From Algoriphagus sp. (GTDB taxonomy: Bacteria; Bacteroidota; Bacteroidia; Cytophagales; Cyclobacteriaceae), in contig NZ_JAUXYL010000038.1 of NCBI RefSeq assembly GCF_030694375.1, positions 434,001 to 498,000 on the forward strand: a DNA stretch of 64,000 bases. Reading direction: 5' to 3'. The position numbers and the translations under genes were made by a program. Under the pieces are notes generated by a model. That model was given only the letters and a program-made list of their open reading frames with translations, made no database searches and was not told where the DNA came from. The number at the start of each line of letters is the position of its first letter. Within the stretch, counting starts at the first letter, position 1. Of the stretch, positions 1 through 64,000 are shown one piece after another.

Positions 1-1
1 C

Positions 2-796
2 CATTCGCTTAATGAAGAAGCCGAAGTAGTGCTCCGTGTAAATACGCTGAAAACTACACGAGAGCGACTCAAAAATCAACTCGCCGCAGATGGCATTAAT
101 ACTTACATCGTCAAAGGATATCCTGATGCGTTGGTTTTAGAGGAAAGAGAAAACGTATTTCGTCACCCCGCTTTCAAGGAAGGACTTTTTGAGGTTCAAG
201 ACGCGAGTTCTCAATTGGTAGCTGCGGCATTGGCCGTAGAGCCGGGGATGAGGGTGATTGATGCCTGTGCAGGGGCCGGAGGGAAGGCACTTCATTTGGC
301 GGCCTTGATGGAAAACAAAGGAAAAATCTTGGCCATGGATGTGGAAGATTGGAAGCTTCAGCAAACTAAACTTCGGGCACGAAGAGATGGGGTCTCGATC
401 ATTGAACCCAAAGCTATCGAAGGTACAAAGACCATCAAGCGCCTAAAAGAATCAGCAGATAGACTGTTACTTGATGTTCCTTGCTCGGGGCTCGGAGTAC
501 TCAGAAGGAATCCCGATACAAAGTGGAAACTAAGCCTAGATTCCATCCAAAAAGTGCGGGAAACGCAACAGGAGATTCTTCAAAGTTACCCGTCAATGCT
601 CAAGCCCGGAGGTCAAATGGTTTATGCTACCTGTAGTATTCTCCCTTCGGAAAACGAACTTCAAGTCAAGAAATTCTTAGAAAGCGAAGCAGGAAAGAAC
701 TTTGAATTGATCGAAGATCAAAAAGTATTGGCCCAGGAAAGCGGATTTGATGGATTTTACATTGCAAGGTTGCTGAAAAAACCCACTGCCGATTAA
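2..796 (+). CDS. RsmB/NOP-family rRNA m5C methyltransferase (3' part)
   Basis: The reading frame is open to the left edge of the window, so the 5' end lies outside; the GTG at 29 in the ORF track is internal because in-frame codons continue upstream of it. The product is a SAM-dependent RNA (cytosine-5) methyltransferase of the RsmB/NOP/Sun family. The visible part contains the SAM-binding stretch VIDACAGAGGKALHLA, the motif IV cysteine in DVPCSGLGVLRRNP, and the motif VI catalytic cysteine in YATCSILPSENE. The C-terminal catalytic domain is complete; only the N-terminal RNA-binding part is missing. Which rRNA cytosine is modified cannot be read from this fragment. Confidence 0.88.
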   Translation, partial: HSLNEEAEVVLRVNTLKTTRERLKNQLAADGINTYIVKGYPDALVLEERENVFRHPAFKEGLFEVQDASSQLVAAALAVEPGMRVIDACAGAGGKALHLAALMENKGKILAMDVEDWKLQQTKLRARRDGVSIIEPKAIEGTKTIKRLKESADRLLLDVPCSGLGVLRRNPDTKWKLSLDSIQKVRETQQEILQSYPSMLKPGGQMVYATCSILPSENELQVKKFLESEAGKNFELIEDQKVLAQESGFDGFYIARLLKKPTAD

Positions 797-859
797 AGAT
801 TATTTCCATAATGGTTTCAAAATCAGCTTCATGTTTTTAATTTCAGTAAAAAAACTGAA

Positions 860-1297
860 ATGAACCTTGAGCTGATTTTTTCAATTGTCAATACCACGGC
901 ATTCATTTGCTGGATATTTCTGTTTGTGCTGTATCATAAGCGTTGGGTTTTCCGAACGCTATTTTCGTTTGTTTTTACGGCGATGGCCTTGGTATACCTT
1001 TTTTTTATTCTAAAAGGATTGTCGGGAGGTGGAGGGGGTGGATTTGATACGTTAGCAAATGTCAAGTTGCTATTTACTAAAGATGAGGCGGTTCTTGCAG
1101 GTTGGATTCATTACCTCGTTTTTGATCTTTTTGTGGGCATGTGGATTTGTCATGATGCAGATATCAGGGGGATCAACCGATGGATACTTTTGCCCTGCTT
1201 ACTGTTGACATTCATGCTTGGTCCCGTGGGTCTTCTGCTTTACATCCTAGTTCGAATGATTTATTTGAAAAAATTCCCTCAGGATCCCTATGCTTAA
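860..1297 (+). CDS. ABA4-like (DUF4281) membrane protein
   Basis: A 145-residue protein with about four predicted membrane segments. The stretch AGWIHYLVFDLFVGMWICHD followed by a C-terminal LLTFMLGPVGLLLYILVR segment is characteristic of the ABA4-like/DUF4281 family, named after a plant protein needed for neoxanthin formation. A glycine run (GGGGGG) separates the second and third segments. The gene overlaps the next membrane-protein gene by 8 bp, so the two are probably co-translated. In pigmented Bacteroidota a role in carotenoid metabolism is conceivable, but that is inference from the plant family member. Confidence 0.7.
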   Translation: MNLELIFSIVNTTAFICWIFLFVLYHKRWVFRTLFSFVFTAMALVYLFFILKGLSGGGGGGFDTLANVKLLFTKDEAVLAGWIHYLVFDLFVGMWICHDADIRGINRWILLPCLLLTFMLGPVGLLLYILVRMIYLKKFPQDPYA

Positions 1298-2057
1298 AGC
1301 CTTTTACCTTGAATTAAAACTAAGAAATGCCTTTTTAGCAAAATCCGGAATGTTTTGCTTTTTACTGGCGGCGATGCTGGTATTCTTTCCGTTAGTCGAT
1401 CCGAGAGTACTACAAGGTGTAAATGTCTGGATAAAGCCATTGAAGTTTTTCGTTTCTGTAGGTATCTTTTTTTGGACAATGGCATGGCTGATGGCTCATT
1501 TGAATGAACCAGAGAAAGTAAAAAAGATAAGTCTTTGGGTTTTTATTTTGATGGTCATCGAGTTGACTTTGATCACTTATCAGGCTGCACAGGGCAAACT
1601 TTCCCACTTCAACATCAGCTCATTTTGGGATATTATGATTTTTCAGACGATGGGTGTAGCGATTCTGTTGAATTCATTGGTAGTGCTTTGGTTTTTCATC
1701 CTTTTTAGAAAAGTGAGTCATTTACCTTCAGGCTATGCCTTGGCAATCCGAATTGGTCTCATTATATTTCTGATAGCAGGATTTGAAGGATTTGTGATGG
1801 CAGGAAGGCTGGGCCATACTGTTGGCGCCACTGACGGACAGGATGGTGTTTTTCTTTTGGGTTGGGCCAAAGCCTACGGAGATTTGCGTGTTTTTCATTT
1901 TCTGGGTTTACATGCCCTCCAAATTCTGCCGCTATTGGCTTGGTTTTTCTGGAAAGACAACGCTAAAATCTCTGGAATAGTAGGCTTCGTTTATTTTATA
2001 CTAAGCTCAACCACGCTTTGGTTGGCAATTCAAGGAAAAGGAATTTGGCCCTTTTAA
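1290..2057 (+). CDS. Uncharacterised multi-pass membrane protein
   Basis: A 255-residue, very hydrophobic protein with roughly seven membrane segments. I do not recognise a named family. Notable polar positions inside the membrane region are the conserved-looking blocks GVNVWIKPLKFFVSVGIFFWT, MAGRLGHTVGATDG and DLRVFHFLGLHALQILPL, the last with two histidines that could bind a cofactor or metal. The start overlaps the ABA4-like gene by 8 bp in another frame, which argues for translational coupling and a shared task. No terminator follows before the guaB promoter region. Confidence 0.65.
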   Translation: MLKAFYLELKLRNAFLAKSGMFCFLLAAMLVFFPLVDPRVLQGVNVWIKPLKFFVSVGIFFWTMAWLMAHLNEPEKVKKISLWVFILMVIELTLITYQAAQGKLSHFNISSFWDIMIFQTMGVAILLNSLVVLWFFILFRKVSHLPSGYALAIRIGLIIFLIAGFEGFVMAGRLGHTVGATDGQDGVFLLGWAKAYGDLRVFHFLGLHALQILPLLAWFFWKDNAKISGIVGFVYFILSSTTLWLAIQGKGIWPF

Positions 2058-2155
2058 ATGATTGATTTCCAAAGCTTCTTCCAAAAAGAGTAACATTTAC
2101 CTCGGTTTTCAATATTAATTTTGTTTTGGGCTGGGATGGCATTACTTTTTGTGTG

Positions 2156-2163
2156 TAACTTTG
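2156..2163 (+). promoter_or_regulatory. guaB -7 promoter box (TAACTTTG)
   Basis: TAACTTTG matches the Bacteroidota -7 consensus TAnnTTTG exactly and ends 36 bp before the guaB ATG, predicting a leader of about 30 nt. No TTTG is seen at the usual -33 spacing, so the upstream element is weak or unassigned. Confidence 0.55.
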
Positions 2164-2175
2164 ACGGGCAAATAG

Positions 2176-3678
<1,503 letters not shown>

Positions 3679-3684
3679 TTTAAA

Positions 3685-3726
3685 AAAAGGCCAATTCCAT
3701 TTAGGATTTGGCCTTTTAGATTTTTA
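3685..3726. terminator. Bidirectional rho-independent terminator between guaB and res
   Basis: A perfect 10-bp stem AAAAGGCCAA / TTGGCCTTTT with a 13-nt loop lies 6 bp after the guaB stop. It has T-rich sequence on the plus side and an A-run on the other side, so it can also end the convergent minus-strand res transcript. Confidence 0.8.
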
Positions 3727-3772
3727 ATGGAGGTTATTTTTGAAATTGCTGAAAAAATCTGAATCCCATCTT

Positions 3773-4231
3773 TTATCCATTCACCTCAAAACTTACATCC
3801 CATTCATCCAGGATCCTCACAGATTTGGGAAATTCTTTATGAAAGGGATTGATTAGCAGATTATGTTCTTGAGGATAACTGGAAATAGGGATTCTAATAG
3901 AAGGGATTTTCAAAAAAGGCGATATCATTCCTTTTGCCCAGGTTGTACCAAACTCCTGCGTGGACCTTGGATACGGCCTGTTTTTCCAGTCAGCCGGAAG
4001 AAAATCAGCATCCAATTCAGGGATTTCCCCAGTCATTTCCATGATGACTAATTTCCATTTGCTTTGGGTCACGACCGGTCCCTTGATGCTGAGCAATTCC
4101 AGGAAATTGAGCGAACTCATCGCACAGGCATAGATCATCGGGGTGCCAAATTGATTCCATCGACCCGGTCCAATTGCGTAACCTAGACTGTCTCTTCCCG
4201 GTAAGTTTTCGATCAGCCGAAAATACCGCAT
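3773..4231 (-). CDS. RES-domain toxin
   Basis: A 152-residue RES-domain protein. Characterised RES toxins of res-xre modules deplete cellular NAD+. The family's arginine, tyrosine and glutamate signatures are visible in MRYFRLI near the N-terminus, in GPGRWNQFGTPMIYACAMSSLNFLELL, and the typical late block LLINPFHKEFPKSVRI is present. The length is normal for the family. It starts one nucleotide after the stop codon of the Xre/ParS-type antitoxin, the usual antitoxin-first order. The toxic activity is inferred from family and context. Confidence 0.85.
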   Translation of the reverse strand: MRYFRLIENLPGRDSLGYAIGPGRWNQFGTPMIYACAMSSLNFLELLSIKGPVVTQSKWKLVIMEMTGEIPELDADFLPADWKNRPYPRSTQEFGTTWAKGMISPFLKIPSIRIPISSYPQEHNLLINPFHKEFPKSVRILDEWDVSFEVNG

Positions 4232-4232
4232 G

Positions 4233-4700
4233 TCATAGGATATTTCCCCATGAGATCGCCTCCAATGCCTGATCCACCAAAGAAATCTGATAGGGATTTT
4301 TGAGGAGATAAGCGGGCTTTTGATTGCCCAGTGCGGTATTGGGAGTGTGAAGCCATTGGGAAAGCAACTCCTCCGTACCGAAAATCCGGATACCCTTGGC
4401 TATAATCTGATCCATCTCTAATAGATTTTTGGTGAGTGACTTACTGAGCTTTCGGTCTTCCTTTTTCCAGCGGAAAAGCGTACTTGGATCTACCTCCATC
4501 ACCTCCGCAATGTCACTGTTGGTGAAATCCAAATAGTCAAAAAACTGCCCCGTCTCATGGAAATCCAAAACTGCCCCATAAGGCTCTCTGCTTTCATTTA
4601 CTATAGCCGGTGAAGCCTGAAAAAAATGATAGGGCCGAATCCCGGTCTCAATTACTTCAGGATTGTCTGCCGAAAATCGAATCTTCCAAGTCTGGCTCAT
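4233..4700 (-). CDS. Xre/MbcA/ParS-family antitoxin of the RES module
   Basis: A 155-residue antitoxin partner of the RES toxin. The central part (YLDFTNSDIAEVMEVDPSTLFRWKK) is a helix-turn-helix of Xre type. The C-terminal 50 residues (GTEELLSQWLHTPNTALGNQKPAYLLKNP...) form the DUF2384/ParS toxin-binding domain. It lies directly upstream of the toxin gene with a 1-nt gap, so translation is coupled. Such antitoxins normally repress their own operon; two near-identical 15-bp repeats lie just upstream of its start. ypdA ends 81 bp upstream on the same strand, so read-through from that operon is possible. Confidence 0.85.
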   Translation of the reverse strand: MSQTWKIRFSADNPEVIETGIRPYHFFQASPAIVNESREPYGAVLDFHETGQFFDYLDFTNSDIAEVMEVDPSTLFRWKKEDRKLSKSLTKNLLEMDQIIAKGIRIFGTEELLSQWLHTPNTALGNQKPAYLLKNPYQISLVDQALEAISWGNIL

Positions 4701-4741
4701 TGCTAAAATTCTTATGATCTCCAGAAAGTTACAAATAAATT

Positions 4742-4778
4742 TCTTATTTGCAATTTATAAAACTCCTATTTGCAATTT
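4742..4778. repeat. Pair of 15-bp direct repeats upstream of res-xre (candidate operator)
   Basis: TCTTATTTGCAATTT at 4742-4756 and TCCTATTTGCAATTT at 4764-4778 differ at one base and are spaced 22 bp start to start, about two helical turns. They lie 42-78 bp upstream of the antitoxin start on the minus strand, where an autoregulatory operator would be expected. Confidence 0.45.
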
Positions 4779-4781
4779 TTT

Positions 4782-5756
4782 TTACTTTTCCATTTTGGTT
4801 TTGATGTCGTTTAGGATTGAGGCTGCGTGGACGATACTGTTTTCGATAAAAAATTCCCGTGTATTCAATCCGCCACAAACTACTCCTGCCAAATAAACGC
4901 CCGGAACATTGGACTCTTGATTGGTTTGATCGTAGCAGGGTTGTCGTTTTTCGTCCAGACTCATTTCAACGCCCAATTGATTGAGAAGCGAAAAATTAGG
5001 TTTGTAACCTGTCATTGCCAACACCCAGTCATTTTCTATGGTGATTTCACCTTCAGGGCTTTCTATGACGACTTCGTGCAGGCGTATTTCCTTGACTTTG
5101 GATCGTGTAAACGCCTTGATAGATCCCTCTTTTATCCTGTTCATAATATCGGGGCGAACCCAATACTTCACATTTTCGTCCACCTCATCTCCAAGCAACA
5201 CCATACTGACTTCGGCACCTTTTCTCCAGGTTTCCAAGGCCGCATCTACAGCAGAATTTGCCCCACCTACGACCAATACCTTTTGATTGATAAAAGGCCA
5301 AGGCTCTTTGTAATAGTGAAGTACCTTTGGAAGGTCTTCTCCGGGAATGTTCATCAGGTTTGGCAAATCATAAAACCCCGTTGCCAATACGAGTTTTTTG
5401 GAATCATATTCCCCTTTGGAAGTGCTGACATGGAAAATATCATCTTGTTTGTATAAGGTTTGAACTGCCTCGTATAAGTTTACCTTGAGTTTGAAATGAA
5501 AGAAAATCCTTCTGTAATATTCCAAAGCTTCCGTTCGGGTAGGTTTTACACCTACCGACATGAATGGAATATCAGCCATCTCCAGGCGGTCTGAGGTGGA
5601 GAAAAAAGTCATGTTGACTGGATAGTTGAAAATAGAATTGGTCAAAGCTCCCTTTTCCAAAATCAGATAATCCAAACCAGCCTTTTGAGCCTCAATACCG
5701 CAGGCAAGGCCGATTGGACCGCCGCCGATGATGATCAAGTCAAGTAACTTTTCCAT
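4782..5756 (-). CDS. ypdA: YpdA-family bacillithiol disulfide reductase
   Basis: A 324-residue flavoprotein of the YpdA/Bdr family, which reduces bacillithiol disulfide with NADPH in the cytosol. The N-terminal FAD-binding motif is GGGPIGLACG at residues 11-20. A second dinucleotide-binding motif, VVGGANSAVDAAL, lies near residue 165 for NADPH, and VPGVYLAGVVCGG near the C-terminus is the FAD-side motif. There is no CxxC pair in the middle, which separates it from thioredoxin reductase. It follows the NRDE gene with a 6-bp gap, so the two are co-transcribed. Its presence suggests the organism uses bacillithiol as a low-molecular-weight thiol. Confidence 0.85.
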   Translation of the reverse strand: MEKLLDLIIIGGGPIGLACGIEAQKAGLDYLILEKGALTNSIFNYPVNMTFFSTSDRLEMADIPFMSVGVKPTRTEALEYYRRIFFHFKLKVNLYEAVQTLYKQDDIFHVSTSKGEYDSKKLVLATGFYDLPNLMNIPGEDLPKVLHYYKEPWPFINQKVLVVGGANSAVDAALETWRKGAEVSMVLLGDEVDENVKYWVRPDIMNRIKEGSIKAFTRSKVKEIRLHEVVIESPEGEITIENDWVLAMTGYKPNFSLLNQLGVEMSLDEKRQPCYDQTNQESNVPGVYLAGVVCGGLNTREFFIENSIVHAASILNDIKTKMEK

Positions 5757-5762
5757 AATATT

Positions 5763-6527
5763 TTACTTTGTAGTAGTCGTGAAGCTGATATTTCTATCTG
5801 AAAATATAGAAGGATTCCAATTAAAAGTTCGTTCCGTGATTTTTGTTTCACCGCGCCAATTTTTTAATACTGCTGTGGCTGAAACTGTACCGTAATTAGG
5901 CTGGATTCGGATCAATTGTGAAGAAAGTCCAACTTCCATCTGTTCAGGAACTCCTGTGTCAGGCAAGGTTTCAATCGAGTAAGTTTCATCGGATTTCAGG
6001 ATTTGGAGTAGATTTTCGGCAGAGATTTCGGTTGAAAGCACCCTTGCCAATTGGCTTTTGGCTAAGTCTACTTTTGGCCAGGGATCATTGATCAAGCCAT
6101 TGCTTAATCCATGAATCCCGGGTTGAATTTCCTGAATATCTTCAGCGTAATTGCTGAGGTAAAATAGCTTTTCGCTATCTCCAACCAGCAAATTAAAGCC
6201 TTCATATCGATCTTTTTCTTTGAAAACTTCCCTGAGGTAAGTTTCGGGCTCCAAGTTTCCCTCAAGATAAGTTTCCACAAGCTTACCTCTGCTTACTTCC
6301 CCTTTCTTAGGTTTGGAGAAATCCCTGTAATTCGTCAAAAGAGACCATTTCCCGTTGGGATGAAAACCCATCCAAGTTCCTCCCCCACGGAGATCTTTGC
6401 CTGCGATCAATCCACTTTTCCAAGAATGAAGTTCAGCAGTTGGTCGGTCAAAAAATTCATCCCGGTTGGCACTGATGACAAGTGGAAATTCATCATGATT
6501 TTTCCAGGAAATGGCTACTAGACACAT
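5763..6527 (-). CDS. NRDE (TANGO2-like) family protein
   Basis: A 254-residue protein beginning MCLVAI and carrying the diagnostic NRDE motif in VISANRDEFFDRPT, followed by GGTWMGFHPNGKWSLLTNYRD and LLVGDSEKLFYLSN. These define the NRDE/TANGO2 family. Its cysteine-2 after the initiator methionine is typical of Ntn-hydrolase-like members; the substrate is unknown in bacteria. It is the first gene of a two-gene minus-strand unit with ypdA. A terminator separates it from the Old Yellow Enzyme gene upstream. Confidence 0.85.
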   Translation of the reverse strand: MCLVAISWKNHDEFPLVISANRDEFFDRPTAELHSWKSGLIAGKDLRGGGTWMGFHPNGKWSLLTNYRDFSKPKKGEVSRGKLVETYLEGNLEPETYLREVFKEKDRYEGFNLLVGDSEKLFYLSNYAEDIQEIQPGIHGLSNGLINDPWPKVDLAKSQLARVLSTEISAENLLQILKSDETYSIETLPDTGVPEQMEVGLSSQLIRIQPNYGTVSATAVLKNWRGETKITERTFNWNPSIFSDRNISFTTTTK

Positions 6528-6542
6528 ACTTTAAATGTAAAT

Positions 6543-6569
6543 AAAAGGGGCTGTTTTTCGGACAGCCCC
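6543..6569 (-). terminator. Terminator of the Old Yellow Enzyme gene
   Basis: On the minus strand an 8-bp perfect stem GGGGCTGT / ACAGCCCC with a 7-nt loop is followed by TTTTATTT, right after the reductase stop codon. Confidence 0.75.
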
Positions 6570-6579
6570 CAATGGTGAA

Positions 6580-7692
6580 TTAATCAACTTTTGCCTCTTG
6601 GAGACTTGGATAGTCTATAAAGCCTTTTTCTCCAACTGTATAAAATGTGCTCTGATCCCATTCAGCAAGGCTTGCGTTTTCGGCAAATCGCTCTGGCAAA
6701 TCTGGGTTTGAAATAAACGGTTTGCCAAAAGCAACTGCATCCGCATCGCCATCCTCTATCACACGGTTTCCGCTTTCCTGATCGAATCCACTGTTGATGA
6801 CCAAAGTTCCTTTAAATATAGGACGATATCGTTTGGCGATATTTTTCTCAGCAAAAGGGACTTCACTCACATCTGTAAATGGCTCAGAAAGATGCAGGTA
6901 GGCAAGATTGTAATCATTTAATTTTTTGATGATGTAATCGAAAGTCGGGATAGTTTCCTCATCCATTGTCATACCAAACACTCCGTTTAGGGAAGGATTC
7001 AGTCTTAGTCCAATTCTATTTTCAGGCATCACTTCTTTGATCGCTTCAATTACCTCAAATAGAATCCGAGCTCTGTTTTCGATGCTTCCACCATATTCAT
7101 CGGTCCGATGATTGGAGGTTCCATTGAAGAATTGGTGAAACAAATAGCCATTGGATGAATGAATTTCCACTCCGTCAAATCCAGCTTCCATCGCATTTTT
7201 TGCCGCATTTTTGAAGTCAGCAATTGTCTGCTTGATTTCTGCTAAAGTCATGGCCTTAGCAGCAACTGTTTCTTTGAAGCCTTCAGGTGTGTAGGATTTT
7301 GAATGAGGATTGGTAGCTGATGCTGAAAGTGGCAATTCTCCATTATGAAAATCCGGGTGTGACATCCTGCCTACATGCCAAAGCTGAATGAAAATATGCC
7401 CACCTTCCTCATGGACCGCTTTTGTGACACTCTTCCAAGCCTCGGTTTGGGCTTCAGAATAAATTCCCGGAGTATTGATATACCCAACTGCTTGAGGCGA
7501 TACTTGAGATCCTTCCGTTATAATAAGGCCTGCCGTGGCTCGCTGTCTGTAATATTCATCGTGAAGTTCAAAAACCTTTTTCGCTGGGTTGGCTGCCCTG
7601 CTTCTGGTCATTGGAGCCATCCAGACTCGATTTCTCAGTGTTAAATCGCCTACTTTGATCGGCTGTAAAAGTGGTTGATCGGTATTTTTCAT
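6580..7692 (-). CDS. Old Yellow Enzyme family alkene reductase
   Basis: A 370-residue FMN-dependent ene-reductase of the OYE/NemA type that reduces activated C=C bonds with NAD(P)H. The barrel start PIKVGDLTLRNRVWMAPMTRSRA, the HVGRMSHPDFH region, the substrate-binding EIHSSNGYLFHQFFN and the FMN-phosphate region AVAFGKPFISNPDLPER are all visible, and the length is that of the family. It is a single gene, divergent from the SDR at 7800. In vivo substrates of this family are usually unknown; detoxification of reactive enones is the common guess. Confidence 0.9.
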   Translation of the reverse strand: MKNTDQPLLQPIKVGDLTLRNRVWMAPMTRSRAANPAKKVFELHDEYYRQRATAGLIITEGSQVSPQAVGYINTPGIYSEAQTEAWKSVTKAVHEEGGHIFIQLWHVGRMSHPDFHNGELPLSASATNPHSKSYTPEGFKETVAAKAMTLAEIKQTIADFKNAAKNAMEAGFDGVEIHSSNGYLFHQFFNGTSNHRTDEYGGSIENRARILFEVIEAIKEVMPENRIGLRLNPSLNGVFGMTMDEETIPTFDYIIKKLNDYNLAYLHLSEPFTDVSEVPFAEKNIAKRYRPIFKGTLVINSGFDQESGNRVIEDGDADAVAFGKPFISNPDLPERFAENASLAEWDQSTFYTVGEKGFIDYPSLQEAKVD

Positions 7693-7799
7693 ACTAGTTG
7701 GTTATTCGTTTAAATTAGATGTATATACAATTAAAATTCAAACGTGATAGTTCCGAAGAAAGAAAAAATATAAATTGACTTCACCTAACCTAGATAGCA

Positions 7800-8600
7800 A
7801 TGAACCCAAATTTAATTTTGATTACTGGCGCCGGAAGTGGCATTGGTCTACATCTGGCAGCAGCTCTTTTTGATAGGGGGTTCACGTTGCTTTTGGTTGA
7901 CTTGAGCACACCTGCGATTGAAAAAAAGTTTAATGGGAGTTCAGCAGTCCATGTTATGACAGGGGATATTTCAAAAGCAGAAACTTGGAACCATGCCATT
8001 AACCTTGCTAAAAATTTGGGCCAGCCGATCTCACATTTAATCAATTGTGCGGGAGTTATTCGGCCGGGATTTGTAGCTGATTATGCCTTGGCTGATATTG
8101 ATTTTCATCTCGACGTCAATACTAAAGGAACCATCCTGGGTACTTCGATCATCGGAAAAGAAATGAAATTTCAGGGGTTTGGGCATATTATTAATATTGC
8201 CTCTTTAGCTGGAATCGCTCCTGTTTCAGGCTTGAGTTTGTACACCGCCTCCAAATTTGCCGTACGAGGCTTTTCATTGGCAGCGGCTGCGGAGTTTCGT
8301 GATTTTGGGATCTTTGTTTCCGTAGTTTGTCCTGATTTGGTGGATACCCCGATGCTTACCACGCAATTGGATTATCCCGAAGAATCTAAATTATCATTCA
8401 GCGGCCCAAAAAAGGTGTTAAGACCAGAGGACATCACTCGTGTTATATTGGAGTTGATGGAAAATCCGCGTGTTCAGGTCTGTATTCCTGAGACGAGAGG
8501 GTTTCTTGCAAAAATTGCCGGAGCTTGGCCTAAAATCGGAGAGCTTTTTCGCGCCAATCTTGAATCAAAGGGACGAAAGGCAATTCAAAAAAGAAAGTAA
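7800..8600 (+). CDS. SDR family NAD(P)-dependent oxidoreductase
   Basis: A 266-residue short-chain dehydrogenase. The N-terminal cofactor motif is TGAGSGIG and the catalytic block is YTASKFAVRG (YxxxK) after NIASLAGIAPVSG, with the NCAG-type motif LINCAGVIRP. The acidic residue after the second strand (LLLVDLS) favours NAD(H). The substrate cannot be inferred. It is divergent from the ene-reductase, with 107 bp between their starts, and ends about 32 bp before the BlaI operator array. Confidence 0.85.
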   Translation: MNPNLILITGAGSGIGLHLAAALFDRGFTLLLVDLSTPAIEKKFNGSSAVHVMTGDISKAETWNHAINLAKNLGQPISHLINCAGVIRPGFVADYALADIDFHLDVNTKGTILGTSIIGKEMKFQGFGHIINIASLAGIAPVSGLSLYTASKFAVRGFSLAAAAEFRDFGIFVSVVCPDLVDTPMLTTQLDYPEESKLSFSGPKKVLRPEDITRVILELMENPRVQVCIPETRGFLAKIAGAWPKIGELFRANLESKGRKAIQKRK

Positions 8601-8632
8601 ACGGCAGGCAATCAGTATTTAACACTTTTTAA

Positions 8633-8648
8633 TACGAAAATAATCGTA
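8633..8648. promoter_or_regulatory. BlaI-type operator O1
   Basis: TACGAAAATAATCGTA is an inverted repeat TACGA-N6-TCGTA lying just upstream of the -33 element of the blaI promoter. Two more sites with the same 16-bp architecture follow at 8662 and 8687. Confidence 0.75.
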
Positions 8649-8653
8649 CTTTT

Positions 8654-8685
8654 TTTGATAATACGATAAGCTTCGTATAACTTTG
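8654..8685 (+). promoter_or_regulatory. Promoter of the blaI-M56 operon (TTTG-N20-TAACTTTG)
   Basis: A -33 TTTG at 8654-8657 and a perfect -7 TAACTTTG at 8678-8685 are separated by 20 bp, matching the Bacteroidota sigma consensus. The start site is predicted near 8690, about 22 nt before the blaI ATG. One operator fills the spacer and another covers the start site. Confidence 0.8.
8662..8677. promoter_or_regulatory. BlaI-type operator O2 in the promoter spacer
   Basis: TACGATAAGCTTCGTA has the form TACGA-N6-TCGTA and sits exactly between the -33 and -7 boxes, so a bound repressor would occlude sigma factor contacts. Confidence 0.75.
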
Positions 8686-8686
8686 G

Positions 8687-8702
8687 TACGAAAGTAATCG
8701 TA
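8687..8702. promoter_or_regulatory. BlaI-type operator O3 over the start site
   Basis: TACGAAAGTAATCGTA, again TACGA-N6-TCGTA, starts 2 bp after the -7 box and covers the predicted transcription start. It differs from O1 at one base. Confidence 0.75.
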
Positions 8703-8711
8703 GATACTGCC

Positions 8712-9080
8712 ATGAACAAACCAACTGAATCAGAATTAGAAATTTTGTCCCTACTGTGGGAAATGAAAGAAGCCAGCGTCCGCCAAATTCATGAGCGCCT
8801 GGCCGAGACAAAGGATACCGGCTACACTACTACCTTGAAAACCATGCAAATCATGCATGCCAAAGGAATGGTAACCCGGGATGAAGAAAACAGGTCTCAT
8901 ATTTACCGCCCGAAGACTAATCAAAAGGAAACGCAAAACTCACTTTTGAAAAATCTGATGAGCACTGCCTTCGGAGGTTCATCAAAGGCATTGGTCATGC
9001 AGGCGTTGGGACAGGATAATCCTTCCAAGGATGAAATTGATGAAATCAGGGCGTTTCTTGACCAACTTGAAAATAATTAG
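8712..9080 (+). CDS. BlaI/MecI/CopY-family transcriptional repressor
   Basis: A 122-residue winged-helix repressor. The family pattern is clear: TESELEILSLLWEMKEASVRQIHERL followed by the recognition region DTGYTTTLKTMQIMHAKGMVTRDEENRSHIYRP. The C-terminal third should form the dimerisation part. In the BlaI/MecI systems a membrane M56 peptidase of BlaR1 type triggers cleavage of the repressor; here such a gene follows 2 bp downstream. The three dyad sites around the promoter strongly suggest autoregulation of this two-gene operon. What signal is sensed, and whether other genes are controlled, is not visible. Confidence 0.92.
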   Translation: MNKPTESELEILSLLWEMKEASVRQIHERLAETKDTGYTTTLKTMQIMHAKGMVTRDEENRSHIYRPKTNQKETQNSLLKNLMSTAFGGSSKALVMQALGQDNPSKDEIDEIRAFLDQLENN

Positions 9081-9082
9081 CT

Positions 9083-11191
9083 ATGAGACTTTTAAATGAC
9101 TGGATATCAGAAAGTCTGCTGAATGCCTTGGGATGGGCTTTGGTTCATTCGATTTGGCAGCTCATTTTAATTGCGGCAGCTCTTTGGATTTTGTTGAAAA
9201 TAGCTCACCGGGCAAAACCTTCCACTAAGTATGGACTTGCGGTAGGGGCTTTGGCCTTAGCGTTTGTAGTTTCAATGCTGACATTCGCATATCAATATGA
9301 GGCACAGCCCAGCGTTGCCACGCATATAGCAGCGAGTGGGGATCTTCAGATCTTCTTCGATAATTCGGCGATACTTTTGAGTGAATCGAAGTTTGAGTCA
9401 GGAATCCGGCAGGCTACTGATTGGATTGAGCAAAACATATTCTTGCTGGTTAACTTCTGGTTTTTAGGAGCGCTTTTATTTCTTTTCAGACTTGTCAATA
9501 GTTTCTCAGAAATACGGAGTTTAAGAAAATCCTCTTCTTCGGTGGTTGATTATCAGATTCAACGGGTTGCTTACCGTTTAGCAAACAAAATGGGTGTGAG
9601 CAGAGCGGTCCAACTGAAAATTAGCTCAGTGTGTATTTCGCCCCTCACCTTTGGAGCTTTCAAACCTATTATTCTGCTCCCTGTAGGCTTGCTGTTTCAG
9701 CTTTCACCTGCCCAGCTCGAAGCAATTATTGCACATGAATTGGCGCATGTGAAGCGCAATGATTACCTCGCCAACTTGCTTCTTTCGGTCATGGAAATCT
9801 TGTTCTTCTTTCATCCTTGTTATTGGTGGATCAACAATACTATAAAAGAACTCCGTGAAAATGCCGCAGATGACCTGGTCTTGAAATCTGGAATTGATCC
9901 CAAAAATCTAGCAACCAGCTTGGCGGAAGTCATCAATTTTGCACAGCAAAATCCACCCGAGTTGGCACTTGCCGCAGGCAAAAAAAGAAATCCAACACTT
10001 CAGCGAATCAAGCGGATACTAGGTTATCCCGCTCAAAATTATCCTCAAAACCCTATTATTTCTATCCCTATGTTACTTACCTTATTTCTCAGCGTCGGAC
10101 TGATGGCAAGTGCCCAACAGGACGCTACTAAACAAACAAGCTTAGCCACTTCCAAAGCACCAATCGCTGTGATTGAGCCTACGTATCATGATCCTTTTGC
10201 TCAGGATACTGTCATTAAAAAATTCATTGAGCCAAAATCTACTGAAACCGGGTCGGGTAGTGAAAAAAACCGCATGGTTTTCTCCGATGACAATGGAAAT
10301 AGGTATCAGATCATTGGCGATTTGTTGATTTCGGGAAAAGACACGATAGCACTCAGCCCCAAAGCAAAAGCTATGTTGGACAAATTGAGGGCTTTTGATT
10401 CTGAAAATATGCCTCATTTGGAGGTGCCTGCTGCCCCGATATTTCCGGTAGATATGGCTTTGGCACCCGTTCCAAAATTTGATTTTGAGGAGAAAATGCC
10501 AGTATTGGCAGCGTTTGGTCCTGCCCCTCAGATAGATATGTCTGAATTTCCCATGCCTGTTATGGACTTCGTGCCCCCGGTCATGCCCGTGATGGATATG
10601 TATTTTGAATTCCCATTCGACAAGGCCCTGACTTCATTTCCACTCGCTTTTGACACAACGAAAATGAGTAAGGATGAGAAAGAAAAATGGAAAAAAGAGG
10701 TAGAATTCAATTCCAAAGCATGGGCTAAAGAGGCCGAGGAAGTATCCAAAAAATGGGAGAAACACTCAGCAGAGTGGGAAGCCAAATTCGAAAAGGAATT
10801 TCAGCCCAAACTCAAAGAATTCGAAATCAAAATGAAAGAATGGGAGGCAGCAAATGGTCCTAGAATGAAGGAATTCGAACAGAAGATGGCAGAGTGGCAA
10901 GCTGCACACGAGCCTAAGATGAAAGAATTTGAGGCCAAGATGAACGAATGGCATAAAGCCAATAAGCCCAAGATGATGGAGTTCGAACTAAAAATGAAAG
11001 AGTGGGAAGCTGAGCAGAAACCTAAAATGAAAGAATTCGAGCAGAAAATGAAAGAATGGGAAGCCGCTCAAAAACCAAAAATGGAGGAGTTCCAACGAAA
11101 GATGGAAATATGGCAAAAGGAGCATCAGGCCAAGCTTCAGGAATTTCAAAAACTGATACAACAAGAACTCAAAAAAGATGACAATAAATAA
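9083..11191 (+). CDS. M56 (BlaR1-like) membrane metallopeptidase with 18-residue repeat tail
   Basis: A 702-residue membrane protein. The N-terminal ~340 residues hold membrane segments and an M56 zinc peptidase domain: HELAHVKR with the zinc motif at about 218-222 and ENAADD with the third ligand near 259. A membrane segment IPMLLTLFLSVGLMASA lies near 330-345. After this comes a Pro/Met-rich stretch (about 425-525, with PMPVMDFVPPVMPVMDMYFEF) and from about residue 573 to the end a charged helix of tandem 18-residue units of the type PKMKEFEQKMKEWEAAQK. The beta-lactam-binding sensor domain of BlaR1 is absent. It follows blaI by 2 bp and presumably relays a signal by cutting that repressor. 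The extended tail could be an envelope-spanning helix or a sensor; that part is inference. Confidence 0.85.
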   Translation: MRLLNDWISESLLNALGWALVHSIWQLILIAAALWILLKIAHRAKPSTKYGLAVGALALAFVVSMLTFAYQYEAQPSVATHIAASGDLQIFFDNSAILLSESKFESGIRQATDWIEQNIFLLVNFWFLGALLFLFRLVNSFSEIRSLRKSSSSVVDYQIQRVAYRLANKMGVSRAVQLKISSVCISPLTFGAFKPIILLPVGLLFQLSPAQLEAIIAHELAHVKRNDYLANLLLSVMEILFFFHPCYWWINNTIKELRENAADDLVLKSGIDPKNLATSLAEVINFAQQNPPELALAAGKKRNPTLQRIKRILGYPAQNYPQNPIISIPMLLTLFLSVGLMASAQQDATKQTSLATSKAPIAVIEPTYHDPFAQDTVIKKFIEPKSTETGSGSEKNRMVFSDDNGNRYQIIGDLLISGKDTIALSPKAKAMLDKLRAFDSENMPHLEVPAAPIFPVDMALAPVPKFDFEEKMPVLAAFGPAPQIDMSEFPMPVMDFVPPVMPVMDMYFEFPFDKALTSFPLAFDTTKMSKDEKEKWKKEVEFNSKAWAKEAEEVSKKWEKHSAEWEAKFEKEFQPKLKEFEIKMKEWEAANGPRMKEFEQKMAEWQAAHEPKMKEFEAKMNEWHKANKPKMMEFELKMKEWEAEQKPKMKEFEQKMKEWEAAQKPKMEEFQRKMEIWQKEHQAKLQEFQKLIQQELKKDDNK
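10800..11170 (+). repeat. 54-bp degenerate coding repeats (18-residue helical units)
   Basis: Within the M56 gene about six to seven consecutive units share the pattern P-[KR]-M-x-E-F-E-x-K-M-x-E-W-x-x. Each unit is 18 residues, exactly five turns of an alpha helix, so the same residues recur on the same face. Confidence 0.8.
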
Positions 11192-11215
11192 TTAATTGTG
11201 TGTTAATGCTTAGAT

Positions 11216-11251
11216 AAAGACCTGTCCTTTGGGCAGGTCTTTTTTTATTTT
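11216..11251 (+). terminator. Terminator after the M56 gene
   Basis: A 9-bp perfect stem AAAGACCTG / CAGGTCTTT with a 9-nt loop is followed by a long T-rich run. Confidence 0.85.
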
Positions 11252-11257
11252 TTTGAC

Positions 11258-11314
11258 GGGAAATTCGCCCACTTTTTGATTTCTCAATGAAATCAATGGG
11301 AAATTCACCCACTT
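11258..11314. repeat. Two 17-bp direct repeats, 40 bp apart, upstream of mraZ
   Basis: GGGAAATTCGCCCACTT at 11258-11274 and GGGAAATTCACCCACTT at 11298-11314 differ at one base. Read on the minus strand each contains AAGTGGG, the core of the MraZ-box repeats found 200 bp further down. Confidence 0.6.
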
Positions 11315-11359
11315 AATTGAAATCTCTGAAGTCAATTCCTTTTTTGAGATGTTCTTATT

Positions 11360-11379
11360 GCCGTAAAACGGCCTTTTTT
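11360..11379 (+). terminator. Small hairpin with T-run upstream of mraZ
   Basis: GCCGT-AAA-ACGGC followed by CTTTTTT forms a compact terminator-like hairpin between the M56 gene and mraZ. It insulates the dcw cluster from upstream transcription. There is no gene in 11192-11598. Confidence 0.55.
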
Positions 11380-11504
11380 ATTTGAATATGGGGGTTTTAG
11401 GGACACTTTGTGGAGGAGCTTAACGCCTTGACTATCAATAAAAATTTCTTCGATTTTTTTGAAAAAACATTGGCTTGGATGAAACTTTTGTCTACTTTTA
11501 ATTC

Positions 11505-11540
11505 AAAGTGGGAAAAAGTGGGGGAAAGTGGTAGAATGTG
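11505..11540. promoter_or_regulatory. MraZ-box: 10-bp tandem AAAGTGG repeats
   Basis: AAAGTGGGAA, AAAGTGGGGG and AAAGTGGTAG stand head to tail with 10-bp period (11505, 11515, 11525), followed by a degenerate AATGTG. MraZ proteins are known to bind short direct repeats with GTGG/TGGG cores upstream of mraZ, one per helical turn, so this is very likely the autoregulatory site of the dcw cluster. Confidence 0.8.
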
Positions 11541-11553
11541 AAGTTCATTTTGC

Positions 11554-11561
11554 TACTTTTG
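11554..11561 (+). promoter_or_regulatory. mraZ -7 promoter box (TACTTTTG)
   Basis: TACTTTTG fits TAnnTTTG and would start transcription near 11566, about 33 nt before the mraZ ATG. No TTTG is found at the -33 position, which instead is occupied by the end of the MraZ repeats. Confidence 0.55.
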
Positions 11562-11598
11562 TTTTTACTTCAAACTCATCAAATAGAAGAGTCAGGAT

Positions 11599-12033
11599 AT
11601 GTTCAATTGTCGATATGATTGTAAGCTGGATCCCAAAGGACGTCTGGTTTTGCCTTCCAAAATAAAGGGGGCAATACCGGAGGCCAATGGGAGTGCGCTT
11701 ATGCTTCAAATGGCAGCTGACAAATGTCTTAAACTCTATCCGATGGTTGAGTTTCGAAAACTGGAAAGTCAGGTAAATGCGCTTTCGGATCACAATGAAG
11801 AGACTCGCAGATTGAAGCGATCTTTTTTCACTCGTATCACTGAGGTAGAACTGGACAGCGCTGGTCGCTTTTTGATTCCAAAAGCCTTTCAGGAATACGC
11901 AGGTCTCGATAAGGATGTGATTCTGGTTGGAGTAGGTAGCAAAATTGAAATGTGGAGTGCGGATCGGTATAAGGACTTTGTAATCGAAGACGATATCGAA
12001 ATGTCACAACAGATGGAAAAATATCTCTCCTGA
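11599..12033 (+). CDS. mraZ: Transcriptional regulator MraZ
   Basis: A 144-residue MraZ with two AbrB-like DNA-binding halves: YDCKLDPKGRLVLPSKIK at the N-terminus and TEVELDSAGRFLIPKAFQEYAGLDKDVILVGVG in the second half, each with the D-x-[KA]-GR core. MraZ assembles into a ring-shaped oligomer that binds repeats upstream of its own gene and controls the dcw cluster. It is the first gene of the cluster, 4 bp before rsmH, and the repeats at 11505-11540 are its predicted target. Whether it represses or activates here is not visible. Confidence 0.95.
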   Translation: MFNCRYDCKLDPKGRLVLPSKIKGAIPEANGSALMLQMAADKCLKLYPMVEFRKLESQVNALSDHNEETRRLKRSFFTRITEVELDSAGRFLIPKAFQEYAGLDKDVILVGVGSKIEMWSADRYKDFVIEDDIEMSQQMEKYLS

Positions 12034-12037
12034 AGCT

Positions 12038-12949
12038 ATGACATCTGCTAATTATCATATCCCAGTGATGCTCGCCCAATGCACTGAAGGCTTGGCTATT
12101 GACCCTAATGGGATCTATGTCGATGTGACATTTGGAGGCGGAGGGCATTCTCGAGAAATCCTGAAGCAATTGGACAAAGGTCATCTTTATGGATTTGACC
12201 AAGACATTGATGCATTGGCCAATGCGCCACAGGATGAGCGGTTCACTTTTGTGCAGGCCAATTTCCGGGATATTAAAAGATACTTGAGGCTGTACGGGGT
12301 AAAGAAAGTTGACGGAATACTGGCTGACTTGGGGATCTCCTCGCATCAGATAGATGTGCCGGGACGTGGTTTTTCGACCAGATTCAGTGGCGAACTCGAT
12401 ATGCGAATGAATCAATCCGCTGATCTAAGTGCCAAGGAGGTTTTGAATACCTACGATGAAGGAAAGCTTCACAAGATTCTTGGAATCTATGGAGAAGTAA
12501 AAAACGCAAAAACTTTGGCGCAGGCTATCGTGTCCGAACGAGCCCAGACACCTTTTGAAACGACGGAAGGATTTACTGCTTTTCTGAAAAAATATGCTCC
12601 CCGTGGCAAAGACTTCAAATATTACGCACAGGTTTTTCAGGCCTTAAGGATTGAAGTCAACGATGAAATGGGGGCTTTGGAGGAAATGTTGCTTAGCGCA
12701 GTGGAGCTACTGAAGCCTGAGGGCAGGCTGGTAGTGATGAGCTATCACAGTCTGGAAGACAGGCTCGTCAAAAACCTGATTGCCAAAGGCAAATTCCAAG
12801 GGGAGGTAGAGAAGGATTTTTACGGAAATCTCATCAGGCCCCTGGAGCCGGTTAGTAGGGGATCAGTCGTAGCAGGCGAGGCAGAAGTAGCCGCAAATCC
12901 AAGAGCAAGGAGTGCCAAATTGAGAATAGCGAAAAAGACAGGGAAATGA
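12038..12949 (+). CDS. rsmH: 16S rRNA (cytosine(1402)-N(4))-methyltransferase
   Basis: RsmH (formerly MraW) methylates N4 of C1402 in the decoding centre of 16S rRNA using SAM. The 303-residue protein starts with HIPVMLAQCTEGL, has the SAM site VDVTFGGGGHSREIL, GILADLGISSHQID, the GFSTRFSGELDMRM block and the C-terminal SYHSLEDRLVKN and NPRARSAKLR motifs. It lies 4 bp after mraZ and overlaps the ftsL-like gene by 4 bp, as usual for the dcw order. Confidence 0.96.
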   Translation: MTSANYHIPVMLAQCTEGLAIDPNGIYVDVTFGGGGHSREILKQLDKGHLYGFDQDIDALANAPQDERFTFVQANFRDIKRYLRLYGVKKVDGILADLGISSHQIDVPGRGFSTRFSGELDMRMNQSADLSAKEVLNTYDEGKLHKILGIYGEVKNAKTLAQAIVSERAQTPFETTEGFTAFLKKYAPRGKDFKYYAQVFQALRIEVNDEMGALEEMLLSAVELLKPEGRLVVMSYHSLEDRLVKNLIAKGKFQGEVEKDFYGNLIRPLEPVSRGSVVAGEAEVAANPRARSAKLRIAKKTGK

Positions 12950-13332
12950 GTCAGAATACCTTTAAGAAGAAACTAAAGGCTGGGAATGCTCCAAAAAAAG
13001 CAGGCCCGGGGAAGACGATTTTCACTTGGATGGAAGATAAGTTGGACGTCAAAGGGATCCTGGGAGAAGGGGTACCTGTACAGCTTGTACCTCCTGTGGG
13101 CTTTCTGGTATTGCTTGCGCTGATCTACATTTTCAGCAATCATAGAGCTGAAAGTATGGTTCGGAAAATCGAAAAAGCCCAGCAGGAAGTAGAAGACCTT
13201 CGGGCTGATGTCACCACGCTGGAGGCAGAATATATGCAAAGCAGCATGCAGTCAGAAGTGGCTAAGCGAGTGGCTAAGCTTGAAATTTATGAATTGAATC
13301 AACCGCCGATCAAAATCGAGGTAAAAAAGTGA
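12946..13332 (+). CDS. FtsL-like cell division protein
   Basis: A 128-residue bitopic protein with a basic cytoplasmic N-terminus, one membrane segment (VQLVPPVGFLVLLALIYIFS, about 46-65) and a periplasmic coiled coil rich in Glu and Val. Size, topology and position between rsmH and the transpeptidase gene identify it as the FtsL equivalent, which in other bacteria joins FtsB and FtsQ in the divisome and activates FtsW/FtsI. Sequence similarity to proteobacterial FtsL is low, as usual. The stop codon overlaps the GTG start of ftsI by 4 bp (GTGA). Confidence 0.8.
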   Translation: MSQNTFKKKLKAGNAPKKAGPGKTIFTWMEDKLDVKGILGEGVPVQLVPPVGFLVLLALIYIFSNHRAESMVRKIEKAQQEVEDLRADVTTLEAEYMQSSMQSEVAKRVAKLEIYELNQPPIKIEVKK

Positions 13333-15437
13333 ATATTAAACGCTCCATAGTGCTCCGAGTGAGGGTGATTTTCATCCTGGTTGCTTTGGCTGCCTGCGCG
13401 ATCCCGTACAAGATCGCCGTGGTGCAGGTAAGGGAGGGAGAGAAATGGAGGGCAAAAGCCGAGCAAGTCAACTTCCAATACCGGGAAGTGCCAGCCACAC
13501 GGGGAAACATCTATGCCACAGACGGGAGCCTCTTGGCTACCAGCTTACCCTTTTATCGGGTAGCGATAGACCCGACGATGGCCAAGGATTCCAAATTCAA
13601 GTCAGGAATTGATTCACTTGCCAGAAACTTGGCCGGATTTTATAAAGACAAGTCTGCCACGGCTTACAAGCGTATGATTCAGGATGCCAGGGGAGACAAA
13701 AAGCGCTTCCTCATCCTCAACAGAAAGCAGATTGGCTATCAGGATATGCAAAAAATGACCGCATGGCCGATTTTTAGAGAAGGCCGCTTGGGTGGTGGAG
13801 TGATTTTCGAAAAAGTAGAAAAGCGATACAGACCTTTTAATTCATTGGCAAGCCGAACTGTCGGCTTTTTGAATGAAGACGACTACGGTGCAGGAATCGA
13901 ATACAGCTTCAATAATTACCTCAAAGGAAAAGATGGAAAAGCCTTGTTTCAAAGACTGGCCGGAGGAATTTGGAAGCCTGTTTTTGACGCGGAGGATATC
14001 AAGCCTGATAACGGCTACGACGTATTTACCACTTTGGATGTAAACATTCAGGATGTAGCGGAGACTGCGCTGAGGAGACAACTGACTGACAGAAATGCAG
14101 CTTTTGGTTCCGTGATTGTGATGGAAGTAAAGACAGGCCACATCAAGGCAATGTCCAATTTGCAGCGCAACAAGAGTGGCCTGGGCTATTCCGAAAGTTA
14201 CAATTATGCAGTAGGGGATATCGGAAATACCGAGCCTGGATCGACTTTCAAGTTGGTCTCGATGTTGGCGCTTTTGGAAGAAAACAAAATCAGTCTGAAT
14301 GAGACAATCGAAACCGGAAACGGTGCGCACAGATTCTACAATCAGACGATGTATGATGCCAAAAATGGCGGTTATGGCACAATCACCATTCGGGAAGCCT
14401 TCGAAAAATCGTCCAATGTGGCGATTTCAAAGCTGGTAGATATGCACTTTGGATCCAGTCCATCCAAGTTTATGGCTTACATGGATAAAGCCGGTATTGC
14501 CGAGCCATTCGATCTGCAGCTTACAGGGGAAGGAAAACCATTTTTCAAAAAGCCGGGGTCAAAAACCTGGTACGGAACCTCGCTTCCATGGATTTCCATT
14601 GGATATGAATCCAAGGTTAATCCCATCCATACCTTGGCACTTTACAACGCAGTGGCAAATAACGGAGTCATGATGAAGCCGCTGTTTGTAAAAGCAGTAG
14701 GTAGAGGCAATACATTGATGGAGAAGTTTGAGCCTCAGGTTTTGAGAAAGCAAATCGCCTCTGAAAAAACGATAAAGCACCTTCAGGAGCTTTTGGAAGG
14801 GGTGGTGTTGAGAGGCACAGCAAGAAACATCCTGAACGATAACTATAAAATCGCAGGAAAAACCGGGACAGCACAGAAAATCGTCAACGGGAAATATACC
14901 GAAACCTACTACACCAGCTTTGCGGGATATTTTCCTGCTGATCGACCCAAGTACAGCATGATCATCGTGATCGATAGTCCCAAAGGTATTGCTGCATATG
15001 GGGGCGATGTATCTGCTCCGGTTTTCAAAGAAATCGCAGATCGAATCTATGCTTTAGACATGGAATTGAATCCGGTGGATCAGTCCAAGATTTACATGGC
15101 TGAAAATCAAATCAGCAAAATGCCTTACATCAGTGCCGGAAAAGGGGAGGAGCTTCAGGGGATTTTTGATGAATTGGGTATCAAAGTGAAAAGCCCAGGC
15201 ACCGAAGATTGGGTGAAAGCTTCCCTGATCTCTGAAAATTTTGATTTGAGAATCAATGAGACTGAAAAGCCGACTGTGCCGGATGTCTCAGGTATGCCAC
15301 TTCGAGATGCACTTTTTGTCCTGGAAAATAAGGGGCTTAAGGTGAACTACAGTGGCAAAGGTCGTGTGGTGGAGCAATCGCTAGCTCCGGGCACACAGCT
15401 TAGCCCAAATGCAACAATCAACTTGGTATTAGGATGA
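13329..15437 (+). CDS. ftsI: Division-specific peptidoglycan transpeptidase (PBP3/FtsI type) with PASTA domain
   Basis: A 702-residue class B penicillin-binding protein that cross-links septal peptidoglycan. It has an N-terminal membrane anchor (VIFILVALAACAIPYKIAVV), a dimerisation domain with ATRGNIYATDGSLLATS, and the transpeptidase domain with STFK (nucleophile Ser near 305), SSN near 361-363 and KTGT near 511-514. The last ~55 residues (PDVSGMPLRDALFVLENKG...) form a PASTA domain. Translation must start at the GTG at 13329, since the frame overlaps the ftsL stop and no nearby ATG exists before the membrane anchor. It overlaps murE by 4 bp. Confidence 0.95.
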   Translation: MNIKRSIVLRVRVIFILVALAACAIPYKIAVVQVREGEKWRAKAEQVNFQYREVPATRGNIYATDGSLLATSLPFYRVAIDPTMAKDSKFKSGIDSLARNLAGFYKDKSATAYKRMIQDARGDKKRFLILNRKQIGYQDMQKMTAWPIFREGRLGGGVIFEKVEKRYRPFNSLASRTVGFLNEDDYGAGIEYSFNNYLKGKDGKALFQRLAGGIWKPVFDAEDIKPDNGYDVFTTLDVNIQDVAETALRRQLTDRNAAFGSVIVMEVKTGHIKAMSNLQRNKSGLGYSESYNYAVGDIGNTEPGSTFKLVSMLALLEENKISLNETIETGNGAHRFYNQTMYDAKNGGYGTITIREAFEKSSNVAISKLVDMHFGSSPSKFMAYMDKAGIAEPFDLQLTGEGKPFFKKPGSKTWYGTSLPWISIGYESKVNPIHTLALYNAVANNGVMMKPLFVKAVGRGNTLMEKFEPQVLRKQIASEKTIKHLQELLEGVVLRGTARNILNDNYKIAGKTGTAQKIVNGKYTETYYTSFAGYFPADRPKYSMIIVIDSPKGIAAYGGDVSAPVFKEIADRIYALDMELNPVDQSKIYMAENQISKMPYISAGKGEELQGIFDELGIKVKSPGTEDWVKASLISENFDLRINETEKPTVPDVSGMPLRDALFVLENKGLKVNYSGKGRVVEQSLAPGTQLSPNATINLVLG

Positions 15438-16897
15438 AAGTGCTCAAGGACATATTGTATAAAGTATCACTGACCTCGACCATCGGAGACATGGAGATTC
15501 GGGTGAGCAGTATTGTCTTTGACAGTAGAAATGTGATGGCAAGAAGTGCTTTCGTTGCTATTGCGGGAACTCAGGTAGACGGACACGAATTCATTGCCAC
15601 TGCCTTAAAAAAAGGGGCAACGGTCATCATCTGTGAAAAACTTCCTGAGGAAATCACTGAGGGAATAACCTATGTCCAGGTGGTGAATTCCGCGAAAGCA
15701 TTGGGCATTATCGCCTCTAACTTTTTTGATAATCCTTCGGAAAAAATCAAGGTTGTCGGAGTAACGGGCACCAACGGAAAAACCACTACCGTGACCCTAT
15801 TGCATCAGCTGTTTGTTGCGATGGGCTACAGCACGGGATTGCTTTCTACAGTAGAAAATAAGATAAACGAGGAAGTCATCCCGGCTACCCATACTACACC
15901 GGATGCGGTCAGTGTGCAGGCCTTGCTTCGCAAAATGGTAGATGAAGGCTGTACGCATTGCTTCATGGAGGCAAGTTCACATGCGATTGTTCAGGAGCGG
16001 ATCGCAGGATTAAAGCTCGCAGGAGCTGTTTTCACCAATATCACCCACGACCATCTCGACTATCACGGGACCTTTGATGAATACATCAAAGCCAAGAAAA
16101 AGCTGTTTGATGAGCTTCCGAAGGATGCTTTTGCATTGGTAAACGGAGATGACAGACGTGGCTCCGTCATGCTTCAAAACTGCAAGGCGGCACACCACAC
16201 TTTTGCATTGAAGACTTCAGCAGATTTTAAGGCAAAAATTATTTCGAATACACTCGAAGGACTCGAGCTGGATATCAACGGCAAACAGATCTGGTTCCGG
16301 ATGATCGGAGCATTTAATGCTTACAATTTGCTTGGAGCCTTAGGTGTTGCCTCGCTTTTGGGAGAGGATGAAGATGAAGTCCTTCGTGCGCTGTCGGCCA
16401 TCAAAGGGGCAAAAGGGAGATTTGACAGAATATCCATCGGCGGGATCATCGCAATTGTAGATTATGCCCATACGCCGGATGCGCTGGACAATGTCCTGAA
16501 AACCATCAACGGTGTTCGCACTGGCAACGAACAACTGATCACCGTGGTCGGCTGTGGAGGCAATCGGGACAAAACCAAGCGTCCCATCATGGCCAAGTTG
16601 GCGGTAAGCGAAAGCAATAAGGCCATTTTCACCTCAGATAATCCCCGTTTCGAAGATCCTATGGCGATACTTCGGGAAATGCAGGCTGGAGTTGGGCCTT
16701 CAGAGGTCCGAAAAACCCTGACTATTGAAGATCGACGAGAAGCGATCAAAACAGCCGTGATGCTTTCCAAAAAAGGAGATATCATCCTGATTGCGGGAAA
16801 GGGACACGAAGATTACCAAGAAATCCAAGGAGTAAAACACCACTTTGACGATGCGGAAGTCGTGACTGAGATTCTAGAACAATTGACGAGAAACTGA
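15434..16897 (+). CDS. murE: UDP-MurNAc-L-Ala-D-Glu:meso-DAP ligase MurE
   Basis: MurE adds the third residue of the stem peptide in the cytosol, using ATP. The 487-residue protein has the Mur ligase ATP site [11 protein letters not shown] at about 109-119, the [12 protein letters not shown] substrate region, [15 protein letters not shown] and the motif DNPRFEDP at about 402-409. DNPR is the signature of meso-diaminopimelate as the added amino acid rather than lysine. Start ATG overlaps the ftsI stop (ATGA), and mraY follows 1 bp after the stop. Confidence 0.96.
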
Positions 16898-16898
16898 T

Positions 16899-18110
16899 AT
16901 GTTATACCCCATTTTTGACTACTTAGATCGAGTATTGGACATTCCGGGAACGGGTGTGTTTCGCTACATCTCGTTCCGTGCGGGTATGGCAGCGGTTTTT
17001 TCACTGATCATTACCATCACATTTGGCGAAGCCATCATCAACTGGATCCGCAGAAAGCAAATCGGAGAGACTGTTCGTGATTTGGGATTGGAAGGTCAGG
17101 CGCAGAAAAAAGGAACCCCTACCATGGGTGGTTTGATGATGATCGCTGCAATCCTGATTCCAACCCTCCTGTTTGCGAATCTTAACAATGTCTACATTAT
17201 TCTTTTACTGATTTCCACGGTTTGGCTGGGATTGATTGGGTTTTTGGATGATTACATCAAAGTATTTCGCAAAAACAAAGATGGACTTAAAGGCCGATTC
17301 AAGATCATCGGTCAGATCGGAATCGGAATTATCGTGGGGGCTACGCTCTATTATAATGATGATGTAGTTATCCGTAAGTTTTCCACTCCGGTTTCCATCG
17401 AGGAAGGGATTGTGGAGACCCCATCATTTCAGGATGTAAAAGCGCTACGGACTACCATTCCTTTTGTTAAAAACAACGAGTTGGACTATGAGCGTGTACT
17501 TGGGTTCATGGGAGAGTCCATGGTTCCGGTTCTTTATATTTTGGTTGCAATTTTCATCATTACAGCGGTCTCCAATGGAGCAAACATCACAGATGGAATT
17601 GACGGTTTGGCGGCCGGAACTTCTGCAATTATCGGCTTAGCAATTGCGATTTTCGCCTATCTGAGCGGTAACGCCATCTTCTCCCAATACTTGAATATCA
17701 TGTACATCCCCAATTCCGGGGAGCTCGTGATTTTTTCAGCAGCTTTTATCGGCGCATGTATTGGGTTCCTTTGGTACAATGCCTATCCGGCGCAGGTTTT
17801 CATGGGCGATACAGGCTCATTGATGCTTGGAGGAGTGATTGCGGTTTTGGCTTTGACGCTTCGCAAAGAGCTTCTGATCCCGATCACCTGTGGAATATTC
17901 CTGATCGAAAGTGTGAGTGTCATGCTCCAAGTGGGCTATTTCAAATACACTCGAAAAAAATACGGTGAGGGACGCAGGATTTTCCTGATGTCTCCTCTTC
18001 ATCATCATTACCAAAAGAAAGGAATACCTGAAGCGAAAATTGTGACCCGCTTCTGGATCGTCGGCATTTTGCTGGCAGTGATCTCCTTGGCCACTTTGAA
18101 ACTGAGATAG
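16899..18110 (+). CDS. mraY: Phospho-N-acetylmuramoyl-pentapeptide-transferase MraY
   Basis: MraY moves phospho-MurNAc-pentapeptide onto undecaprenyl phosphate to make lipid I at the inner membrane. The 403-residue protein has about ten membrane segments and the family motifs [51 protein letters not shown] and [10 protein letters not shown]. It is longer than the usual ~360 residues because of an extra segment after the fourth membrane helix ([20 protein letters not shown]... to LDYERVLGF), a feature I associate with Bacteroidota MraY. It lies between murE and murD. Confidence 0.95.
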
Positions 18111-18120
18111 TAAAATAAAT

Positions 18121-19476
18121 ATGAAACAAATAGCCATCCTCGGAGCCGGAGAAAGCGGATTGGGAGCAGCACTGCTCGCCAAGCGGGAAGGCTATGGGGT
18201 TTGGGTATCTGATTCAGGAATGATATCAGCCGAGCGAAAAAATGCACTTCAGGATGCAGGTATCAGCTTTGAGGAAGGTGGTCATGACGAGTCAAAAGTT
18301 CTTTCCTGCGATCTGATAATCAAAAGCCCCGGTATTCCTACCAAGGCTCCTTTGGTGAAAAAGGCGATGAATGAAGGGATTCCGGTCGTAGATGAGCTGG
18401 AATTTGCCTACCGATACAGTGCAGGGAAAGTGATTGCCATCACCGGAACAAACGGGAAAACGACCACCACACTTTTGACCTATCACTTGCTCAAAGAAGC
18501 GGGATATGATGTCGGTCTTGCCGGAAATGTCGGTCAGAGTTGGGCAGGTCAGCTGGTCAATCAGGACCACGACTGGTGGGTGATTGAGGTGTCAAGCTTT
18601 CAGATTGACGGTTTTCAGTGCTTTAAACCGACCATCGGGATATTGACCAATATTACTCCGGATCATTTGGATCGCTACGACTACAAAATAGACAACTACA
18701 TCTTTTCCAAAATGAGCTTGTTCAAAAACATGACTCAGCGCGAAAAGGGAATTGCATTTCGAGAGGATCCCTTGACAAAGAAAGGCTTGGAGATGAAAAA
18801 GCTCAAGACCGATTTCCATTGGATTTCCCTTTCCGAGAAGCAGGGCAAGGGTGGGTACAGTGATGGGAAAACACTGGAGCTTGCTGCTAATGGAAATTCC
18901 GCAAGTATTTCTGTTTCGGGACTTTCCATCCAAGGGAAACATAATATTCTGAATGCACTGTGTGCCGGGACGGCTGCCCTAATGGCAGGATTGACCGAGT
19001 CTCAATTAATCCAAGGCTATAAAACATTCAAAAATGCGCCGCATCGCATGGAGCTAGTCCGGGAAATGGACGGGGTTCGCTTTGTCAATGACAGCAAAGG
19101 AACCAATGTCGAGGCGACCTATTACGCGTTGGGTAGCTACGTCGAGCCTCTGATCTGGATTGCTGGTGGAGTGGACAAAGGAAATGATTATTCAGTACTG
19201 AATGACTTGGTGGATAATGGAAAAGTAAAAGTTCTGATTTGCCTGGGAACAGACAATGAAAAGCTAAAGGAGGCTTTTGCGGGGATCATTTCCACCATCA
19301 AAGAAACTCAGGATATAAGTGAAGCAGTGGTTTGGGGTCAGGAATTGGCCGAAAAGGGAGAAGTGGTTTTGCTTTCTCCGGCATGTGCCAGCTTTGATTT
19401 ATTCAAAAATTATGAAGACCGCGGTGATCGGTTTCGCTCAGCGGTTTTGGGATTAAAAGAAAAACAGAAAGCATGA
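18121..19476 (+). CDS. murD: UDP-N-acetylmuramoyl-L-alanine--D-glutamate ligase MurD
   Basis: MurD adds D-glutamate to UDP-MurNAc-L-Ala with ATP. The 451-residue protein begins KQIAILGAGESGLGAALLAKREG (substrate-nucleotide domain), has the ATP site GTNGKTTTT from about residue 109, NITPDHLDRYDYKIDNY in the central domain, and GAPHRMELV-like sequence NAPHRMELVREMDGVRFVNDSKGTN in the C-terminal part. It overlaps ftsW by 4 bp (ATGA). Confidence 0.95.
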   Translation: MKQIAILGAGESGLGAALLAKREGYGVWVSDSGMISAERKNALQDAGISFEEGGHDESKVLSCDLIIKSPGIPTKAPLVKKAMNEGIPVVDELEFAYRYSAGKVIAITGTNGKTTTTLLTYHLLKEAGYDVGLAGNVGQSWAGQLVNQDHDWWVIEVSSFQIDGFQCFKPTIGILTNITPDHLDRYDYKIDNYIFSKMSLFKNMTQREKGIAFREDPLTKKGLEMKKLKTDFHWISLSEKQGKGGYSDGKTLELAANGNSASISVSGLSIQGKHNILNALCAGTAALMAGLTESQLIQGYKTFKNAPHRMELVREMDGVRFVNDSKGTNVEATYYALGSYVEPLIWIAGGVDKGNDYSVLNDLVDNGKVKVLICLGTDNEKLKEAFAGIISTIKETQDISEAVVWGQELAEKGEVVLLSPACASFDLFKNYEDRGDRFRSAVLGLKEKQKA

Positions 19477-20645
19477 TTACGCTGAAGGCATGGATAGACG
19501 AGCAGTTTAAGGGCGATCCCATCATCTGGGCCATCGTGATTTTGCTGTCTTTGTTCAGCATCTTGGTGGTGTATTCTGCCACAGGTACTTTGGCATACAA
19601 GACCGCCGGAGGAAATACTGAATTGTATTTGCTCAGACATTCCTTTTTAGTATTCGTCTCCTTGTTTGTGATGTGGTTGGCGCATAAGATGCCCTACAAG
19701 AAGTACGCGCTTTATGCCCGTCTATTCATGTATTTATCCATCCCACTCCTCGCATTTACCTACCTTTTCGGGTCAAATATCAACGACGCCAATCGCTGGA
19801 TTACAATTCCTGTAATCAATCAGGCGTTCCAGCCTTCGGATTTGGCAAAGCTTTCTCTAATCGCTGCCTTGGCGGCCATGCTTGCCAAGCGTCAAAATAA
19901 CATCAAAGACTTTACCGGGACTTTCTTGCCTATTATCCTGTCCATCGGAGTGATTTGTGCGCTGATTGGTATGGCCAATATGTCTACGGCGATTCTTCTT
20001 TTGGCTACCTGCCTGTTGATCATGTTTATCGGCAGGGTTCCATTGAAATATTTGCTGCTGGTCGTCATGGTGGGCGTTATGGGTTTGACCATAGCAGTTT
20101 TTGCAGGACAGCGTGGAGAAACCTTTTATTCCCGTATCGAAGCCTTCTGGGAGTCAAAAGATGACGACAGCAAGATTCCTTTTCAAGCCGAACAATCCTA
20201 CATCGCAATCGCTACAGGCGGAGTCACCGGTAAAGGCCCCGGAAACAGCGAGCAGCGCAATTCACTGCCTCACCCGTACTCAGATTTTATCTACGCCATC
20301 ATCATTGAAGAATACGGAATGGTAGGCGGGGCAACTGTGCTATTCCTTTACCTCGCACTTCTGTATCGGGGGATGCGGATTGTAGCTAATTCCAACAAAG
20401 CCTTCGGAGGTTTGCTTTCCGCAGGATTAAGTTTTGCCCTAGTCATTCAGGCTTTGGTCAATATGGCCGTAGCCGTGGGTTTGGGCCCAATTACAGGCTT
20501 GCCGCTTCCACTCCTTAGTATGGGTGGGACGTCCTTGGTTTTCACAGGAACCGCACTTGGGATCATCTTGAGTGTGAGTCGCGGAGATCACTCGGATGAA
20601 GTGGTGGCTGTGCCCGAAGTACGAAATCGATTAAGAACAGCATAA
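19473..20645 (+). CDS. ftsW: Septal peptidoglycan glycosyltransferase FtsW
   Basis: A 390-residue SEDS-family polymerase with about ten membrane segments, partner of the class B PBP encoded upstream. Family blocks seen are NDANRWITIPVINQAFQPSDLAKLSLI, QAEQSYIAIATGGVTGKGPGNSEQRNSLPHPYSDFIYAIIIEEYG and the late GLPLPLLSMGGTSL. The stop codon TAA at 20643 lies 12 bp before the proposed ATT start of murG, in the same frame. Confidence 0.95.
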   Translation: MITLKAWIDEQFKGDPIIWAIVILLSLFSILVVYSATGTLAYKTAGGNTELYLLRHSFLVFVSLFVMWLAHKMPYKKYALYARLFMYLSIPLLAFTYLFGSNINDANRWITIPVINQAFQPSDLAKLSLIAALAAMLAKRQNNIKDFTGTFLPIILSIGVICALIGMANMSTAILLLATCLLIMFIGRVPLKYLLLVVMVGVMGLTIAVFAGQRGETFYSRIEAFWESKDDDSKIPFQAEQSYIAIATGGVTGKGPGNSEQRNSLPHPYSDFIYAIIIEEYGMVGGATVLFLYLALLYRGMRIVANSNKAFGGLLSAGLSFALVIQALVNMAVAVGLGPITGLPLPLLSMGGTSLVFTGTALGIILSVSRGDHSDEVVAVPEVRNRLRTA

Positions 20646-20657
20646 ACCCAAAAAGCC

Positions 20658-21767
20658 ATTAGCACTCAGACGACATATCGAATTCTCATCAGCGGTGGAG
20701 GCACCGGCGGGCATATCTATCCTGCCATCGCCATTGCCAACGCATGGAAGGAAAAACATCCTGCCAGTGAGATTCTTTTCGTGGGTGCTTTGGGAAAAAT
20801 GGAAATGCAAAAAGTCCCTGAAGCAGGATATGAAATCAAGGGTCTGCCAATAGCGGGACTTCAGCGAAGCCTGACTTTGGACAATCTTAGCTTCCCTTTC
20901 AAGCTTGTCAAAAGCCTTCGTGCTGCTTACCAAATCGTGCAGGAATTCAGGCCTGATGCAGTAGTAGGTGTTGGTGGCTATGCAAGCGGGCCGGTACTTT
21001 ATGCTGCGCAAAATAAAAGAATTCCAACCCTGGTGCAGGAGCAAAATTCCTATGCGGGATTGACCAATAAGCTTTTGGCCAAGAAGGCAAATGCAATTTG
21101 TGTGGCATACCCGAACATGGAGAAGTTTTTCCCTTCCCGTAAAATTAAAATTACCGGGAATCCTGTCAGAAAAGATATTCTCGACTTGTCAGGCAAAAAA
21201 GAAACCGGGCTGGAGCATTTCGGGCTGGCAGCGGATCGCAAGACGGTTTTGGTTTTGGGAGGTTCCTTAGGAGCAAGAACCCTCAATCAGGCGGTTTTGA
21301 AGGACATGCATAAGCTGGAAGAATCCGGCTACCAGGTTCTCTGGCAGTGTGGGAAATTTTATTTCAAGGAAATGTTGGCCACGCTTGAAAACGCGGATCT
21401 AAAGCATGTCCATCTAAGGGAATTTATCCGCGAAATGGACCTGGCTTATGCAGTTGCAGACCTCATTGTGTCCAGAGCTGGAGCCCTTTCTGTTTCGGAG
21501 CTTAGCCTTGTGGGCAAGCCGGTGATTTTCATCCCTTCTCCCAATGTGGCGGAAGATCACCAAACCAAAAACGCCATGGCCTTTGTCAATCATCAGGCGG
21601 CGGTGCTGCTGAAAGATTCCGAAGCAATCGGGCAATTGAAAAGCAAAATTGATGCACTGATGCAAGACGGAAGTCTAGTCGAAGCATTGGGGAAAAATAT
21701 TAAGAAGTTGGCCAAGCCGGATGCGGCAAATGCCATTGTAATTGAGTTGGAAAAACTGGTCAAATGA
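20658..21767 (+). CDS. murG: MurG lipid II synthase, proposed ATT start
   Basis: MurG transfers GlcNAc to lipid I to form lipid II on the inner face of the inner membrane. The ORF track starts it at GTG 20781, but that removes the essential N-terminal motif. In frame upstream the codons give ISTQTTYRILISGGGTGGHIYPAIAIANAW, the classic MurG start with GGGTGGH. Between the in-frame ftsW stop (20643-20645) and that motif there is no ATG, GTG or TTG; the first plausible initiator is ATT at 20658, giving 369 residues, the normal MurG length. Later motifs include GVGGYASGPVLYAA, QEQNSYAGLTNKLLA, GGSLGARTLN and SRAGALSVSEL. murC overlaps by 4 bp. Confidence 0.88.
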   Translation: MSTQTTYRILISGGGTGGHIYPAIAIANAWKEKHPASEILFVGALGKMEMQKVPEAGYEIKGLPIAGLQRSLTLDNLSFPFKLVKSLRAAYQIVQEFRPDAVVGVGGYASGPVLYAAQNKRIPTLVQEQNSYAGLTNKLLAKKANAICVAYPNMEKFFPSRKIKITGNPVRKDILDLSGKKETGLEHFGLAADRKTVLVLGGSLGARTLNQAVLKDMHKLEESGYQVLWQCGKFYFKEMLATLENADLKHVHLREFIREMDLAYAVADLIVSRAGALSVSELSLVGKPVIFIPSPNVAEDHQTKNAMAFVNHQAAVLLKDSEAIGQLKSKIDALMQDGSLVEALGKNIKKLAKPDAANAIVIELEKLVK

Positions 21768-23170
21768 CATTCAAAGGAATAAATAGCGTCTACTTCCTCG
21801 GAATCGGTGGCATCGGCATGAGTGCCTTGGCCCGATGGTTCCGACATGAAGGATATCCTGTGGCAGGGTATGACAAGACTCCTTCGCCTTTGACTGAGGA
21901 GCTGGAAAAGGAAGGCATGGTGATCAGTTTCAATGATTCTGCAGCGGATATTCCGATTGAATTTACCTCCAAACCGGATGAGGTTTTGGTTGTCTGGACC
22001 CCTGCAATCCCAAAGAATAGTGTGCTGTTAAATTTCTTCCAGGCTCATTACCAACTAAAGAAACGATCCGAAGTTCTTGGGATGATTACCAAGGATTTTT
22101 ATACCATAGCAGTAGCGGGAACTCACGGAAAGACCAGCACCTCTTCCCTGATCGCTCATTTGCTGAAATCGGCAGGCAAACCTGTCGCTGCTTTTTTAGG
22201 AGGGATTACTCAGAATTACAACAGCAACTTGATTTTGCCGGGCAAATCAAAAGAAGCAACACTTGTAGTGGTCGAGGCAGATGAATTTGACCGCTCCTTC
22301 CTGAAGCTTCATCCAAACGAGGCAGTGGTCACGAGTGCGGACGCGGATCATCTGGACATCTACGGCGATGAGGCCACGATTTTGGATGGTTTCCGTGACT
22401 TCATCAAGTTGGTAGATAAAAAGGGGAAACTCTACATCCAATCCCATGCATGGTATCGCTTAGGAGAGAACATGGGGATCAGTGCAGGAATTAGAGAATA
22501 TGGATTGAGGTCTTCTGGAATTCATGCCGATAATATCATTGCTAAGCCGGGAATTTTCCTCTTTGATTACATGGGGACCAAGGCACAAATCAAAGGATTG
22601 GAACTTCATATTCCGGGTTTTCACAATGTGGAAAATGCTTTGGTTGCTATAGCCATCGCAATTGATCATGGTGTAAGTGAGAATCAGATACGGGAAGGTA
22701 TCAAGTCATTCAAAGGAGTAAAACGTCGGTTTGAGATACATTCCACCGTGCCGGGACACATTTATATCGATGACTATGCGCATCATCCCGAGGAAATCAA
22801 AGCTTGCCTGAGCTCTGTGCGGGCCATGTACCCTACACAGCGACTCACGGTGATTTTCCAGCCTCATCTGTTTACACGGACAAGAGACTTCGCGGCAGGA
22901 TTTTCTGAAAGCCTGTCGTTGGCAGATGAAGTGGTGCTGCTGGACATTTACCCAGCCCGGGAACTTCCCATTGAAGGAGTGACTTCTGCGATGCTTTTGG
23001 ATGGAATTCAGACGGGTAAAAAGACGCTGATAAATAAAGAACAGGTAATGGACTACCTGCTGGAATCCCGTCCCGAAGTCCTGGTGACTATGGGCGCGGG
23101 AGATATTGATCGATTGGTTCCGGGAATAGCGGCATGGATGGATTCAAGAACTAAACAATTTGACGCATGA
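21764..23170 (+). CDS. murC: UDP-N-acetylmuramate--L-alanine ligase MurC
   Basis: MurC adds L-alanine to UDP-MurNAc with ATP, the first stem-peptide step. The 468-residue protein has the N-terminal VYFLGIGGIGMSALARWF, the ATP site AGTHGKTSTSSLIAHLL from about residue 118, VEADEFDRSFL, the central ADHLDIYGD and the C-terminal YIDDYAHHPEEIKACL and QPHLFTRTRDF blocks. It overlaps murG upstream and the ftsQ-like gene downstream by 4 bp each. Confidence 0.96.
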   Translation: MTFKGINSVYFLGIGGIGMSALARWFRHEGYPVAGYDKTPSPLTEELEKEGMVISFNDSAADIPIEFTSKPDEVLVVWTPAIPKNSVLLNFFQAHYQLKKRSEVLGMITKDFYTIAVAGTHGKTSTSSLIAHLLKSAGKPVAAFLGGITQNYNSNLILPGKSKEATLVVVEADEFDRSFLKLHPNEAVVTSADADHLDIYGDEATILDGFRDFIKLVDKKGKLYIQSHAWYRLGENMGISAGIREYGLRSSGIHADNIIAKPGIFLFDYMGTKAQIKGLELHIPGFHNVENALVAIAIAIDHGVSENQIREGIKSFKGVKRRFEIHSTVPGHIYIDDYAHHPEEIKACLSSVRAMYPTQRLTVIFQPHLFTRTRDFAAGFSESLSLADEVVLLDIYPARELPIEGVTSAMLLDGIQTGKKTLINKEQVMDYLLESRPEVLVTMGAGDIDRLVPGIAAWMDSRTKQFDA

Positions 23171-23922
23171 ATAAGGCAAAACTTAAAAAAGCGCTTGGAT
23201 TGGTGACCCTTTGTCTGGTTTTGGTCGGATTCATCGGGTTTGTGGAAAAGCAAACTCAGCTCAAAGCCTATCAGGGATTTGAAGTAGACCTCAAGGCTGT
23301 CAGCGGAGTCTATTTTGTAGAGGAGAAAGAAATTGAAGCAATAGTAAAGTCTGCATTTCCTGAACTGAAATCTGGACTTCCGATGGCGGAAGTTCCTTTG
23401 GCAGCGATTGAGAAAAGACTTTCAGGACATCCATTTATCAAATCGGTGGAAACATCTGTCGGGCAAAAAGGAATCCTAAAAATGACTATCCATCAGCACG
23501 AGCCCATCGCAAGAATTGCCAGACCGATGGCAGCCGACGGATATATCACTACGGAAGGATTGATCATCCCCACCTCACCTACTTATACCAGTCGGGTGCT
23601 GATTTTGGAAGGTGCTTTTGCAGAGCAATTGATGGATCAGGGAAGTGTGGATTCGATGCCTGAATTGATGTCCTTGATCCGGTTTGTCACTGAAGATGAG
23701 TTTTGGAGTGCTCAGGTGAGTGAGTTGGAGATTAATAAGAAGGACGACATCCGATTGCATCAGCAAGTTGGGAAGCAAGTGATCGAGTTTGGAGATGCGC
23801 ACGACATCGAGAGCAAATTCAGACGGATCGAAGTGCTGTATAAAGAGATTTTACCAAGAAAAGGCTGGAATGCTTACGAGCGGATCAGCGTGAAATTTAA
23901 AAATCAAATTGTTTGTGAATAA
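23167..23922 (+). CDS. ftsQ: FtsQ/DivIB-like cell division protein
   Basis: A 251-residue bitopic protein: short cytoplasmic tail, membrane segment ALGLVTLCLVLVGFIGFV (about 9-27), then a periplasmic domain. The POTRA-like region includes LPMAEVPLAAIEKRLSGHPFIKSVETSVGQKGILKMTIHQHEPIARI, typical of FtsQ. Position between murC and ftsA supports this. FtsQ links FtsL and FtsB in the divisome. The sequence is divergent, as is usual for Bacteroidota FtsQ. Confidence 0.88.
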   Translation: MNKAKLKKALGLVTLCLVLVGFIGFVEKQTQLKAYQGFEVDLKAVSGVYFVEEKEIEAIVKSAFPELKSGLPMAEVPLAAIEKRLSGHPFIKSVETSVGQKGILKMTIHQHEPIARIARPMAADGYITTEGLIIPTSPTYTSRVLILEGAFAEQLMDQGSVDSMPELMSLIRFVTEDEFWSAQVSELEINKKDDIRLHQQVGKQVIEFGDAHDIESKFRRIEVLYKEILPRKGWNAYERISVKFKNQIVCE

Positions 23923-23931
23923 AGCTTGGAT

Positions 23932-25239
23932 ATGGAAAACGACAAATTAATCGTAGGTCTGGACATTGGGACGACCAAAATCTGCGCGATCATCGGACGC
24001 AAGAATGAGTTTGGGAAACTCGAAGTCCTAGGCATGGGCAAGGCAGTCTCTGATGGAGTCGATCGCGGCATCGTAACCAATATCGAGAAGACTGTACATG
24101 CGATCCAGAAAGCCGTGGAGGATTGCTCCAATATGGCCGATGTGAATATCGCTGAGGTTATCGTCGGAATCGCCGGACAGCACATCCAAAGCAAAATAAT
24201 GCATGGGAGCATCATGCGCCAGCCTACTGAGGATGAGATTACGGTGGAAGACGTGCAGCGACTTTCCGCTGATATGCACAACATCGTCGTGCCTCCGGGA
24301 AACAGCATCATCCATGTGATGCCGCAGGATTACACAGTGGACTACGAAGGTGGAATCAAAGATCCTGTAGGAATGGCCGGCACCCGTCTTGAGGCAGATT
24401 TCCATATCATCACCGCCCAGACTACTGCTATTCACAACATCAACAAGTGTGTGAAAAAGGCATCTCTTGAATCCAAACAACTGATTTTGGAGCCCCTTGC
24501 CAGCTCACTTTCAGTATTGAGCGACGATGAAAAGGAAGCAGGCGTTTGTCTGGTTGACATCGGAGGCGGCACCACTGACATTGCCATTTTCTATGAAAAT
24601 ATAATCCGTCACACTGCGGTAATCCCGCTTGGGGGAAACATCATCACTGCCGATATCAAGGAAGGTTGCATGCTGATGCAAAATCAGGCCGAATTGCTCA
24701 AAACCCGCTTTGGTAAAGCTATAGCGGAAGAAGCCAATCCGAACGAAATCGTATCCATCCCTGGACTTAGAAACAGGCCACCAAAGGAAATTTCCATCCG
24801 GAATCTGGCTTCAATTATCCAGGCAAGAATGGAGGAAATCATCGAAATCGTCCAAAACGAAATCATGCAAAGTGGCTACTATAAAAAATTGGCTGGAGGT
24901 ATAGTAATCACCGGTGGAGGTTCACAGTTGCAGTGCATTTCCCAGCTGTTCGAATACATGACCGGACTGGATTCCAGAATCGGATTTCCAAACGAGCATC
25001 TCGGCAAGTCGGTGATTGAAGAGGTGAAAAGTCCGATGTATGCCACATCAGTGGGCTTGGTATTAGCCGGGTTCAAGGCTTTGGACAATCGAGAGGAAGG
25101 CTATCTAAAAAGAAAAGCCAACTCCGGAATCAAGCCCATTATCGCGGTGAAAAGAGAGGCAATTGCCAATAATTTCTTCAAAGGAATAACTGATCGCTTG
25201 AAAACTTTGATCTCCGATGACATCGGGGAAGAATACTAA
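23932..25239 (+). CDS. ftsA: Cell division protein FtsA
   Basis: FtsA is the actin-like ATPase that anchors FtsZ filaments to the membrane and recruits the divisome. The ORF track offers a TTG at 23926; the ATG two codons later gives MENDKLIVGLDIGTTKICAIIGR, a standard FtsA start. Other motifs are VGIAGQHIQSKIMHG in the 1C domain, VCLVDIGGGTTDIAIFYEN (phosphate 2) and GGIVITGGGSQL (adenosine). The C-terminus (EAIANNFFKGITDRLKTLI) is an amphipathic helix consistent with membrane targeting. 109 bp separate it from ftsZ. Confidence 0.96.
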   Translation: MENDKLIVGLDIGTTKICAIIGRKNEFGKLEVLGMGKAVSDGVDRGIVTNIEKTVHAIQKAVEDCSNMADVNIAEVIVGIAGQHIQSKIMHGSIMRQPTEDEITVEDVQRLSADMHNIVVPPGNSIIHVMPQDYTVDYEGGIKDPVGMAGTRLEADFHIITAQTTAIHNINKCVKKASLESKQLILEPLASSLSVLSDDEKEAGVCLVDIGGGTTDIAIFYENIIRHTAVIPLGGNIITADIKEGCMLMQNQAELLKTRFGKAIAEEANPNEIVSIPGLRNRPPKEISIRNLASIIQARMEEIIEIVQNEIMQSGYYKKLAGGIVITGGGSQLQCISQLFEYMTGLDSRIGFPNEHLGKSVIEEVKSPMYATSVGLVLAGFKALDNREEGYLKRKANSGIKPIIAVKREAIANNFFKGITDRLKTLISDDIGEEY

Positions 25240-25259
25240 TTACTAGGGCTTATGATTGA

Positions 25260-25288
25260 GGAGGTAATCCGCCTTGCAGATTACTTCC
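25260..25288 (+). other. Inverted repeat between ftsA and ftsZ
   Basis: GGAGGTAATC and GATTACTTCC pair over 9 of 10 positions across a 9-nt loop, 21 bp after the ftsA stop. A short T/C-rich tract follows. It could be a weak terminator, an attenuator or an RNA processing site that sets the ftsZ to ftsA ratio. Confidence 0.45.
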
Positions 25289-25348
25289 TTCTTAACCCTC
25301 TTCCATTATGAAACACAACAACCATAAATATTCACCAAATCAAAAAAT

Positions 25349-26980
25349 ATGTCAGATAGCATGAAAGATTACAGATTTGACCTCCCAAGAAATCAAAAGT
25401 CAATTATCAAGGTAATTGGCGTAGGAGGAGGCGGCAGCAACGCCGTAAACCACATGTACGCTCAGGGAATTAAGGACGTGGAGTTTGTCGTGGTCAATAC
25501 AGACGCACAGGCTTTGAAATCATCCCCCGTTCCATTGAGGCTGCAGCTTGGAGCAAACTTGACCGAAGGTCTCGGTGCAGGCGCCAATCCGGAGCAAGGA
25601 CGAAACGCTGCCCTTGAGTCTCAGGAGGAGATCCGCGAGTTACTTGCTGATAATACCAAAATGGTATTCATCACTGCAGGAATGGGCGGTGGTACAGGCA
25701 CAGGTGCAGCGCCGATTGTAGCCAAAATCGCCAAAGAACTCAATATCCTGACCGTGGGTATCGTGACTGCTCCCTTCATGTTTGAGGGGAAAAAGAAAAT
25801 GGCTGTAGCTCAGGCAGGCATTGAATCGCTAAGAGAAAACTGCGACACTGTATTGGTGATTCTCAATGACAAACTGCGTGAAATCTACGGTAACCTGGCT
25901 ATCCGAACTGCATTCAGCAAGGCAGACGATATCCTGACTACCGCAGCGAAATCTATTGCCGAGATCATTACCATCCATCAGGATGTCAACGTCGACTTTG
26001 AAGATGTGAAGACTGTCATGAAGGAGGCGGGAGCGGCAGTGATGGGATCCTCTACTGAAGAGGGTGAAGGTCGTGCTATCCGCGCAGCCGGAGCTGCTAT
26101 TTCTTCTCCATTGCTCAATAATGTGGATATCAAAGGCGCTCAGAAAATACTTCTTTCCATCATGTCTGGTGAAGATGAGGAACTTTCTATGGACGAACTC
26201 AGCGAAATCACTGAATACATCCAAGAGAAAGCCGGTGACAATGCTGAACTAATCTTCGGTCAGGGTATCGATCCGGAACTTGGCAAAGCTATCCGTGTGA
26301 CGGTCATCGCTACTGGTTTTGAAATGGATAAACTTTCTGAAAAGCGTAGAAACAGAGAATTTTCTGCTCCGGTTTCAGCATTCGCAAATCCAATTGCCAA
26401 TACGCCTGTAGCAAATCCCGAGATAGTGAAGACTGTCATCAACCTGGATTCAGGCAAAAGCCAAAAAGTAAAAGAAGAGCCGATTTCTGGTGGGGCAACT
26501 TTCACTTTCAATCTGCCAAAAGCGCCTGCTGCTGCGCCGATGAAACCGGTTGAAGAAGAAATGGAAGAGTTTGTTTTCCGGGTAAATCCAATTCAGGAAG
26601 ACCATGAGGAAATTACTCAGGAAGTGAAGTCCGAAAAGATTGTTTTCAAATTGGAAGATGATTCTGAGAAGCAGTCTGAAGTCCTTCCTAAGGAATCAGA
26701 GCCAGTTCCACAGCTATTTGCAAATGATTACTACGAGCAGATGAAGCAGAAGGCAATCCAGCGTGCACATGAGCGATTTGAAAAACTGAAAGGTAACCGA
26801 GCGTTCAATCCAAGTCCTGAGGAACTGAAAGAAAAAATGAACGTGCCAGCATATCAGCGCAAGAATGTGGTACTGAATGAACCACAGCACAGTTCAGAGT
26901 CTGAGACAAGCAAGTACAATCTGAGCGACGAGAACGAGATTCTCGGCAACAACAGATTCCTGCATGATAATGTGGATTAA
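25349..26980 (+). CDS. ftsZ: Cell division GTPase FtsZ
   Basis: FtsZ is the tubulin-like GTPase that forms the Z-ring. The 543-residue protein has IKVIGVGGGGSNAVNHM, the tubulin signature GGGTGTGAAP at about 113-122, and NVDFEDVKTVMKEAGAAVMG. After the ~320-residue core comes an acidic linker of about 170 residues, a VPAYQRKNVVL segment that resembles the conserved partner-binding tail, and then about 40 more residues ending FLHDNVD. The long C-terminal region makes it clearly longer than the ~390 residues of E. coli FtsZ. It ends the dcw cluster, 3 bp from a convergent gene, with no obvious terminator. Confidence 0.97.
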   Translation: MSDSMKDYRFDLPRNQKSIIKVIGVGGGGSNAVNHMYAQGIKDVEFVVVNTDAQALKSSPVPLRLQLGANLTEGLGAGANPEQGRNAALESQEEIRELLADNTKMVFITAGMGGGTGTGAAPIVAKIAKELNILTVGIVTAPFMFEGKKKMAVAQAGIESLRENCDTVLVILNDKLREIYGNLAIRTAFSKADDILTTAAKSIAEIITIHQDVNVDFEDVKTVMKEAGAAVMGSSTEEGEGRAIRAAGAAISSPLLNNVDIKGAQKILLSIMSGEDEELSMDELSEITEYIQEKAGDNAELIFGQGIDPELGKAIRVTVIATGFEMDKLSEKRRNREFSAPVSAFANPIANTPVANPEIVKTVINLDSGKSQKVKEEPISGGATFTFNLPKAPAAAPMKPVEEEMEEFVFRVNPIQEDHEEITQEVKSEKIVFKLEDDSEKQSEVLPKESEPVPQLFANDYYEQMKQKAIQRAHERFEKLKGNRAFNPSPEELKEKMNVPAYQRKNVVLNEPQHSSESETSKYNLSDENEILGNNRFLHDNVD

Positions 26981-26983
26981 TTC

Positions 26984-27508
26984 CTAAAATTCAAGCAGCA
27001 TGTCTGCCTGGGTTTGCAGAAGTTCTACATACAGCCTGTTGGTGAGCAGGTTATCTGACATATTTTGCTCGATTTTAGCAAGCTTCGGCTTGAGAGCAAG
27101 GACATGCATACCCAGATAATGGAAGATGTCGGTAAGGTGGCTCAAAGCGATGCCACCCCCGCCAACTCCAGATGAAATTCCAACCAATGCACATTTTTTA
27201 TTCCGAAAAGTGTTCGGATAGGTCATTCCGTCTATGAATGATTTGAGAATTCCCGGAAAAGAACCGTTGTATTCCGCTACTATGAAAACAAACTTTGTCC
27301 CGGCTTTGACCCGGTCGTGAAAGGCATTATAGCCATCGTTTTTCCCATTATTTTCATAAAGTGCTGTAGCAATAAAGTCTGCCGGCAAATGCTCCAGTTC
27401 CAAGATTTCGGATGCTGTACCTTTTTCAAGTAGAATTGATTGGTAAATTTCAGCTATGACCTTGGAAACTGAATTTTTACGGTTTGTGCCAACGATAATT
27501 TTAACCAT
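26984..27508 (-). CDS. NADPH-dependent FMN reductase family protein
   Basis: A flavodoxin-like oxidoreductase. The ORF track extends to 27607, but the ATG at 27508 gives MVKIIVGTNRKNSVSKVIAE, the usual start with the FMN-phosphate loop, and the extra N-terminal residues look non-coding. Further motifs are FIVAEYNGSFPGILKSFIDGM and ALVGISSGVGGGG, typical of the NADPH-dependent FMN reductase fold. With this start it has 174 residues. It is convergent with ftsZ and divergent from the nucleoside phosphorylase gene. Confidence 0.85.
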   Translation of the reverse strand: MVKIIVGTNRKNSVSKVIAEIYQSILLEKGTASEILELEHLPADFIATALYENNGKNDGYNAFHDRVKAGTKFVFIVAEYNGSFPGILKSFIDGMTYPNTFRNKKCALVGISSGVGGGGIALSHLTDIFHYLGMHVLALKPKLAKIEQNMSDNLLTNRLYVELLQTQADMLLEF

Positions 27509-27574
27509 AAGGAGATTTTTATGTTTCCTATACAAGCAAGTAGGGTGAAAAGTTCTAAGCCTAAACCAAAATCC

Positions 27575-27582
27575 TATCTTTG
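27575..27582 (+). promoter_or_regulatory. -7 promoter box of the purine nucleoside phosphorylase gene
   Basis: TATCTTTG is a perfect TAnnTTTG match ending 23 bp before the ATG at 27606. The -33 element is not obvious. Confidence 0.55.
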
Positions 27583-27605
27583 CCCGTAAATCTTCCAAAA
27601 AAAAC

Positions 27606-28424
27606 ATGGACTACCTCGATCAAATTCAAGACGCTGTTTCATTTATCCAAAAGCTACACCCGTCGGAGGTTCCGATAGGAATTATTTTAGGTACTGGTCT
27701 GGGAAGTCTCGGAAATCAGATTGAAGTCGAACTTGAAATAGATTACAAAGACATTCCTCATTTCCCCGTTTCCACAGTGGAAAGCCATTCTGGGAAATTA
27801 ATTTTTGGTACCCTTTCAGGTAAAAAAGTAATGGCAATGAAAGGGAGGTTTCATTACTACGAGGGCTATTCGATGAAAGAAGTGACTTTTCCGGTGCGGG
27901 TAATGAAAAAACTGGGAGTAGGCACCTTGTTGGTCTCCAATGCCTGCGGTGGGCTAAATCCTGCGCAGGAAGTTGGAGACGTGATGCTCATCACCGATCA
28001 CATCAACCTGTTTTCGGATAATCCACTACGCGGCAAAAATTACGACGAATTAGGCCCGAGATTTCCTGATATGAGCGATGCCTATTCACATGAATTGATC
28101 GAAAAAGCGCTCAAAATTGCTGAAAAAAAGGGGGTCAAACTTCATCGTGGCGTTTATGCAGGAGTGGAAGGACCCAACCTGGAAACCCCTGCTGAATACA
28201 AATATTTACGAATTATTGGAGGCGATGCGGTGGGCATGAGTACTGTTCCCGAGGTGTTGGTTGCACGGCATTCCGGAATGGAAGTATTCGGGATATCAGC
28301 GATTACCGATATGGGTATTGAGGGTAGAATCCATAAAGTAGATATCGCCTATGTACTCGCTGCCGCAGCCAAGGCCGAACCAGTCATGGGGATGATTTTG
28401 AAAGAATTGGTCGCCGTCATTTAA
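27606..28424 (+). CDS. Purine-nucleoside phosphorylase
   Basis: A 272-residue trimeric-type (PNP-I) purine nucleoside phosphorylase, which splits purine nucleosides with phosphate to base and ribose-1-phosphate. Motifs include IGIILGTGLGSLGNQIE (phosphate site), FPVSTVESHSGKL, MKGRFHYYEGYSMKEVTFPVRVM, LVSNACGGLNPAQEVGDVMLITDHIN, and AGVEGPNLETPAEYKYLRIIGGDAVGMSTVPE near the base-binding site. It is a single-gene unit with a -7 box before it and a terminator after it. Confidence 0.94.
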   Translation: MDYLDQIQDAVSFIQKLHPSEVPIGIILGTGLGSLGNQIEVELEIDYKDIPHFPVSTVESHSGKLIFGTLSGKKVMAMKGRFHYYEGYSMKEVTFPVRVMKKLGVGTLLVSNACGGLNPAQEVGDVMLITDHINLFSDNPLRGKNYDELGPRFPDMSDAYSHELIEKALKIAEKKGVKLHRGVYAGVEGPNLETPAEYKYLRIIGGDAVGMSTVPEVLVARHSGMEVFGISAITDMGIEGRIHKVDIAYVLAAAAKAEPVMGMILKELVAVI

Positions 28425-28441
28425 TTCGTTTGCGAAAATTA

Positions 28442-28483
28442 AAACTAAGAATCCTGCTTCAAAAGAGATTGGATTCTTAGTTT
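28442..28483 (+). terminator. Hairpin after the nucleoside phosphorylase gene
   Basis: Perfect 13-bp arms AAACTAAGAATCC / GGATTCTTAGTTT flank a 16-nt loop, 17 bp after the stop codon. The arm ends in TTT but no long T-run follows. Confidence 0.6.
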
Positions 28484-28640
28484 CTATTGATGACGATGTG
28501 ATTTTGAAGTAACCGGATTTTTAGCTTTTATCCATTTTTACGCAGTGGTACTTTCACACTTCCAGAGCCTCTATTCTTTTTTAGTCTTGTAGCGAAAGGA
28601 TTTTTGGCCCGTTTACAATAAAAGGACCTGTGCTTTTCGG

Positions 28641-28648
28641 TAAATTTG
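28641..28648 (+). promoter_or_regulatory. -7 promoter box of the TonB receptor operon
   Basis: TAAATTTG fits TAnnTTTG and ends 16 bp before the ATG at 28665. A matching -33 TTTG is not seen at standard spacing. Confidence 0.5.
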
Positions 28649-28664
28649 GTTTCTTGAACTTGTT

Positions 28665-31079
28665 ATGATAAGATTTTACGTTAGTTCACTTTTTCTCATT
28701 TTGATTTTTTGTTTTCCGACTTTCGGACAGACAGATTCGCTTCGTTTTTCTTTTGGAAAAATAGAAGGCCCCCATCCCGGTACCTATATTTTAACAGGTA
28801 AAGTCACTTCAAAAGATGGTGCTAAGCCAATTGAAGGGGTAGGTGTGCATGTTGACGGAGTTTTTACCGGCGTAAGTACAGATCGTTTTGGGACGTATTA
28901 CTTGACTATTACTCCCGGAGATCATCGTGTAGCCTTTCGGCATATTTCCAACGTTCCGGTATTTACCCGGATTTTGCTTTATGAAAACGCCGTTGTTAGT
29001 GTGCAAATGGTGGAAAAAGCATTCGAACTTGATGGTGTGGTAGTCCTGTCCGATGAGCCTGATCGAAATGTGAGAAATCCAATCACGGGAGTCACCAAAT
29101 TGACGACCACTGAACTGAGAGCTATTCCTGCATTTCTGGGTGAAGCAGATATTTTCAAGGGGCTCCAGCTTCTACCTGGCGTGAGTTCTGTAGGTGAAGG
29201 GACCTCCGGAATTAATGTCCGTGGGGCTAAGGCAGATCAAAATCTCCTTCTGATGAATGAAGTATTGGTCTTAAGTTCTAATCATGCTCTTGGATTTCTA
29301 TCAGGCTTCAATACTGATGTGACAGAGAATTTCACACTTTACAAAGGAAATCTACCGGCTAACTTTGGAGGAAGAGCAGGTTCTGCACTGAATATCCTGA
29401 TGAGGCCCGGAAGCAGTGAAAGCTGGCAAGGCCAAGTCGGGTTTGGAACATCCAATGGCAAAGTATTAATCGAAGGGCCGGTTGTAAAAGACAAGATTTC
29501 GGTGATTTTTGGTGGTAGAGTTTCGAACGTGAACTGGCTCCTTGGACAGGCGCTGGACTTGGATATTCAGAATAGTAGGCTGAATTTTTATGACGGCTAC
29601 CTCGGATTGAACTGGGATCTGGGCAAGGGGCATCTGCTTGAAGCCAACACGCTAGTGACAGGCGATGACTTTCAGTTTTCGGATCAATTTGGATACGAAT
29701 GGGCAAACCGGATCAGTTCGCTGCGATATAAAGGGATTTTAGGAGAAAATATTTCCATCACCGGTTTATTGGCTGACGGCAACTTTGATAATGCTTTTTT
29801 TGACCCTGAAGGAGTCGATGCTGCCAAAGTGAAGAATGGGATGCGCTACCAGCAAGGAAAAGTGTCTGCCACTTGGGCTAATGATAAACTTGCGTTAACA
29901 GGTGGTTTGGAAGGGATTTATTATCAGGGAAAACCAGAGCGAATTTCTCCATTTGACGAATTCTCCGCCATTCAGGAAGAGCAAGTTGGTAAAGAGCGGG
30001 GAATGGAACTCTCCGGATTTTTGTCTTTGGAATATGAGCTGGGAGAAAATACCGGATTTGTCGGAGGCTTGAGGTATTCAGGTTATTCCCAATTGGGTGC
30101 GGATACAGTGTATCAATACAATCCGAACGGGCCGATCAGTGAAAGTAATATCACAGGCGAAACTCCATTTCCTTCCGGGAAAATTAAGTCGTATTCTGGT
30201 TTTGAACCCAGATTTTCACTCAGACAAAATCTGAATGCTACACTGTCTGTGAAGGCGAGTTATGCGAGACTCTTTCAGTACATTCAGTCTGTGTCCAATA
30301 CGTTTGGACCAACTCCGATAGACCTTTGGCAATTGAGCACAAGCTACATCCCACCACAGCGCTCGGATAATTTCTCCCTTGGGATCTTTAAAAATGCGAA
30401 AGACAACAGCTGGGAATATTCCATTGACGCCTTTTACAGGACAAGTGTCAACCAGGTGGAATACCGGGATTTTGCGCAGATATTTCTAAATCCGCACATG
30501 GAGACTGAATTGGTTTTTGGAAAGGGGGAGGCCTATGGCGCTGAGTTTCTGATCAAGAAAAACCTTGGCGTGGCGACAGGATGGTTGGCTTATACGTATT
30601 CCCGTTCTTTTTTTACTTCCCAAAGTGGGTTTAGCGAAGAGCAAATCAATAAGAATGAGCGTTTCCCTTCGAACTATGACAAACCGCACGAGGTCAATTT
30701 TATCCTTAGCCGTAGGATGTACCCGAGAGGGCTTTTCAACTTCTCGGTCAATTATGCCACTGGCCGTCCCGTCAGTGCAGTGAGTGCATCTTACATCCTG
30801 AATGGTGGGCTTGTAGTGCCGGATTATTCCAATAGAAATCAATATCGAATTCCAGATTACTTCCGGGTGGACGTTTCTTACACGATCGAAAAGGTATTCT
30901 CCAAGAAAGGAGACAGTTTGAATTTCAGTATTTACAATCTTTTTGGAAGGAAAAATGCGTATTCGGTTTTTTGGCAAAAAGATGAAGATTCGAAGCAGTT
31001 GAGACCTTATCGTCTGGCAATATTGGGATCAATTTTTCCTTCGATTACTTACAGTATTAAATGGGGAGGGAAACAATGA
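28665..31079 (+). CDS. TonB-dependent outer membrane receptor with CarboxypepD_reg-like domain
   Basis: An 804-residue outer membrane receptor that would import a ligand using TonB energy. It has a signal peptide (FLILIFCFPTFGQ), a carboxypeptidase-regulatory-like domain (TGKVTSKDGAKPIEGVGVHVDGVFTGVSTDRFGTYYLTI), a plug domain with GEADIFKGLQLLPGVSSVGEGTSGINVRGAKADQN, and a C-terminal beta barrel. The stop overlaps the ATG of the DUF4249 lipoprotein gene (ATGA), so the two form an operon. The substrate is not identifiable; there is no SusC-type length or SusD partner. Confidence 0.92.
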   Translation: MIRFYVSSLFLILIFCFPTFGQTDSLRFSFGKIEGPHPGTYILTGKVTSKDGAKPIEGVGVHVDGVFTGVSTDRFGTYYLTITPGDHRVAFRHISNVPVFTRILLYENAVVSVQMVEKAFELDGVVVLSDEPDRNVRNPITGVTKLTTTELRAIPAFLGEADIFKGLQLLPGVSSVGEGTSGINVRGAKADQNLLLMNEVLVLSSNHALGFLSGFNTDVTENFTLYKGNLPANFGGRAGSALNILMRPGSSESWQGQVGFGTSNGKVLIEGPVVKDKISVIFGGRVSNVNWLLGQALDLDIQNSRLNFYDGYLGLNWDLGKGHLLEANTLVTGDDFQFSDQFGYEWANRISSLRYKGILGENISITGLLADGNFDNAFFDPEGVDAAKVKNGMRYQQGKVSATWANDKLALTGGLEGIYYQGKPERISPFDEFSAIQEEQVGKERGMELSGFLSLEYELGENTGFVGGLRYSGYSQLGADTVYQYNPNGPISESNITGETPFPSGKIKSYSGFEPRFSLRQNLNATLSVKASYARLFQYIQSVSNTFGPTPIDLWQLSTSYIPPQRSDNFSLGIFKNAKDNSWEYSIDAFYRTSVNQVEYRDFAQIFLNPHMETELVFGKGEAYGAEFLIKKNLGVATGWLAYTYSRSFFTSQSGFSEEQINKNERFPSNYDKPHEVNFILSRRMYPRGLFNFSVNYATGRPVSAVSASYILNGGLVVPDYSNRNQYRIPDYFRVDVSYTIEKVFSKKGDSLNFSIYNLFGRKNAYSVFWQKDEDSKQLRPYRLAILGSIFPSITYSIKWGGKQ

Positions 31080-32182
31080 AAAAGTTGAAAATTTTAGGTG
31101 TATTGATTGTTTTCCTTGGCCTTAATTCCTGTGTGGAGCAGATTGAATTTGAGTTGGAAAAGTTAGAACGGGAACGCTTGATCGTATCGGGCACATTGAC
31201 CAATCTGAATGAACCACAGGTTGTTTTTCTATCAGAGACGATTTCCAAAGCCAGAAAACCGCTACTTGCAGACGAAGAAAACAGGATTTTTACATTAAAT
31301 GATTTGCCAAGGCCTTTGCAGGGAGCAAGGGTAACCTTAGTGGATGCCAGCCAGGGGAGACCATGGGTCTATCAAGAAACCGAGCCCGGCAAGTATGAGC
31401 TATTTGACTACTTGGGGACTGGGTCAAATTCAGAATTATATCTGGAGATACGAGTAGGAGATCGGGTATATCGCTCTAGACCTCAAAAAATTCCTGAAGC
31501 AATCGGATCGGATGAATTGAGTTTTTCCTTTGAGCGGACCCGGTTGAAGGATAATCCTGATGCGGCTCAGGTATTGATCAAGACAGCGGTGACCTTGCCG
31601 GATCAAGTTGGGGATTATTACTTGCGTTGGGCAGTGGATGAGGCATATTTTTGGGATTTGACCTTTTTTCCAAATCCGTTTAATACGCCTCCGCCTCCCT
31701 GTATCGTATTTGGTTTTCCCGACCCTGAGCGAATCACACTGATCAATGGGGACCTTCTCAATAAACCGGGAGGGAAAAGCACGCAAATCGTCGCCAAGCG
31801 ACTGGTTGATCAGTCCTTTCTCAGCAGACATTATTTTACAGTCCGACAATTGAGTATTTCAAAAAATGCCTACGAATATTGGAGAAGGGTGAGAGAATTG
31901 GTTAATAATACAGGTTCTGTATTTGACTCGCCACCGGCTTCGATTCAGGGAAATCTATATAATGTAACCAATCCCGATGAAGTAGTTCTAGGGTATTTTG
32001 AAGTGGCAAGGGCCAAGGTTTCGAGAATCTATACCACATTTAAGGATGTCCCTTTCTTTTTGGAAAAAAGCTGCGAATATATTCCAAGCAAGCGGCTAGA
32101 CCAATATCTGCCTACCTGTTTAAGCTGCAACGCATTTCCAAACAGTCAAATGGAGTATCCCGAGTGGTGGTTTGATGAGTGA
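31076..32182 (+). CDS. DUF4249 lipoprotein, partner of the TonB receptor
   Basis: The ORF track starts at 31061 but the ATG at 31076, overlapping the receptor stop, gives MKKLKILGVLIVFLGLNSC, a lipoprotein signal with the lipobox cysteine. The following region (ERLIVSGTLTNLNEPQVVFLSETIS and later YLEIRVGDRVYRS, PDEVVLGYFEVA) matches the DUF4249 family of Bacteroidota, whose members are normally encoded next to TonB-dependent receptors. The mature protein is about 350 residues, with several cysteines near the C-terminus (CEYIPSKR..PTCLSCNAF). Likely a surface or periplasmic substrate-binding partner; function inferred. Confidence 0.85.
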   Translation: MKKLKILGVLIVFLGLNSCVEQIEFELEKLERERLIVSGTLTNLNEPQVVFLSETISKARKPLLADEENRIFTLNDLPRPLQGARVTLVDASQGRPWVYQETEPGKYELFDYLGTGSNSELYLEIRVGDRVYRSRPQKIPEAIGSDELSFSFERTRLKDNPDAAQVLIKTAVTLPDQVGDYYLRWAVDEAYFWDLTFFPNPFNTPPPPCIVFGFPDPERITLINGDLLNKPGGKSTQIVAKRLVDQSFLSRHYFTVRQLSISKNAYEYWRRVRELVNNTGSVFDSPPASIQGNLYNVTNPDEVVLGYFEVARAKVSRIYTTFKDVPFFLEKSCEYIPSKRLDQYLPTCLSCNAFPNSQMEYPEWWFDE

Positions 32183-32262
32183 GAAATTGTAAGATTTGAA
32201 GATTTGAAAATTGAAAAATTCAGGCTCCTTAGCTAAATCTGCTTCCTGATTTTATTTTATTC

Positions 32263-32297
32263 AAAAACACCCCTCCGGAATGGCTTCAGGAGGGGTG
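32263..32297 (-). terminator. Terminator of the M20 amidohydrolase gene
   Basis: Arms CACCCCTCC / GGAGGGGTG form a strong stem; on the minus strand it is followed by TTTTTG, 36 bp downstream of the M20 stop. It may also stop transcripts from the plus-strand lipoprotein operon. Confidence 0.75.
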
Positions 32298-32332
32298 ATT
32301 TGTAAACTATGGTCTATCCGCTAGGGTCTTAT

Positions 32333-33625
32333 TTACTTTTTCATCCCCATATAATCCACCACAAAGTAGCTCATCACACGAACTCCCAACACAAATCCAC
32401 CTTCGTCGATATAGAAGTCAGGCGTATGGTGAGATGGAGTTTTGGTCGGGTCACCACCTTTTTTCATTCCACCAAGGGAAATAAACAATCCCGGCTTTTC
32501 CCGCTGGAAAAAGCTGAAATCCTCTGCACCAGTAATCAGTTCATTGATGATGACATTTCCTTCTCCCGCAGCTGCCAAAATAGTAGGCTCCATTTGCTTG
32601 GATAGCGTGGGATCATTGATTGTGGAGGGGTAAAGCTTGGTGATGTTGACATCGGCCTTGCCGCCTGCGCTTTCGGCGATATTGGTAGCTATCTCTGTGA
32701 TTCTTTTATGTACGAGATTTTGTTGGTCATCTCCGAATGTTCGGATCGTACCGATCATTTCGACTTTTTCAGGAATGATGTTATGGCGTATTCCACCATG
32801 AATCGCACCAACAGTCACCACAGCAGGGGCTTGAGTGATATTGACATTTCTTGATATGATGGTCTGAAGTCCGGTAATTATCTGTGCTGAAGTCACGATA
32901 GGATCCACGCCTGACCAAGGGGAAGCTCCATGAGCTTGAGTGCCATGAACAATAATTTCAAGGTTATCTACCCCTGCCATGGCCGGACCCGAACGGTAGC
33001 CGATTTTTCCCACTTCCATCTGCGAACCAATATGAAGACCAAAAACCGCATCCACGTCCTTCATCACACCTTCTTCAACCATTTGCTTGGCACCCCAAGA
33101 GGTGACACCTTCCTGATAGATTCCTTCTTCGGCAGGTTGAAAAAGAAACTTTACAGTGCCTTGAAGTTCATTTTTCATCCCAGCCAAAACTTCGGCCACA
33201 CCCATCAAAATCGCCACATGCGTATCGTGCCCACAAGCATGCATCACACCGGTTTCTTGACCGTTGTAAATGGTGGTGACTGTAGATTTGAAGGGTAAAT
33301 CTGCTCGCTCAGTAACAGGAAGTGCATCCATATCTGCACGAAGTGCGACTGTTGGACCCGGTTTTCCACCTTTCAGAATCCCGACAACTCCGGTCACGGC
33401 GACGCCCTCTTGAACTTCGATTCCCAAAGCACGAAGGTGATCCGCTATTTTTTTAGCTGTTCTTACTTCGTTGTTTCCGAGCTCAGGATTTTGGTGAATG
33501 TCGCGTCGCCATTCGATGACTTTATCTTCGATTGCGGTAGCTTTTTTATCTATTTCTGGTCTAAGCTTCGTTTGGCCAAATGCCGTTCCGCTGATTAAAA
33601 TCAGGGCTAGCGTAAGTTTTTTCAT
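32333..33625 (-). CDS. Secreted M20-family amidohydrolase
   Basis: A 430-residue zinc-dependent amidohydrolase of the M20D type (hippurate/aminoacylase-like). It has a signal peptide (MKKLTLALILISGTAFGQ), so it acts in the periplasm or outside. Metal-site blocks are ALRADMDALPV, MHACGHDTHVAILMGVAEVL, FLFQPAEEG, GLHIGSQMEVG and ELITGAEDFSFFQREKPGLF, and the dimerisation domain is GAIHGGIRHNIIPEKVEMIGTIRTF. The exact substrate is unknown; N-acyl amino acids or peptides are usual. It is a single gene with its own terminator. Confidence 0.92.
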   Translation of the reverse strand: MKKLTLALILISGTAFGQTKLRPEIDKKATAIEDKVIEWRRDIHQNPELGNNEVRTAKKIADHLRALGIEVQEGVAVTGVVGILKGGKPGPTVALRADMDALPVTERADLPFKSTVTTIYNGQETGVMHACGHDTHVAILMGVAEVLAGMKNELQGTVKFLFQPAEEGIYQEGVTSWGAKQMVEEGVMKDVDAVFGLHIGSQMEVGKIGYRSGPAMAGVDNLEIIVHGTQAHGASPWSGVDPIVTSAQIITGLQTIISRNVNITQAPAVVTVGAIHGGIRHNIIPEKVEMIGTIRTFGDDQQNLVHKRITEIATNIAESAGGKADVNITKLYPSTINDPTLSKQMEPTILAAAGEGNVIINELITGAEDFSFFQREKPGLFISLGGMKKGGDPTKTPSHHTPDFYIDEGGFVLGVRVMSYFVVDYMGMKK

Positions 33626-33779
33626 AATTTAATAAGGTTGATGGTATGGATCGTGGCTATTTGATTGGCTGAAAATAAAGATAGAAGTTTTACAAAGCTT
33701 TCCCTATTGGGATTAAATCTCTGATTGGAGAACTTTTCATTCAATTAATTCTTTACTCTACAAAAGAACAGAACAGGAT

Positions 33780-34478
33780 ATGGAATTGAAAGATAAAATT
33801 GCAGTCGTCACCGGAGTCAGTAAAGGTGTAGGACTTGAAGTTGTAAAACAATTATTGGAAAAAGGGACTGTTGTAGCAGGCTGGGGTAGAACTGCACCTG
33901 ATTTGAAGCATGCCAATTTCCACTTTTTCGTTTGCGATGTCGCTGTGGAAGAACAAGTTGAAAAAGCATTCTTGGCAACTGTTGAGAAGCTGGGATCCGA
34001 TATTCGCATTCTGGTTAATAATGCCGGGTTCGGAATCGCTGGAAAATTTGAAGAAATGTCCTCAGAAGACTGGAAATCGATGTTTGATACCAATGTCCAC
34101 GGGATTTTCTATGTCAGTAAGCGATTGGTTCCTGCCATGAAAGCGGCTGATGAGGGCCATATTCTCAATGTAGCCTCCATCGCAGGACTGAATGGAGTCG
34201 CCAATTTTGCAGGGTATGTGGGTACCAAACATGCGGTCAGAGGAATCTCACATTCGATGTACATGGAGTTGCGCGACTTCGGAATCAAGGTTTCGACCAT
34301 CTATCCCGGCTCTATCCAAACCAACTTTTTTGACAAAATAGAAGGAACGACGACGAATGAAAACATGATGCGTCCAGAAGATGTCGCTCAGACAATCGTT
34401 CAGACATTGGAGACGCATCCAAATTATTTTGTGGCAGATGTGGAATGCAGACCGTTGAGACCTAAAGGGAAGAAGTAG
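33780..34478 (+). CDS. SDR family oxidoreductase
   Basis: A 232-residue classical short-chain dehydrogenase: TGVSKGVGLEVVKQLLE cofactor motif, NNAGFGIAGKFEEMS, NVASIAGLNGVANFAGYVGTKHAVRG with YVGTK as the YxxxK catalytic pair. It is short for the family, lacking the usual C-terminal extension. The downstream neighbour is a hairpin repeat at 34513-34561; no operon partner is visible, so substrate cannot be suggested. Confidence 0.85.
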   Translation: MELKDKIAVVTGVSKGVGLEVVKQLLEKGTVVAGWGRTAPDLKHANFHFFVCDVAVEEQVEKAFLATVEKLGSDIRILVNNAGFGIAGKFEEMSSEDWKSMFDTNVHGIFYVSKRLVPAMKAADEGHILNVASIAGLNGVANFAGYVGTKHAVRGISHSMYMELRDFGIKVSTIYPGSIQTNFFDKIEGTTTNENMMRPEDVAQTIVQTLETHPNYFVADVECRPLRPKGKK

Positions 34479-34512
34479 GTTCCCGGTAACATAATTTGAC
34501 TTAGCCATTTTG

Positions 34513-34561
34513 TGTCAGTCCGAGCGGAGTCGAGGACCCTTCGACTCCGCTACCAATGACA
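34513..34561. repeat. Dispersed hairpin repeat, copy 1 (TGTCA...CGACTCCGCT...TGACA)
   Basis: Perfect arms AGCGGAGTCGA (34523-34533) and TCGACTCCGCT (34541-34551), bordered by TGTCA and TGACA. Related copies occur at 47455, 59319, 61084 and 61157. The rest of 34479-34751 is AT-rich without a recognisable gene. Confidence 0.7.
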
Positions 34562-34751
34562 GAGTATGATTTGTTTTGAAAATATTGATATTTCGGTATT
34601 TTATTCTGATTTAATATTTCTAGAGAACTGCTCCCTGTCATTTCCATTTTGTATGTTCGCAGAATATTTAAGACTCAGGGTAACCAGAATCTTACATTAA
34701 AGCCTAAAATTTGCCATTTTTTCGAATGATAGATCGGATTTGAATGAATTT

Positions 34752-35876
34752 TTATAAAATTTCATCCATCGTGACCAAAGGAATGTCTTTTCGATTAAAA
34801 TCCCGCAGTGGGTGGTATTCTGAAGTAGGATAAGTCCAGCCCTCATCAGTCAATTCCCAAAGCAATGGAGCTAAGTTTTGTACGGCAGCTTTGCAACCCT
34901 GGACGATTGCACCCATTTTTCCTGTTTGCTTGGATAGTTTAGCCTCATTCTCGATCTCGAATGGGCAACTGAAACCTTTTTCCTTCAAAATTGAGCAAAA
35001 TGCTCTCCAATCCATCGAGTCTCCCAAACCAAAACCGGGCAAAGTCGCCTCGTACTGATGCCGATCCCAAGAATTGGTGCTGGAGTGAATGCCAAGTTTT
35101 TCGGCCCATTCCGTCGGGATTTGCTGCATGGGATACATATTTCCCCAGAAAGGATCGGGGTTGTTTCGGGTCGATTTGACGTGAATGCGCTTGAGGCGAT
35201 TCATGTCCGTGTTTTTAATGACTTCTACAGGGTCTGTATGTTGCCAGACATCATGAGAGGGGTCGTAGATTTCGCCGTGATTTTTCTCGGGAACGAGTTC
35301 GTACATCAGTTTTCGGGCGGCGAGCACTCCTGTCAGGTTGTTATAAGTACCGCTGAATCCCGAACTTCTCCAGCCTTCCATGGGGCAGTTTTCATACAAA
35401 ACGGTGACTCCCAAGCTATCGGCGTAGCGGATGATCGGACCGAAAATCCGCTGGTATTCCAGCAGGTTTTTCTCAAAGCCACCTTCTTCATTTCCCAGTT
35501 CGTGATTGTATCCCACGAAGGTTCCGACTTTGACATCATTTTCGTCTCCACCAAGCAGGTGGGCCATCCGGATCAAGCGGAGCAGGTGATTTTGGTTTTT
35601 GAGTCGGTGCATTGGGTCTCCACCGATCAGGTTTTCGAAAGCCCCGATAGAAAGCCGAAGCTGCGCGCCATTGAATTTCTCAATCAAGGCTTTGGCCTGA
35701 TCAGCACCAAAGTTTTCATAATCCAGGTGAGTCGCCACAAAATCATCCCGCGTTCCATCCTTTCTGAAGACACAAAGATCCAGCCCCTGCACGCCGATTT
35801 CTGTTGCTTTTTCGACAGTTTGATCCAAATTCAATTGGTCAAATGCCGAAGTCATGATCCAAATTGGGTTTGCCAT
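34752..35876 (-). CDS. Sugar phosphate isomerase/epimerase (xylose isomerase-like TIM barrel)
   Basis: A 374-residue cytosolic TIM-barrel protein of the AP endonuclease-2/xylose isomerase-like superfamily. Typical strands and metal-ligand candidates are seen in VQGLDLCVFRKDG, VTVLYENCPMEGW (Glu), GEIYDPSHDVWQHTDPV (Asp-x-x-His), RIHVKSTRNNPD and FSCPFEIENEAKLS. No signal peptide. It is a single gene on the minus strand. Members act on sugars, inositols or their keto forms; the exact reaction is unknown. Confidence 0.82.
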   Translation of the reverse strand: MANPIWIMTSAFDQLNLDQTVEKATEIGVQGLDLCVFRKDGTRDDFVATHLDYENFGADQAKALIEKFNGAQLRLSIGAFENLIGGDPMHRLKNQNHLLRLIRMAHLLGGDENDVKVGTFVGYNHELGNEEGGFEKNLLEYQRIFGPIIRYADSLGVTVLYENCPMEGWRSSGFSGTYNNLTGVLAARKLMYELVPEKNHGEIYDPSHDVWQHTDPVEVIKNTDMNRLKRIHVKSTRNNPDPFWGNMYPMQQIPTEWAEKLGIHSSTNSWDRHQYEATLPGFGLGDSMDWRAFCSILKEKGFSCPFEIENEAKLSKQTGKMGAIVQGCKAAVQNLAPLLWELTDEGWTYPTSEYHPLRDFNRKDIPLVTMDEIL

Positions 35877-35999
35877 GGTTTATTGGGTTTGGGTTAAAAA
35901 TAGGGAAAGGTGAGGATTGAAAAAATGAGATTGGGATTAGTGGTTAACTTTTCGAATGGGTTTAATTCCATTATATTTAGGAAGCTAATATTTTGAAAA

Positions 36000-36215
36000 A
36001 TGAATATTCAAAACCGGAAACTTGAACTTATTAAAAGCCTTATTTCGATTGAAGATGAGGGATCTATTGATTTTTTAGAAGCTTATTTGAAAGCCAAACC
36101 GTATCGGCTAACGAAAAGTGAGCTTTTAAATAGAGCTGATTTGGCATCCGAAAATATTGTTTCCGGAAAATATCAGAACCAAGATGATTTAGAAAAAGAA
36201 TCTGAAAGTTGGTAG
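36000..36215 (+). CDS. Orphan antitoxin-like small protein
   Basis: A 71-residue acidic protein: MNIQNRKLELIKSLISIEDEGSIDFLEAYLKAK followed by ELLNRADLASENIVSGKYQNQDDLEKES. This layout (N-terminal helical DNA-binding/dimer part, then a toxin-wrapping segment with SGKYQ..DLEKE) resembles the small antitoxins of RelE/ParE-type modules common in Bacteroidota. No toxin ORF follows: 36216-36672 holds only repeats. It may be a remnant of a toxin-antitoxin pair or a solitary regulator. Confidence 0.5.
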   Translation: MNIQNRKLELIKSLISIEDEGSIDFLEAYLKAKPYRLTKSELLNRADLASENIVSGKYQNQDDLEKESESW

Positions 36216-36357
36216 AATCTAAAGATTGTTCTCTGCTCTTTTTTTCTTCCTTTTATTCATTAAAAATGAACTAAACTCCGCTCGGCTACCGAATTCAGGA
36301 TAATGAAGAGGAGTATAATATTTTGAGTCCTTCATAGTCTCGTTACCATTTTTTACA

Positions 36358-36569
36358 ATTTGGCTAAAGCCCCAACGAGATTTTAATGTTTGGAGGAATG
36401 GGCTAAAGCCGCATTCCTATTCATAAAAAAACTATTTTGGCTATTCGTACTTCCCGTAAACGTATTCCGGGTTAATGAAATATCTAAATATTTTCCCGAC
36501 ATCAATTCCCTCCAACTTCAGTTGGAGGACTATAAAGATCACTTTTCCTACTTCCGGCTTTAGCCAAAT
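36358..36569. repeat. REP-like composite element with terminal inverted repeats, copy 1
   Basis: Terminal 14-bp perfect inverted repeats ATTTGGCTAAAGCC (36358-36371) and GGCTTTAGCCAAAT (36556-36569) enclose two hairpins: GGAATG-GGCT-AA-AGCC-G-CATTCC (36394-36417) and CCTCCAACTTCAGTTGGAGG (36509-36528). The left half is shared, inverted, with 50866-50980. The element resembles non-coding REP/MITE-type repeats. No gene is present in 36216-36672. Confidence 0.7.
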
Positions 36570-36672
36570 CATTTATATCAAATAGAAGAGTGGAGCTCTA
36601 ACTTGCTTTGGATTAATTTCGATTTTAAAAAATAGCATCCATTAGTGTAAGAAAAGTGTCTAGGTTGACAAC

Positions 36673-36978
36673 CTACCCCTCAGAATACCTTCTCCTGATC
36701 TCTACTTTTTGCTTTTGTCGCTCCCAAAGCGCTTTTGCCAAATCGGCAGCCACAGAGTCAGGCTCAGATTCATGGAGGATTTGTTTTAGCTTATTTTCAG
36801 CCAAGTCGATCCGATAGCAGACTTGAAGCAGTCGTTCCAGATTTCTGTCCATCAGTTGGCTAATTGCTTTAGTTAGGACAGCCAAGGCCTTTTCCTCAGA
36901 AAAATCTTCCTTGATTTCAGGGAGCTGAAAGTCTTTGGTGATTAGACTGAAGGTTTCTTCCGGAAGGGTTTGGCTCAT
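36673..36978 (-). CDS. Conserved-looking hypothetical protein
   Basis: A 101-residue charged, probably all-helical protein (FSEEKALAVLTKAISQLMDRNLERLLQVCYRIDLAENKLKQILHESEPDSVAADLAKALWERQKQKVEIRRRYSEG). I do not recognise a family name. It has no signal peptide or membrane segment. It follows the DUF5606 gene by 38 bp on the same strand, so the two are probably co-transcribed. The central MDRNLERLLQVCYRIDL and the basic end suggest a small cytosolic adaptor or regulator; function unknown. Confidence 0.65.
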   Translation of the reverse strand: MSQTLPEETFSLITKDFQLPEIKEDFSEEKALAVLTKAISQLMDRNLERLLQVCYRIDLAENKLKQILHESEPDSVAADLAKALWERQKQKVEIRRRYSEG

Positions 36979-37016
36979 TGGTTTAAAATGAAAAAGCCCC
37001 GTTTGGGGCCAATGAA

Positions 37017-37469
37017 TTATGCTTCTTTTCCTTCGGATTCTTCAGATGTGCTTTCCTTTTCTTCTGCGGTGCTTTCCTGCAACACATCAGGAGCGACAGA
37101 TCGGATGAGTTTGTACCAAGAAACCAACTTCTTGATGTCTGAAGTATACACTCTTGCCGTATCAAATTCCGGTAGGACTGACTTCAGAAATGCCCGCAGT
37201 TCGCTGTCGTCCGCATTGGAATCGAGCCCTAGGTCACCCTGATATTCTGCTTCGATTTTTTTCATGACTGATTCCAGAGGCTCAGCACCTTCTTCAGTTA
37301 AGGTGTATATCGAAATGTCGCTGAGGACAGAAACCCGCTGTGCCATACCGGCGACAAGCTTAGCTTTTTTCTCGTCCATTGATTCGAGCACAACCCCTGA
37401 TCGGGTAGGCTTCAATATTTTATACAAACCCGGCTTACCGGAAACTGTTGCGATGTCTTTGAAATTCAT
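37017..37469 (-). CDS. DUF5606 domain protein
   Basis: A 150-residue cytosolic protein starting MNFKDIATVSGKPGLYKILKPTRSGVVLESMDEKKAKLV, followed by RVSVLSDISIYTLTEEGAEPLESVMKKI. This matches my memory of the DUF5606 family, found widely in Bacteroidota. The last ~25 residues are a Glu/Ser-rich tail (ESTAEEKESTSEESEGKEA). Function unknown. It is the first gene of a two-gene minus-strand unit with the 101-residue protein. Confidence 0.75.
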   Translation of the reverse strand: MNFKDIATVSGKPGLYKILKPTRSGVVLESMDEKKAKLVAGMAQRVSVLSDISIYTLTEEGAEPLESVMKKIEAEYQGDLGLDSNADDSELRAFLKSVLPEFDTARVYTSDIKKLVSWYKLIRSVAPDVLQESTAEEKESTSEESEGKEA

Positions 37470-37580
37470 ATGATTATAATGTTTTTAAAAGGCCATATGG
37501 AATCTCGCAAAGCAGATAACTATCCCGGTGTTTGAGGCTAAGTTCATGCTCGATTTCATTGGTTTCTAGTTTTCAGGCTG

Positions 37581-37588
37581 CAAATATA
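37581..37588 (-). promoter_or_regulatory. -7 promoter box of the DUF5606 operon
   Basis: On the minus strand TATATTTG fits TAnnTTTG and lies 112 bp upstream of the DUF5606 start, giving a rather long leader of about 105 nt. Confidence 0.4.
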
Positions 37589-37598
37589 GAACTATCGA

Positions 37599-38210
37599 TC
37601 AATTTGTTCGCTCGGCTTCGTATTCAGCAACTAATTCCTCGAGAAACTTCAAAACTTCTTCTTTTCCGCCGCTTTTCTCGGCCGAGGTGACGAAGTAGTC
37701 CGGGTATTCGCCGAAGATTTCTTCCATCTTATTCAGAAAAGCCTTCACGTTTTTGTCGGTCTGAGATTTGGATTGTTTGTCGGCTTTGGTAAAAGCCAAT
37801 ACAAAAGGGACATTTTGCTCTCCGCACCAATTCACAAATTCCAAGTCGATGGTCTGAGGTTCCAATCGGCTGTCGATTAAGACAAATACGCCACAAAGAT
37901 TTGAACGGGTCGTCAGGTAAGTGCTGATCATTTTCTCCCACTTTACCTTCCTGTCTTTGCTGACTTTGGCAAATCCATAGCCCGGTAAATCGACCAGATA
38001 CCAACGGTCATTGATCATGAAATGATTGACCAATTGGGTTTTTCCGGGTTTTTGGGAGGTTTTTGCAAGTTCTTTGACTCCGGTCAGCATATTGATCAAG
38101 GAGCTTTTGCCTACATTGGATCTGCCGATGAATGCAATCTCTGCCCGATCTGGTTTTGGGCACTTGGTAGGGTCGGTGTTGCTGACAACAAATTCTGCTT
38201 TTTTGATCAT
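37599..38210 (-). CDS. engB: Ribosome biogenesis GTPase EngB (YihA/YsxC)
   Basis: A 203-residue GTPase needed for 50S subunit assembly. The G motifs are clear: G1 GRSNVGKSSLIN, G3 DLPGYGFA, G4 TKADK and G5 TSAEKSGG, with the family start AEFVVSNTDPTKCPKPDRAEIAFIGRSNVGKSS. Length fits. It is divergent from ubiE with 122 bp between the two starts. Confidence 0.95.
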   Translation of the reverse strand: MIKKAEFVVSNTDPTKCPKPDRAEIAFIGRSNVGKSSLINMLTGVKELAKTSQKPGKTQLVNHFMINDRWYLVDLPGYGFAKVSKDRKVKWEKMISTYLTTRSNLCGVFVLIDSRLEPQTIDLEFVNWCGEQNVPFVLAFTKADKQSKSQTDKNVKAFLNKMEEIFGEYPDYFVTSAEKSGGKEEVLKFLEELVAEYEAERTN

Positions 38211-38227
38211 GACTTTTCTGTTCGCTG

Positions 38228-38235
38228 CAAAAATA
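38228..38235 (-). promoter_or_regulatory. -7 promoter box of engB
   Basis: On the minus strand TATTTTTG fits TAnnTTTG and ends 17 bp before the engB ATG. Confidence 0.5.
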
Positions 38236-38332
38236 CGTTTTTATTTCAAAAGCACTTTGGAGTCATACCTGTCAACAATTTTCGATTCCTCGGGTTTGTG
38301 TAGTATTATTGTACCCTCAACGAAGATTTCTG

Positions 38333-39055
38333 ATGTCCGTAGTTCCATATAAAGATAAACAAGACTCCAAAAAAGATCAGGTAGCTGAAATGTTCAACAA
38401 CATCAGCCCGAAATATGATTTGCTCAATCATGTGCTAAGTTTGGGGATTGATATCATCTGGAGAAAGAAAGCGATCAAATACCTCAAAAAGGATCAGCCT
38501 AAGTTGATTTTAGATATTGCCACAGGTACCGGTGATTTTGCTATTGAGGCTCTTGTCCTGAATCCTGAAAAAATTATCGGAGTGGATATTTCTGAAGGGA
38601 TGCTCGCTGAAGGGAGAAAAAAAATGATCAAGCGAGGGCTTCAGGATAAAATCGAGATGCATCTTGGAGATTCGGAAGGATTATTGTTTGAGGATAATAA
38701 GTTTGATGCGGTCATCGTTTCTTTTGGTGTCAGAAACTTTGAGAATCTGGAGAAAGGATTGGCAGACATGTACCGGGTTCTTAGACCGGGAGGGAAAACA
38801 GTAATTTTGGAATTCAGTAAACCCAAGGGCTTTCCGATGAAGCAGGCCTATTCGTTTTATTCCAATAAGATCCTTCCGCAGGTCGGTAAACTAGTATCCA
38901 AAGACAATTCTGCCTATACTTATCTTCCCGAATCAGTTCAGGCCTTTCCGGATGGAGAGGATTTTCTGGCAGTATTGAAAAAAGTAGGATTTCACAGCAC
39001 AGTATGCAAGCCACTCACATTCGGAATCAGTTCCATCTATATAGGTCAAAAATAG
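38333..39055 (+). CDS. ubiE: Demethylmenaquinone methyltransferase UbiE/MenG
   Basis: A SAM-dependent methyltransferase that converts demethylmenaquinone to menaquinone. The ORF track begins at a TTG (38309); the ATG at 38333 gives [40 protein letters not shown], the standard family start. SAM motif [14 protein letters not shown], then [26 protein letters not shown] (UbiE signature 2) are present. 240 residues. Bacteroidota normally use menaquinone, so MenG is the likely role. Its 3' end overlaps the PorT-like gene by 52 bp. Confidence 0.94.
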
Positions 39056-39804
39056 GATTCCTGATTCTGCTATTTTTAGGATTTAGTTCTTCAGGCCAGG
39101 CGCAAGGCTTGTTTGGCTTGACCAGTACCTCCGGTTCAGATGACAAAGTGTTGTCTTACGGCTTTTTCCTTGCGGGGCATACTGCCACTTACCAGATCAA
39201 ATATTCGGAGGCATTTTTTGACCCGACCAATACTGCGAATAACCAAGTGTACTCCATTTTTCCCAAGTACACTCCGGGATTTTCGCTCGGCTTTATTGGT
39301 ATTTTGAAATTTCATGATCAGGTAAACCTGCTTTTCATGCCTAAAATTTCATTTTACGAGTATCGGACAGATGTAAATTATTTTGTGCCTCCCACGCAGA
39401 ATGTGCCCGGGAATGACAATAATTCAGGAAATAATCTTGGTTACCGGACTGAAGAGTTGGTCAATGAGGTGACAATGGTTGAGCTTCCGCTCTTGTTCAA
39501 GTATCGTTCCCAGCGCTTCAACAATACACGGATGTATTTTATCGGAGGAGGAAGCTATCAGTTTAGAACCAAAGGTCAGGATGAGGCCAACTTGGATCCG
39601 ATCGTTACCAGAGGGCAGGACTTCACCCTTGAGATGGGCATGGGCTTTGAGATTTATTTTAAGTATTTCAAGTTTGCACCCGAAATCAGGTTTTCGCACG
39701 GCTTGAACAATATTTATTATGCTGAAAAAACGCCTGCGGAAATCCGTGATGTAATTTCTTCTGTCAAACGTAAAGGAATCACCATTTACTTTAATTTTCA
39801 ATAA
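39004..39804 (+). CDS. porT: PorT-like outer membrane beta-barrel protein
   Basis: A 266-residue protein with a signal peptide ([19 protein letters not shown]) preceded by 16 residues, and a beta-barrel pattern of alternating hydrophobic strands ending in aromatic YFNFQ. The size, the [39 protein letters not shown] region and the location directly after ubiE match PorT/SprT, a protein required for type IX secretion in Bacteroidota. Its ATG lies inside the last 52 bp of ubiE; no other start precedes the signal peptide. A terminator follows. PorT identity is likely but needs alignment. Confidence 0.75.
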
Positions 39805-39915
39805 TCCCGGTCGGAAATCCCACCCGAAATTGTTTCCGTAAATTCTTGGGCTGAATCAGTGCCCTTTGTGTCAAGCTTGGTAGCAAAGCAGAAGTTTATT
39901 CCTATTTTAACCCAG

Positions 39916-39941
39916 CCATGAAGTTTTCTTCATGGTTTTTT
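39916..39941 (+). terminator. Terminator after the ubiE-porT operon
   Basis: Perfect 8-bp stem CCATGAAG / CTTCATGG with a TTTT loop followed by six T residues. Confidence 0.85.
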
Positions 39942-39973
39942 GATTTCTGCCCAAATAACCCCAAGCTAATCTC

Positions 39974-40186
39974 ATGAAGTACAAAATCTGGAATATTCTG
40001 GTTTTTACTGTTCTGATCCTCACAGGTGGATCATTTCTTATTCTTTTCAGAGAAAATAAAGTTGATCCAACCCTCGCCAATGTTCCTTATGTCTTTTGGA
40101 CAGGGTTTTTGGTGACTGTTGTGATTGTGGTTTTGACCTTTTTAGCTTCCCGGTTTTTCCCACACCAAGAATCTAAAAAACAATGA
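39974..40186 (+). CDS. Small membrane protein paired with SSS symporter
   Basis: A 70-residue protein with two membrane segments (ILVFTVLILTGGSFLILF and VFWTGFLVTVVIVVLTFLASRFF) and short charged ends. It precedes the sodium:solute symporter gene with a 4-bp ATGA overlap. Small two-helix proteins of this kind often accompany SSS transporters and may stabilise or complete them. I do not recognise a named family with certainty. Confidence 0.75.
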   Translation: MKYKIWNILVFTVLILTGGSFLILFRENKVDPTLANVPYVFWTGFLVTVVIVVLTFLASRFFPHQESKKQ

Positions 40187-41595
40187 CAGGCTGGCTGATT
40201 TTCTTTTTCGCACTCTTTTTGGCCTCGCTTGGCTATGCCTCTTATAAATCGTACAACAAAAACAGAAGCTCGGATGAGTTTATGTTGGCCGGATCCAACA
40301 TCGGAACCATTCTTGGCTTTCTTACTTTTTCGGCAGCATTATTCAGCGCGTTCACCTTTATGGGCATGCCGGATTTCTTTCGGACGCATGGAGTGGGAGC
40401 CTGGGTATTTTTGGCCTTTTCGGATGCCTTGATGGTATTTTTTCTGATTTGGTTTGGATACAAGCTTCGCAAAAGGGCATCAGAGGTTGGGTATAAAGGC
40501 GTGGCTGGTTTTATCCAAAGTTGCTTTCGAAACAAATGGGCAGGGTACCTGATTTTCATAAGCTCTTTCCTTTTCCTTATTCCTTATGTGGCCATTCAAA
40601 TCCGGGGCATTTCCATATTCCTCAACGCAGCATTTCCAGACCTGATTCCCTATTGGGGTTGGTCGGCAATTTTGGTTGTGATTATGCTGATTTACTCTGA
40701 GATCGGAGGCTTGAAGGCTATCATGTACAGCGATGCAATACAGGGAGTGATTTTGCTGGTTGTGATTTGGATTATCGGTGTGACCTGCCTGAAGATGGCA
40801 GGAGGCTTGGATTCAGCTTTGGAAAGAGTAGCTGAAAGTAATGCAGGCTTACTGTCACTTCCTGGGCCCAAAGGATTATTCAGCAGTCCGTTCTTGATTG
40901 CTTCTGCCATCGCCATTGTGATGATTCCTGTTTCTCAACCGCAGTTTACCACCAGATTGGTGGTCATGAAAAACCTGAAATCCGTCCATAAAATGGCCTA
41001 TGCCGTAGGGATATTTGCCATTTTGGTGATTCTCCCGACTGCATTTATCGGGCTTTACGGAGCAGTAAAATACCCGGACAGCACTACAGCAGATTTTCTA
41101 TCTGCAGCATTGCTGTTTGACCAGGCGAATCCGGTTGCAGCATTGGCTGTGGTCGGACTTTTTGCTGCTTGCCTTTCTACTACCAATGCGCAGATTTTTG
41201 CCTTAGGCACGGAGTTACGCTCCTTATTGACAGGCTCTGACAAGCAAAATATGCGAATTACTCAAATTGCGATTTTAGTGTTCTCGCTGATTGTTTTGGT
41301 GTTTTCCACCTACATGAGTGATGAATTGGTGCTTCTGGCAAGAGTGAGTTTTGCAGGTACATCTATGATCGCTCCGGTGGTATTGGGAGCTGTGATTTTC
41401 AAAAATCCCCCTAAGTCTTTGCTTGTTATCTCTGCAATTGCCTTGAGTTATTTCGTTTTGTCTTTGCTTGAGGTGGTTCCGGCGGGATTTGCCGGTTTGC
41501 CTACCGACGCAGCGATGTATTGTATTTTAATTCCGGTGACGGCCATACTTATGATCGCTCATAATTTTACCCAAAAAACTACACATGAAGATTGA
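40183..41595 (+). CDS. Sodium:solute symporter (SSS) family transporter
   Basis: A 470-residue inner membrane protein with about 13 segments. Family features include an N-terminal YNKNRSSDEFMLAGSNIGTILGFLTFSAALFSAFTFMGMPDF, GGLKAIMYSDAIQGVILLVVI and GLFAACLSTTNAQIFALGTELRS in the sodium-coupled core. Members carry sugars, organic acids or nucleosides; from the downstream hydrolase and reductase genes the substrate here may be a glycoside or uronic-acid-containing sugar, which is inference. It overlaps the GH88-like gene by 11 bp. Confidence 0.88.
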   Translation: MTGWLIFFFALFLASLGYASYKSYNKNRSSDEFMLAGSNIGTILGFLTFSAALFSAFTFMGMPDFFRTHGVGAWVFLAFSDALMVFFLIWFGYKLRKRASEVGYKGVAGFIQSCFRNKWAGYLIFISSFLFLIPYVAIQIRGISIFLNAAFPDLIPYWGWSAILVVIMLIYSEIGGLKAIMYSDAIQGVILLVVIWIIGVTCLKMAGGLDSALERVAESNAGLLSLPGPKGLFSSPFLIASAIAIVMIPVSQPQFTTRLVVMKNLKSVHKMAYAVGIFAILVILPTAFIGLYGAVKYPDSTTADFLSAALLFDQANPVAALAVVGLFAACLSTTNAQIFALGTELRSLLTGSDKQNMRITQIAILVFSLIVLVFSTYMSDELVLLARVSFAGTSMIAPVVLGAVIFKNPPKSLLVISAIALSYFVLSLLEVVPAGFAGLPTDAAMYCILIPVTAILMIAHNFTQKTTHED

Positions 41596-42964
41596 TTTGC
41601 ACTTTTCAATTTCTGATTTAAAATCTCCTTTGGAGCGATTTTGGAACCTTTCCGGACAGAAAATCCGCTCCATTGAAAATTCATTTGACACCAAAAATGG
41701 AGCCCCTGTGTTTACCGAAAAAGGTAAATATGTCACCCGGGGCTGGACCGAATGGACGCAAGGTTTCCAGTTTGGTTCTGCCTTATTGCAGTTTGATGCA
41801 ACGGGAGAAACTGAATTTTTGGAGATCGGTCGCAAAAACACGGTCAGTAAAATGGCCCCGCACCTCACCCATATCGGGGTGCATGATCATGGATTCAACA
41901 ATGTCAGTACTTACGGCAATCTCCTTCGCCTAATCAATGAAGGCAAAATTCAGGGCTCAGAATGGGAAAAAGAATTCTATAAACTGGCACTGAAAGTAAC
42001 CGGTGCAGTACAAGCCACCCGGTGGACATCTATTCCAAACGGAGGATTTATCTATTCATTCAATGGCCCCCATTCGCTTTTTGTGGACACCATCCGCAGC
42101 TGCCGGGCATTGGTTGTCTCGCATCAATTGGGGCATGTGCTTCAAACCGAAAATGACAAGCGGATTTCCCTGATTCAACGGGCGATTCAGCACATTTTGA
42201 GCACGGTTCGATTTTCGATTTTCTACGGTAAAGGAAGGGACAGCTACGATGTGGCAGGAAGGACTGCTCATGAAATCATCTTCAATACCAATGACGGGAA
42301 TTATCGCTGCCCCAATTCCCAGCAAGGTTATACTGGATTCAGCACCTGGACGAGAGGATTGGCTTGGGCCATTTGCGGCTTGGGTGAGACTTTGGAAATC
42401 CTTGACCAGATTTCTGAATCGGATTACGCTGAAGTTATTTCTAAAAAAGATCTGATCGCCGAGCTTAGCGAAGCGGCTATTGCGACATCGGAATTTTATC
42501 TCGCAAACACGCCAACCGATGGCATTCCCTATTGGGATACCGGAGCGCCAAGTTTGCATAAAATGGGGGATTACCTCAACAGACCCTCTGAGCCTTTCAA
42601 TGCCTTTGAACCGGTGGACAGCTCCGCCGCATGTATCACAGCGCAAGGCCTGATTCGCATCGGGAATTGGCTTAAAAATAGTGACCCTAATCGTGCAGAA
42701 AAATATCATAAAGCCGGAATTCAGATTGCTGGAGCTCTTTTCTCCGAGCCTTACCTTTCTACTGACTCAAAGCATCAGGGTCTGATTTTGCACTCGATCT
42801 ATCATCAGCCAAATGGTTGGGATTATGTGCCTCAAGCAGGAAAAGTCGCTCATGGAGAATCCAGCATGTGGGGAGATTATCATGCGCGTGAGTTGGCATT
42901 ACTGGTGCAGCGGATGATGAAAAATGAGCCGTATTACTCTTATCTAAACTGCGTGCCAGCATGA
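41585..42964 (+). CDS. GH88-like glucuronyl hydrolase
   Basis: A 459-residue protein with the (alpha/alpha)6 barrel pattern of the GH88/GH105 unsaturated glucuronyl hydrolases. The HDHGF block near residue 100-104 corresponds to the HD-GF motif with a catalytic-site Asp, and [11 protein letters not shown] (Asp near 168) to the second Asp. The late [16 protein letters not shown] and [16 protein letters not shown] blocks also match. No signal peptide is present, so it acts on an imported substrate in the cytosol. GH88 enzymes hydrate the enol ether of 4,5-unsaturated uronic acids; the real substrate here is unknown. It overlaps its neighbours by 11 and 4 bp. Confidence 0.75.
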
Positions 42965-44403
42965 GCGGAAAATACAAACCACAGTTTCCTCGGGTTGCCC
43001 AGCTAAAAACTACTGAGCTTTTCAGTGCTCATCTGGAAAAAGAAAGAATCGAACTGGATTTTGATCAGGAGTTGATTTCGGGATCTGATTCACCCTTTGC
43101 AGTGTCTCATACGCTTCGCTCCAACCGGAAAATCGGGAATGCGATGTGTATTTTGCCTATGGAGGGCTGGGATGGAACGGAAGACGGCCGTCCTACCGAA
43201 CTGACCAAAAGGCGTTGGAAAAACTTTGCCCTCAGCGGAGCCAAACTACTTTGGGGGTGTGAAGCGGTCGCTGTCCGACCTGAAGGCCGAGCGAATCCAA
43301 ACCAATTGATGCTGAATCAACAGACTTTTCAGGATTTCGTCGATCTTTTCCAACTCTTACAAACGACCCATCAGGAGCATTTTGGGGACACTTCCGATTT
43401 GCTGATTGGATTGCAGCTCACTCACTCCGGTCGCTTCTGCAAGCCCAATGATAAGAAGCGGATGGAGCCAAAGATCCTTTACCCACATCCTGTTTTGAAC
43501 AGGAAATTTGGTTTGGCGGAAGATTATCCGATTATGTCCGATGAGGAAATTGACTCAATTATCAAAGATTATGTGAATGCCGCTGTTTTGGCTCAAAATG
43601 CAGGGTTCCATTTCGTGGATATTAAACATTGTCACGGCTATCTGGGGCATGAATTTTTAAGTGCATACGACAGAGAGGGGAAATATGGAGGAAATTTTGA
43701 AAACCGTACCCGCTTTCTTCGGGACATTGTAGCGGGCATCAGGGAAGCTGCACCGGGTCTGGAAATTGGGGTGAGGATGAGCATTTTCGACTGGGTACCC
43801 TTCCAAAAAGGTCCCGAGGAAACCGGAATTCCTGCGCAAAAGGATTCCTATCGGTATGCTTTTGGAGGAGATGAAAGTGGTACAATCACGGATTTGAGTG
43901 AGCCTTTTCTTTTTCTTCAGAAACTGGAAAAACTCGATATCGAGCTCCTCTGTACCACCGCCGGAAGTCCTTATTACAATCCACACATTCAGCGCCCGGC
44001 ATTATTCCCGCCTTCTGATGGGTATCAGCCCCCTGAAGATCCACTTCATGGGGTAGCGAGACAGATTCAAGCTACAGCCGAAATCAAAAAGGCTTTTCCG
44101 GGATTGTATGTCATAGGATCAGCCTATTCCTACCTGCAGGAGTGGCTGCCAAATGTGGGGCAAAATGTCCTGAAAAGTAAAAAGGCTGACTCGATCGGTT
44201 TTGGTCGAATGGTGCTAAGCTATCCGGATATGCCTGCAGATATTCTTTCTGGTGAAGGGCTTAAAAGGGCAAAAATCTGCCGTACCTTCTCCGACTGCAC
44301 CACAGCACCGAGAAACGGGATGATTTCAGGTTGCTTTCCACTGGACCCGCTCTACAAGAAAATGCCGGAATACGATCAACTTAAATCCTTGAAAGGAGAA
44401 TGA
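42961..44403 (+). CDS. Old Yellow Enzyme-like NADH:flavin oxidoreductase (long form)
   Basis: A 480-residue FMN barrel oxidoreductase, about 100 residues longer than ordinary Old Yellow Enzymes, without the C-terminal FAD/NAD domain of 2,4-dienoyl-CoA reductases. The N-terminus has [30 protein letters not shown]; then [50 protein letters not shown] and [17 protein letters not shown] follow the OYE order. A cysteine pair near the end ([16 protein letters not shown]) could be metal- or redox-related. It lies between the GH88-like and SDR genes with 4-bp overlaps, so it is presumably a step of the same catabolic route. Confidence 0.82.
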
Positions 44404-45170
44404 AGAAAGTAGCTTTGATCACAGGAGGAACCCGAGGAATCGGGCTTGGAATTGCCAAAAAGCTGGCCCATGAAGGAATTGACTTGGCTTTGAATGGTGT
44501 GCGTCCAGAATCTGATGTCACAGATGTTTTAGAAGAGCTCCGCAAGAGTGGAGTTCGGGTGGAATATTTTCAAGGAAATATTGCTGAAAAAGCCGACAGA
44601 GAAAACGTTGTAAATGGAGTAAAAGAGAAATTTGGAACGATCAATTTTTTGGTCAATAATGCCGGAGTAGCACCGAGGGTCCGGGCAGATGTCTTGGAAG
44701 TTGCAGAGGCCGATTTTGATCACCTGATGGATATCAATCTGAAAGGGACTTTTTTTCTGACTCAGGCTTTTGCGAATTGGATGGCAGAAATCCGGAGGTC
44801 CAATGCCGATTCGCCGCTTTCCATCGTCAATATCACTTCAGTCTCAGCAGTACTCGCCTCTACCAACCGTGCGGTTTATTGCATGGCCAAGGCGGGGCTT
44901 TCGATGATGTCGAAAGTTTTGGCAGTAAGACTGGCTGAATTCAATATTCCAGTCTATGAAATCCAGCCGGGAGTGATCGAGACGGACATGACCGAAAAAG
45001 TGAAATCCGTCTATCAGGAGCGGATCGAAAATGGTCTGACTCTGGAGAAAAGAATGGGTCAACCTGAAGATATCGGTAAAGTAGTTGCTGCTTTGCTGCG
45101 GGGAGACTTGTCTTACGCGACAGGGCAAATTCTTAGGATTGAGGGGGGTATGATGGTGGGGAGGCTGTGA
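44400..45170 (+). CDS. SDR family oxidoreductase (3-ketoacyl-ACP reductase-like)
   Basis: A 256-residue short-chain dehydrogenase with [61 protein letters not shown] (Ser-Tyr-Lys catalytic set, YCMAK) and C-terminal [17 protein letters not shown]. Family naming as 3-ketoacyl-ACP reductase is only structural; as last gene of the symporter/GH88-like/OYE operon it more probably oxidises or reduces a sugar-derived compound. It overlaps the preceding gene by 4 bp. Confidence 0.85.
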
Positions 45171-45225
45171 CTACTGTTTTGAGCCTATCAGGGATTTTGG
45201 TTTTCATTTCTGTATTTTGGACCTC

Positions 45226-46521
45226 ATGAAGCCACAAATAAAAACCGAAATCCTCGCCGGAATTTCCACCTTTCTTGCCTGCTTCTACATCATCATCGTC
45301 AATCCTGCGATCCTTGCCGAAGCGGGAATGCCTTTTTCGGCAGTGCTCACAGCAACAGTTTTGGTGTCGGCTTTTGGCAGTTTGATGATGGGGATTTATG
45401 CCAAAAATCCGATTGTCGTAGCGCCTGGAATGGGGATTAATGCCTTTTTTACCTACACTGCTGTCAAAGGCTTTGGGCTGAGCTTTGAGGAAGCGCTTGG
45501 GGCGGTATTTTGGTCGGGGGTTATTTTCCTTTTACTCTCTGTTTTTAAGACCCGGGAGAAGATCATTCAGGCAATTCCGCCGGCTTTGCGTCATGCAGTT
45601 TCTGCCGGCATCGGTTTATTCATCTGCTTTATCGGCTTTCAGAACGCGCATTTTATCGTGGACAATCCTGCCACGCTGGTAGGCATGGCGATTTTTAAAG
45701 ACCCAATTACCCTAACCTTTTTGGCTGGATTACTTTTTACCGGAGGATTGCTGGTTCGTAAGGTATCCGGAGCGATTATTTTTGGCATTCTCTTCACCAC
45801 GGCCTTGGCTTGGCCGATAGGTCGTATTTGGGGAGATGCGTCTGCAGTAAATTTTGGATTGTCAACCTTGGTCAATTATACCGGTCTTTTTGCTTGGCCT
45901 GATTTCAGTTTAGTAGGCAAAGCAGACATTTTGGGCTCGCTTCGCTATGCGTACATCCCGGTTATTTTTGTGTTTACGTTCACTATTTTATTTGATGGTA
46001 TCTCCACTTTTGTAGGATTGGCGGAAGCCTCCGGTTTGAAAGATCCAGACGGAAATCCACGAAATATGCGGAAATCACTGCTTACAGACTCTTTTGCAAC
46101 GCTTTTCGCAGGATTGGTGGGCAGCAGTTCGGGCACGGCTTACATTGAATCTGCCGTGGGAATCGAAGAGGGCGGAAGAACCGGGCTGACAGCCGTCACA
46201 GCAGGATTACTCTTTTTGCCTTTCATGTTCTTTTCACCTTTGCTTTCGGTGATTCCTTCCATTGCCAGTTCCATTGCCCTTGTTTTGGTAGGCTCATTTA
46301 TGGTGATTCCACTGACTAATATAAACTGGACAAAACCAGATGAATCGATTCCTTCTTTTTTGACCATCGTGCTTATACCATTTACCTATAGCCTATCGGT
46401 TGGGATCTCTTTTGGGTTTATCAGTTGGACAGTTTTGAAGTTGATCACCGGGAAAACCAAAGAGATCAACCCCATTTTAGCAATCATCAGTGTTCTTTCA
46501 CTTTTCTTTCTATGGCTTTGA
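45226..46521 (+). CDS. NCS2/AzgA-family purine permease
   Basis: A 431-residue inner membrane transporter with about 12-13 segments. The ORF track begins at a TTG; the ATG at 45226 gives MKPQIKTEILAGISTFLACFYIIIVNPAILAEAGMP, the usual AzgA start (TEllAGlttFltm-YIi-VNP). Further AzgA blocks are NPIVVAPGMGINAFFTYT, FTFTILFDGISTFVGLAEASG and GLVGSSSGTAYIESAVGIEEGGRTGLTA. Members take up guanine, hypoxanthine, adenine or xanthine with protons. The next gene encodes an exported nucleosidase, which would release purine bases outside. Confidence 0.9.
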   Translation: MKPQIKTEILAGISTFLACFYIIIVNPAILAEAGMPFSAVLTATVLVSAFGSLMMGIYAKNPIVVAPGMGINAFFTYTAVKGFGLSFEEALGAVFWSGVIFLLLSVFKTREKIIQAIPPALRHAVSAGIGLFICFIGFQNAHFIVDNPATLVGMAIFKDPITLTFLAGLLFTGGLLVRKVSGAIIFGILFTTALAWPIGRIWGDASAVNFGLSTLVNYTGLFAWPDFSLVGKADILGSLRYAYIPVIFVFTFTILFDGISTFVGLAEASGLKDPDGNPRNMRKSLLTDSFATLFAGLVGSSSGTAYIESAVGIEEGGRTGLTAVTAGLLFLPFMFFSPLLSVIPSIASSIALVLVGSFMVIPLTNINWTKPDESIPSFLTIVLIPFTYSLSVGISFGFISWTVLKLITGKTKEINPILAIISVLSLFFLWL

Positions 46522-46527
46522 AATCAA

Positions 46528-46650
46528 GCCTGCCTGAGGCAGACAGGCATGACCCTAAGCGACACACTGAGGTATGCCCCGAGCTATCGGGGAATGCATG
46601 CGAAGATTCCCTGTCCGAATACAGGCAGGCATGTGGCCTTAAAGAAAAAT
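46528..46650. repeat. Hairpin-rich repeat region between permease and nucleosidase genes
   Basis: Three hairpins lie in about 120 bp: CTGCCTGAGGCAG (46530-46542), CCCCGAGCTATCGGGG (46575-46590), and CCTGT/ACAGG around 46610-46626. The ORF track runs an N-terminal extension of the nucleosidase gene through it, which I consider non-coding. Confidence 0.6.
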
Positions 46651-46659
46651 TATAAACAC

Positions 46660-47448
46660 ATGAAAAAACTAATTATTGGTTTCATTATTTTCATTGGGTC
46701 TCATTCTGTTATAGCCCAGCGTATTGCCATCATGGGAGCTCTGGATCAGGAAATCGCGATTTTGTTGGATTCCATGAAATCTTCCAAAAAAGTAAACCGG
46801 GGAGGCATTGATTTTTATACCGGGAAGCTTAAAGGGAAAAAAGTAGTCGTTTTAAAAGCAGGAGTGGGAAAAGTCAATTCTTCTTACAGTACAGCAGTAT
46901 TGACTGAAAATTTCAAACCCATTGCATTGATCTTTACCGGAGTGGCAGGAGGATTGGATCCTGAAGCCTTGCCGGGAGATATTGTCATAGGGGAAAAGCT
47001 TGTACAGTTTGATTTTGGACAGATAGACACCACAGGGTTTAAGGTCTCTCCCTTCAGAAAATTAAATGGAGGGAGGCATGAGGAGCTCTTCGTTTATTCG
47101 GATCAAAATCTGGTTGCAAAAAGTCTGGCATCTTCTTCTGAAATTGATTTTGAACCGATTTCAGGCAGAAAGCCAAGGGTGTTTTCAGGCGTAATTGCCA
47201 CCGGTGATGTATTCGTAAGCAATGACGAAAAAGCAGCGATGCTTTATGCCGAATTCGGTGCCTTAGCTACGGAAATGGAAGGTGCCGCAGTCGCACATAT
47301 TTGCCGTACATTGGGAATTCCATTTGTCATCATCCGAAGCTGCAGCGATAATGCCAACAACAATGCCCGGGTGAATTTCAATCAATTTGTCGGACCTGCA
47401 TCGGTCAATTCCGCACGTTTGGTCTTGGGGATTTTGGAGAAGTTATAA
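46660..47448 (+). CDS. Exported 5'-methylthioadenosine/S-adenosylhomocysteine nucleosidase
   Basis: A 262-residue nucleoside phosphorylase-fold hydrolase. Starting at ATG 46660 it has a clear signal peptide (MKKLIIGFIIFIGSHSVIAQ), unlike the cytosolic Pfs enzymes. The enzyme part begins IAIMGALDQEIAILLDSM, with IFTGVAGGLDPEALPGDIVIGEKLVQFD, ATEMEGAAVAHICRTLGIPFVIIRSCSDNANNN carrying the family's active-site Glu (EMEG) and Asp (SDNA). It would cleave MTA, SAH or other adenosyl compounds to adenine in the periplasm. Together with the AzgA-type permease this suggests a purine salvage route; that link is inference. Confidence 0.85.
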   Translation: MKKLIIGFIIFIGSHSVIAQRIAIMGALDQEIAILLDSMKSSKKVNRGGIDFYTGKLKGKKVVVLKAGVGKVNSSYSTAVLTENFKPIALIFTGVAGGLDPEALPGDIVIGEKLVQFDFGQIDTTGFKVSPFRKLNGGRHEELFVYSDQNLVAKSLASSSEIDFEPISGRKPRVFSGVIATGDVFVSNDEKAAMLYAEFGALATEMEGAAVAHICRTLGIPFVIIRSCSDNANNNARVNFNQFVGPASVNSARLVLGILEKL

Positions 47449-47454
47449 AAATGG

Positions 47455-47504
47455 CTTCGACTCCGCTCAGCCTGACAGTGGTGTCAGGCTGAGTGGAGTC
47501 GAAG
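47455..47504. repeat. Dispersed hairpin repeat, copy 2; probable bidirectional terminator
   Basis: Two 23-bp arms beginning CTTCGACTCCGCTCAGCC pair with one G-T mismatch across a 4-nt GTGG loop. It sits between convergent genes (nucleosidase and acyl-CoA dehydrogenase), where it can end both transcripts. Confidence 0.8.
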
Positions 47505-47517
47505 GGTATTGAAAACT

Positions 47518-48660
47518 CTATTTTAAAATCTCCCTCGAAATCACCAATTTCTGGATTTCCGAAGTTCCCTCTCCGATGGTGCAAAGCTTGGAATCACGGT
47601 AGAATTTCTCTACCGGGTAGTCTTTGGTAAAGCCATAGCCACCAAAAATCTGTACCGCCTCATTGGAAATCGAAACGCAGACTTCTGAAGCGAACAATTT
47701 AGCCTGAGCACCGGCAAGGGTTACCTTTTCTCCTCTGTTTTTCAAATCAGCAGCCTTAAAAGTCAACAGTTTTGCCGCTTCCAATTGAGTAGCCATGTCG
47801 GCTAGTTTGAAAGAGATGCCCTGAAAACTTGAAATTGGCTTGTTGAACTGATGACGTTCTTTGGAGTATTGGATGGATGCTTCGAGGGCTCCTTCGGCAA
47901 TCCCCAAAGAAAGCGCCGCAATAGAGATTCTGCCCCCGTCCAAGATCTTCATGGACTGGATAAATCCATCTCCGACTTTCCCCAAAACCTGACTTTCATG
48001 GACTTTGCAGTCCTCAAAAATCATTTCGGCGGTCTCGGAAGCACGCATTCCAAGTTTATCCTCTTTTCTGCCACCCTTGAATCCCGGAGTGCCTCGCTCG
48101 ATGATGAAAGCGGTCATGCCGTGACTGTCGCCAACTTCACCGGTTCGGGCGATCACTACTGCCACATCTCCGGATATTCCGTGAGTGATGAAGTTTTTTG
48201 CTCCGTTCAAAATGTAATATTCACCTTCTTTTACAGCAACTGTGCGCATATTTCCGGCATCAGAACCAGTATTGGGTTCTGTCAGGCCCCAAGCGCCAAG
48301 CCATTCGCAGGTAGCAAGTTTTGGAAGGTATTTGCGCTTTTGATCCTCAGTACCAAACATCATGATGTGCCCGGTACAAAGTGAATTGTGTGCCGCCATG
48401 GAAAGACCGATCGAAGGATCCATTTTGGTCAATTCCAAAATCGCAGTCACATATTCATTGTATCCAAAACCGGATCCGCCGTATTCAGTAGGCACCAAGA
48501 CGCCCATGAGGCCAAGCTCACCCAGTTTTTTAAAGACTTCGATTGGAAAATGTGAATTGTCATCCCATTCCTTGCGGAAAGGTGTAATCTCTTTGGCACC
48601 GAAATTCCGGACCATTTCAGCAATTAGTTGCTGATTTTCATTCAGGTTAAAATCAAACAT
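47518..48660 (-). CDS. Acyl-CoA dehydrogenase
   Basis: A 380-residue FAD enzyme catalysing alpha,beta-dehydrogenation of acyl-CoA in fatty acid or branched-chain amino acid breakdown. Signatures: [16 protein letters not shown] (signature 1 region), [39 protein letters not shown] and the C-terminal [43 protein letters not shown], where the Glu of GEGTSEIQ is at the usual catalytic-base position of short-chain/isovaleryl types. Single gene with no electron-transfer partner nearby. Confidence 0.94.
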
Positions 48661-48898
48661 AGGGTATTCTTGGGTTTATATTCACTATTAATACTCTAAG
48701 GTTTATAATAAGTTTTACTTCTCCAAATCAGCCAAAACGATCTTTTATTTTGAATTTTGAGTAAATTGTGAGGTGAAGTTTTGAGTTTCTAAAAAGACTT
48801 TCCCAAGTCAAGCCTATAAAGCCAAATTGCCGATAATTCCTAATTTTATTGCCAATAGACTGATTTTTAACTTATTTCCCCAGAATGATTACCAGCTC

Positions 48899-50839
48899 AT
48901 GAAAACCCGTCTTTTTCCGATTTTAATCGTATTCCTCTTTTTCGCATTTACCAATACTTTTGCACAAAGTCCCCGCTTTATTATAGACAGCCTGAAACTT
49001 CGCGTTCAGGAGTCACTTCCATCGGACCAACTTGCAAATATGTACGGGGAATTGAGTTGGCAATTCGCCGCGATCAATATTGATTCGGCTATTTATTATG
49101 GACAAATAGCGGTAAAAAAAGCTGAAGAGGCCTCAGATCCTAAGATTTTGGCTCAAGCCTATTCTGATTTAGGCAGTGGGATTTTGCAAAAAGGCGACTT
49201 GAATGAATCTAAAATATTGTATCAAAAATCCCTTGAGATTCGCCGGGAAATCGGTGATTCTCTTGGGATGGCTAAGTCCTACAATGCTTTGGGGTTTATT
49301 TATCAGCGGAAATATGAGACCGACACTGCCTTGGATTATTTCTTAAAGGCGCTTCCGATTTTTCAAAAATTCGATGCTCAGCTCAATGCCGCGGCAGTGC
49401 TGAATAATCTTGGAGTGATCTACCAAAACCTGCCCGATTACGAAAAAGCAGAAAAAGCCTACAAAGAAGCTATTGCTATTCGGGAACAGCTTGGAGATTT
49501 TCGATCAGCAATCGGGTCTTACAATAATTTAGGGACGATATATAAGTATCTGGGTGATTTCGATAAAGCAGAACCTTATTTTAAGAAGGCTATTTCTAAA
49601 TCTATAGAACTCGATGACCCGATGAATCAGGCGATTTCCTACCGAATTTATTCTATGTTTCTCATGGAAAAAGGCGAAATGGAGCAATTGGAAGATGTGG
49701 CTAGAAAAGGTTTGGAGGTGGCAAATCGGGTGAACACGCAATATGAAATAGCTTCGTTAGAAACAGCATTGGGGACTTCTCTTAACGCTCAAGGGAAGTT
49801 CCGGCAGGCAAAGCCTTATCTTCTCTCAGCTGCAAAAAACTTTCAAAGTCAAGGTTCTGAGGAGGATGTTTTATTCCCCTATTTTGAATTGATTTCGGTA
49901 TATGCTGCTATAGGAATGGGGGACAGCTCCCGCTTTTATTCCAATCTCTATCAACAAACCCTCCGAAACAAAGTAGAAAAAGAGTCCAAGGAAATAGTAG
50001 CCGAACTGGAGACCAAATACCAAACTGAATTGAAAGACCTGCAGATCGCTGAGCAACAACTCGCCATACGAAGCAAAAACATCTTACTTTTTGGCTCCTT
50101 AGTGATTGCTCTTGCCTTGGGAATTGTAGGGTATTTGATCTACAATCAACAAAAACTGAAAAATCGCCAACTCCGGCAAGAAGGTGAATTGAAGTCGGCT
50201 TTGGCGCAAATCGAAACTCAAAACAAACTTCAGGAGCAACGCCTGCTGATCTCGAGAGACCTTCACGACAATATCGGTGCGCAATTGACTTTCATTATTT
50301 CCGCCATCGAAAATCTGAAATATTTTGAGCCCATCAAGGATCAACTCACACAGCGCTACGATACCATTGCAAATTTTACCAGGCAGACGATCACTGAATT
50401 GCGGGATACGATTTGGGCGATGAATCGAGGTTCAGTCACTTGGGAAGAGCTTTCAATCCGAATTAAGGAATATGTGCAAAAAGCAGGACAATCGGCTTCT
50501 GCTATCACTTTTGATTATGAAATCCATGATCGTATAAATCCTGAAACTACGATGACTTCGGCCGAAAGCATCCAGATTCTCAGAATCGTCCAGGAAGCCA
50601 TCCAAAATGCCATCAAATATTCGGAAGCCGATCGGGTAGAGGTCAGAATTGACTCCACCGGGAAGGAGCTTTTGGTGAATATTCATGACAATGGTAAAGG
50701 GTTCACAGCGTCTGAAATAAATCCCGGTAATGGGCTTTACAATATGCGAAAGCGAGCCGAAGAACTCGGAGGAAGCGTGGAAATCCATTCTGAAACCGGA
50801 AATGGAACCTCGGTTTTACTGATTTGGCCAGCAGGTTAG
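48899..50839 (+). CDS. TPR-containing sensor histidine kinase (HisKA_3 type)
   Basis: A 646-residue kinase. The ORF track starts 72 bp upstream, but ATG 48899 gives the signal sequence MKTRLFPILIVFLFFAFTNTFAQ. The periplasmic part has about six tetratricopeptide repeats (e.g. AAAVLNNLGVIYQNLPDYEKAEKAYKEAIAIREQLGDF). A membrane segment lies near 394-415 (LFGSLVIALALGIVGYLIYN), then a coiled coil, the HisKA_3 dimerisation helix ISRDLHDNIGAQLTFIISAIENL with the phosphorylated His near 456, and an ATPase domain with NAIKYS and HDNGKGFTASE...GNGLYNMRKRAEELGG. No response-regulator gene is adjacent, so its partner (expected NarL/LuxR type) is elsewhere. Confidence 0.92.
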   Translation: MKTRLFPILIVFLFFAFTNTFAQSPRFIIDSLKLRVQESLPSDQLANMYGELSWQFAAINIDSAIYYGQIAVKKAEEASDPKILAQAYSDLGSGILQKGDLNESKILYQKSLEIRREIGDSLGMAKSYNALGFIYQRKYETDTALDYFLKALPIFQKFDAQLNAAAVLNNLGVIYQNLPDYEKAEKAYKEAIAIREQLGDFRSAIGSYNNLGTIYKYLGDFDKAEPYFKKAISKSIELDDPMNQAISYRIYSMFLMEKGEMEQLEDVARKGLEVANRVNTQYEIASLETALGTSLNAQGKFRQAKPYLLSAAKNFQSQGSEEDVLFPYFELISVYAAIGMGDSSRFYSNLYQQTLRNKVEKESKEIVAELETKYQTELKDLQIAEQQLAIRSKNILLFGSLVIALALGIVGYLIYNQQKLKNRQLRQEGELKSALAQIETQNKLQEQRLLISRDLHDNIGAQLTFIISAIENLKYFEPIKDQLTQRYDTIANFTRQTITELRDTIWAMNRGSVTWEELSIRIKEYVQKAGQSASAITFDYEIHDRINPETTMTSAESIQILRIVQEAIQNAIKYSEADRVEVRIDSTGKELLVNIHDNGKGFTASEINPGNGLYNMRKRAEELGGSVEIHSETGNGTSVLLIWPAG

Positions 50840-50865
50840 AATCAAGAACTTTCAAAAAGATACTT

Positions 50866-50980
50866 TTTGGCTAAAGCTTCTTCTCTGAGAAAATTGGTGA
50901 GGAAAATCGCTCCTATGAATAGGAATGTGACTTTAGCCCATTCCATCGAGAATAGAAATGATAATCAGGCTTTAGCCAAA
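50866..50980. repeat. REP-like element, copy 2
   Basis: Terminal inverted repeats TTGGCTAAAGC (50867-50877) and GCTTTAGCCAA (50969-50979) flank a hairpin with GGAATG / CATTCC arms around ACTTTAGCC. The block ATGAATAGGAATG-GAC/GGC-TTTAGCCCATTCC is shared, inverted, with 36394-36423. It directly follows the histidine kinase gene. Confidence 0.7.
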
Positions 50981-51061
50981 TTGTCTCTAAAAAAGTAGGC
51001 CGTTTGTCGTATTTCTTTTGAAATATGTCAACAGTAGTTTTGATCTAATTAGGGTCATACT

Positions 51062-51376
51062 ATGCTGGCATTATTTGTTGAAAATGGAGTTTTTGGGTTA
51101 TTAGCCATTTTGGTTGTCGGAAGCCTGATTTTGCTCCACTATTTACTTTTCAAAGAATATGCCCGGCAGGAAAAAATGCAGATCCAACGACTCAAAGACT
51201 TTGAAAAACTGGTGAACCTGGAGATCAACCGATCTCAATCGCTTTCTAACTCAGTAACCAAACTGCAAGAGATGAAAGAAAAAACCGACGAAAAGCTGGA
51301 AATGATTAAACTTCAGGTCGAGGCCATTGACAGTTTGGCTCCAAAATATTCACAGGGAAGCCAAGATCCGAAATAA
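51062..51376 (+). CDS. Small membrane-anchored coiled-coil protein
   Basis: A 104-residue protein with one N-terminal membrane segment (FGLLAILVVGSLILLHYLLF, about 11-30) followed by a charged coiled coil (YARQEKMQIQRLKDFEKLVNLEINRSQSLSNSVTKLQEMKEKTDEKLEMIKLQVEAI). Topology suggests a cytosol- or periplasm-facing scaffold. I recognise no family. It stands alone between a repeat element and another small ORF. Confidence 0.55.
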   Translation: MLALFVENGVFGLLAILVVGSLILLHYLLFKEYARQEKMQIQRLKDFEKLVNLEINRSQSLSNSVTKLQEMKEKTDEKLEMIKLQVEAIDSLAPKYSQGSQDPK

Positions 51377-51526
51377 GGTTCAACTACTTAATTTAATTCC
51401 TATCCGGGGTTGAATTGCTAACAGCATGTTATTGTTTCGATGCCCAGAATTCAACAAGAATGGTTCTGCGATCTTGGCTGTCTTTTTGCCATTCAGTTAT
51501 CATACCATTTTCAATTTCCCCATTCC

Positions 51527-51763
51527 ATGAAGCAATTCCTGCTTATCATTTTTATTACCCTCTACACCGGATTTTCTGCAAGTGCTCAATTCGCCGAAAA
51601 CAATAGCCTTTATCTTGGTTTTGGCCCCACAGTTGGGAAAGTGATAGGCTTTGGTGTCAGCCCGTATGTCAACTTCAATTCTAAGAACATGGCCTATGGA
51701 TTGGATTTACAAGTTCTGATCGGAATCCTTCAGCCTTCGAGGCAATCCAAATCCAGGTATTAG
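51527..51763 (+). pseudogene. Short outer-membrane-protein-like ORF, probably a truncated gene
   Basis: From ATG 51527 a signal peptide MKQFLLIIFITLYTGFSASAQ is followed by barrel-like strands NNSLYLGFGPTVGKVIGFGVSPYVNFNSKNMAYGLDLQVLIGIL, then the frame ends after 78 residues in QPSRQSKSRY. This looks like the first two or three strands of an outer membrane beta barrel cut short, with the convergent helicase gene ending 30 bp downstream. It could be a pseudogene fragment or a genuinely small protein. Confidence 0.4.
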
Positions 51764-51792
51764 AACGCTGGCTAGTTAAAATTGCCGGTTTT

Positions 51793-53103
51793 CTAAATCA
51801 CCGTCACCCGTACCTTCTTTTCCTTCAATTTCATGTTGTTGACTTTGGGGAGAAGTTTCTCCAATGTCGCCGTTTTTACTCCCACAAAGGCACAATCGGT
51901 TTTCAATTCAATCACGCCCAACTGATCTTTTTCGAGATTTCCCTGCTTGAAAAACAGTCCAGCTACATCGCCTTTGGAGATTTTGTCTTTTCGACCACCC
52001 GACACGAACAAGGTGCTCCACTCCGAAGGTGAAGGAAGTTTTGACTTGGTGAGTTTTTCGATGGGAAGATTTCCGATAAAATCCGGCAGAGGATCCCGTT
52101 CGTAATGAAGGACATAGGCTGTTCCGTCACTGTTCATCCGTGCTGTTCGTCCATTTCGATGGATAAACTCCTCGCTTCGCAGGGGAAGATGATAGTGTAT
52201 GATAAATTTGATTTCCGGTACGTCAATTCCTCTTGCTGCAAGATCGGTTGCCAAGAGAATCTGATGAGTCCCATTTCGGAATTTGATCAATGACCTTTCC
52301 CGATCAGTCTGTTCCATTCCTCCGGAGAAAATCCCATGAGAAATACCATGCTCTTCTAAGCACTCGCCTACCCGTTGGATTGAATCTTTAAAATTGCAGA
52401 AGATGATCCCGTTTTGTTTTCCCAAGTGACTGATCAGTTCTACGAGAGTCTCCAGTTTGTCCTTTGTTGGAGACAAGACTTTTTTGATCTGAAGCTGTGT
52501 GATTTTATCCTCTAAAAAGTCAACGGTCACAGGCGATTTCAAGCCGACAAACCGTGGGATTTCCACGCCTTGTGTAGCTGAGGTCAAGAGCATCTTTTTT
52601 ACTTTTGGCAACAAGTGAAGAATATCTTTCATTTCACTTTCAAAGCCGATTTCAAGCGATTTATCGAATTCATCCAAGACAAGCGTCCGGATAAAAGAAG
52701 TGTCAAATGCATCCCTTCTCAAGTGGTCTGATACTCTGCCTGGCGTACCAACCAAAACGGCTGGGCGGTGTTTGATTTCGATTCGATCCTTAGATCCTGC
52801 CCGACCACCATAAACTGCGTTTACCTTGAACCCAGTGCCCATTTCCCGCATGACCTGTTCGATCTGGATGGCAAGTTCCCGAGAAGGTACAATAATCACC
52901 AGTTGAATTTCTTCACAAGTCACATCCAACTGCTGAATGAGCGGGAGCAAAAAAGCGAGCGTTTTTCCTGTGCCGGTAGGAGAAAGCAAAATAATTTCAT
53001 TTGAGGATTCAATGGCTTTTTGAGCGGCGAGCTGCATCGGGTTCAATTGCTCAATACCTAGTTTGGATAGGATTTCTGCTTGGCTTTTTTGCGGGGTAGA
53101 CAT
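51793..53103 (-). CDS. DEAD-box RNA helicase (DbpA-like)
   Basis: A 436-residue ATP-dependent RNA helicase. The Q-motif and Walker A are LNPMQLAAQKAIESSNEIILLSPTGTGKT; motif II reads DEFD instead of the usual DEAD, motif III is SAT, and GRTAR is motif VI. After the two RecA domains a ~75-residue C-terminal domain (KDKISKGDVAGLFFKQGNLEKDQLGVIELKTDCAFVGVKTATLEKLLPKVNNMKLKEKKVRVTVI) is the DbpA RNA-binding type, which in E. coli recognises 23S rRNA helix 92. Its promoter box abuts the start codon, suggesting a leaderless mRNA. Confidence 0.92.
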   Translation of the reverse strand: MSTPQKSQAEILSKLGIEQLNPMQLAAQKAIESSNEIILLSPTGTGKTLAFLLPLIQQLDVTCEEIQLVIIVPSRELAIQIEQVMREMGTGFKVNAVYGGRAGSKDRIEIKHRPAVLVGTPGRVSDHLRRDAFDTSFIRTLVLDEFDKSLEIGFESEMKDILHLLPKVKKMLLTSATQGVEIPRFVGLKSPVTVDFLEDKITQLQIKKVLSPTKDKLETLVELISHLGKQNGIIFCNFKDSIQRVGECLEEHGISHGIFSGGMEQTDRERSLIKFRNGTHQILLATDLAARGIDVPEIKFIIHYHLPLRSEEFIHRNGRTARMNSDGTAYVLHYERDPLPDFIGNLPIEKLTKSKLPSPSEWSTLFVSGGRKDKISKGDVAGLFFKQGNLEKDQLGVIELKTDCAFVGVKTATLEKLLPKVNNMKLKEKKVRVTVI

Positions 53104-53107
53104 GGGG

Positions 53108-53115
53108 CAAAGGTA
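53108..53115 (-). promoter_or_regulatory. -7 promoter box of the helicase gene, leaderless
   Basis: On the minus strand TACCTTTG-CCCC-ATG: a perfect TAnnTTTG box is only 4 nt from the start codon, which places the transcription start at or next to the A of ATG. Confidence 0.6.
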
Positions 53116-53170
53116 GGTGAAATGGACTTACGAATTCAGATTTACGATTTACGGGGTTAGATCTTCGACA

Positions 53171-53325
53171 CCTGCCTGCCTGCCTGCCATCAGGCAAGTG
53201 CTAGGCTAAAAAAATTGTAGATCTCCACTGATTTATTAAAATAAGGAAATCTCAAATTTCGAATAGCGAACATCGAATTTCGAATATCAAATCTCGAACA
53301 TCAAATCTCCAATTTCGAATGTTGA
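53171..53325. repeat. Simple-repeat spacer upstream of the helicase gene
   Basis: Four tandem CCTG units at 53171-53186 followed by a short CAGGC inverted match, then from about 53250 degenerate repeats of the kind ATTTCGAATATCAAATCTCGAACATC. No ORF of interest lies in 53116-53329. Confidence 0.55.
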
Positions 53326-53329
53326 AGAC

Positions 53330-54205
53330 TTAATATGGCCGATATCCCATCCAATCCACTTCCAGCTCAAAGCGGTTTTTAGGCTTTTCCAAAGATTTGG
53401 GGTTGGTTTCCACAGACCAGTTATTGGTATGCCAGAAGTTCATCCGGTATTTGGAGGGATGTTGGGGGATTCCCCGTTCTCCTTTATAATCCCAAAGCAC
53501 TACGGTATCGGCTGTGGTCGGATGAAGCAACCACCAGCGAATCCTGTCCGGATACCAGTCAAATCCATACGTGTGAAACTGGGCCGAAGCGTTAAATCCT
53601 TCGATGGCTTCTATTTTTTCGGGAAGGTTTTGGCTACTACCGGTAAGCTTTTCTCTGGTTTTGGTATGGTCTTCCCGATACTCAGTTGTGTAGATGATTC
53701 CTTTTGCCAGATTGATTGTCCTTCCTACCCGTTTCAATTTGCCGGACTCCCCGGTCCAAGTGCCCATGTAAATTACCTCGGGATCTGCCAGAAGCCACTC
53801 AAAGTCTATTTCGCTCAGTCCCTTTTCTTTGTCCATGTGATAGGTGAAATACCCAACCACCGCACCGACATTGGGTTGGACCCCTCTCGGATCCGGGACT
53901 TTTAATCTTGTAGCATAGCTTCCAAAATGAGTGAATTTATTGGAAATAATCTCAGGACCTTTGCCTGGTCCAGCCACTTCTCTGGGATCGATTTTAAAAG
54001 AAAGGATTTTTGAATCGTCTGTTTCCTTGGCTTTCTTCCCTGATTTCCATTTGAAATTGGCTTTTCTCCCGGTGGACCCATATCGGAAAAATTCCGGTTT
54101 GCTGTTCTGAAAATTCTCTAGAAACGCGTCATGAAAATCTAGCTCTTGTGAATCAGAATTAAGTAAGAAGCTGAATACGAACATTGAAATCAACAGTATT
54201 CTCAT
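53330..54205 (-). CDS. Glycoside hydrolase family 16 protein
   Basis: A 291-residue exported protein with signal peptide MRILLISMFVFSFLLNSDSQ. The catalytic block SEIDFEW carries the GH16 ExDxE arrangement (E-I-D-F-E), with supporting FGSYATRLKVPDPRGVQPNVGAVVGYFTY before it and FHTYGFDWYPDRIRWWLLHP after it, as in laminarinase/agarase-type beta-jelly-roll hydrolases. The substrate (a beta-1,3/1,4-glucan or galactan) cannot be told. It lies 29 bp downstream of the PQQ dehydrogenase on the same strand, so the two are likely co-transcribed. Confidence 0.85.
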   Translation of the reverse strand: MRILLISMFVFSFLLNSDSQELDFHDAFLENFQNSKPEFFRYGSTGRKANFKWKSGKKAKETDDSKILSFKIDPREVAGPGKGPEIISNKFTHFGSYATRLKVPDPRGVQPNVGAVVGYFTYHMDKEKGLSEIDFEWLLADPEVIYMGTWTGESGKLKRVGRTINLAKGIIYTTEYREDHTKTREKLTGSSQNLPEKIEAIEGFNASAQFHTYGFDWYPDRIRWWLLHPTTADTVVLWDYKGERGIPQHPSKYRMNFWHTNNWSVETNPKSLEKPKNRFELEVDWMGYRPY

Positions 54206-54234
54206 GGGCTATTGGGTAAATTGGGATAAGGAAA

Positions 54235-56352
54235 TCAGTCAGGCAAAGCAAAGGCCACATAGCTGTCTCCGCTTTTGGTGCCTTTTCCACCTCCGCAAGC
54301 GATGACCAAGTACTGCTTTCCGTTTTTCTCATAAACTGCCGGAGTGGCATGTCCTGCTGCAGGGAGTTTGGCCTCCCAAAGGATCTTTCCGGTTTCTTTA
54401 TCAAAAGCTCTGATTTTTTCATCCTTTGTCGCAGCGATGAATAGCACTCCTCCAGCTGTAGCTACCGGTCCGCCATAGTTTTCGGTGCCTGTCGGCTCAA
54501 ATCCCTGCGCACTGAGTGAATCAATTTCACCCAAGGTTACTTGCCATTTTTTCTTGCCGGTATTCATGTCAATAGCGGTAAGTAGTCCCCATGGTGGATT
54601 TGACCCGTAAAGTCCTTCCTTTGTGACCAGCTTTTTATACCCATTCATGTAGTACTGAGGATAGAGTTTGGAGCTTTCGGCTTCCAGTTCCTGCTTGTCA
54701 CCTGAATCCGCTTTTCCCATTAAGTAATCGATGAGAATCAATCGCTCTTCTTTGGTAATATGTCCAAAAGCCGGCATGGCACCACGTCCCATTCTGAGAA
54801 GTTGATCCAAGGAATCAGGCGTATACTTTTCTTTTAACCTGATCAAGCTCGGCATTGCAGGTAAGTTTCCTTTTCGGTCCAAACCGTGACAATTGCCGCA
54901 ATAATTGGTGTAGATCGACTGGCCCACGTTTCCAAAACTGGCATTCGGAGTCATTTCGATGAGCCAAGGAATCTGATTGGCATTGATGTACATCGTCTGA
55001 GTCCCGGGATCAAAAGATGCTCCACCCCATTCTGCACCACCGTCCATGCCGGGGAAAAGTACGATGGGTTTCTCAGGATGTGGAGGTGCCCATGTATCCC
55101 CGAAAATTGCATTTGCGAGCTGAGAGCGGATGTCCGACTCCCACTCCGGCTTGAGATTGAGGATGTCTTTTTCCTCAAATACCATCTTCATAAATGGCTC
55201 AGGTAAACTTGGAATGGGCTGGGTTGGAGAAGTTTTTTCCCCACCCAATACAGATTGTGTGACCGGTGTTTCCACTATAGGCCAAATTGGTTTGCCGCTT
55301 TCACGGTCGAACACATAGGTCATCCCTTGTTTGGAGATCTGGGCTACTGCATCGATCCATTTTCCGTCTTTTTGGATGCGAATTAGATTTGGTGGAGCTG
55401 GAAAATCCCGATCCCAAACATCATGATGAACGGCCTGAAAATGCCAGATTCGCTCGCCAGTTTTGGCATTCAGAGCTAAAAGTGAATTTGCATAGAGATT
55501 GTCCCCATGCCGATAGCCTCCCCAGAAATCATAGGTTGCCGAACCGGTTGGCACAAAGACGATTCCTCGATCTTGGTCGACGACCATTCCGGCCCAGTTA
55601 TTTGCGGCGCCGATCTGCTTGATGTATTTGGGATCCCAAGTTTCATATCCGGGTTCACCTTCATGAGGGATGGTATGAAAAATCCATTCCCGCTTCCCCG
55701 TTTTAATATGGTAAGCTCGAACATGTCCCGGTGCAGCATCCAAACCTTCTGAGAGGCGCATTCCCATGATCAGTAGGTCTTGATATACTACTCCAGGCGT
55801 ATTGCTGACGATCAGAAAATCCTCCAAATCAGTATCCAAATCCTTTCGCATGTCCACTTTTCCCTGATCACCAAAACTTAAAATTGGCTCTCCGGTCAGT
55901 GCATTGACAGCCATCAACCAATTTCCTGCTGAAAAAAGGATTCGCTTGTCTTCCCCAGATTCCCAATATGTGACTCCCCGGTTGGTTCCTGCCCAGGAAT
56001 TTTCTCCGCCCAAAACCTGAAAAGGATCAAATCTCCAAACTTCTTCTCCAGTGGCAGCATCCAGTGCAAAAACATTCAGTTTCGGCGTGGAACCATATAT
56101 CAATCCATTGACCACGATGGGTTGGCATTGAATCTGACTTCGTTCGGTGGCGTCGCCTGTGTTGTATGTCCATGCAACTTGGAGTTGGGCGACGTTATCT
56201 TTGGTGATCTGAGTTAAGGCGGAATACCTCGATCCATCCTCCGGTCCGCCGTAGTGTGACCAGTCGGTGTAGTCGATTTCAGTGGAGGGTTTTCCGCAGG
56301 AGAAAAATATGAAAGCTGGAGTAAGGAGGATTAGCCAATTTTTCAAGGTCAT
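54235..56352 (-). CDS. PQQ-dependent quinoprotein dehydrogenase with inserted cytochrome c domain
   Basis: From ATG 56352 the protein has 705 residues with a lipoprotein signal (MTLKNWLILLTPAFIFFSC), so it is membrane-anchored in the periplasm; the longer ORF start is not supported. The eight-bladed propeller is seen in WSHYGGPEDGSRYSALTQI, RGVTYWESGEDKRILFSAGNWLMAV and GGYRHGDNLYANSLLALNAKTGERIWHFQ. Near residue 485 a c-type haem motif CGNCH and, 50 residues on, a methionine in GRGAMPAFGH form a cytochrome c domain inserted before the last blades rather than at the end. It would oxidise a sugar or alcohol and pass electrons to the haem. Confidence 0.88.
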   Translation of the reverse strand: MTLKNWLILLTPAFIFFSCGKPSTEIDYTDWSHYGGPEDGSRYSALTQITKDNVAQLQVAWTYNTGDATERSQIQCQPIVVNGLIYGSTPKLNVFALDAATGEEVWRFDPFQVLGGENSWAGTNRGVTYWESGEDKRILFSAGNWLMAVNALTGEPILSFGDQGKVDMRKDLDTDLEDFLIVSNTPGVVYQDLLIMGMRLSEGLDAAPGHVRAYHIKTGKREWIFHTIPHEGEPGYETWDPKYIKQIGAANNWAGMVVDQDRGIVFVPTGSATYDFWGGYRHGDNLYANSLLALNAKTGERIWHFQAVHHDVWDRDFPAPPNLIRIQKDGKWIDAVAQISKQGMTYVFDRESGKPIWPIVETPVTQSVLGGEKTSPTQPIPSLPEPFMKMVFEEKDILNLKPEWESDIRSQLANAIFGDTWAPPHPEKPIVLFPGMDGGAEWGGASFDPGTQTMYINANQIPWLIEMTPNASFGNVGQSIYTNYCGNCHGLDRKGNLPAMPSLIRLKEKYTPDSLDQLLRMGRGAMPAFGHITKEERLILIDYLMGKADSGDKQELEAESSKLYPQYYMNGYKKLVTKEGLYGSNPPWGLLTAIDMNTGKKKWQVTLGEIDSLSAQGFEPTGTENYGGPVATAGGVLFIAATKDEKIRAFDKETGKILWEAKLPAAGHATPAVYEKNGKQYLVIACGGGKGTKSGDSYVAFALPD

Positions 56353-56595
56353 TTGGGGGGTGGGTTTCGGAATGATAATATCGGATGATTTTTGAATCCT
56401 TACAAAATTTATATTCCTCGTAAGGACCTGGGTCACCCAAAGGAAGTTTTTTACCTCTTTGGCGAATTTATATCTCGCAAAGTCGGGAAGCCGCAAAGGG
56501 GGATTAAAAATTTGAAACTTGACCCTTTTGACAATGTTTTTAATGAATCTCGTAAAAAAGCTTAGCGTCTTGGCGAGAGAGCAAAATGCCGGATT

Positions 56596-56970
56596 TTAGA
56601 ATGATGTTGAAGCCAAAAACGCATTAATTTTCTTGTCCAGTGTCCAGATCTTTTTTTGGTTTTGGATGGCTGCGAAAATGATTATGGAGTCGATCAAGCC
56701 AATTCCTCTACTTAGCAATTGGTTTTTCTGAGAAAAAATCCCAGCTTCAAAAATCTGATTAGGCGCATCCAACTTTGGTAAGTTTTTGTAAAAAAGTTCA
56801 ATAGTCTCCAACTCCCTTTTTCCTTTGGCTCCCTGCATTAGTTCCGCAAAAATCACCTCCAGCGTAGAGACAGACCCGGAGTCTAAAAGCTGTTGACAAG
56901 GCTTAAAATACTCAGAGTTTCCTTTAAAATATTCAATCCAAATAGACGTGTCAAATATGACCTCCTTCAT
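56596..56970 (-). CDS. vapC: VapC-type PIN-domain ribonuclease toxin
   Basis: A 124-residue PIN-domain toxin. Acidic active-site positions are visible in VIFDTSIWIEYF (Asp), STLEVIFAELMQG (Glu), GLIDSIIIFAA (Asp) and WTLDKKINAF (Asp). VapC toxins cut specific RNAs, often initiator tRNA or rRNA. It overlaps the vapB gene by 4 bp (ATGA) in the usual antitoxin-first order. Confidence 0.9.
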   Translation of the reverse strand: MKEVIFDTSIWIEYFKGNSEYFKPCQQLLDSGSVSTLEVIFAELMQGAKGKRELETIELFYKNLPKLDAPNQIFEAGIFSQKNQLLSRGIGLIDSIIIFAAIQNQKKIWTLDKKINAFLASTSF

Positions 56971-57173
56971 GACTGATTCTTGGATCGAAGCTCCTCTGCG
57001 GAATAATAAAACTCCAAGGGCTCGGAGACAATAGACTCAGATGCTTGCTTGATTTTTTCAATGGAGATGTAGTGCACAAGGGCAGTTTTCAACGCATCGG
57101 TGATGGTTGCAGCACGAGATAGCTCCATTGCTTCTTTGATCATTTCTTCTGGTAGTAAGGCTGTTATCTTCAT
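56967..57173 (-). CDS. vapB: VapB-type antitoxin
   Basis: A 68-residue antitoxin. The ORF track starts at TTG 57179; ATG 57173 gives MKITALLPEEMIKEAMELSRAATITDALKTALVHYISIEKI, a ribbon-helix-helix DNA-binding part, followed by a flexible toxin-binding tail (SESIVSEPLEFYYSAEELRSKNQS). A 23-bp palindrome lies 15 bp upstream of its start and is the likely autoregulatory operator. Confidence 0.87.
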   Translation of the reverse strand: MKITALLPEEMIKEAMELSRAATITDALKTALVHYISIEKIKQASESIVSEPLEFYYSAEELRSKNQS

Positions 57174-57188
57174 GATCAATTTTTTTAA

Positions 57189-57211
57189 ATATACGATAGC
57201 CTATCGTATAT
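57189..57211. promoter_or_regulatory. Palindromic vapBC operator
   Basis: ATATACGATAG-C-CTATCGTATAT is a perfect 11-bp inverted repeat with a single central base, located immediately upstream of vapB. Confidence 0.75.
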
Positions 57212-57391
57212 AGGTATTATTTGAGGTTGTTTTTTTCTCAAATTCAAAATATGATGCCTGCATTGCCTTGATAGTAAATATTTTATCCCTATCGCTCACA
57301 TTTGAACCGACGTAATTCCCTTATAAATGGGGGATGTAGTTTTATTTGCCTGTCAGACTTCAATGCCGTGTCAGTAGTTCGTATCAATAAA

Positions 57392-58192
57392 TCAAGCCAA
57401 GTGTTTAATCGATTCCTCTTTGGGGGTATAGTCTCGGGGTTTGGTCACCTGGTCAAATTTTTTCTCATAATCCTCTCGCAGTGTTCCGAAAATCCGATCC
57501 CAAATCAGCGTGTACAATCCGTAGTTGCCATGGAAATACTGATGGTGCTGATTGTGTGCCGTGCCGGTATTGATCCATCGGCCGATCCAAGTGCGCTGAA
57601 AGTTTTTGGGATAAAGCTCATAACCCAAATGCCCGTACACATTGTAGGAGAACTGGAAAAGCATAAATAATCCGAATGCAGCCTGATGAACTGGCAAAAC
57701 AAAACCCAAAACCAAAATGATTCCCGCTTCAATCACTGCCTCAAAAGGGTGAAATGCATACGCCGTCCAAGGAGAGGGATTGGTGGAATAATGGTGGACT
57801 TTATGAATGGCTTTGAAAAGCCTTGGGTGATGCATCAGCCGATGTGCCCAATAGAAATAGGCATCATGAATCAAAAACATCAGGGGAAAACTGAGGTAGA
57901 AATACCCCCAACCGAATTTTTCAACGTCGCGGTAGTACAGCGTGTATGGGGATAACAATACAAAAACGACCGCTGCCATCGTGGCAAAGATTAAAATCGT
58001 AATGAGCGAATAGGTAATATCTCGGGAGTAATCCTTCAGTTTTGGAAACTTAGCCTGCATTTTACGACTGGCCAAAATCCCATTGAGGATAAAGTAGAAA
58101 AGGAAAAAGACAGTACCTGCTATCAGGAAGTAACGGAAGGTTACATTCCCTGCGATTCTTGTCCATCTAAAGAAGAAGTCTTCCCAAATCAT
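57392..58192 (-). CDS. Sterol desaturase/fatty acid hydroxylase family protein
   Basis: A 266-residue membrane di-iron enzyme with four to five membrane segments. The histidine clusters are intact: HDAYFYWAHRLMHH (HxxxH..HRxxHH), HKVHHYSTNP (HxxHH) and NQHHQYFHGNYG. The enzyme hydroxylates or desaturates a lipid; in pigmented Bacteroidota related proteins also act on carotenoids or fatty acids. Single gene, no operon partner. Confidence 0.88.
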   Translation of the reverse strand: MIWEDFFFRWTRIAGNVTFRYFLIAGTVFFLFYFILNGILASRKMQAKFPKLKDYSRDITYSLITILIFATMAAVVFVLLSPYTLYYRDVEKFGWGYFYLSFPLMFLIHDAYFYWAHRLMHHPRLFKAIHKVHHYSTNPSPWTAYAFHPFEAVIEAGIILVLGFVLPVHQAAFGLFMLFQFSYNVYGHLGYELYPKNFQRTWIGRWINTGTAHNQHHQYFHGNYGLYTLIWDRIFGTLREDYEKKFDQVTKPRDYTPKEESIKHLA

Positions 58193-58541
58193 AGTTTTGG
58201 TGTATAAAGCCTCTCAATTTAGGAAAAGAAGTTCTTTGTCCCAAAAACTGGTTGCCTTATTGAAAAGGGGTTCCAAGCTTTGTAAATTCTTAAACTTTTT
58301 AGCGCCTTAGTGACTTTGTGGCTAAAAAATACTCCGTGTTAAAAACCCTCATCAAAGAGCGAAGCGAATACCTCCGCGACCTTGAAAAAAGCATCCCCAG
58401 CCATTAATCTTTGAAGTTCAATTCAATCTCAATCCCTCAATCTCTTTTTTCTCAGTGCGCTCTGCGGTAAAAAAAATTCTTCGGTAAAAACCCTTTGAGC
58501 TTTGTGGCAAATCTTTGAAGGCCAATTTTTACCTTTGGGCC
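58193..58541. other. Non-coding spacer with decayed G/T-rich repeats
   Basis: The stretch between the sterol desaturase and ccmB holds no convincing ORF. It has several similar phrases such as CTTTGTGGCTAAAAA, CTCTGCGGTAAAAAAA, CTTTGTGGCAAATC and CCTCCGCGACCTTGAAAAA, related to phrases at 56440-56580 (CTTAGCGTCTTGGCGAGAG), and look like degenerate copies of one repeat. Confidence 0.5.
58530..58537 (+). promoter_or_regulatory. -7 promoter box of ccmB, leaderless
   Basis: TACCTTTG-GGCC-ATG: a perfect TAnnTTTG box ends 4 nt before the ATG at 58542, predicting transcription from the start codon itself. Confidence 0.6.
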
Positions 58542-59207
58542 ATGTGGAAAGAAATCTCCGTCCTGATCCATAAGGAAATCACACTGGAATGGCGTCAGAA
58601 ATATGCCTTGAATGGGATTTTATTGTATGTGGTTTCGGCGGTTTTTATCACCTACCTCAGCGTAGGAGCTAAGATGGGCAACCTTTCCATCCCAACTTGG
58701 AATGCCTTGTATTGGATCATCATCCTTTTCTCGGCAGTGAATGCCGTTGCCAAGAGTTTTGTTCAAGAGCATCAGGGACGACAATTGTATTACTACATGA
58801 TCGCTTCGCCTGAGTCGATTATTCTTTCAAAAATCATCTATAACACCGGATTGACCTTGATTTTGGCCTTGCTTGGCTACGGAGTGTTTTCAGTGATATT
58901 GGGAAATCCTGTTCAGGATCAGGGTTTATTCCTGTTGAATTTGGTTTTGGGATCAGTGGGCTTTTCTGCCAGTTTGACCATGGTGAGTGGGATTGCATCC
59001 AAAGCCGGAAATAACGCCACGCTGATGGCGATTTTGAGTTTCCCGGTGATTATCCCGATTCTGCTGATGGCGATTCGGATTTCCAAAAATGCGCTGGACG
59101 GACTAGACTTCAGCGTAAGTGCAGATAAGCTCCTTAGCCTTTTAGCGATCAATGCGATTGTGGGTGTGACAGCGTATATTTTGTTTCCTTATTTGTGGAA
59201 AAGCTGA
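58542..59207 (+). CDS. ccmB: CcmB-type ABC transporter permease (cytochrome c maturation)
   Basis: A 221-residue membrane protein with about six segments. ATG 58542 (MWKEISVLIHKEITLEWRQKYALNGILLY) is chosen over the upstream start, which would precede the promoter box. The blocks LFSAVNAVAKSFVQEHQGRQLYYYMIASPESIILSK and ATLMAILSFPVIIPILLMAIRIS are typical of CcmB. In cytochrome c maturation it pairs with the ATPase CcmA; no ccmA, ccmC or other ccm gene is adjacent here. Confidence 0.88.
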   Translation: MWKEISVLIHKEITLEWRQKYALNGILLYVVSAVFITYLSVGAKMGNLSIPTWNALYWIIILFSAVNAVAKSFVQEHQGRQLYYYMIASPESIILSKIIYNTGLTLILALLGYGVFSVILGNPVQDQGLFLLNLVLGSVGFSASLTMVSGIASKAGNNATLMAILSFPVIIPILLMAIRISKNALDGLDFSVSADKLLSLLAINAIVGVTAYILFPYLWKS

Positions 59208-59318
59208 TAGGGAAGTACGAGGTTTGAAATACGAAGTACGAGGTGCAAAGAAGTTTCAAGCTTGAAGTATCCCATTTGGCGACTTTGCAATCTTCCAACT
59301 TTTCAACTTTTCTATCCT

Positions 59319-59368
59319 TCAACTCCCTCCCTTTGTGAGGCAGGCCCTCAGAGTGACAGTAATTTTCC
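59319..59368. repeat. Dispersed repeat, copy 3
   Basis: CTTCAACTCCCTCCCTTTGTGAGGCAGGCCCTCAGAGTGACAG is a variant of the repeat at 61084-61126, in the spacer between ccmB and the DUF4221 gene. Confidence 0.6.
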
Positions 59369-59397
59369 AATTTTTCAATCTTCAAATCTTACAATTC

Positions 59398-60552
59398 TCA
59401 CTTCAACTCGCTAAAATCAAAGGTATGTATCACCATTTCATCCTCATTGAATTCAGGATTGTCCGGATGCATGGGGAAGAGATTCAACCCTTTTTCATCC
59501 ACGAAATAATGATGAGCGAGGTAGGTATTTCGGGGAAGGGTGAATTCCTTGATCAAAGAAAAGTCTGATCCATCGTAGATGCTGATGGTAAAATAGCGAG
59601 GAGTATATCCGAACTTCATTGCATCTTTATCATTAGAGATTTCTTCTCCCGGCCACCCAAATCGATATAATAATTTTTTATGATGATCAAAAACAAGCCC
59701 TAGATTTTCGGCGCTTTTAAATGCCACATTCATGTTCTCTTCTATGGAATTGGACATTCGAGGCGAATTGTAATATTCGTTTGAAAAGTTTTTCAGTAAA
59801 TCAGATTGAAGCTGATATTCTTTAAAATTATCACCACTGAAATGAACCCCATATAGCGTATTGCTTCGATTATGAAGAAGAAATAATGAACTTGAAGCAG
59901 AAGTAAAACTAAATTCAATTGCGTCTTTAAATTTCAAAATTGATTCGGGAATTCTAAAATTTAAGTATTCAAAAGTTCCTCTTAATTTGTTAAATGAAAG
60001 GATTGGAGGGTAATTTTTAAGAGTTTGCTTATCTAAATCAGAAGACTCAATGTTTCTAAGGTCTTCCAAACCGAGATAAATCACCCCTAAATTGTTGGTT
60101 TGGAAAGTGGTGGAGTACCTTGTCATGGATGATATCACGCCCCCAAGTTTTGGATAGCTACCGTAATCATAATCTTCCAACTTATTCCCTTGAGCGTTTA
60201 TTAAGTTAAGTTTATAGCCTGTATTTGGTACATAAATGCTATCGGGATTAACAATATAGAAACCTAAGGATCTACCTATTCCATTTGGCCCATCCGTTTC
60301 CATTTTGATGATATTTTTAAGCCTTTTACTGGAAAGATCAAATACACTTATCGTCTCACGATTTGGGTTCCACCAGTATAAATCACCATCCAAATATTGA
60401 ATGGATCGAGTATAAGTCTCGGTTTTTCGATCAATCGAAATAGCAGTAGTATCCGTAATGTAGTCAAGAGGATTAGAGGATGAAGGCTTTTTTTCAGAGC
60501 AGGAAAAAAAAGAAGCAAAAATTATTAAAACTAGAAAGGTTTTCATTTTCAT
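59398..60552 (-). CDS. DUF4221 lipoprotein (probable beta-propeller)
   Basis: A 384-residue lipoprotein: MKMKTFLVLIIFASFFSC with lipobox cysteine at 18, then a beta-rich sequence with repeating blade-like segments (YLDGDLYWWNPNRETISVFDLSSKRLKNII, YIVNPDSIYVPNTGYKLNLINAQGN, NVAFKSAENLGLVFDHHKKLLYRFGWPGEE). It matches the DUF4221 family of Cytophagales by pattern. Its base composition is more AT-rich than neighbouring genes. It lies 59 bp downstream of a gene for a small exported cysteine-rich peptide on the same strand; similar propeller-plus-small-peptide pairs (NVEALA type) occur in Bacteroidota. Function unknown. Confidence 0.75.
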   Translation of the reverse strand: MKMKTFLVLIIFASFFSCSEKKPSSSNPLDYITDTTAISIDRKTETYTRSIQYLDGDLYWWNPNRETISVFDLSSKRLKNIIKMETDGPNGIGRSLGFYIVNPDSIYVPNTGYKLNLINAQGNKLEDYDYGSYPKLGGVISSMTRYSTTFQTNNLGVIYLGLEDLRNIESSDLDKQTLKNYPPILSFNKLRGTFEYLNFRIPESILKFKDAIEFSFTSASSSLFLLHNRSNTLYGVHFSGDNFKEYQLQSDLLKNFSNEYYNSPRMSNSIEENMNVAFKSAENLGLVFDHHKKLLYRFGWPGEEISNDKDAMKFGYTPRYFTISIYDGSDFSLIKEFTLPRNTYLAHHYFVDEKGLNLFPMHPDNPEFNEDEMVIHTFDFSELK

Positions 60553-60611
60553 GACGCATACGTTTAAAATTAGGACTTCCTGCTAAAGGAAGTCCCGAAT
60601 AAAATTTGAAT

Positions 60612-60818
60612 TTAACCCTCCACTACAGGGCCAGTAGTAGTGCAATCAGGTCCTCCATAGGCACAATATCCGTCTGGTGCAGAGGCTAAACAGGCCTCAA
60701 CCCTCTTACTCCATTTACACAATGGTGACTGTTGCGCACTCAATTTCTCTGTAGAGCCCATAAATGCTACTACTAGCCCAAAAGCAGCAAGAGATAATTT
60801 TAATCGGTTGTTTTTCAT
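60612..60818 (-). CDS. Small exported cysteine-rich peptide
   Basis: A 68-residue precursor with a signal peptide (MKNNRLKLSLAAFGLVVAFMGSTEKLSAQ) and a mature part of about 39 residues with four cysteines at 34, 43, 52 and 59 (LCKW, EACLA, YCAY, DCTTTGP), enough for two disulfides. It resembles in plan, not clearly in sequence, the NVEALA-type small secreted proteins of Bacteroidota that sit next to beta-propeller lipoproteins. It precedes the DUF4221 gene on the same strand. Could be a secreted signal, a toxin-like peptide or a propeller ligand. Confidence 0.65.
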   Translation of the reverse strand: MKNNRLKLSLAAFGLVVAFMGSTEKLSAQQSPLCKWSKRVEACLASAPDGYCAYGGPDCTTTGPVVEG

Positions 60819-60896
60819 AAAATTTGTTTTTAAAAGTTAAACATTGAACATAGTTGAAAAGTATAAACTGAATCTCAAGTTTAAAGAAAAATTACA

Positions 60897-60904
60897 CCCC
60901 CCCC
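60897..60904. repeat. Homopolymeric C8 tract upstream of the small peptide gene
   Basis: Eight consecutive C residues (G8 on the coding strand) lie 79 bp upstream of the small peptide start, near where promoter elements would be. Such tracts are prone to slippage. Confidence 0.5.
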
Positions 60905-61083
60905 AATATATGGTTTAAACGGATTTATTTTAGTTTCAGTGGTAAATATGAATAGAGTGAAGTTGATGATAGTGGAAAAAAACCTTTGATCTGAGCGGTG
61001 TGCATTTTGCAACTTTACCTCCTTCCCACCTTACAACTTTGCAACCTTTCCACTTTCCAACTTTCCAAACCTAATTTTTCAAC

Positions 61084-61140
61084 TCTTCGACTCCCTCCCT
61101 TCGCGAGGCAGGCGCTCAGAGTGACAGTAATTTTCCAATC
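61084..61140. repeat. Dispersed repeat, copy 4
   Basis: CTTCGACTCCCTCCCTTCGC then GAGGCAGGCGCTCAGAGTGACAG and TAATTTTCCAATC; nearly the same as copy 3 at 59319. Confidence 0.65.
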
Positions 61141-61156
61141 TTCCTATTTTTCAACT

Positions 61157-61193
61157 CTTCGACTCCGCTCAGAGTGACAGTAATTTTCCAATT
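61157..61193. repeat. Dispersed repeat, copy 5
   Basis: CTTCGACTCCGCTCAGAGTG then ACAGTAATTTTCC; short form of copy 4, 73 bp away, sharing the same tail. Upstream (61010-61080) pyrimidine-rich phrases like CAACTTTCCAACTTTCC repeat. No gene lies in 60905-61230. Confidence 0.65.
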
Positions 61194-61230
61194 TTTCAAT
61201 TTTCCAATCTTTCAATTTTATATTTAGGCT

Positions 61231-61992
61231 ATGAAAAACAAAATTGCCCTGATCACCGGAGCTACATCCGGGATTGGAAAAGCTTGTGCTTTGACTCTTG
61301 CCAAAATGGGTTTTGATATCATCGCAACCGGGCGCCGAGAAGAAAGATTGGAGGAGTTGGGAAAGGAATTGGAATCTGGAGTTCGCTTTTTGCCCCTAGT
61401 TTTTGATGTGCGTGAGCGTGAAAAAGTCGGTGAAATCCTCGGAAATCTCCCCTCAGACTGGTCAGCGGTCGATATTCTGATCAACAATGCCGGAAATGCC
61501 CACGGTATGGATCCAATTCAAACTGGCAGCCTGGACGATTGGGATGCGATGATGGACATCAATGTGAAGGGTTTACTGTACGTGTCCAAGGCAATCATTC
61601 CCGGCATGACCGAGCGGAATTCAGGAATGATTATCAACATCGGTTCGATCGCAGGTAAAGAAGTTTACCCTAATGGAAATGTGTACTGTGGATCAAAGTT
61701 TGCCGTCGATGCGATCACCAAAGGCATGCGGATCGATTTGAATCCTTTCGGGATCAAAGTAATCGGAATTCATCCGGGTCTGGTGGAGACGGAGTTTTCT
61801 TTGGTTCGCTTCAAGGGAGATGAGACTCGGGCCGAATCCATTTACAAAGGCTTTGAGCCTCTCTATGCTCAAGACATTGCAGACATTGTTGAGTTTGTGG
61901 TGAATCGGCCTGCACACGTGGTTTTGGCTGATATCGTGGTGCTTCCTACTGCACAGGCTTCGGCTACTTTGGTCAAGAAAAATCCGGTCTGA
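61231..61992 (+). CDS. SDR family oxidoreductase (YdfG-like)
   Basis: A 253-residue short-chain dehydrogenase with TGATSGIGKACALTLAKMG, the basic pair after the second strand in ATGRREERLEEL that favours NADP(H), ILINNAGNAHGMDPIQTGSLDDWDAMMDINVKG, NIGSIAGKEVYPNGNVYCGSKFAVDAITKGMRIDL (YCGSK). This arrangement is that of YdfG-type enzymes acting on serine and 3-hydroxy acids. Its last base is the first base of the next ATG, so translation is coupled to the M15 gene. Confidence 0.87.
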   Translation: MKNKIALITGATSGIGKACALTLAKMGFDIIATGRREERLEELGKELESGVRFLPLVFDVREREKVGEILGNLPSDWSAVDILINNAGNAHGMDPIQTGSLDDWDAMMDINVKGLLYVSKAIIPGMTERNSGMIINIGSIAGKEVYPNGNVYCGSKFAVDAITKGMRIDLNPFGIKVIGIHPGLVETEFSLVRFKGDETRAESIYKGFEPLYAQDIADIVEFVVNRPAHVVLADIVVLPTAQASATLVKKNPV

Positions 61993-62741
61993 TGCGAAAT
62001 TCCATTGCCTTATTTCTGGGTTTAAGTTTTGCCTGCGCTTCTCCACAAAAGAGTGAACAGGAGTTGTTCTCCGAGCAACAACGTGAACTTATAGCAGCTC
62101 CAGCTGAAATCGCAAAAACCGAAGAACTTCCAGAATTAGAAAAGACGCTTATCGTTCAGGGATTGGTGGATATCGCAAGTGTCATTCCTGGAATTCGAGT
62201 CGAATTGAAATATTCCACGGAAGATAATTTCTTCGGAAAGGATGTCTACGGAGATCATGTGCGGGCTTATTTACAGCCTGTTGTAGCTGAGATGCTCAGA
62301 AAGGCACAGGAGAGTTTGCAGCAGGATTATCCCAATTTGACCTTATTGGTTTATGATGGTGTGCGTCCTTTGAGCGTGCAGCAGATTCTCTGGGATGATT
62401 TGGATAAGCCGGATAGCATCAAGCCACTTTATGTGGCGGATCCCAAAATCGGCGGTTTGCACAATTATGGCGTGGCTGTTGATTTGACCATTTATGACAA
62501 TGAATCGGGAAAGCCTTTGGATATGGGTACGGCCTATGATTATTTTGGCTATCCTGCCTATCCTGATCGGGAAAAACAGATGCTTGCAGAGGGAAAAATC
62601 ACCAAAACCCATGTTTCCAACCGGGAAATCCTCAGAAAAGTGATGATCGGGGCAGGCTTTACAGGAATCGGTAGCGAATGGTGGCATTTCAATGCATTTT
62701 CACGGAAAGAAGCCGGAGAGAAGTTTGAGCTGATTAAATAA
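61992..62741 (+). CDS. M15 D-alanyl-D-alanine dipeptidase family lipoprotein
   Basis: A 249-residue zinc peptidase of the VanX/DdpX type, which splits D-Ala-D-Ala dipeptides. It has a lipoprotein-like signal (MRNSIALFLGLSFAC) followed by a ~40-residue Glu-rich linker. The enzyme part has IRVELKYSTEDNFFG, VYDGVRPLSVQQ, GLHNYGVAVDLTIYD (SxHxxGxAxD-like with the first zinc ligands) and GSEWWHFNAF (catalytic Glu and His). Location in the periplasm suggests peptidoglycan fragment recycling rather than vancomycin resistance. It overlaps the SDR stop by 1 bp. Confidence 0.9.
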   Translation: MRNSIALFLGLSFACASPQKSEQELFSEQQRELIAAPAEIAKTEELPELEKTLIVQGLVDIASVIPGIRVELKYSTEDNFFGKDVYGDHVRAYLQPVVAEMLRKAQESLQQDYPNLTLLVYDGVRPLSVQQILWDDLDKPDSIKPLYVADPKIGGLHNYGVAVDLTIYDNESGKPLDMGTAYDYFGYPAYPDREKQMLAEGKITKTHVSNREILRKVMIGAGFTGIGSEWWHFNAFSRKEAGEKFELIK

Positions 62742-62779
62742 GTATCTAGTATCAAGATTTAATTTTCAAGACCGAAACA

Positions 62780-62880
62780 ATGTTCAATGATCAATTACCA
62801 ATGATCAATGATCAATGACCAATAATCAATTACCAATGATTAATTACCATTAACTCAATAACCAATAACCATTAACCCAA
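62780..62880. repeat. AT-rich short-unit repeats upstream of thuA-like gene
   Basis: About 100 bp made of variants of CAATGATCAATTAC and CAATAACCATTAAC. The units are irregular and spacer-free, so this is not a CRISPR array. Confidence 0.7.
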
Positions 62881-62885
62881 AACCT

Positions 62886-63629
62886 ATGAATCTCAAACCC
62901 ATATTTCTTACCCTTGCGCTGGTATTCACTTTCGCTTTAGGAGCTTTTGCGCAGCAAAATCCAAACATCAGAGCCCTGGTTTTCTCCAAGACGGCAGGCT
63001 TTCGTCATCAATCCATTCCTGAAGGTGTGGCTGCTTTGAAAAAATTGGGTCAAACCCATGTCTTCAATGTCTATACGACTGAAGATGCCAACCATTTCAC
63101 CGATGAGAATCTGGCCAAGTATGATGTTATCATTCTGATGAGTACCACTGGTACTATCTTCAATGATGCTCAAAAGGCTGCTTTTCAGAAATTTGTCCAA
63201 AGCGGCAAAGGTGTAGTCGGAATTCACTCCGCCACGGATACCGAATACGAATGGCCTTGGTATAATCAGATGATCGGCGCTTATTTCTTGGCGCATCCAA
63301 GACAGCAGACTCTTCGACTTCAAGTTGTAGATCAAAATCACCCATCTACTTGGCATCTTCCAAAAAACTGGCTTTGGACAGACGAATTGTATGAATTCAG
63401 AAATGTTAATCCAAACATCAAAGTCTTAATCAACGCTGACGAAACAACCTACGAACCAGCAAAGGCGATGGGGGCCAATCACCCGATGGCTTGGTATCAT
63501 GAGTATGATGGAGGTAGAGTATTTTACACAGCACTTGGACATGTGGAGTCCGCATTTTTGGATGCAGATTTCCTTAAGCATTTATATGGTGGAATTTGGT
63601 ATGCCGCTAAAGGACATCTGCCGAAGTGA
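62886..63629 (+). CDS. Exported ThuA-domain protein
   Basis: A 247-residue protein with signal peptide MNLKPIFLTLALVFTFALGAFAQ, then a class I glutamine amidotransferase-like ThuA domain: IRALVFSKTAGFRHQSIPEGVAALKKLG, YDVIILMSTTGTIFNDAQKAAFQKFVQSGKGVVGIHSATDTEYEWPWYNQMIGAYF, HPMAWYHEYDGGRVFYTALGHVESAFLDADFLKHLYGGIWYAA. ThuA proteins are linked to trehalose/disaccharide use through 3-keto sugars; the enzymatic role is not settled. Single gene with terminator. Confidence 0.9.
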   Translation: MNLKPIFLTLALVFTFALGAFAQQNPNIRALVFSKTAGFRHQSIPEGVAALKKLGQTHVFNVYTTEDANHFTDENLAKYDVIILMSTTGTIFNDAQKAAFQKFVQSGKGVVGIHSATDTEYEWPWYNQMIGAYFLAHPRQQTLRLQVVDQNHPSTWHLPKNWLWTDELYEFRNVNPNIKVLINADETTYEPAKAMGANHPMAWYHEYDGGRVFYTALGHVESAFLDADFLKHLYGGIWYAAKGHLPK

Positions 63630-63645
63630 TTTTTCCAAAATTTAG

Positions 63646-63673
63646 AGGCTTCGGAACTTCCGAGGCCTTTTTT
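63646..63673 (+). terminator. Terminator after the ThuA gene
   Basis: AGGCTTCGGAA / TTCCGAGGCCT, 11-bp stem with one G-T pair and a single-base loop (effectively a tetraloop), followed by six T residues. Confidence 0.85.
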
Positions 63674-63702
63674 GGTTTGTACCTTATTATAACTTCATTC
63701 CC

Positions 63703-64000
63703 ATGCTGAAAGCTCAAGCCCGACCCGTACACCTCTACATGGAGGCCAATCCCAATCCAAATTCACTCAAGTTTGTCGCCAACTTCATGTTGGTGGAGGA
63801 TGGTGTAAGTTTTGATTACCCAGATGCCGAAAGCGCCCAAAACAGTCAGCTTGCCCGTGAACTTTTCAACTTTGCTGCCGTACAGCGGGTGTTCATCGCT
63901 TCTAACTTTGTTACGGTTACAAAAACTGAGGCGGTGGAGTGGATGGAAATCCAAACTATCATCCGGGATCATATTAAGCAGTATTTAGAGTCAGGCCAAA
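63703..64000 (+). CDS. NifU-like iron-sulfur scaffold protein (5' part)
   Basis: This gene runs off the right edge and is absent from the ORF track. From ATG 63703 it reads MLKAQARPVHLYMEANPNPNSLKFVANFMLVEDGVSFDYPDAESAQNSQLARELFNFAAVQRVFIASNFVTVTKTEAVEWMEI..., the Nfu N-terminal domain with its NPNSLKF signature. The cysteine-containing NifU C-terminal domain would lie beyond the window. Nfu proteins carry Fe-S clusters to client enzymes. Confidence 0.85.
   Translation, partial: MLKAQARPVHLYMEANPNPNSLKFVANFMLVEDGVSFDYPDAESAQNSQLARELFNFAAVQRVFIASNFVTVTKTEAVEWMEIQTIIRDHIKQYLESGQ

Follow-up and report, generated by a model that had tools for sequence, protein, structure and literature searches.

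The window analysed here, a stretch of 64,000 nucleotides from an Algoriphagus genome whose nearest named relative is A. alkaliphilus, contains a short operon in which a gene for a BlaI/MecI-family repressor is followed by one for an M56 peptidase with a long helical tail. Its components, in window coordinates, are these:

8633-8648, 8662-8677 and 8687-8702, no strand assigned: three operator dyads, O1, O2 and O3, TACGA-N6-TCGTA (exact genome matches)
8656..8686 (approximate limits), + strand: Bacteroidota-type promoter, TTG-N20-TAACTTTG (TAnnTTTG in 35/39 loci)
8712..9080, + strand: BlaI/MecI-family repressor, 122 aa (PF03965, E 8e-27; aligns with the MecI, BlaI and 2g9w structures)
9083..11191, + strand: M56 peptidase with helical tail, 702 aa (PF05569, E 2e-30)
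9734..9748, + strand: HELAH zinc-protease motif, H218 E219 H222 (invariant in 17 orthologues)
10058..10117, + strand: last TM helix, followed by the signal-peptidase-like site LMASA↓QQD (predicted cut after residue 344)
10118..10654, + strand: fast-evolving Pro/Met-rich linker, residues 346-524 (low predicted confidence; placed as periplasmic)
10655..10804, + strand: start of the rod, residues 525-574, comprising the N-cap DTTKMS and an irregular helical stretch (helical from about residue 530)
10805..11128, + strand: six 18-residue units, PKMxEFExKMxEWxxxxx, residues 575-682
11129..11188, + strand: C-terminal cap AKLQEFQKLIQQELKKDDNK, residues 683-702 (last unit and cap, identity 0.70)
11216..11252, + strand: intrinsic-terminator-like hairpin, a 12-pair stem followed by a T run, at the end of the two-gene operon

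In this layout blaI (first) and the M56 gene (second) form a two-gene operon, and the terminator-like hairpin begins 25 bases past the stop codon of the M56 gene.

Both products belong to the families named above, PF05569 scoring 106.4 bits on the M56 protein (cut-off 31) and PF03965 matching the repressor over its full length at 94.3 bits (cut-off 22.6). In addition to the HELAH motif, E259 and D263 in the downstream sequence RENAADD are invariant in the 17 orthologues, and positions 48-326 of the M56 family profile align with S. aureus BlaR1 (8exs); the BlaR1-like core of our protein comprises residues 1-345. A domain search of the M56 protein found neither a transpeptidase nor a beta-lactamase domain beyond residue 269, and no further domain past the last TM helix, and the score against the BlaR1 equivalog model is 100, below its cut-off of 400. 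The original prediction, of an M56 protease in which a linker and helical rod stand in place of the penicillin-binding sensor of BlaR1, is borne out in this respect, no such sensor following the last TM helix, and the protease has a BlaI partner.

In the staphylococcal BlaR1/BlaI and MecR1/MecI systems (8exs, PMC9834060), as here, a membrane M56 zinc protease shares an operon with a BlaI-family repressor, and the likeness extends to palindromic operators at the promoter, the alignment of the autocleavage loop and a signal-peptidase-like site past the last TM helix. In S. aureus BlaR1 the external sensor drives changes in the protease, BlaI is cut directly and the receptor cleaves itself (PMC9834060). 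The loop of our receptor that aligns with the BlaR1 autocleavage loop reads LALA↓AGKK and the aligned site in BlaI reads VMQ↓ALG, so that the P1' Phe of S. aureus is replaced by Ala in both (A298 in the receptor), a change that is conserved across relatives. SpsB cleaves S. aureus BlaR1 after its last TM helix (PMC9834060), and 37 of the 43 homologues examined here have a signal-peptidase-like site, defined automatically, past the corresponding helix; at other TM exits such a site was seen in 14 of 129 cases. The paired cut sites and the signal-peptidase-like site support a working protease circuit of the BlaR1 type, in which the M56 protease would cut BlaI at a predicted P1' Ala. What sets the system apart from BlaR1 and MecR1 is that linker and repeat rod occupy the position of the missing penicillin-binding sensor, that the operator is TACGA-N6-TCGTA, and that Ala rather than Phe occupies P1' at both predicted cut sites.

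The centres of the three dyads upstream of blaI are 29 and 25 bases apart, and they are interleaved with the promoter, its -33-like box lying just ahead of O2 and its -7-like box between O2 and O3. The full arrangement TTG-N19-21-TAnnTTTG occurs in 34 of 39 loci, and TAnnTTTG alone in 35; the assignment of a sigma factor to this promoter we take from general knowledge. About 40 related loci have two or three exact dyads ahead of blaI at the same spacing, with variation in the inner six bases, and the operator evidently belongs to a wider family than the repeat, since related M56 genes without the 18-mer unit also have TACGA-N6-TCGTA operators. In the 5.01-Mb genome the three dyads are the only exact sites, and a genome-wide search allowing one mismatch gave 56 sites against 118 for a control pattern, that is, no excess. 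Across the 17 Algoriphagus genomes whose sites are given in full, 50 of 53 exact sites lie in the operon cluster and three are strays; the same half-sites at a spacing of 8 or 9 occur 33 and 37 times in these genomes, so that stray N6 copies are about ten times less frequent than either of these alternative spacings. Stray exact operators seem to be avoided, and, because they are so rare, the repressor probably controls a single operon, its own, to judge from exact sites. No beta-lactamase or PBP gene was found under an operator, there being no exact operator elsewhere in the genome. Since the penicillin sensor is also absent, the M56 protein is, on sequence grounds, not a BlaR1 receptor, though it is laid out like one.

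In Algoriphagus the operon directly precedes mraZ-rsmH-ftsL-ftsI (window 11599-15437). We considered the dcw cluster as a functional partner and rejected it; in none of the other genera examined were they found next to the operon, and the adjacency is therefore probably a matter of positional inheritance. Within ftsI, a patch at window 13600-13700 is 76% identical to A. alkaliphilus inside DNA that is otherwise ~98% identical. On the other side, a TANGO2-family gene (window 5763-6527, - strand; PF05742, E 1e-65) has counterparts that lie, in most related genera, no more than a few kb from blaI and often adjoin it divergently, and shared control of the two is possible.

The repeat units begin at residues 575, 593, 611, 629, 647 and 665, every step being 18, and a degenerate seventh unit or cap then extends to residue 702. 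Self-identity within the tail is 0.51 at lag 18 and 0.46 at lag 36, against a maximum of about 0.22-0.24 in 2,000 shuffles of the same residues, and Tandem Repeats Finder detects the array as a 108-bp period; the six units at 10805-11128 and their lag-18 identity confirm the proposal that this M56 peptidase ends in 18-residue repeats. Equating 18 residues with five helical turns was also right, because the dominant hydrophobic period of the tail is 3.59 residues. The original prediction further placed Phe, Met, Trp and the prolines on a common face, and this must be divided: Met, Phe and Trp do lie together, but the hydrophobic residues have their centre 160 degrees away from Pro, which puts the prolines on the opposite face. 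The linker ahead of the repeats (residues 346-524) is Pro/Met-rich, as had been noticed, with 11.7% Pro and 6.1% Met; Met makes up 7.3% of the tail and 1.7% of the TM/protease part. Trp occupies unit position 13 in 147 of 151 distinct units and Met position 10 in 130 (Leu/Ile in 12), the units having been defined automatically by a search that itself favours Met and Trp.

AlphaFold2, run on the tail alone, returns one helix from residue 10 to residue 180 of 182 (171 residues; mean pLDDT 85.1), and the full-length model also has a helix at residues 530-700, the best-scored part of a structure whose overall mean pLDDT is 49.8. Both figures refer to a monomer and a shallow alignment of 16-17 sequences, with low confidence in the TM and protease part. 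Long charged repeats often come out as single helices in prediction. The tail is thus modelled as a continuous helix and not as a disordered segment; the onset of the helix, near residue 530, precedes the repeats, and a rise of 0.15 nm per residue gives the rod a predicted length of ~26 nm. A homology search of the tail against solved structures gave no significant match, and the best hit of a structure search with the full model, BlaR1 itself at E 0.27, is not meaningful at a pLDDT of 49.8. Among 42 homologues, 121 of 137 unit-to-unit steps are 18; the others are 22, 29, 40, 54 or 21, several of them sharing ancestry, and since all are near whole turns the helix face is preserved.

The hydrophobic stripe is continuous and is accompanied by attractive g-e' charges, as expected of a coiled coil: for the g-e' pairs of a parallel coil at positions 2→7' and 9→14', attractive and repulsive combinations stand at 81:3 and 60:7, and the core-like unit position 17 carries polar Asn, Gln or His. 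These charges, together with the polar position, suggest that the rod pairs through its Met/Phe/Trp stripe as a parallel in-register dimer, like the BlaR1 dimer. Intrahelical K/E pairs at i,i+3 and i,i+4 are also strong (E5-K9, for example, 148:3), and intrahelical pairs as strong as the g-e' pairs would fit a stand-alone single helix. One Pro per unit is unusual for a continuous coiled coil. The rod resembles charged single alpha-helix (SAH) and coiled-coil stalk proteins in being K/E-rich, in its regular i,i+3/i,i+4 ion pairs and in the prediction of one long helix, but differs from SAH in its Met/Phe/Met/Trp stripe and its one Pro per 18 residues, neither of which is typical of SAH.

In the sampled genome set from which our homologue counts come, a profile of the tail matches 34 of 149 genomes of the family, representing 20 genera, tail and M56 matches sharing one open frame in every case; in 297 genomes across the phylum it recovered only members of the Cyclobacteriaceae and one weak match to a different protein. 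The number of units among homologues ranges from 2 to 7, and the helix, measured from the DTx motif to the end, from 138 to 187 residues at Algoriphagus-type loci and from 114 to 187 in the family, the irregular helix upstream of the units partly offsetting variation in their number. As both unit number and total helix length vary, a strict ruler is unlikely. Sixteen close orthologues have a mean pairwise identity of 0.66 in the TM/protease part, 0.37 in the linker, 0.60 in the repeats and 0.70 in the last unit and cap, the most conserved region of the M56 protein; D524 and T525 are invariant among 17 orthologues. Between the repeats of two homologous loci (L034 and L035) pN is 0.043, meaning that 4% of nonsynonymous sites differ, and pS is saturated. 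A tail that is conserved while the linker drifts, and that has so low a pN, is not neutral low-complexity sequence; purifying selection and conservation across 20 genera rule out such an expansion, and by these comparisons the tail is ancient and under selection.

Compared with A. alkaliphilus, the region is mostly 95-100% identical DNA, with two divergent islands, one covering the operators and blaI (8500-9100, 74-89%) and the other the linker and pre-repeat helix (10100-10790, 56-74%). The linker island has sharp edges, one at the last TM helix and the other at the first repeat, and the two strains differ by one whole repeat unit. In this one strain pair the linker segment looks as if it had been exchanged by recombination.

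The reading we prefer, at a probability of about 45%, is that the M56 protein is a BlaR1-like receptor in which the penicillin sensor has been replaced by the linker and a periplasmic, probably dimeric, helical rod, and which controls its own operon only. The tail would lie in the periplasm as a parallel dimer, where a change in the envelope, whether through contact with the wall, unfolded protein in the envelope or mechanical strain, would act on linker and rod; that envelope state is the input through these two parts is our favoured guess. The signal would then reach the cytoplasmic protease by way of the last TM helix, and the protease would cut BlaI and switch on the repressor/receptor operon alone. 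Signal peptidase may cut past the last TM helix and so release the rod, in which case either the signal would be ended or the rod would itself be the product.

That last possibility leads to a different account, which we consider unlikely, in which the tail is the effector, a released periplasmic helical chaperone or scaffold comparable to Skp, Spy or ZraP, and the protease and BlaI adjust its dose. The only regulated genes found are those for the repressor and the tail protein, the signal-peptidase-like site is widespread among homologues, and conservation outside the membrane is highest in the tail and not in the linker; yet the tail is without homology to Skp or Spy, a match to OmpH falls below the cut-off and is insignificant (E 0.12), and the equivalent cut in S. 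aureus is thought to serve receptor turnover (PMC9834060). A related and similarly improbable arrangement would be a private circuit of protease and repressor with no output other than its own receptor: in response to an envelope signal the protease would destroy BlaI, and signal peptidase would free the tail of the induced protein as the active periplasmic rod, with sensor and effector combined in one polypeptide.

It is no more probable that the tail is a mere dimerisation stalk or spacer and that sensing falls to the linker or the first periplasmic loop. This would suit the linker's behaviour as the variable, recombining part, and also the existence of members without the 18-mer in which protease, linker and operators are the same but the long charged tail is unrelated. 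Such Cyclobacteriaceae M56/BlaI pairs (L081-L096) nearly all share the operators and have a Pro-rich or acidic linker and a long charged, helical-looking tail, but the tail sequence differs, and in most the C-terminus is a small conserved segment, DGY/LI...NGKK...KY, that is absent here; given these other tails, the rod is one elaboration within a helical-tail M56 group. Against the stalk stands purifying selection on the unit and especially the cap, comparable to that on the protease and beyond what a generic stalk needs. Least probable of all is a rod that senses metal or oxidation, its Met and Trp (with His/Asn) and the linker Met binding Cu(I) or heme or becoming oxidised and so signalling to the protease: Met10 and Trp13 recur, Met is enriched in tail and linker beyond what a simple hydrophobic core needs, and the BlaI-fold repressor resembles CopY (TIGR02698, E 7e-12, below the model cut-off), but no copper gene adjoins the operon, the unit search favours these very residues, and related M56 tails without the Met/Trp pattern retain the same operators.

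M56/BlaI pairs are common in Bacteroidota, and to our knowledge their mechanism has been worked out mainly for the staphylococcal penicillin sensors; among the papers searched, nothing relevant was found on M56 or BlaI function in Bacteroidota. The preferred reading, of a rod-bearing receptor, concerns a clade in which the sensor domain has been exchanged while operators, promoter, predicted cut sites and regulon are defined enough to test, and the system offers a route to what non-antibiotic M56 receptors sense. The natural series of rod lengths, from 2 to 7 units, provides a handle on whether length matters.

A comparable succession of elements occurs in flavobacterial secreted proteins (L048 5545-6981 and L057 889-2469), in which a Pro/Met-rich stretch is followed by K/E/M/W-rich helical repeats of the form MxxW. 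These differ in host protein and in their looser repeat spacing, and the similarity is weak (E 9e-5), and the resemblance may be convergent. The first of these genes, at L048, follows an ECF sigma factor gene and a probable anti-sigma gene.
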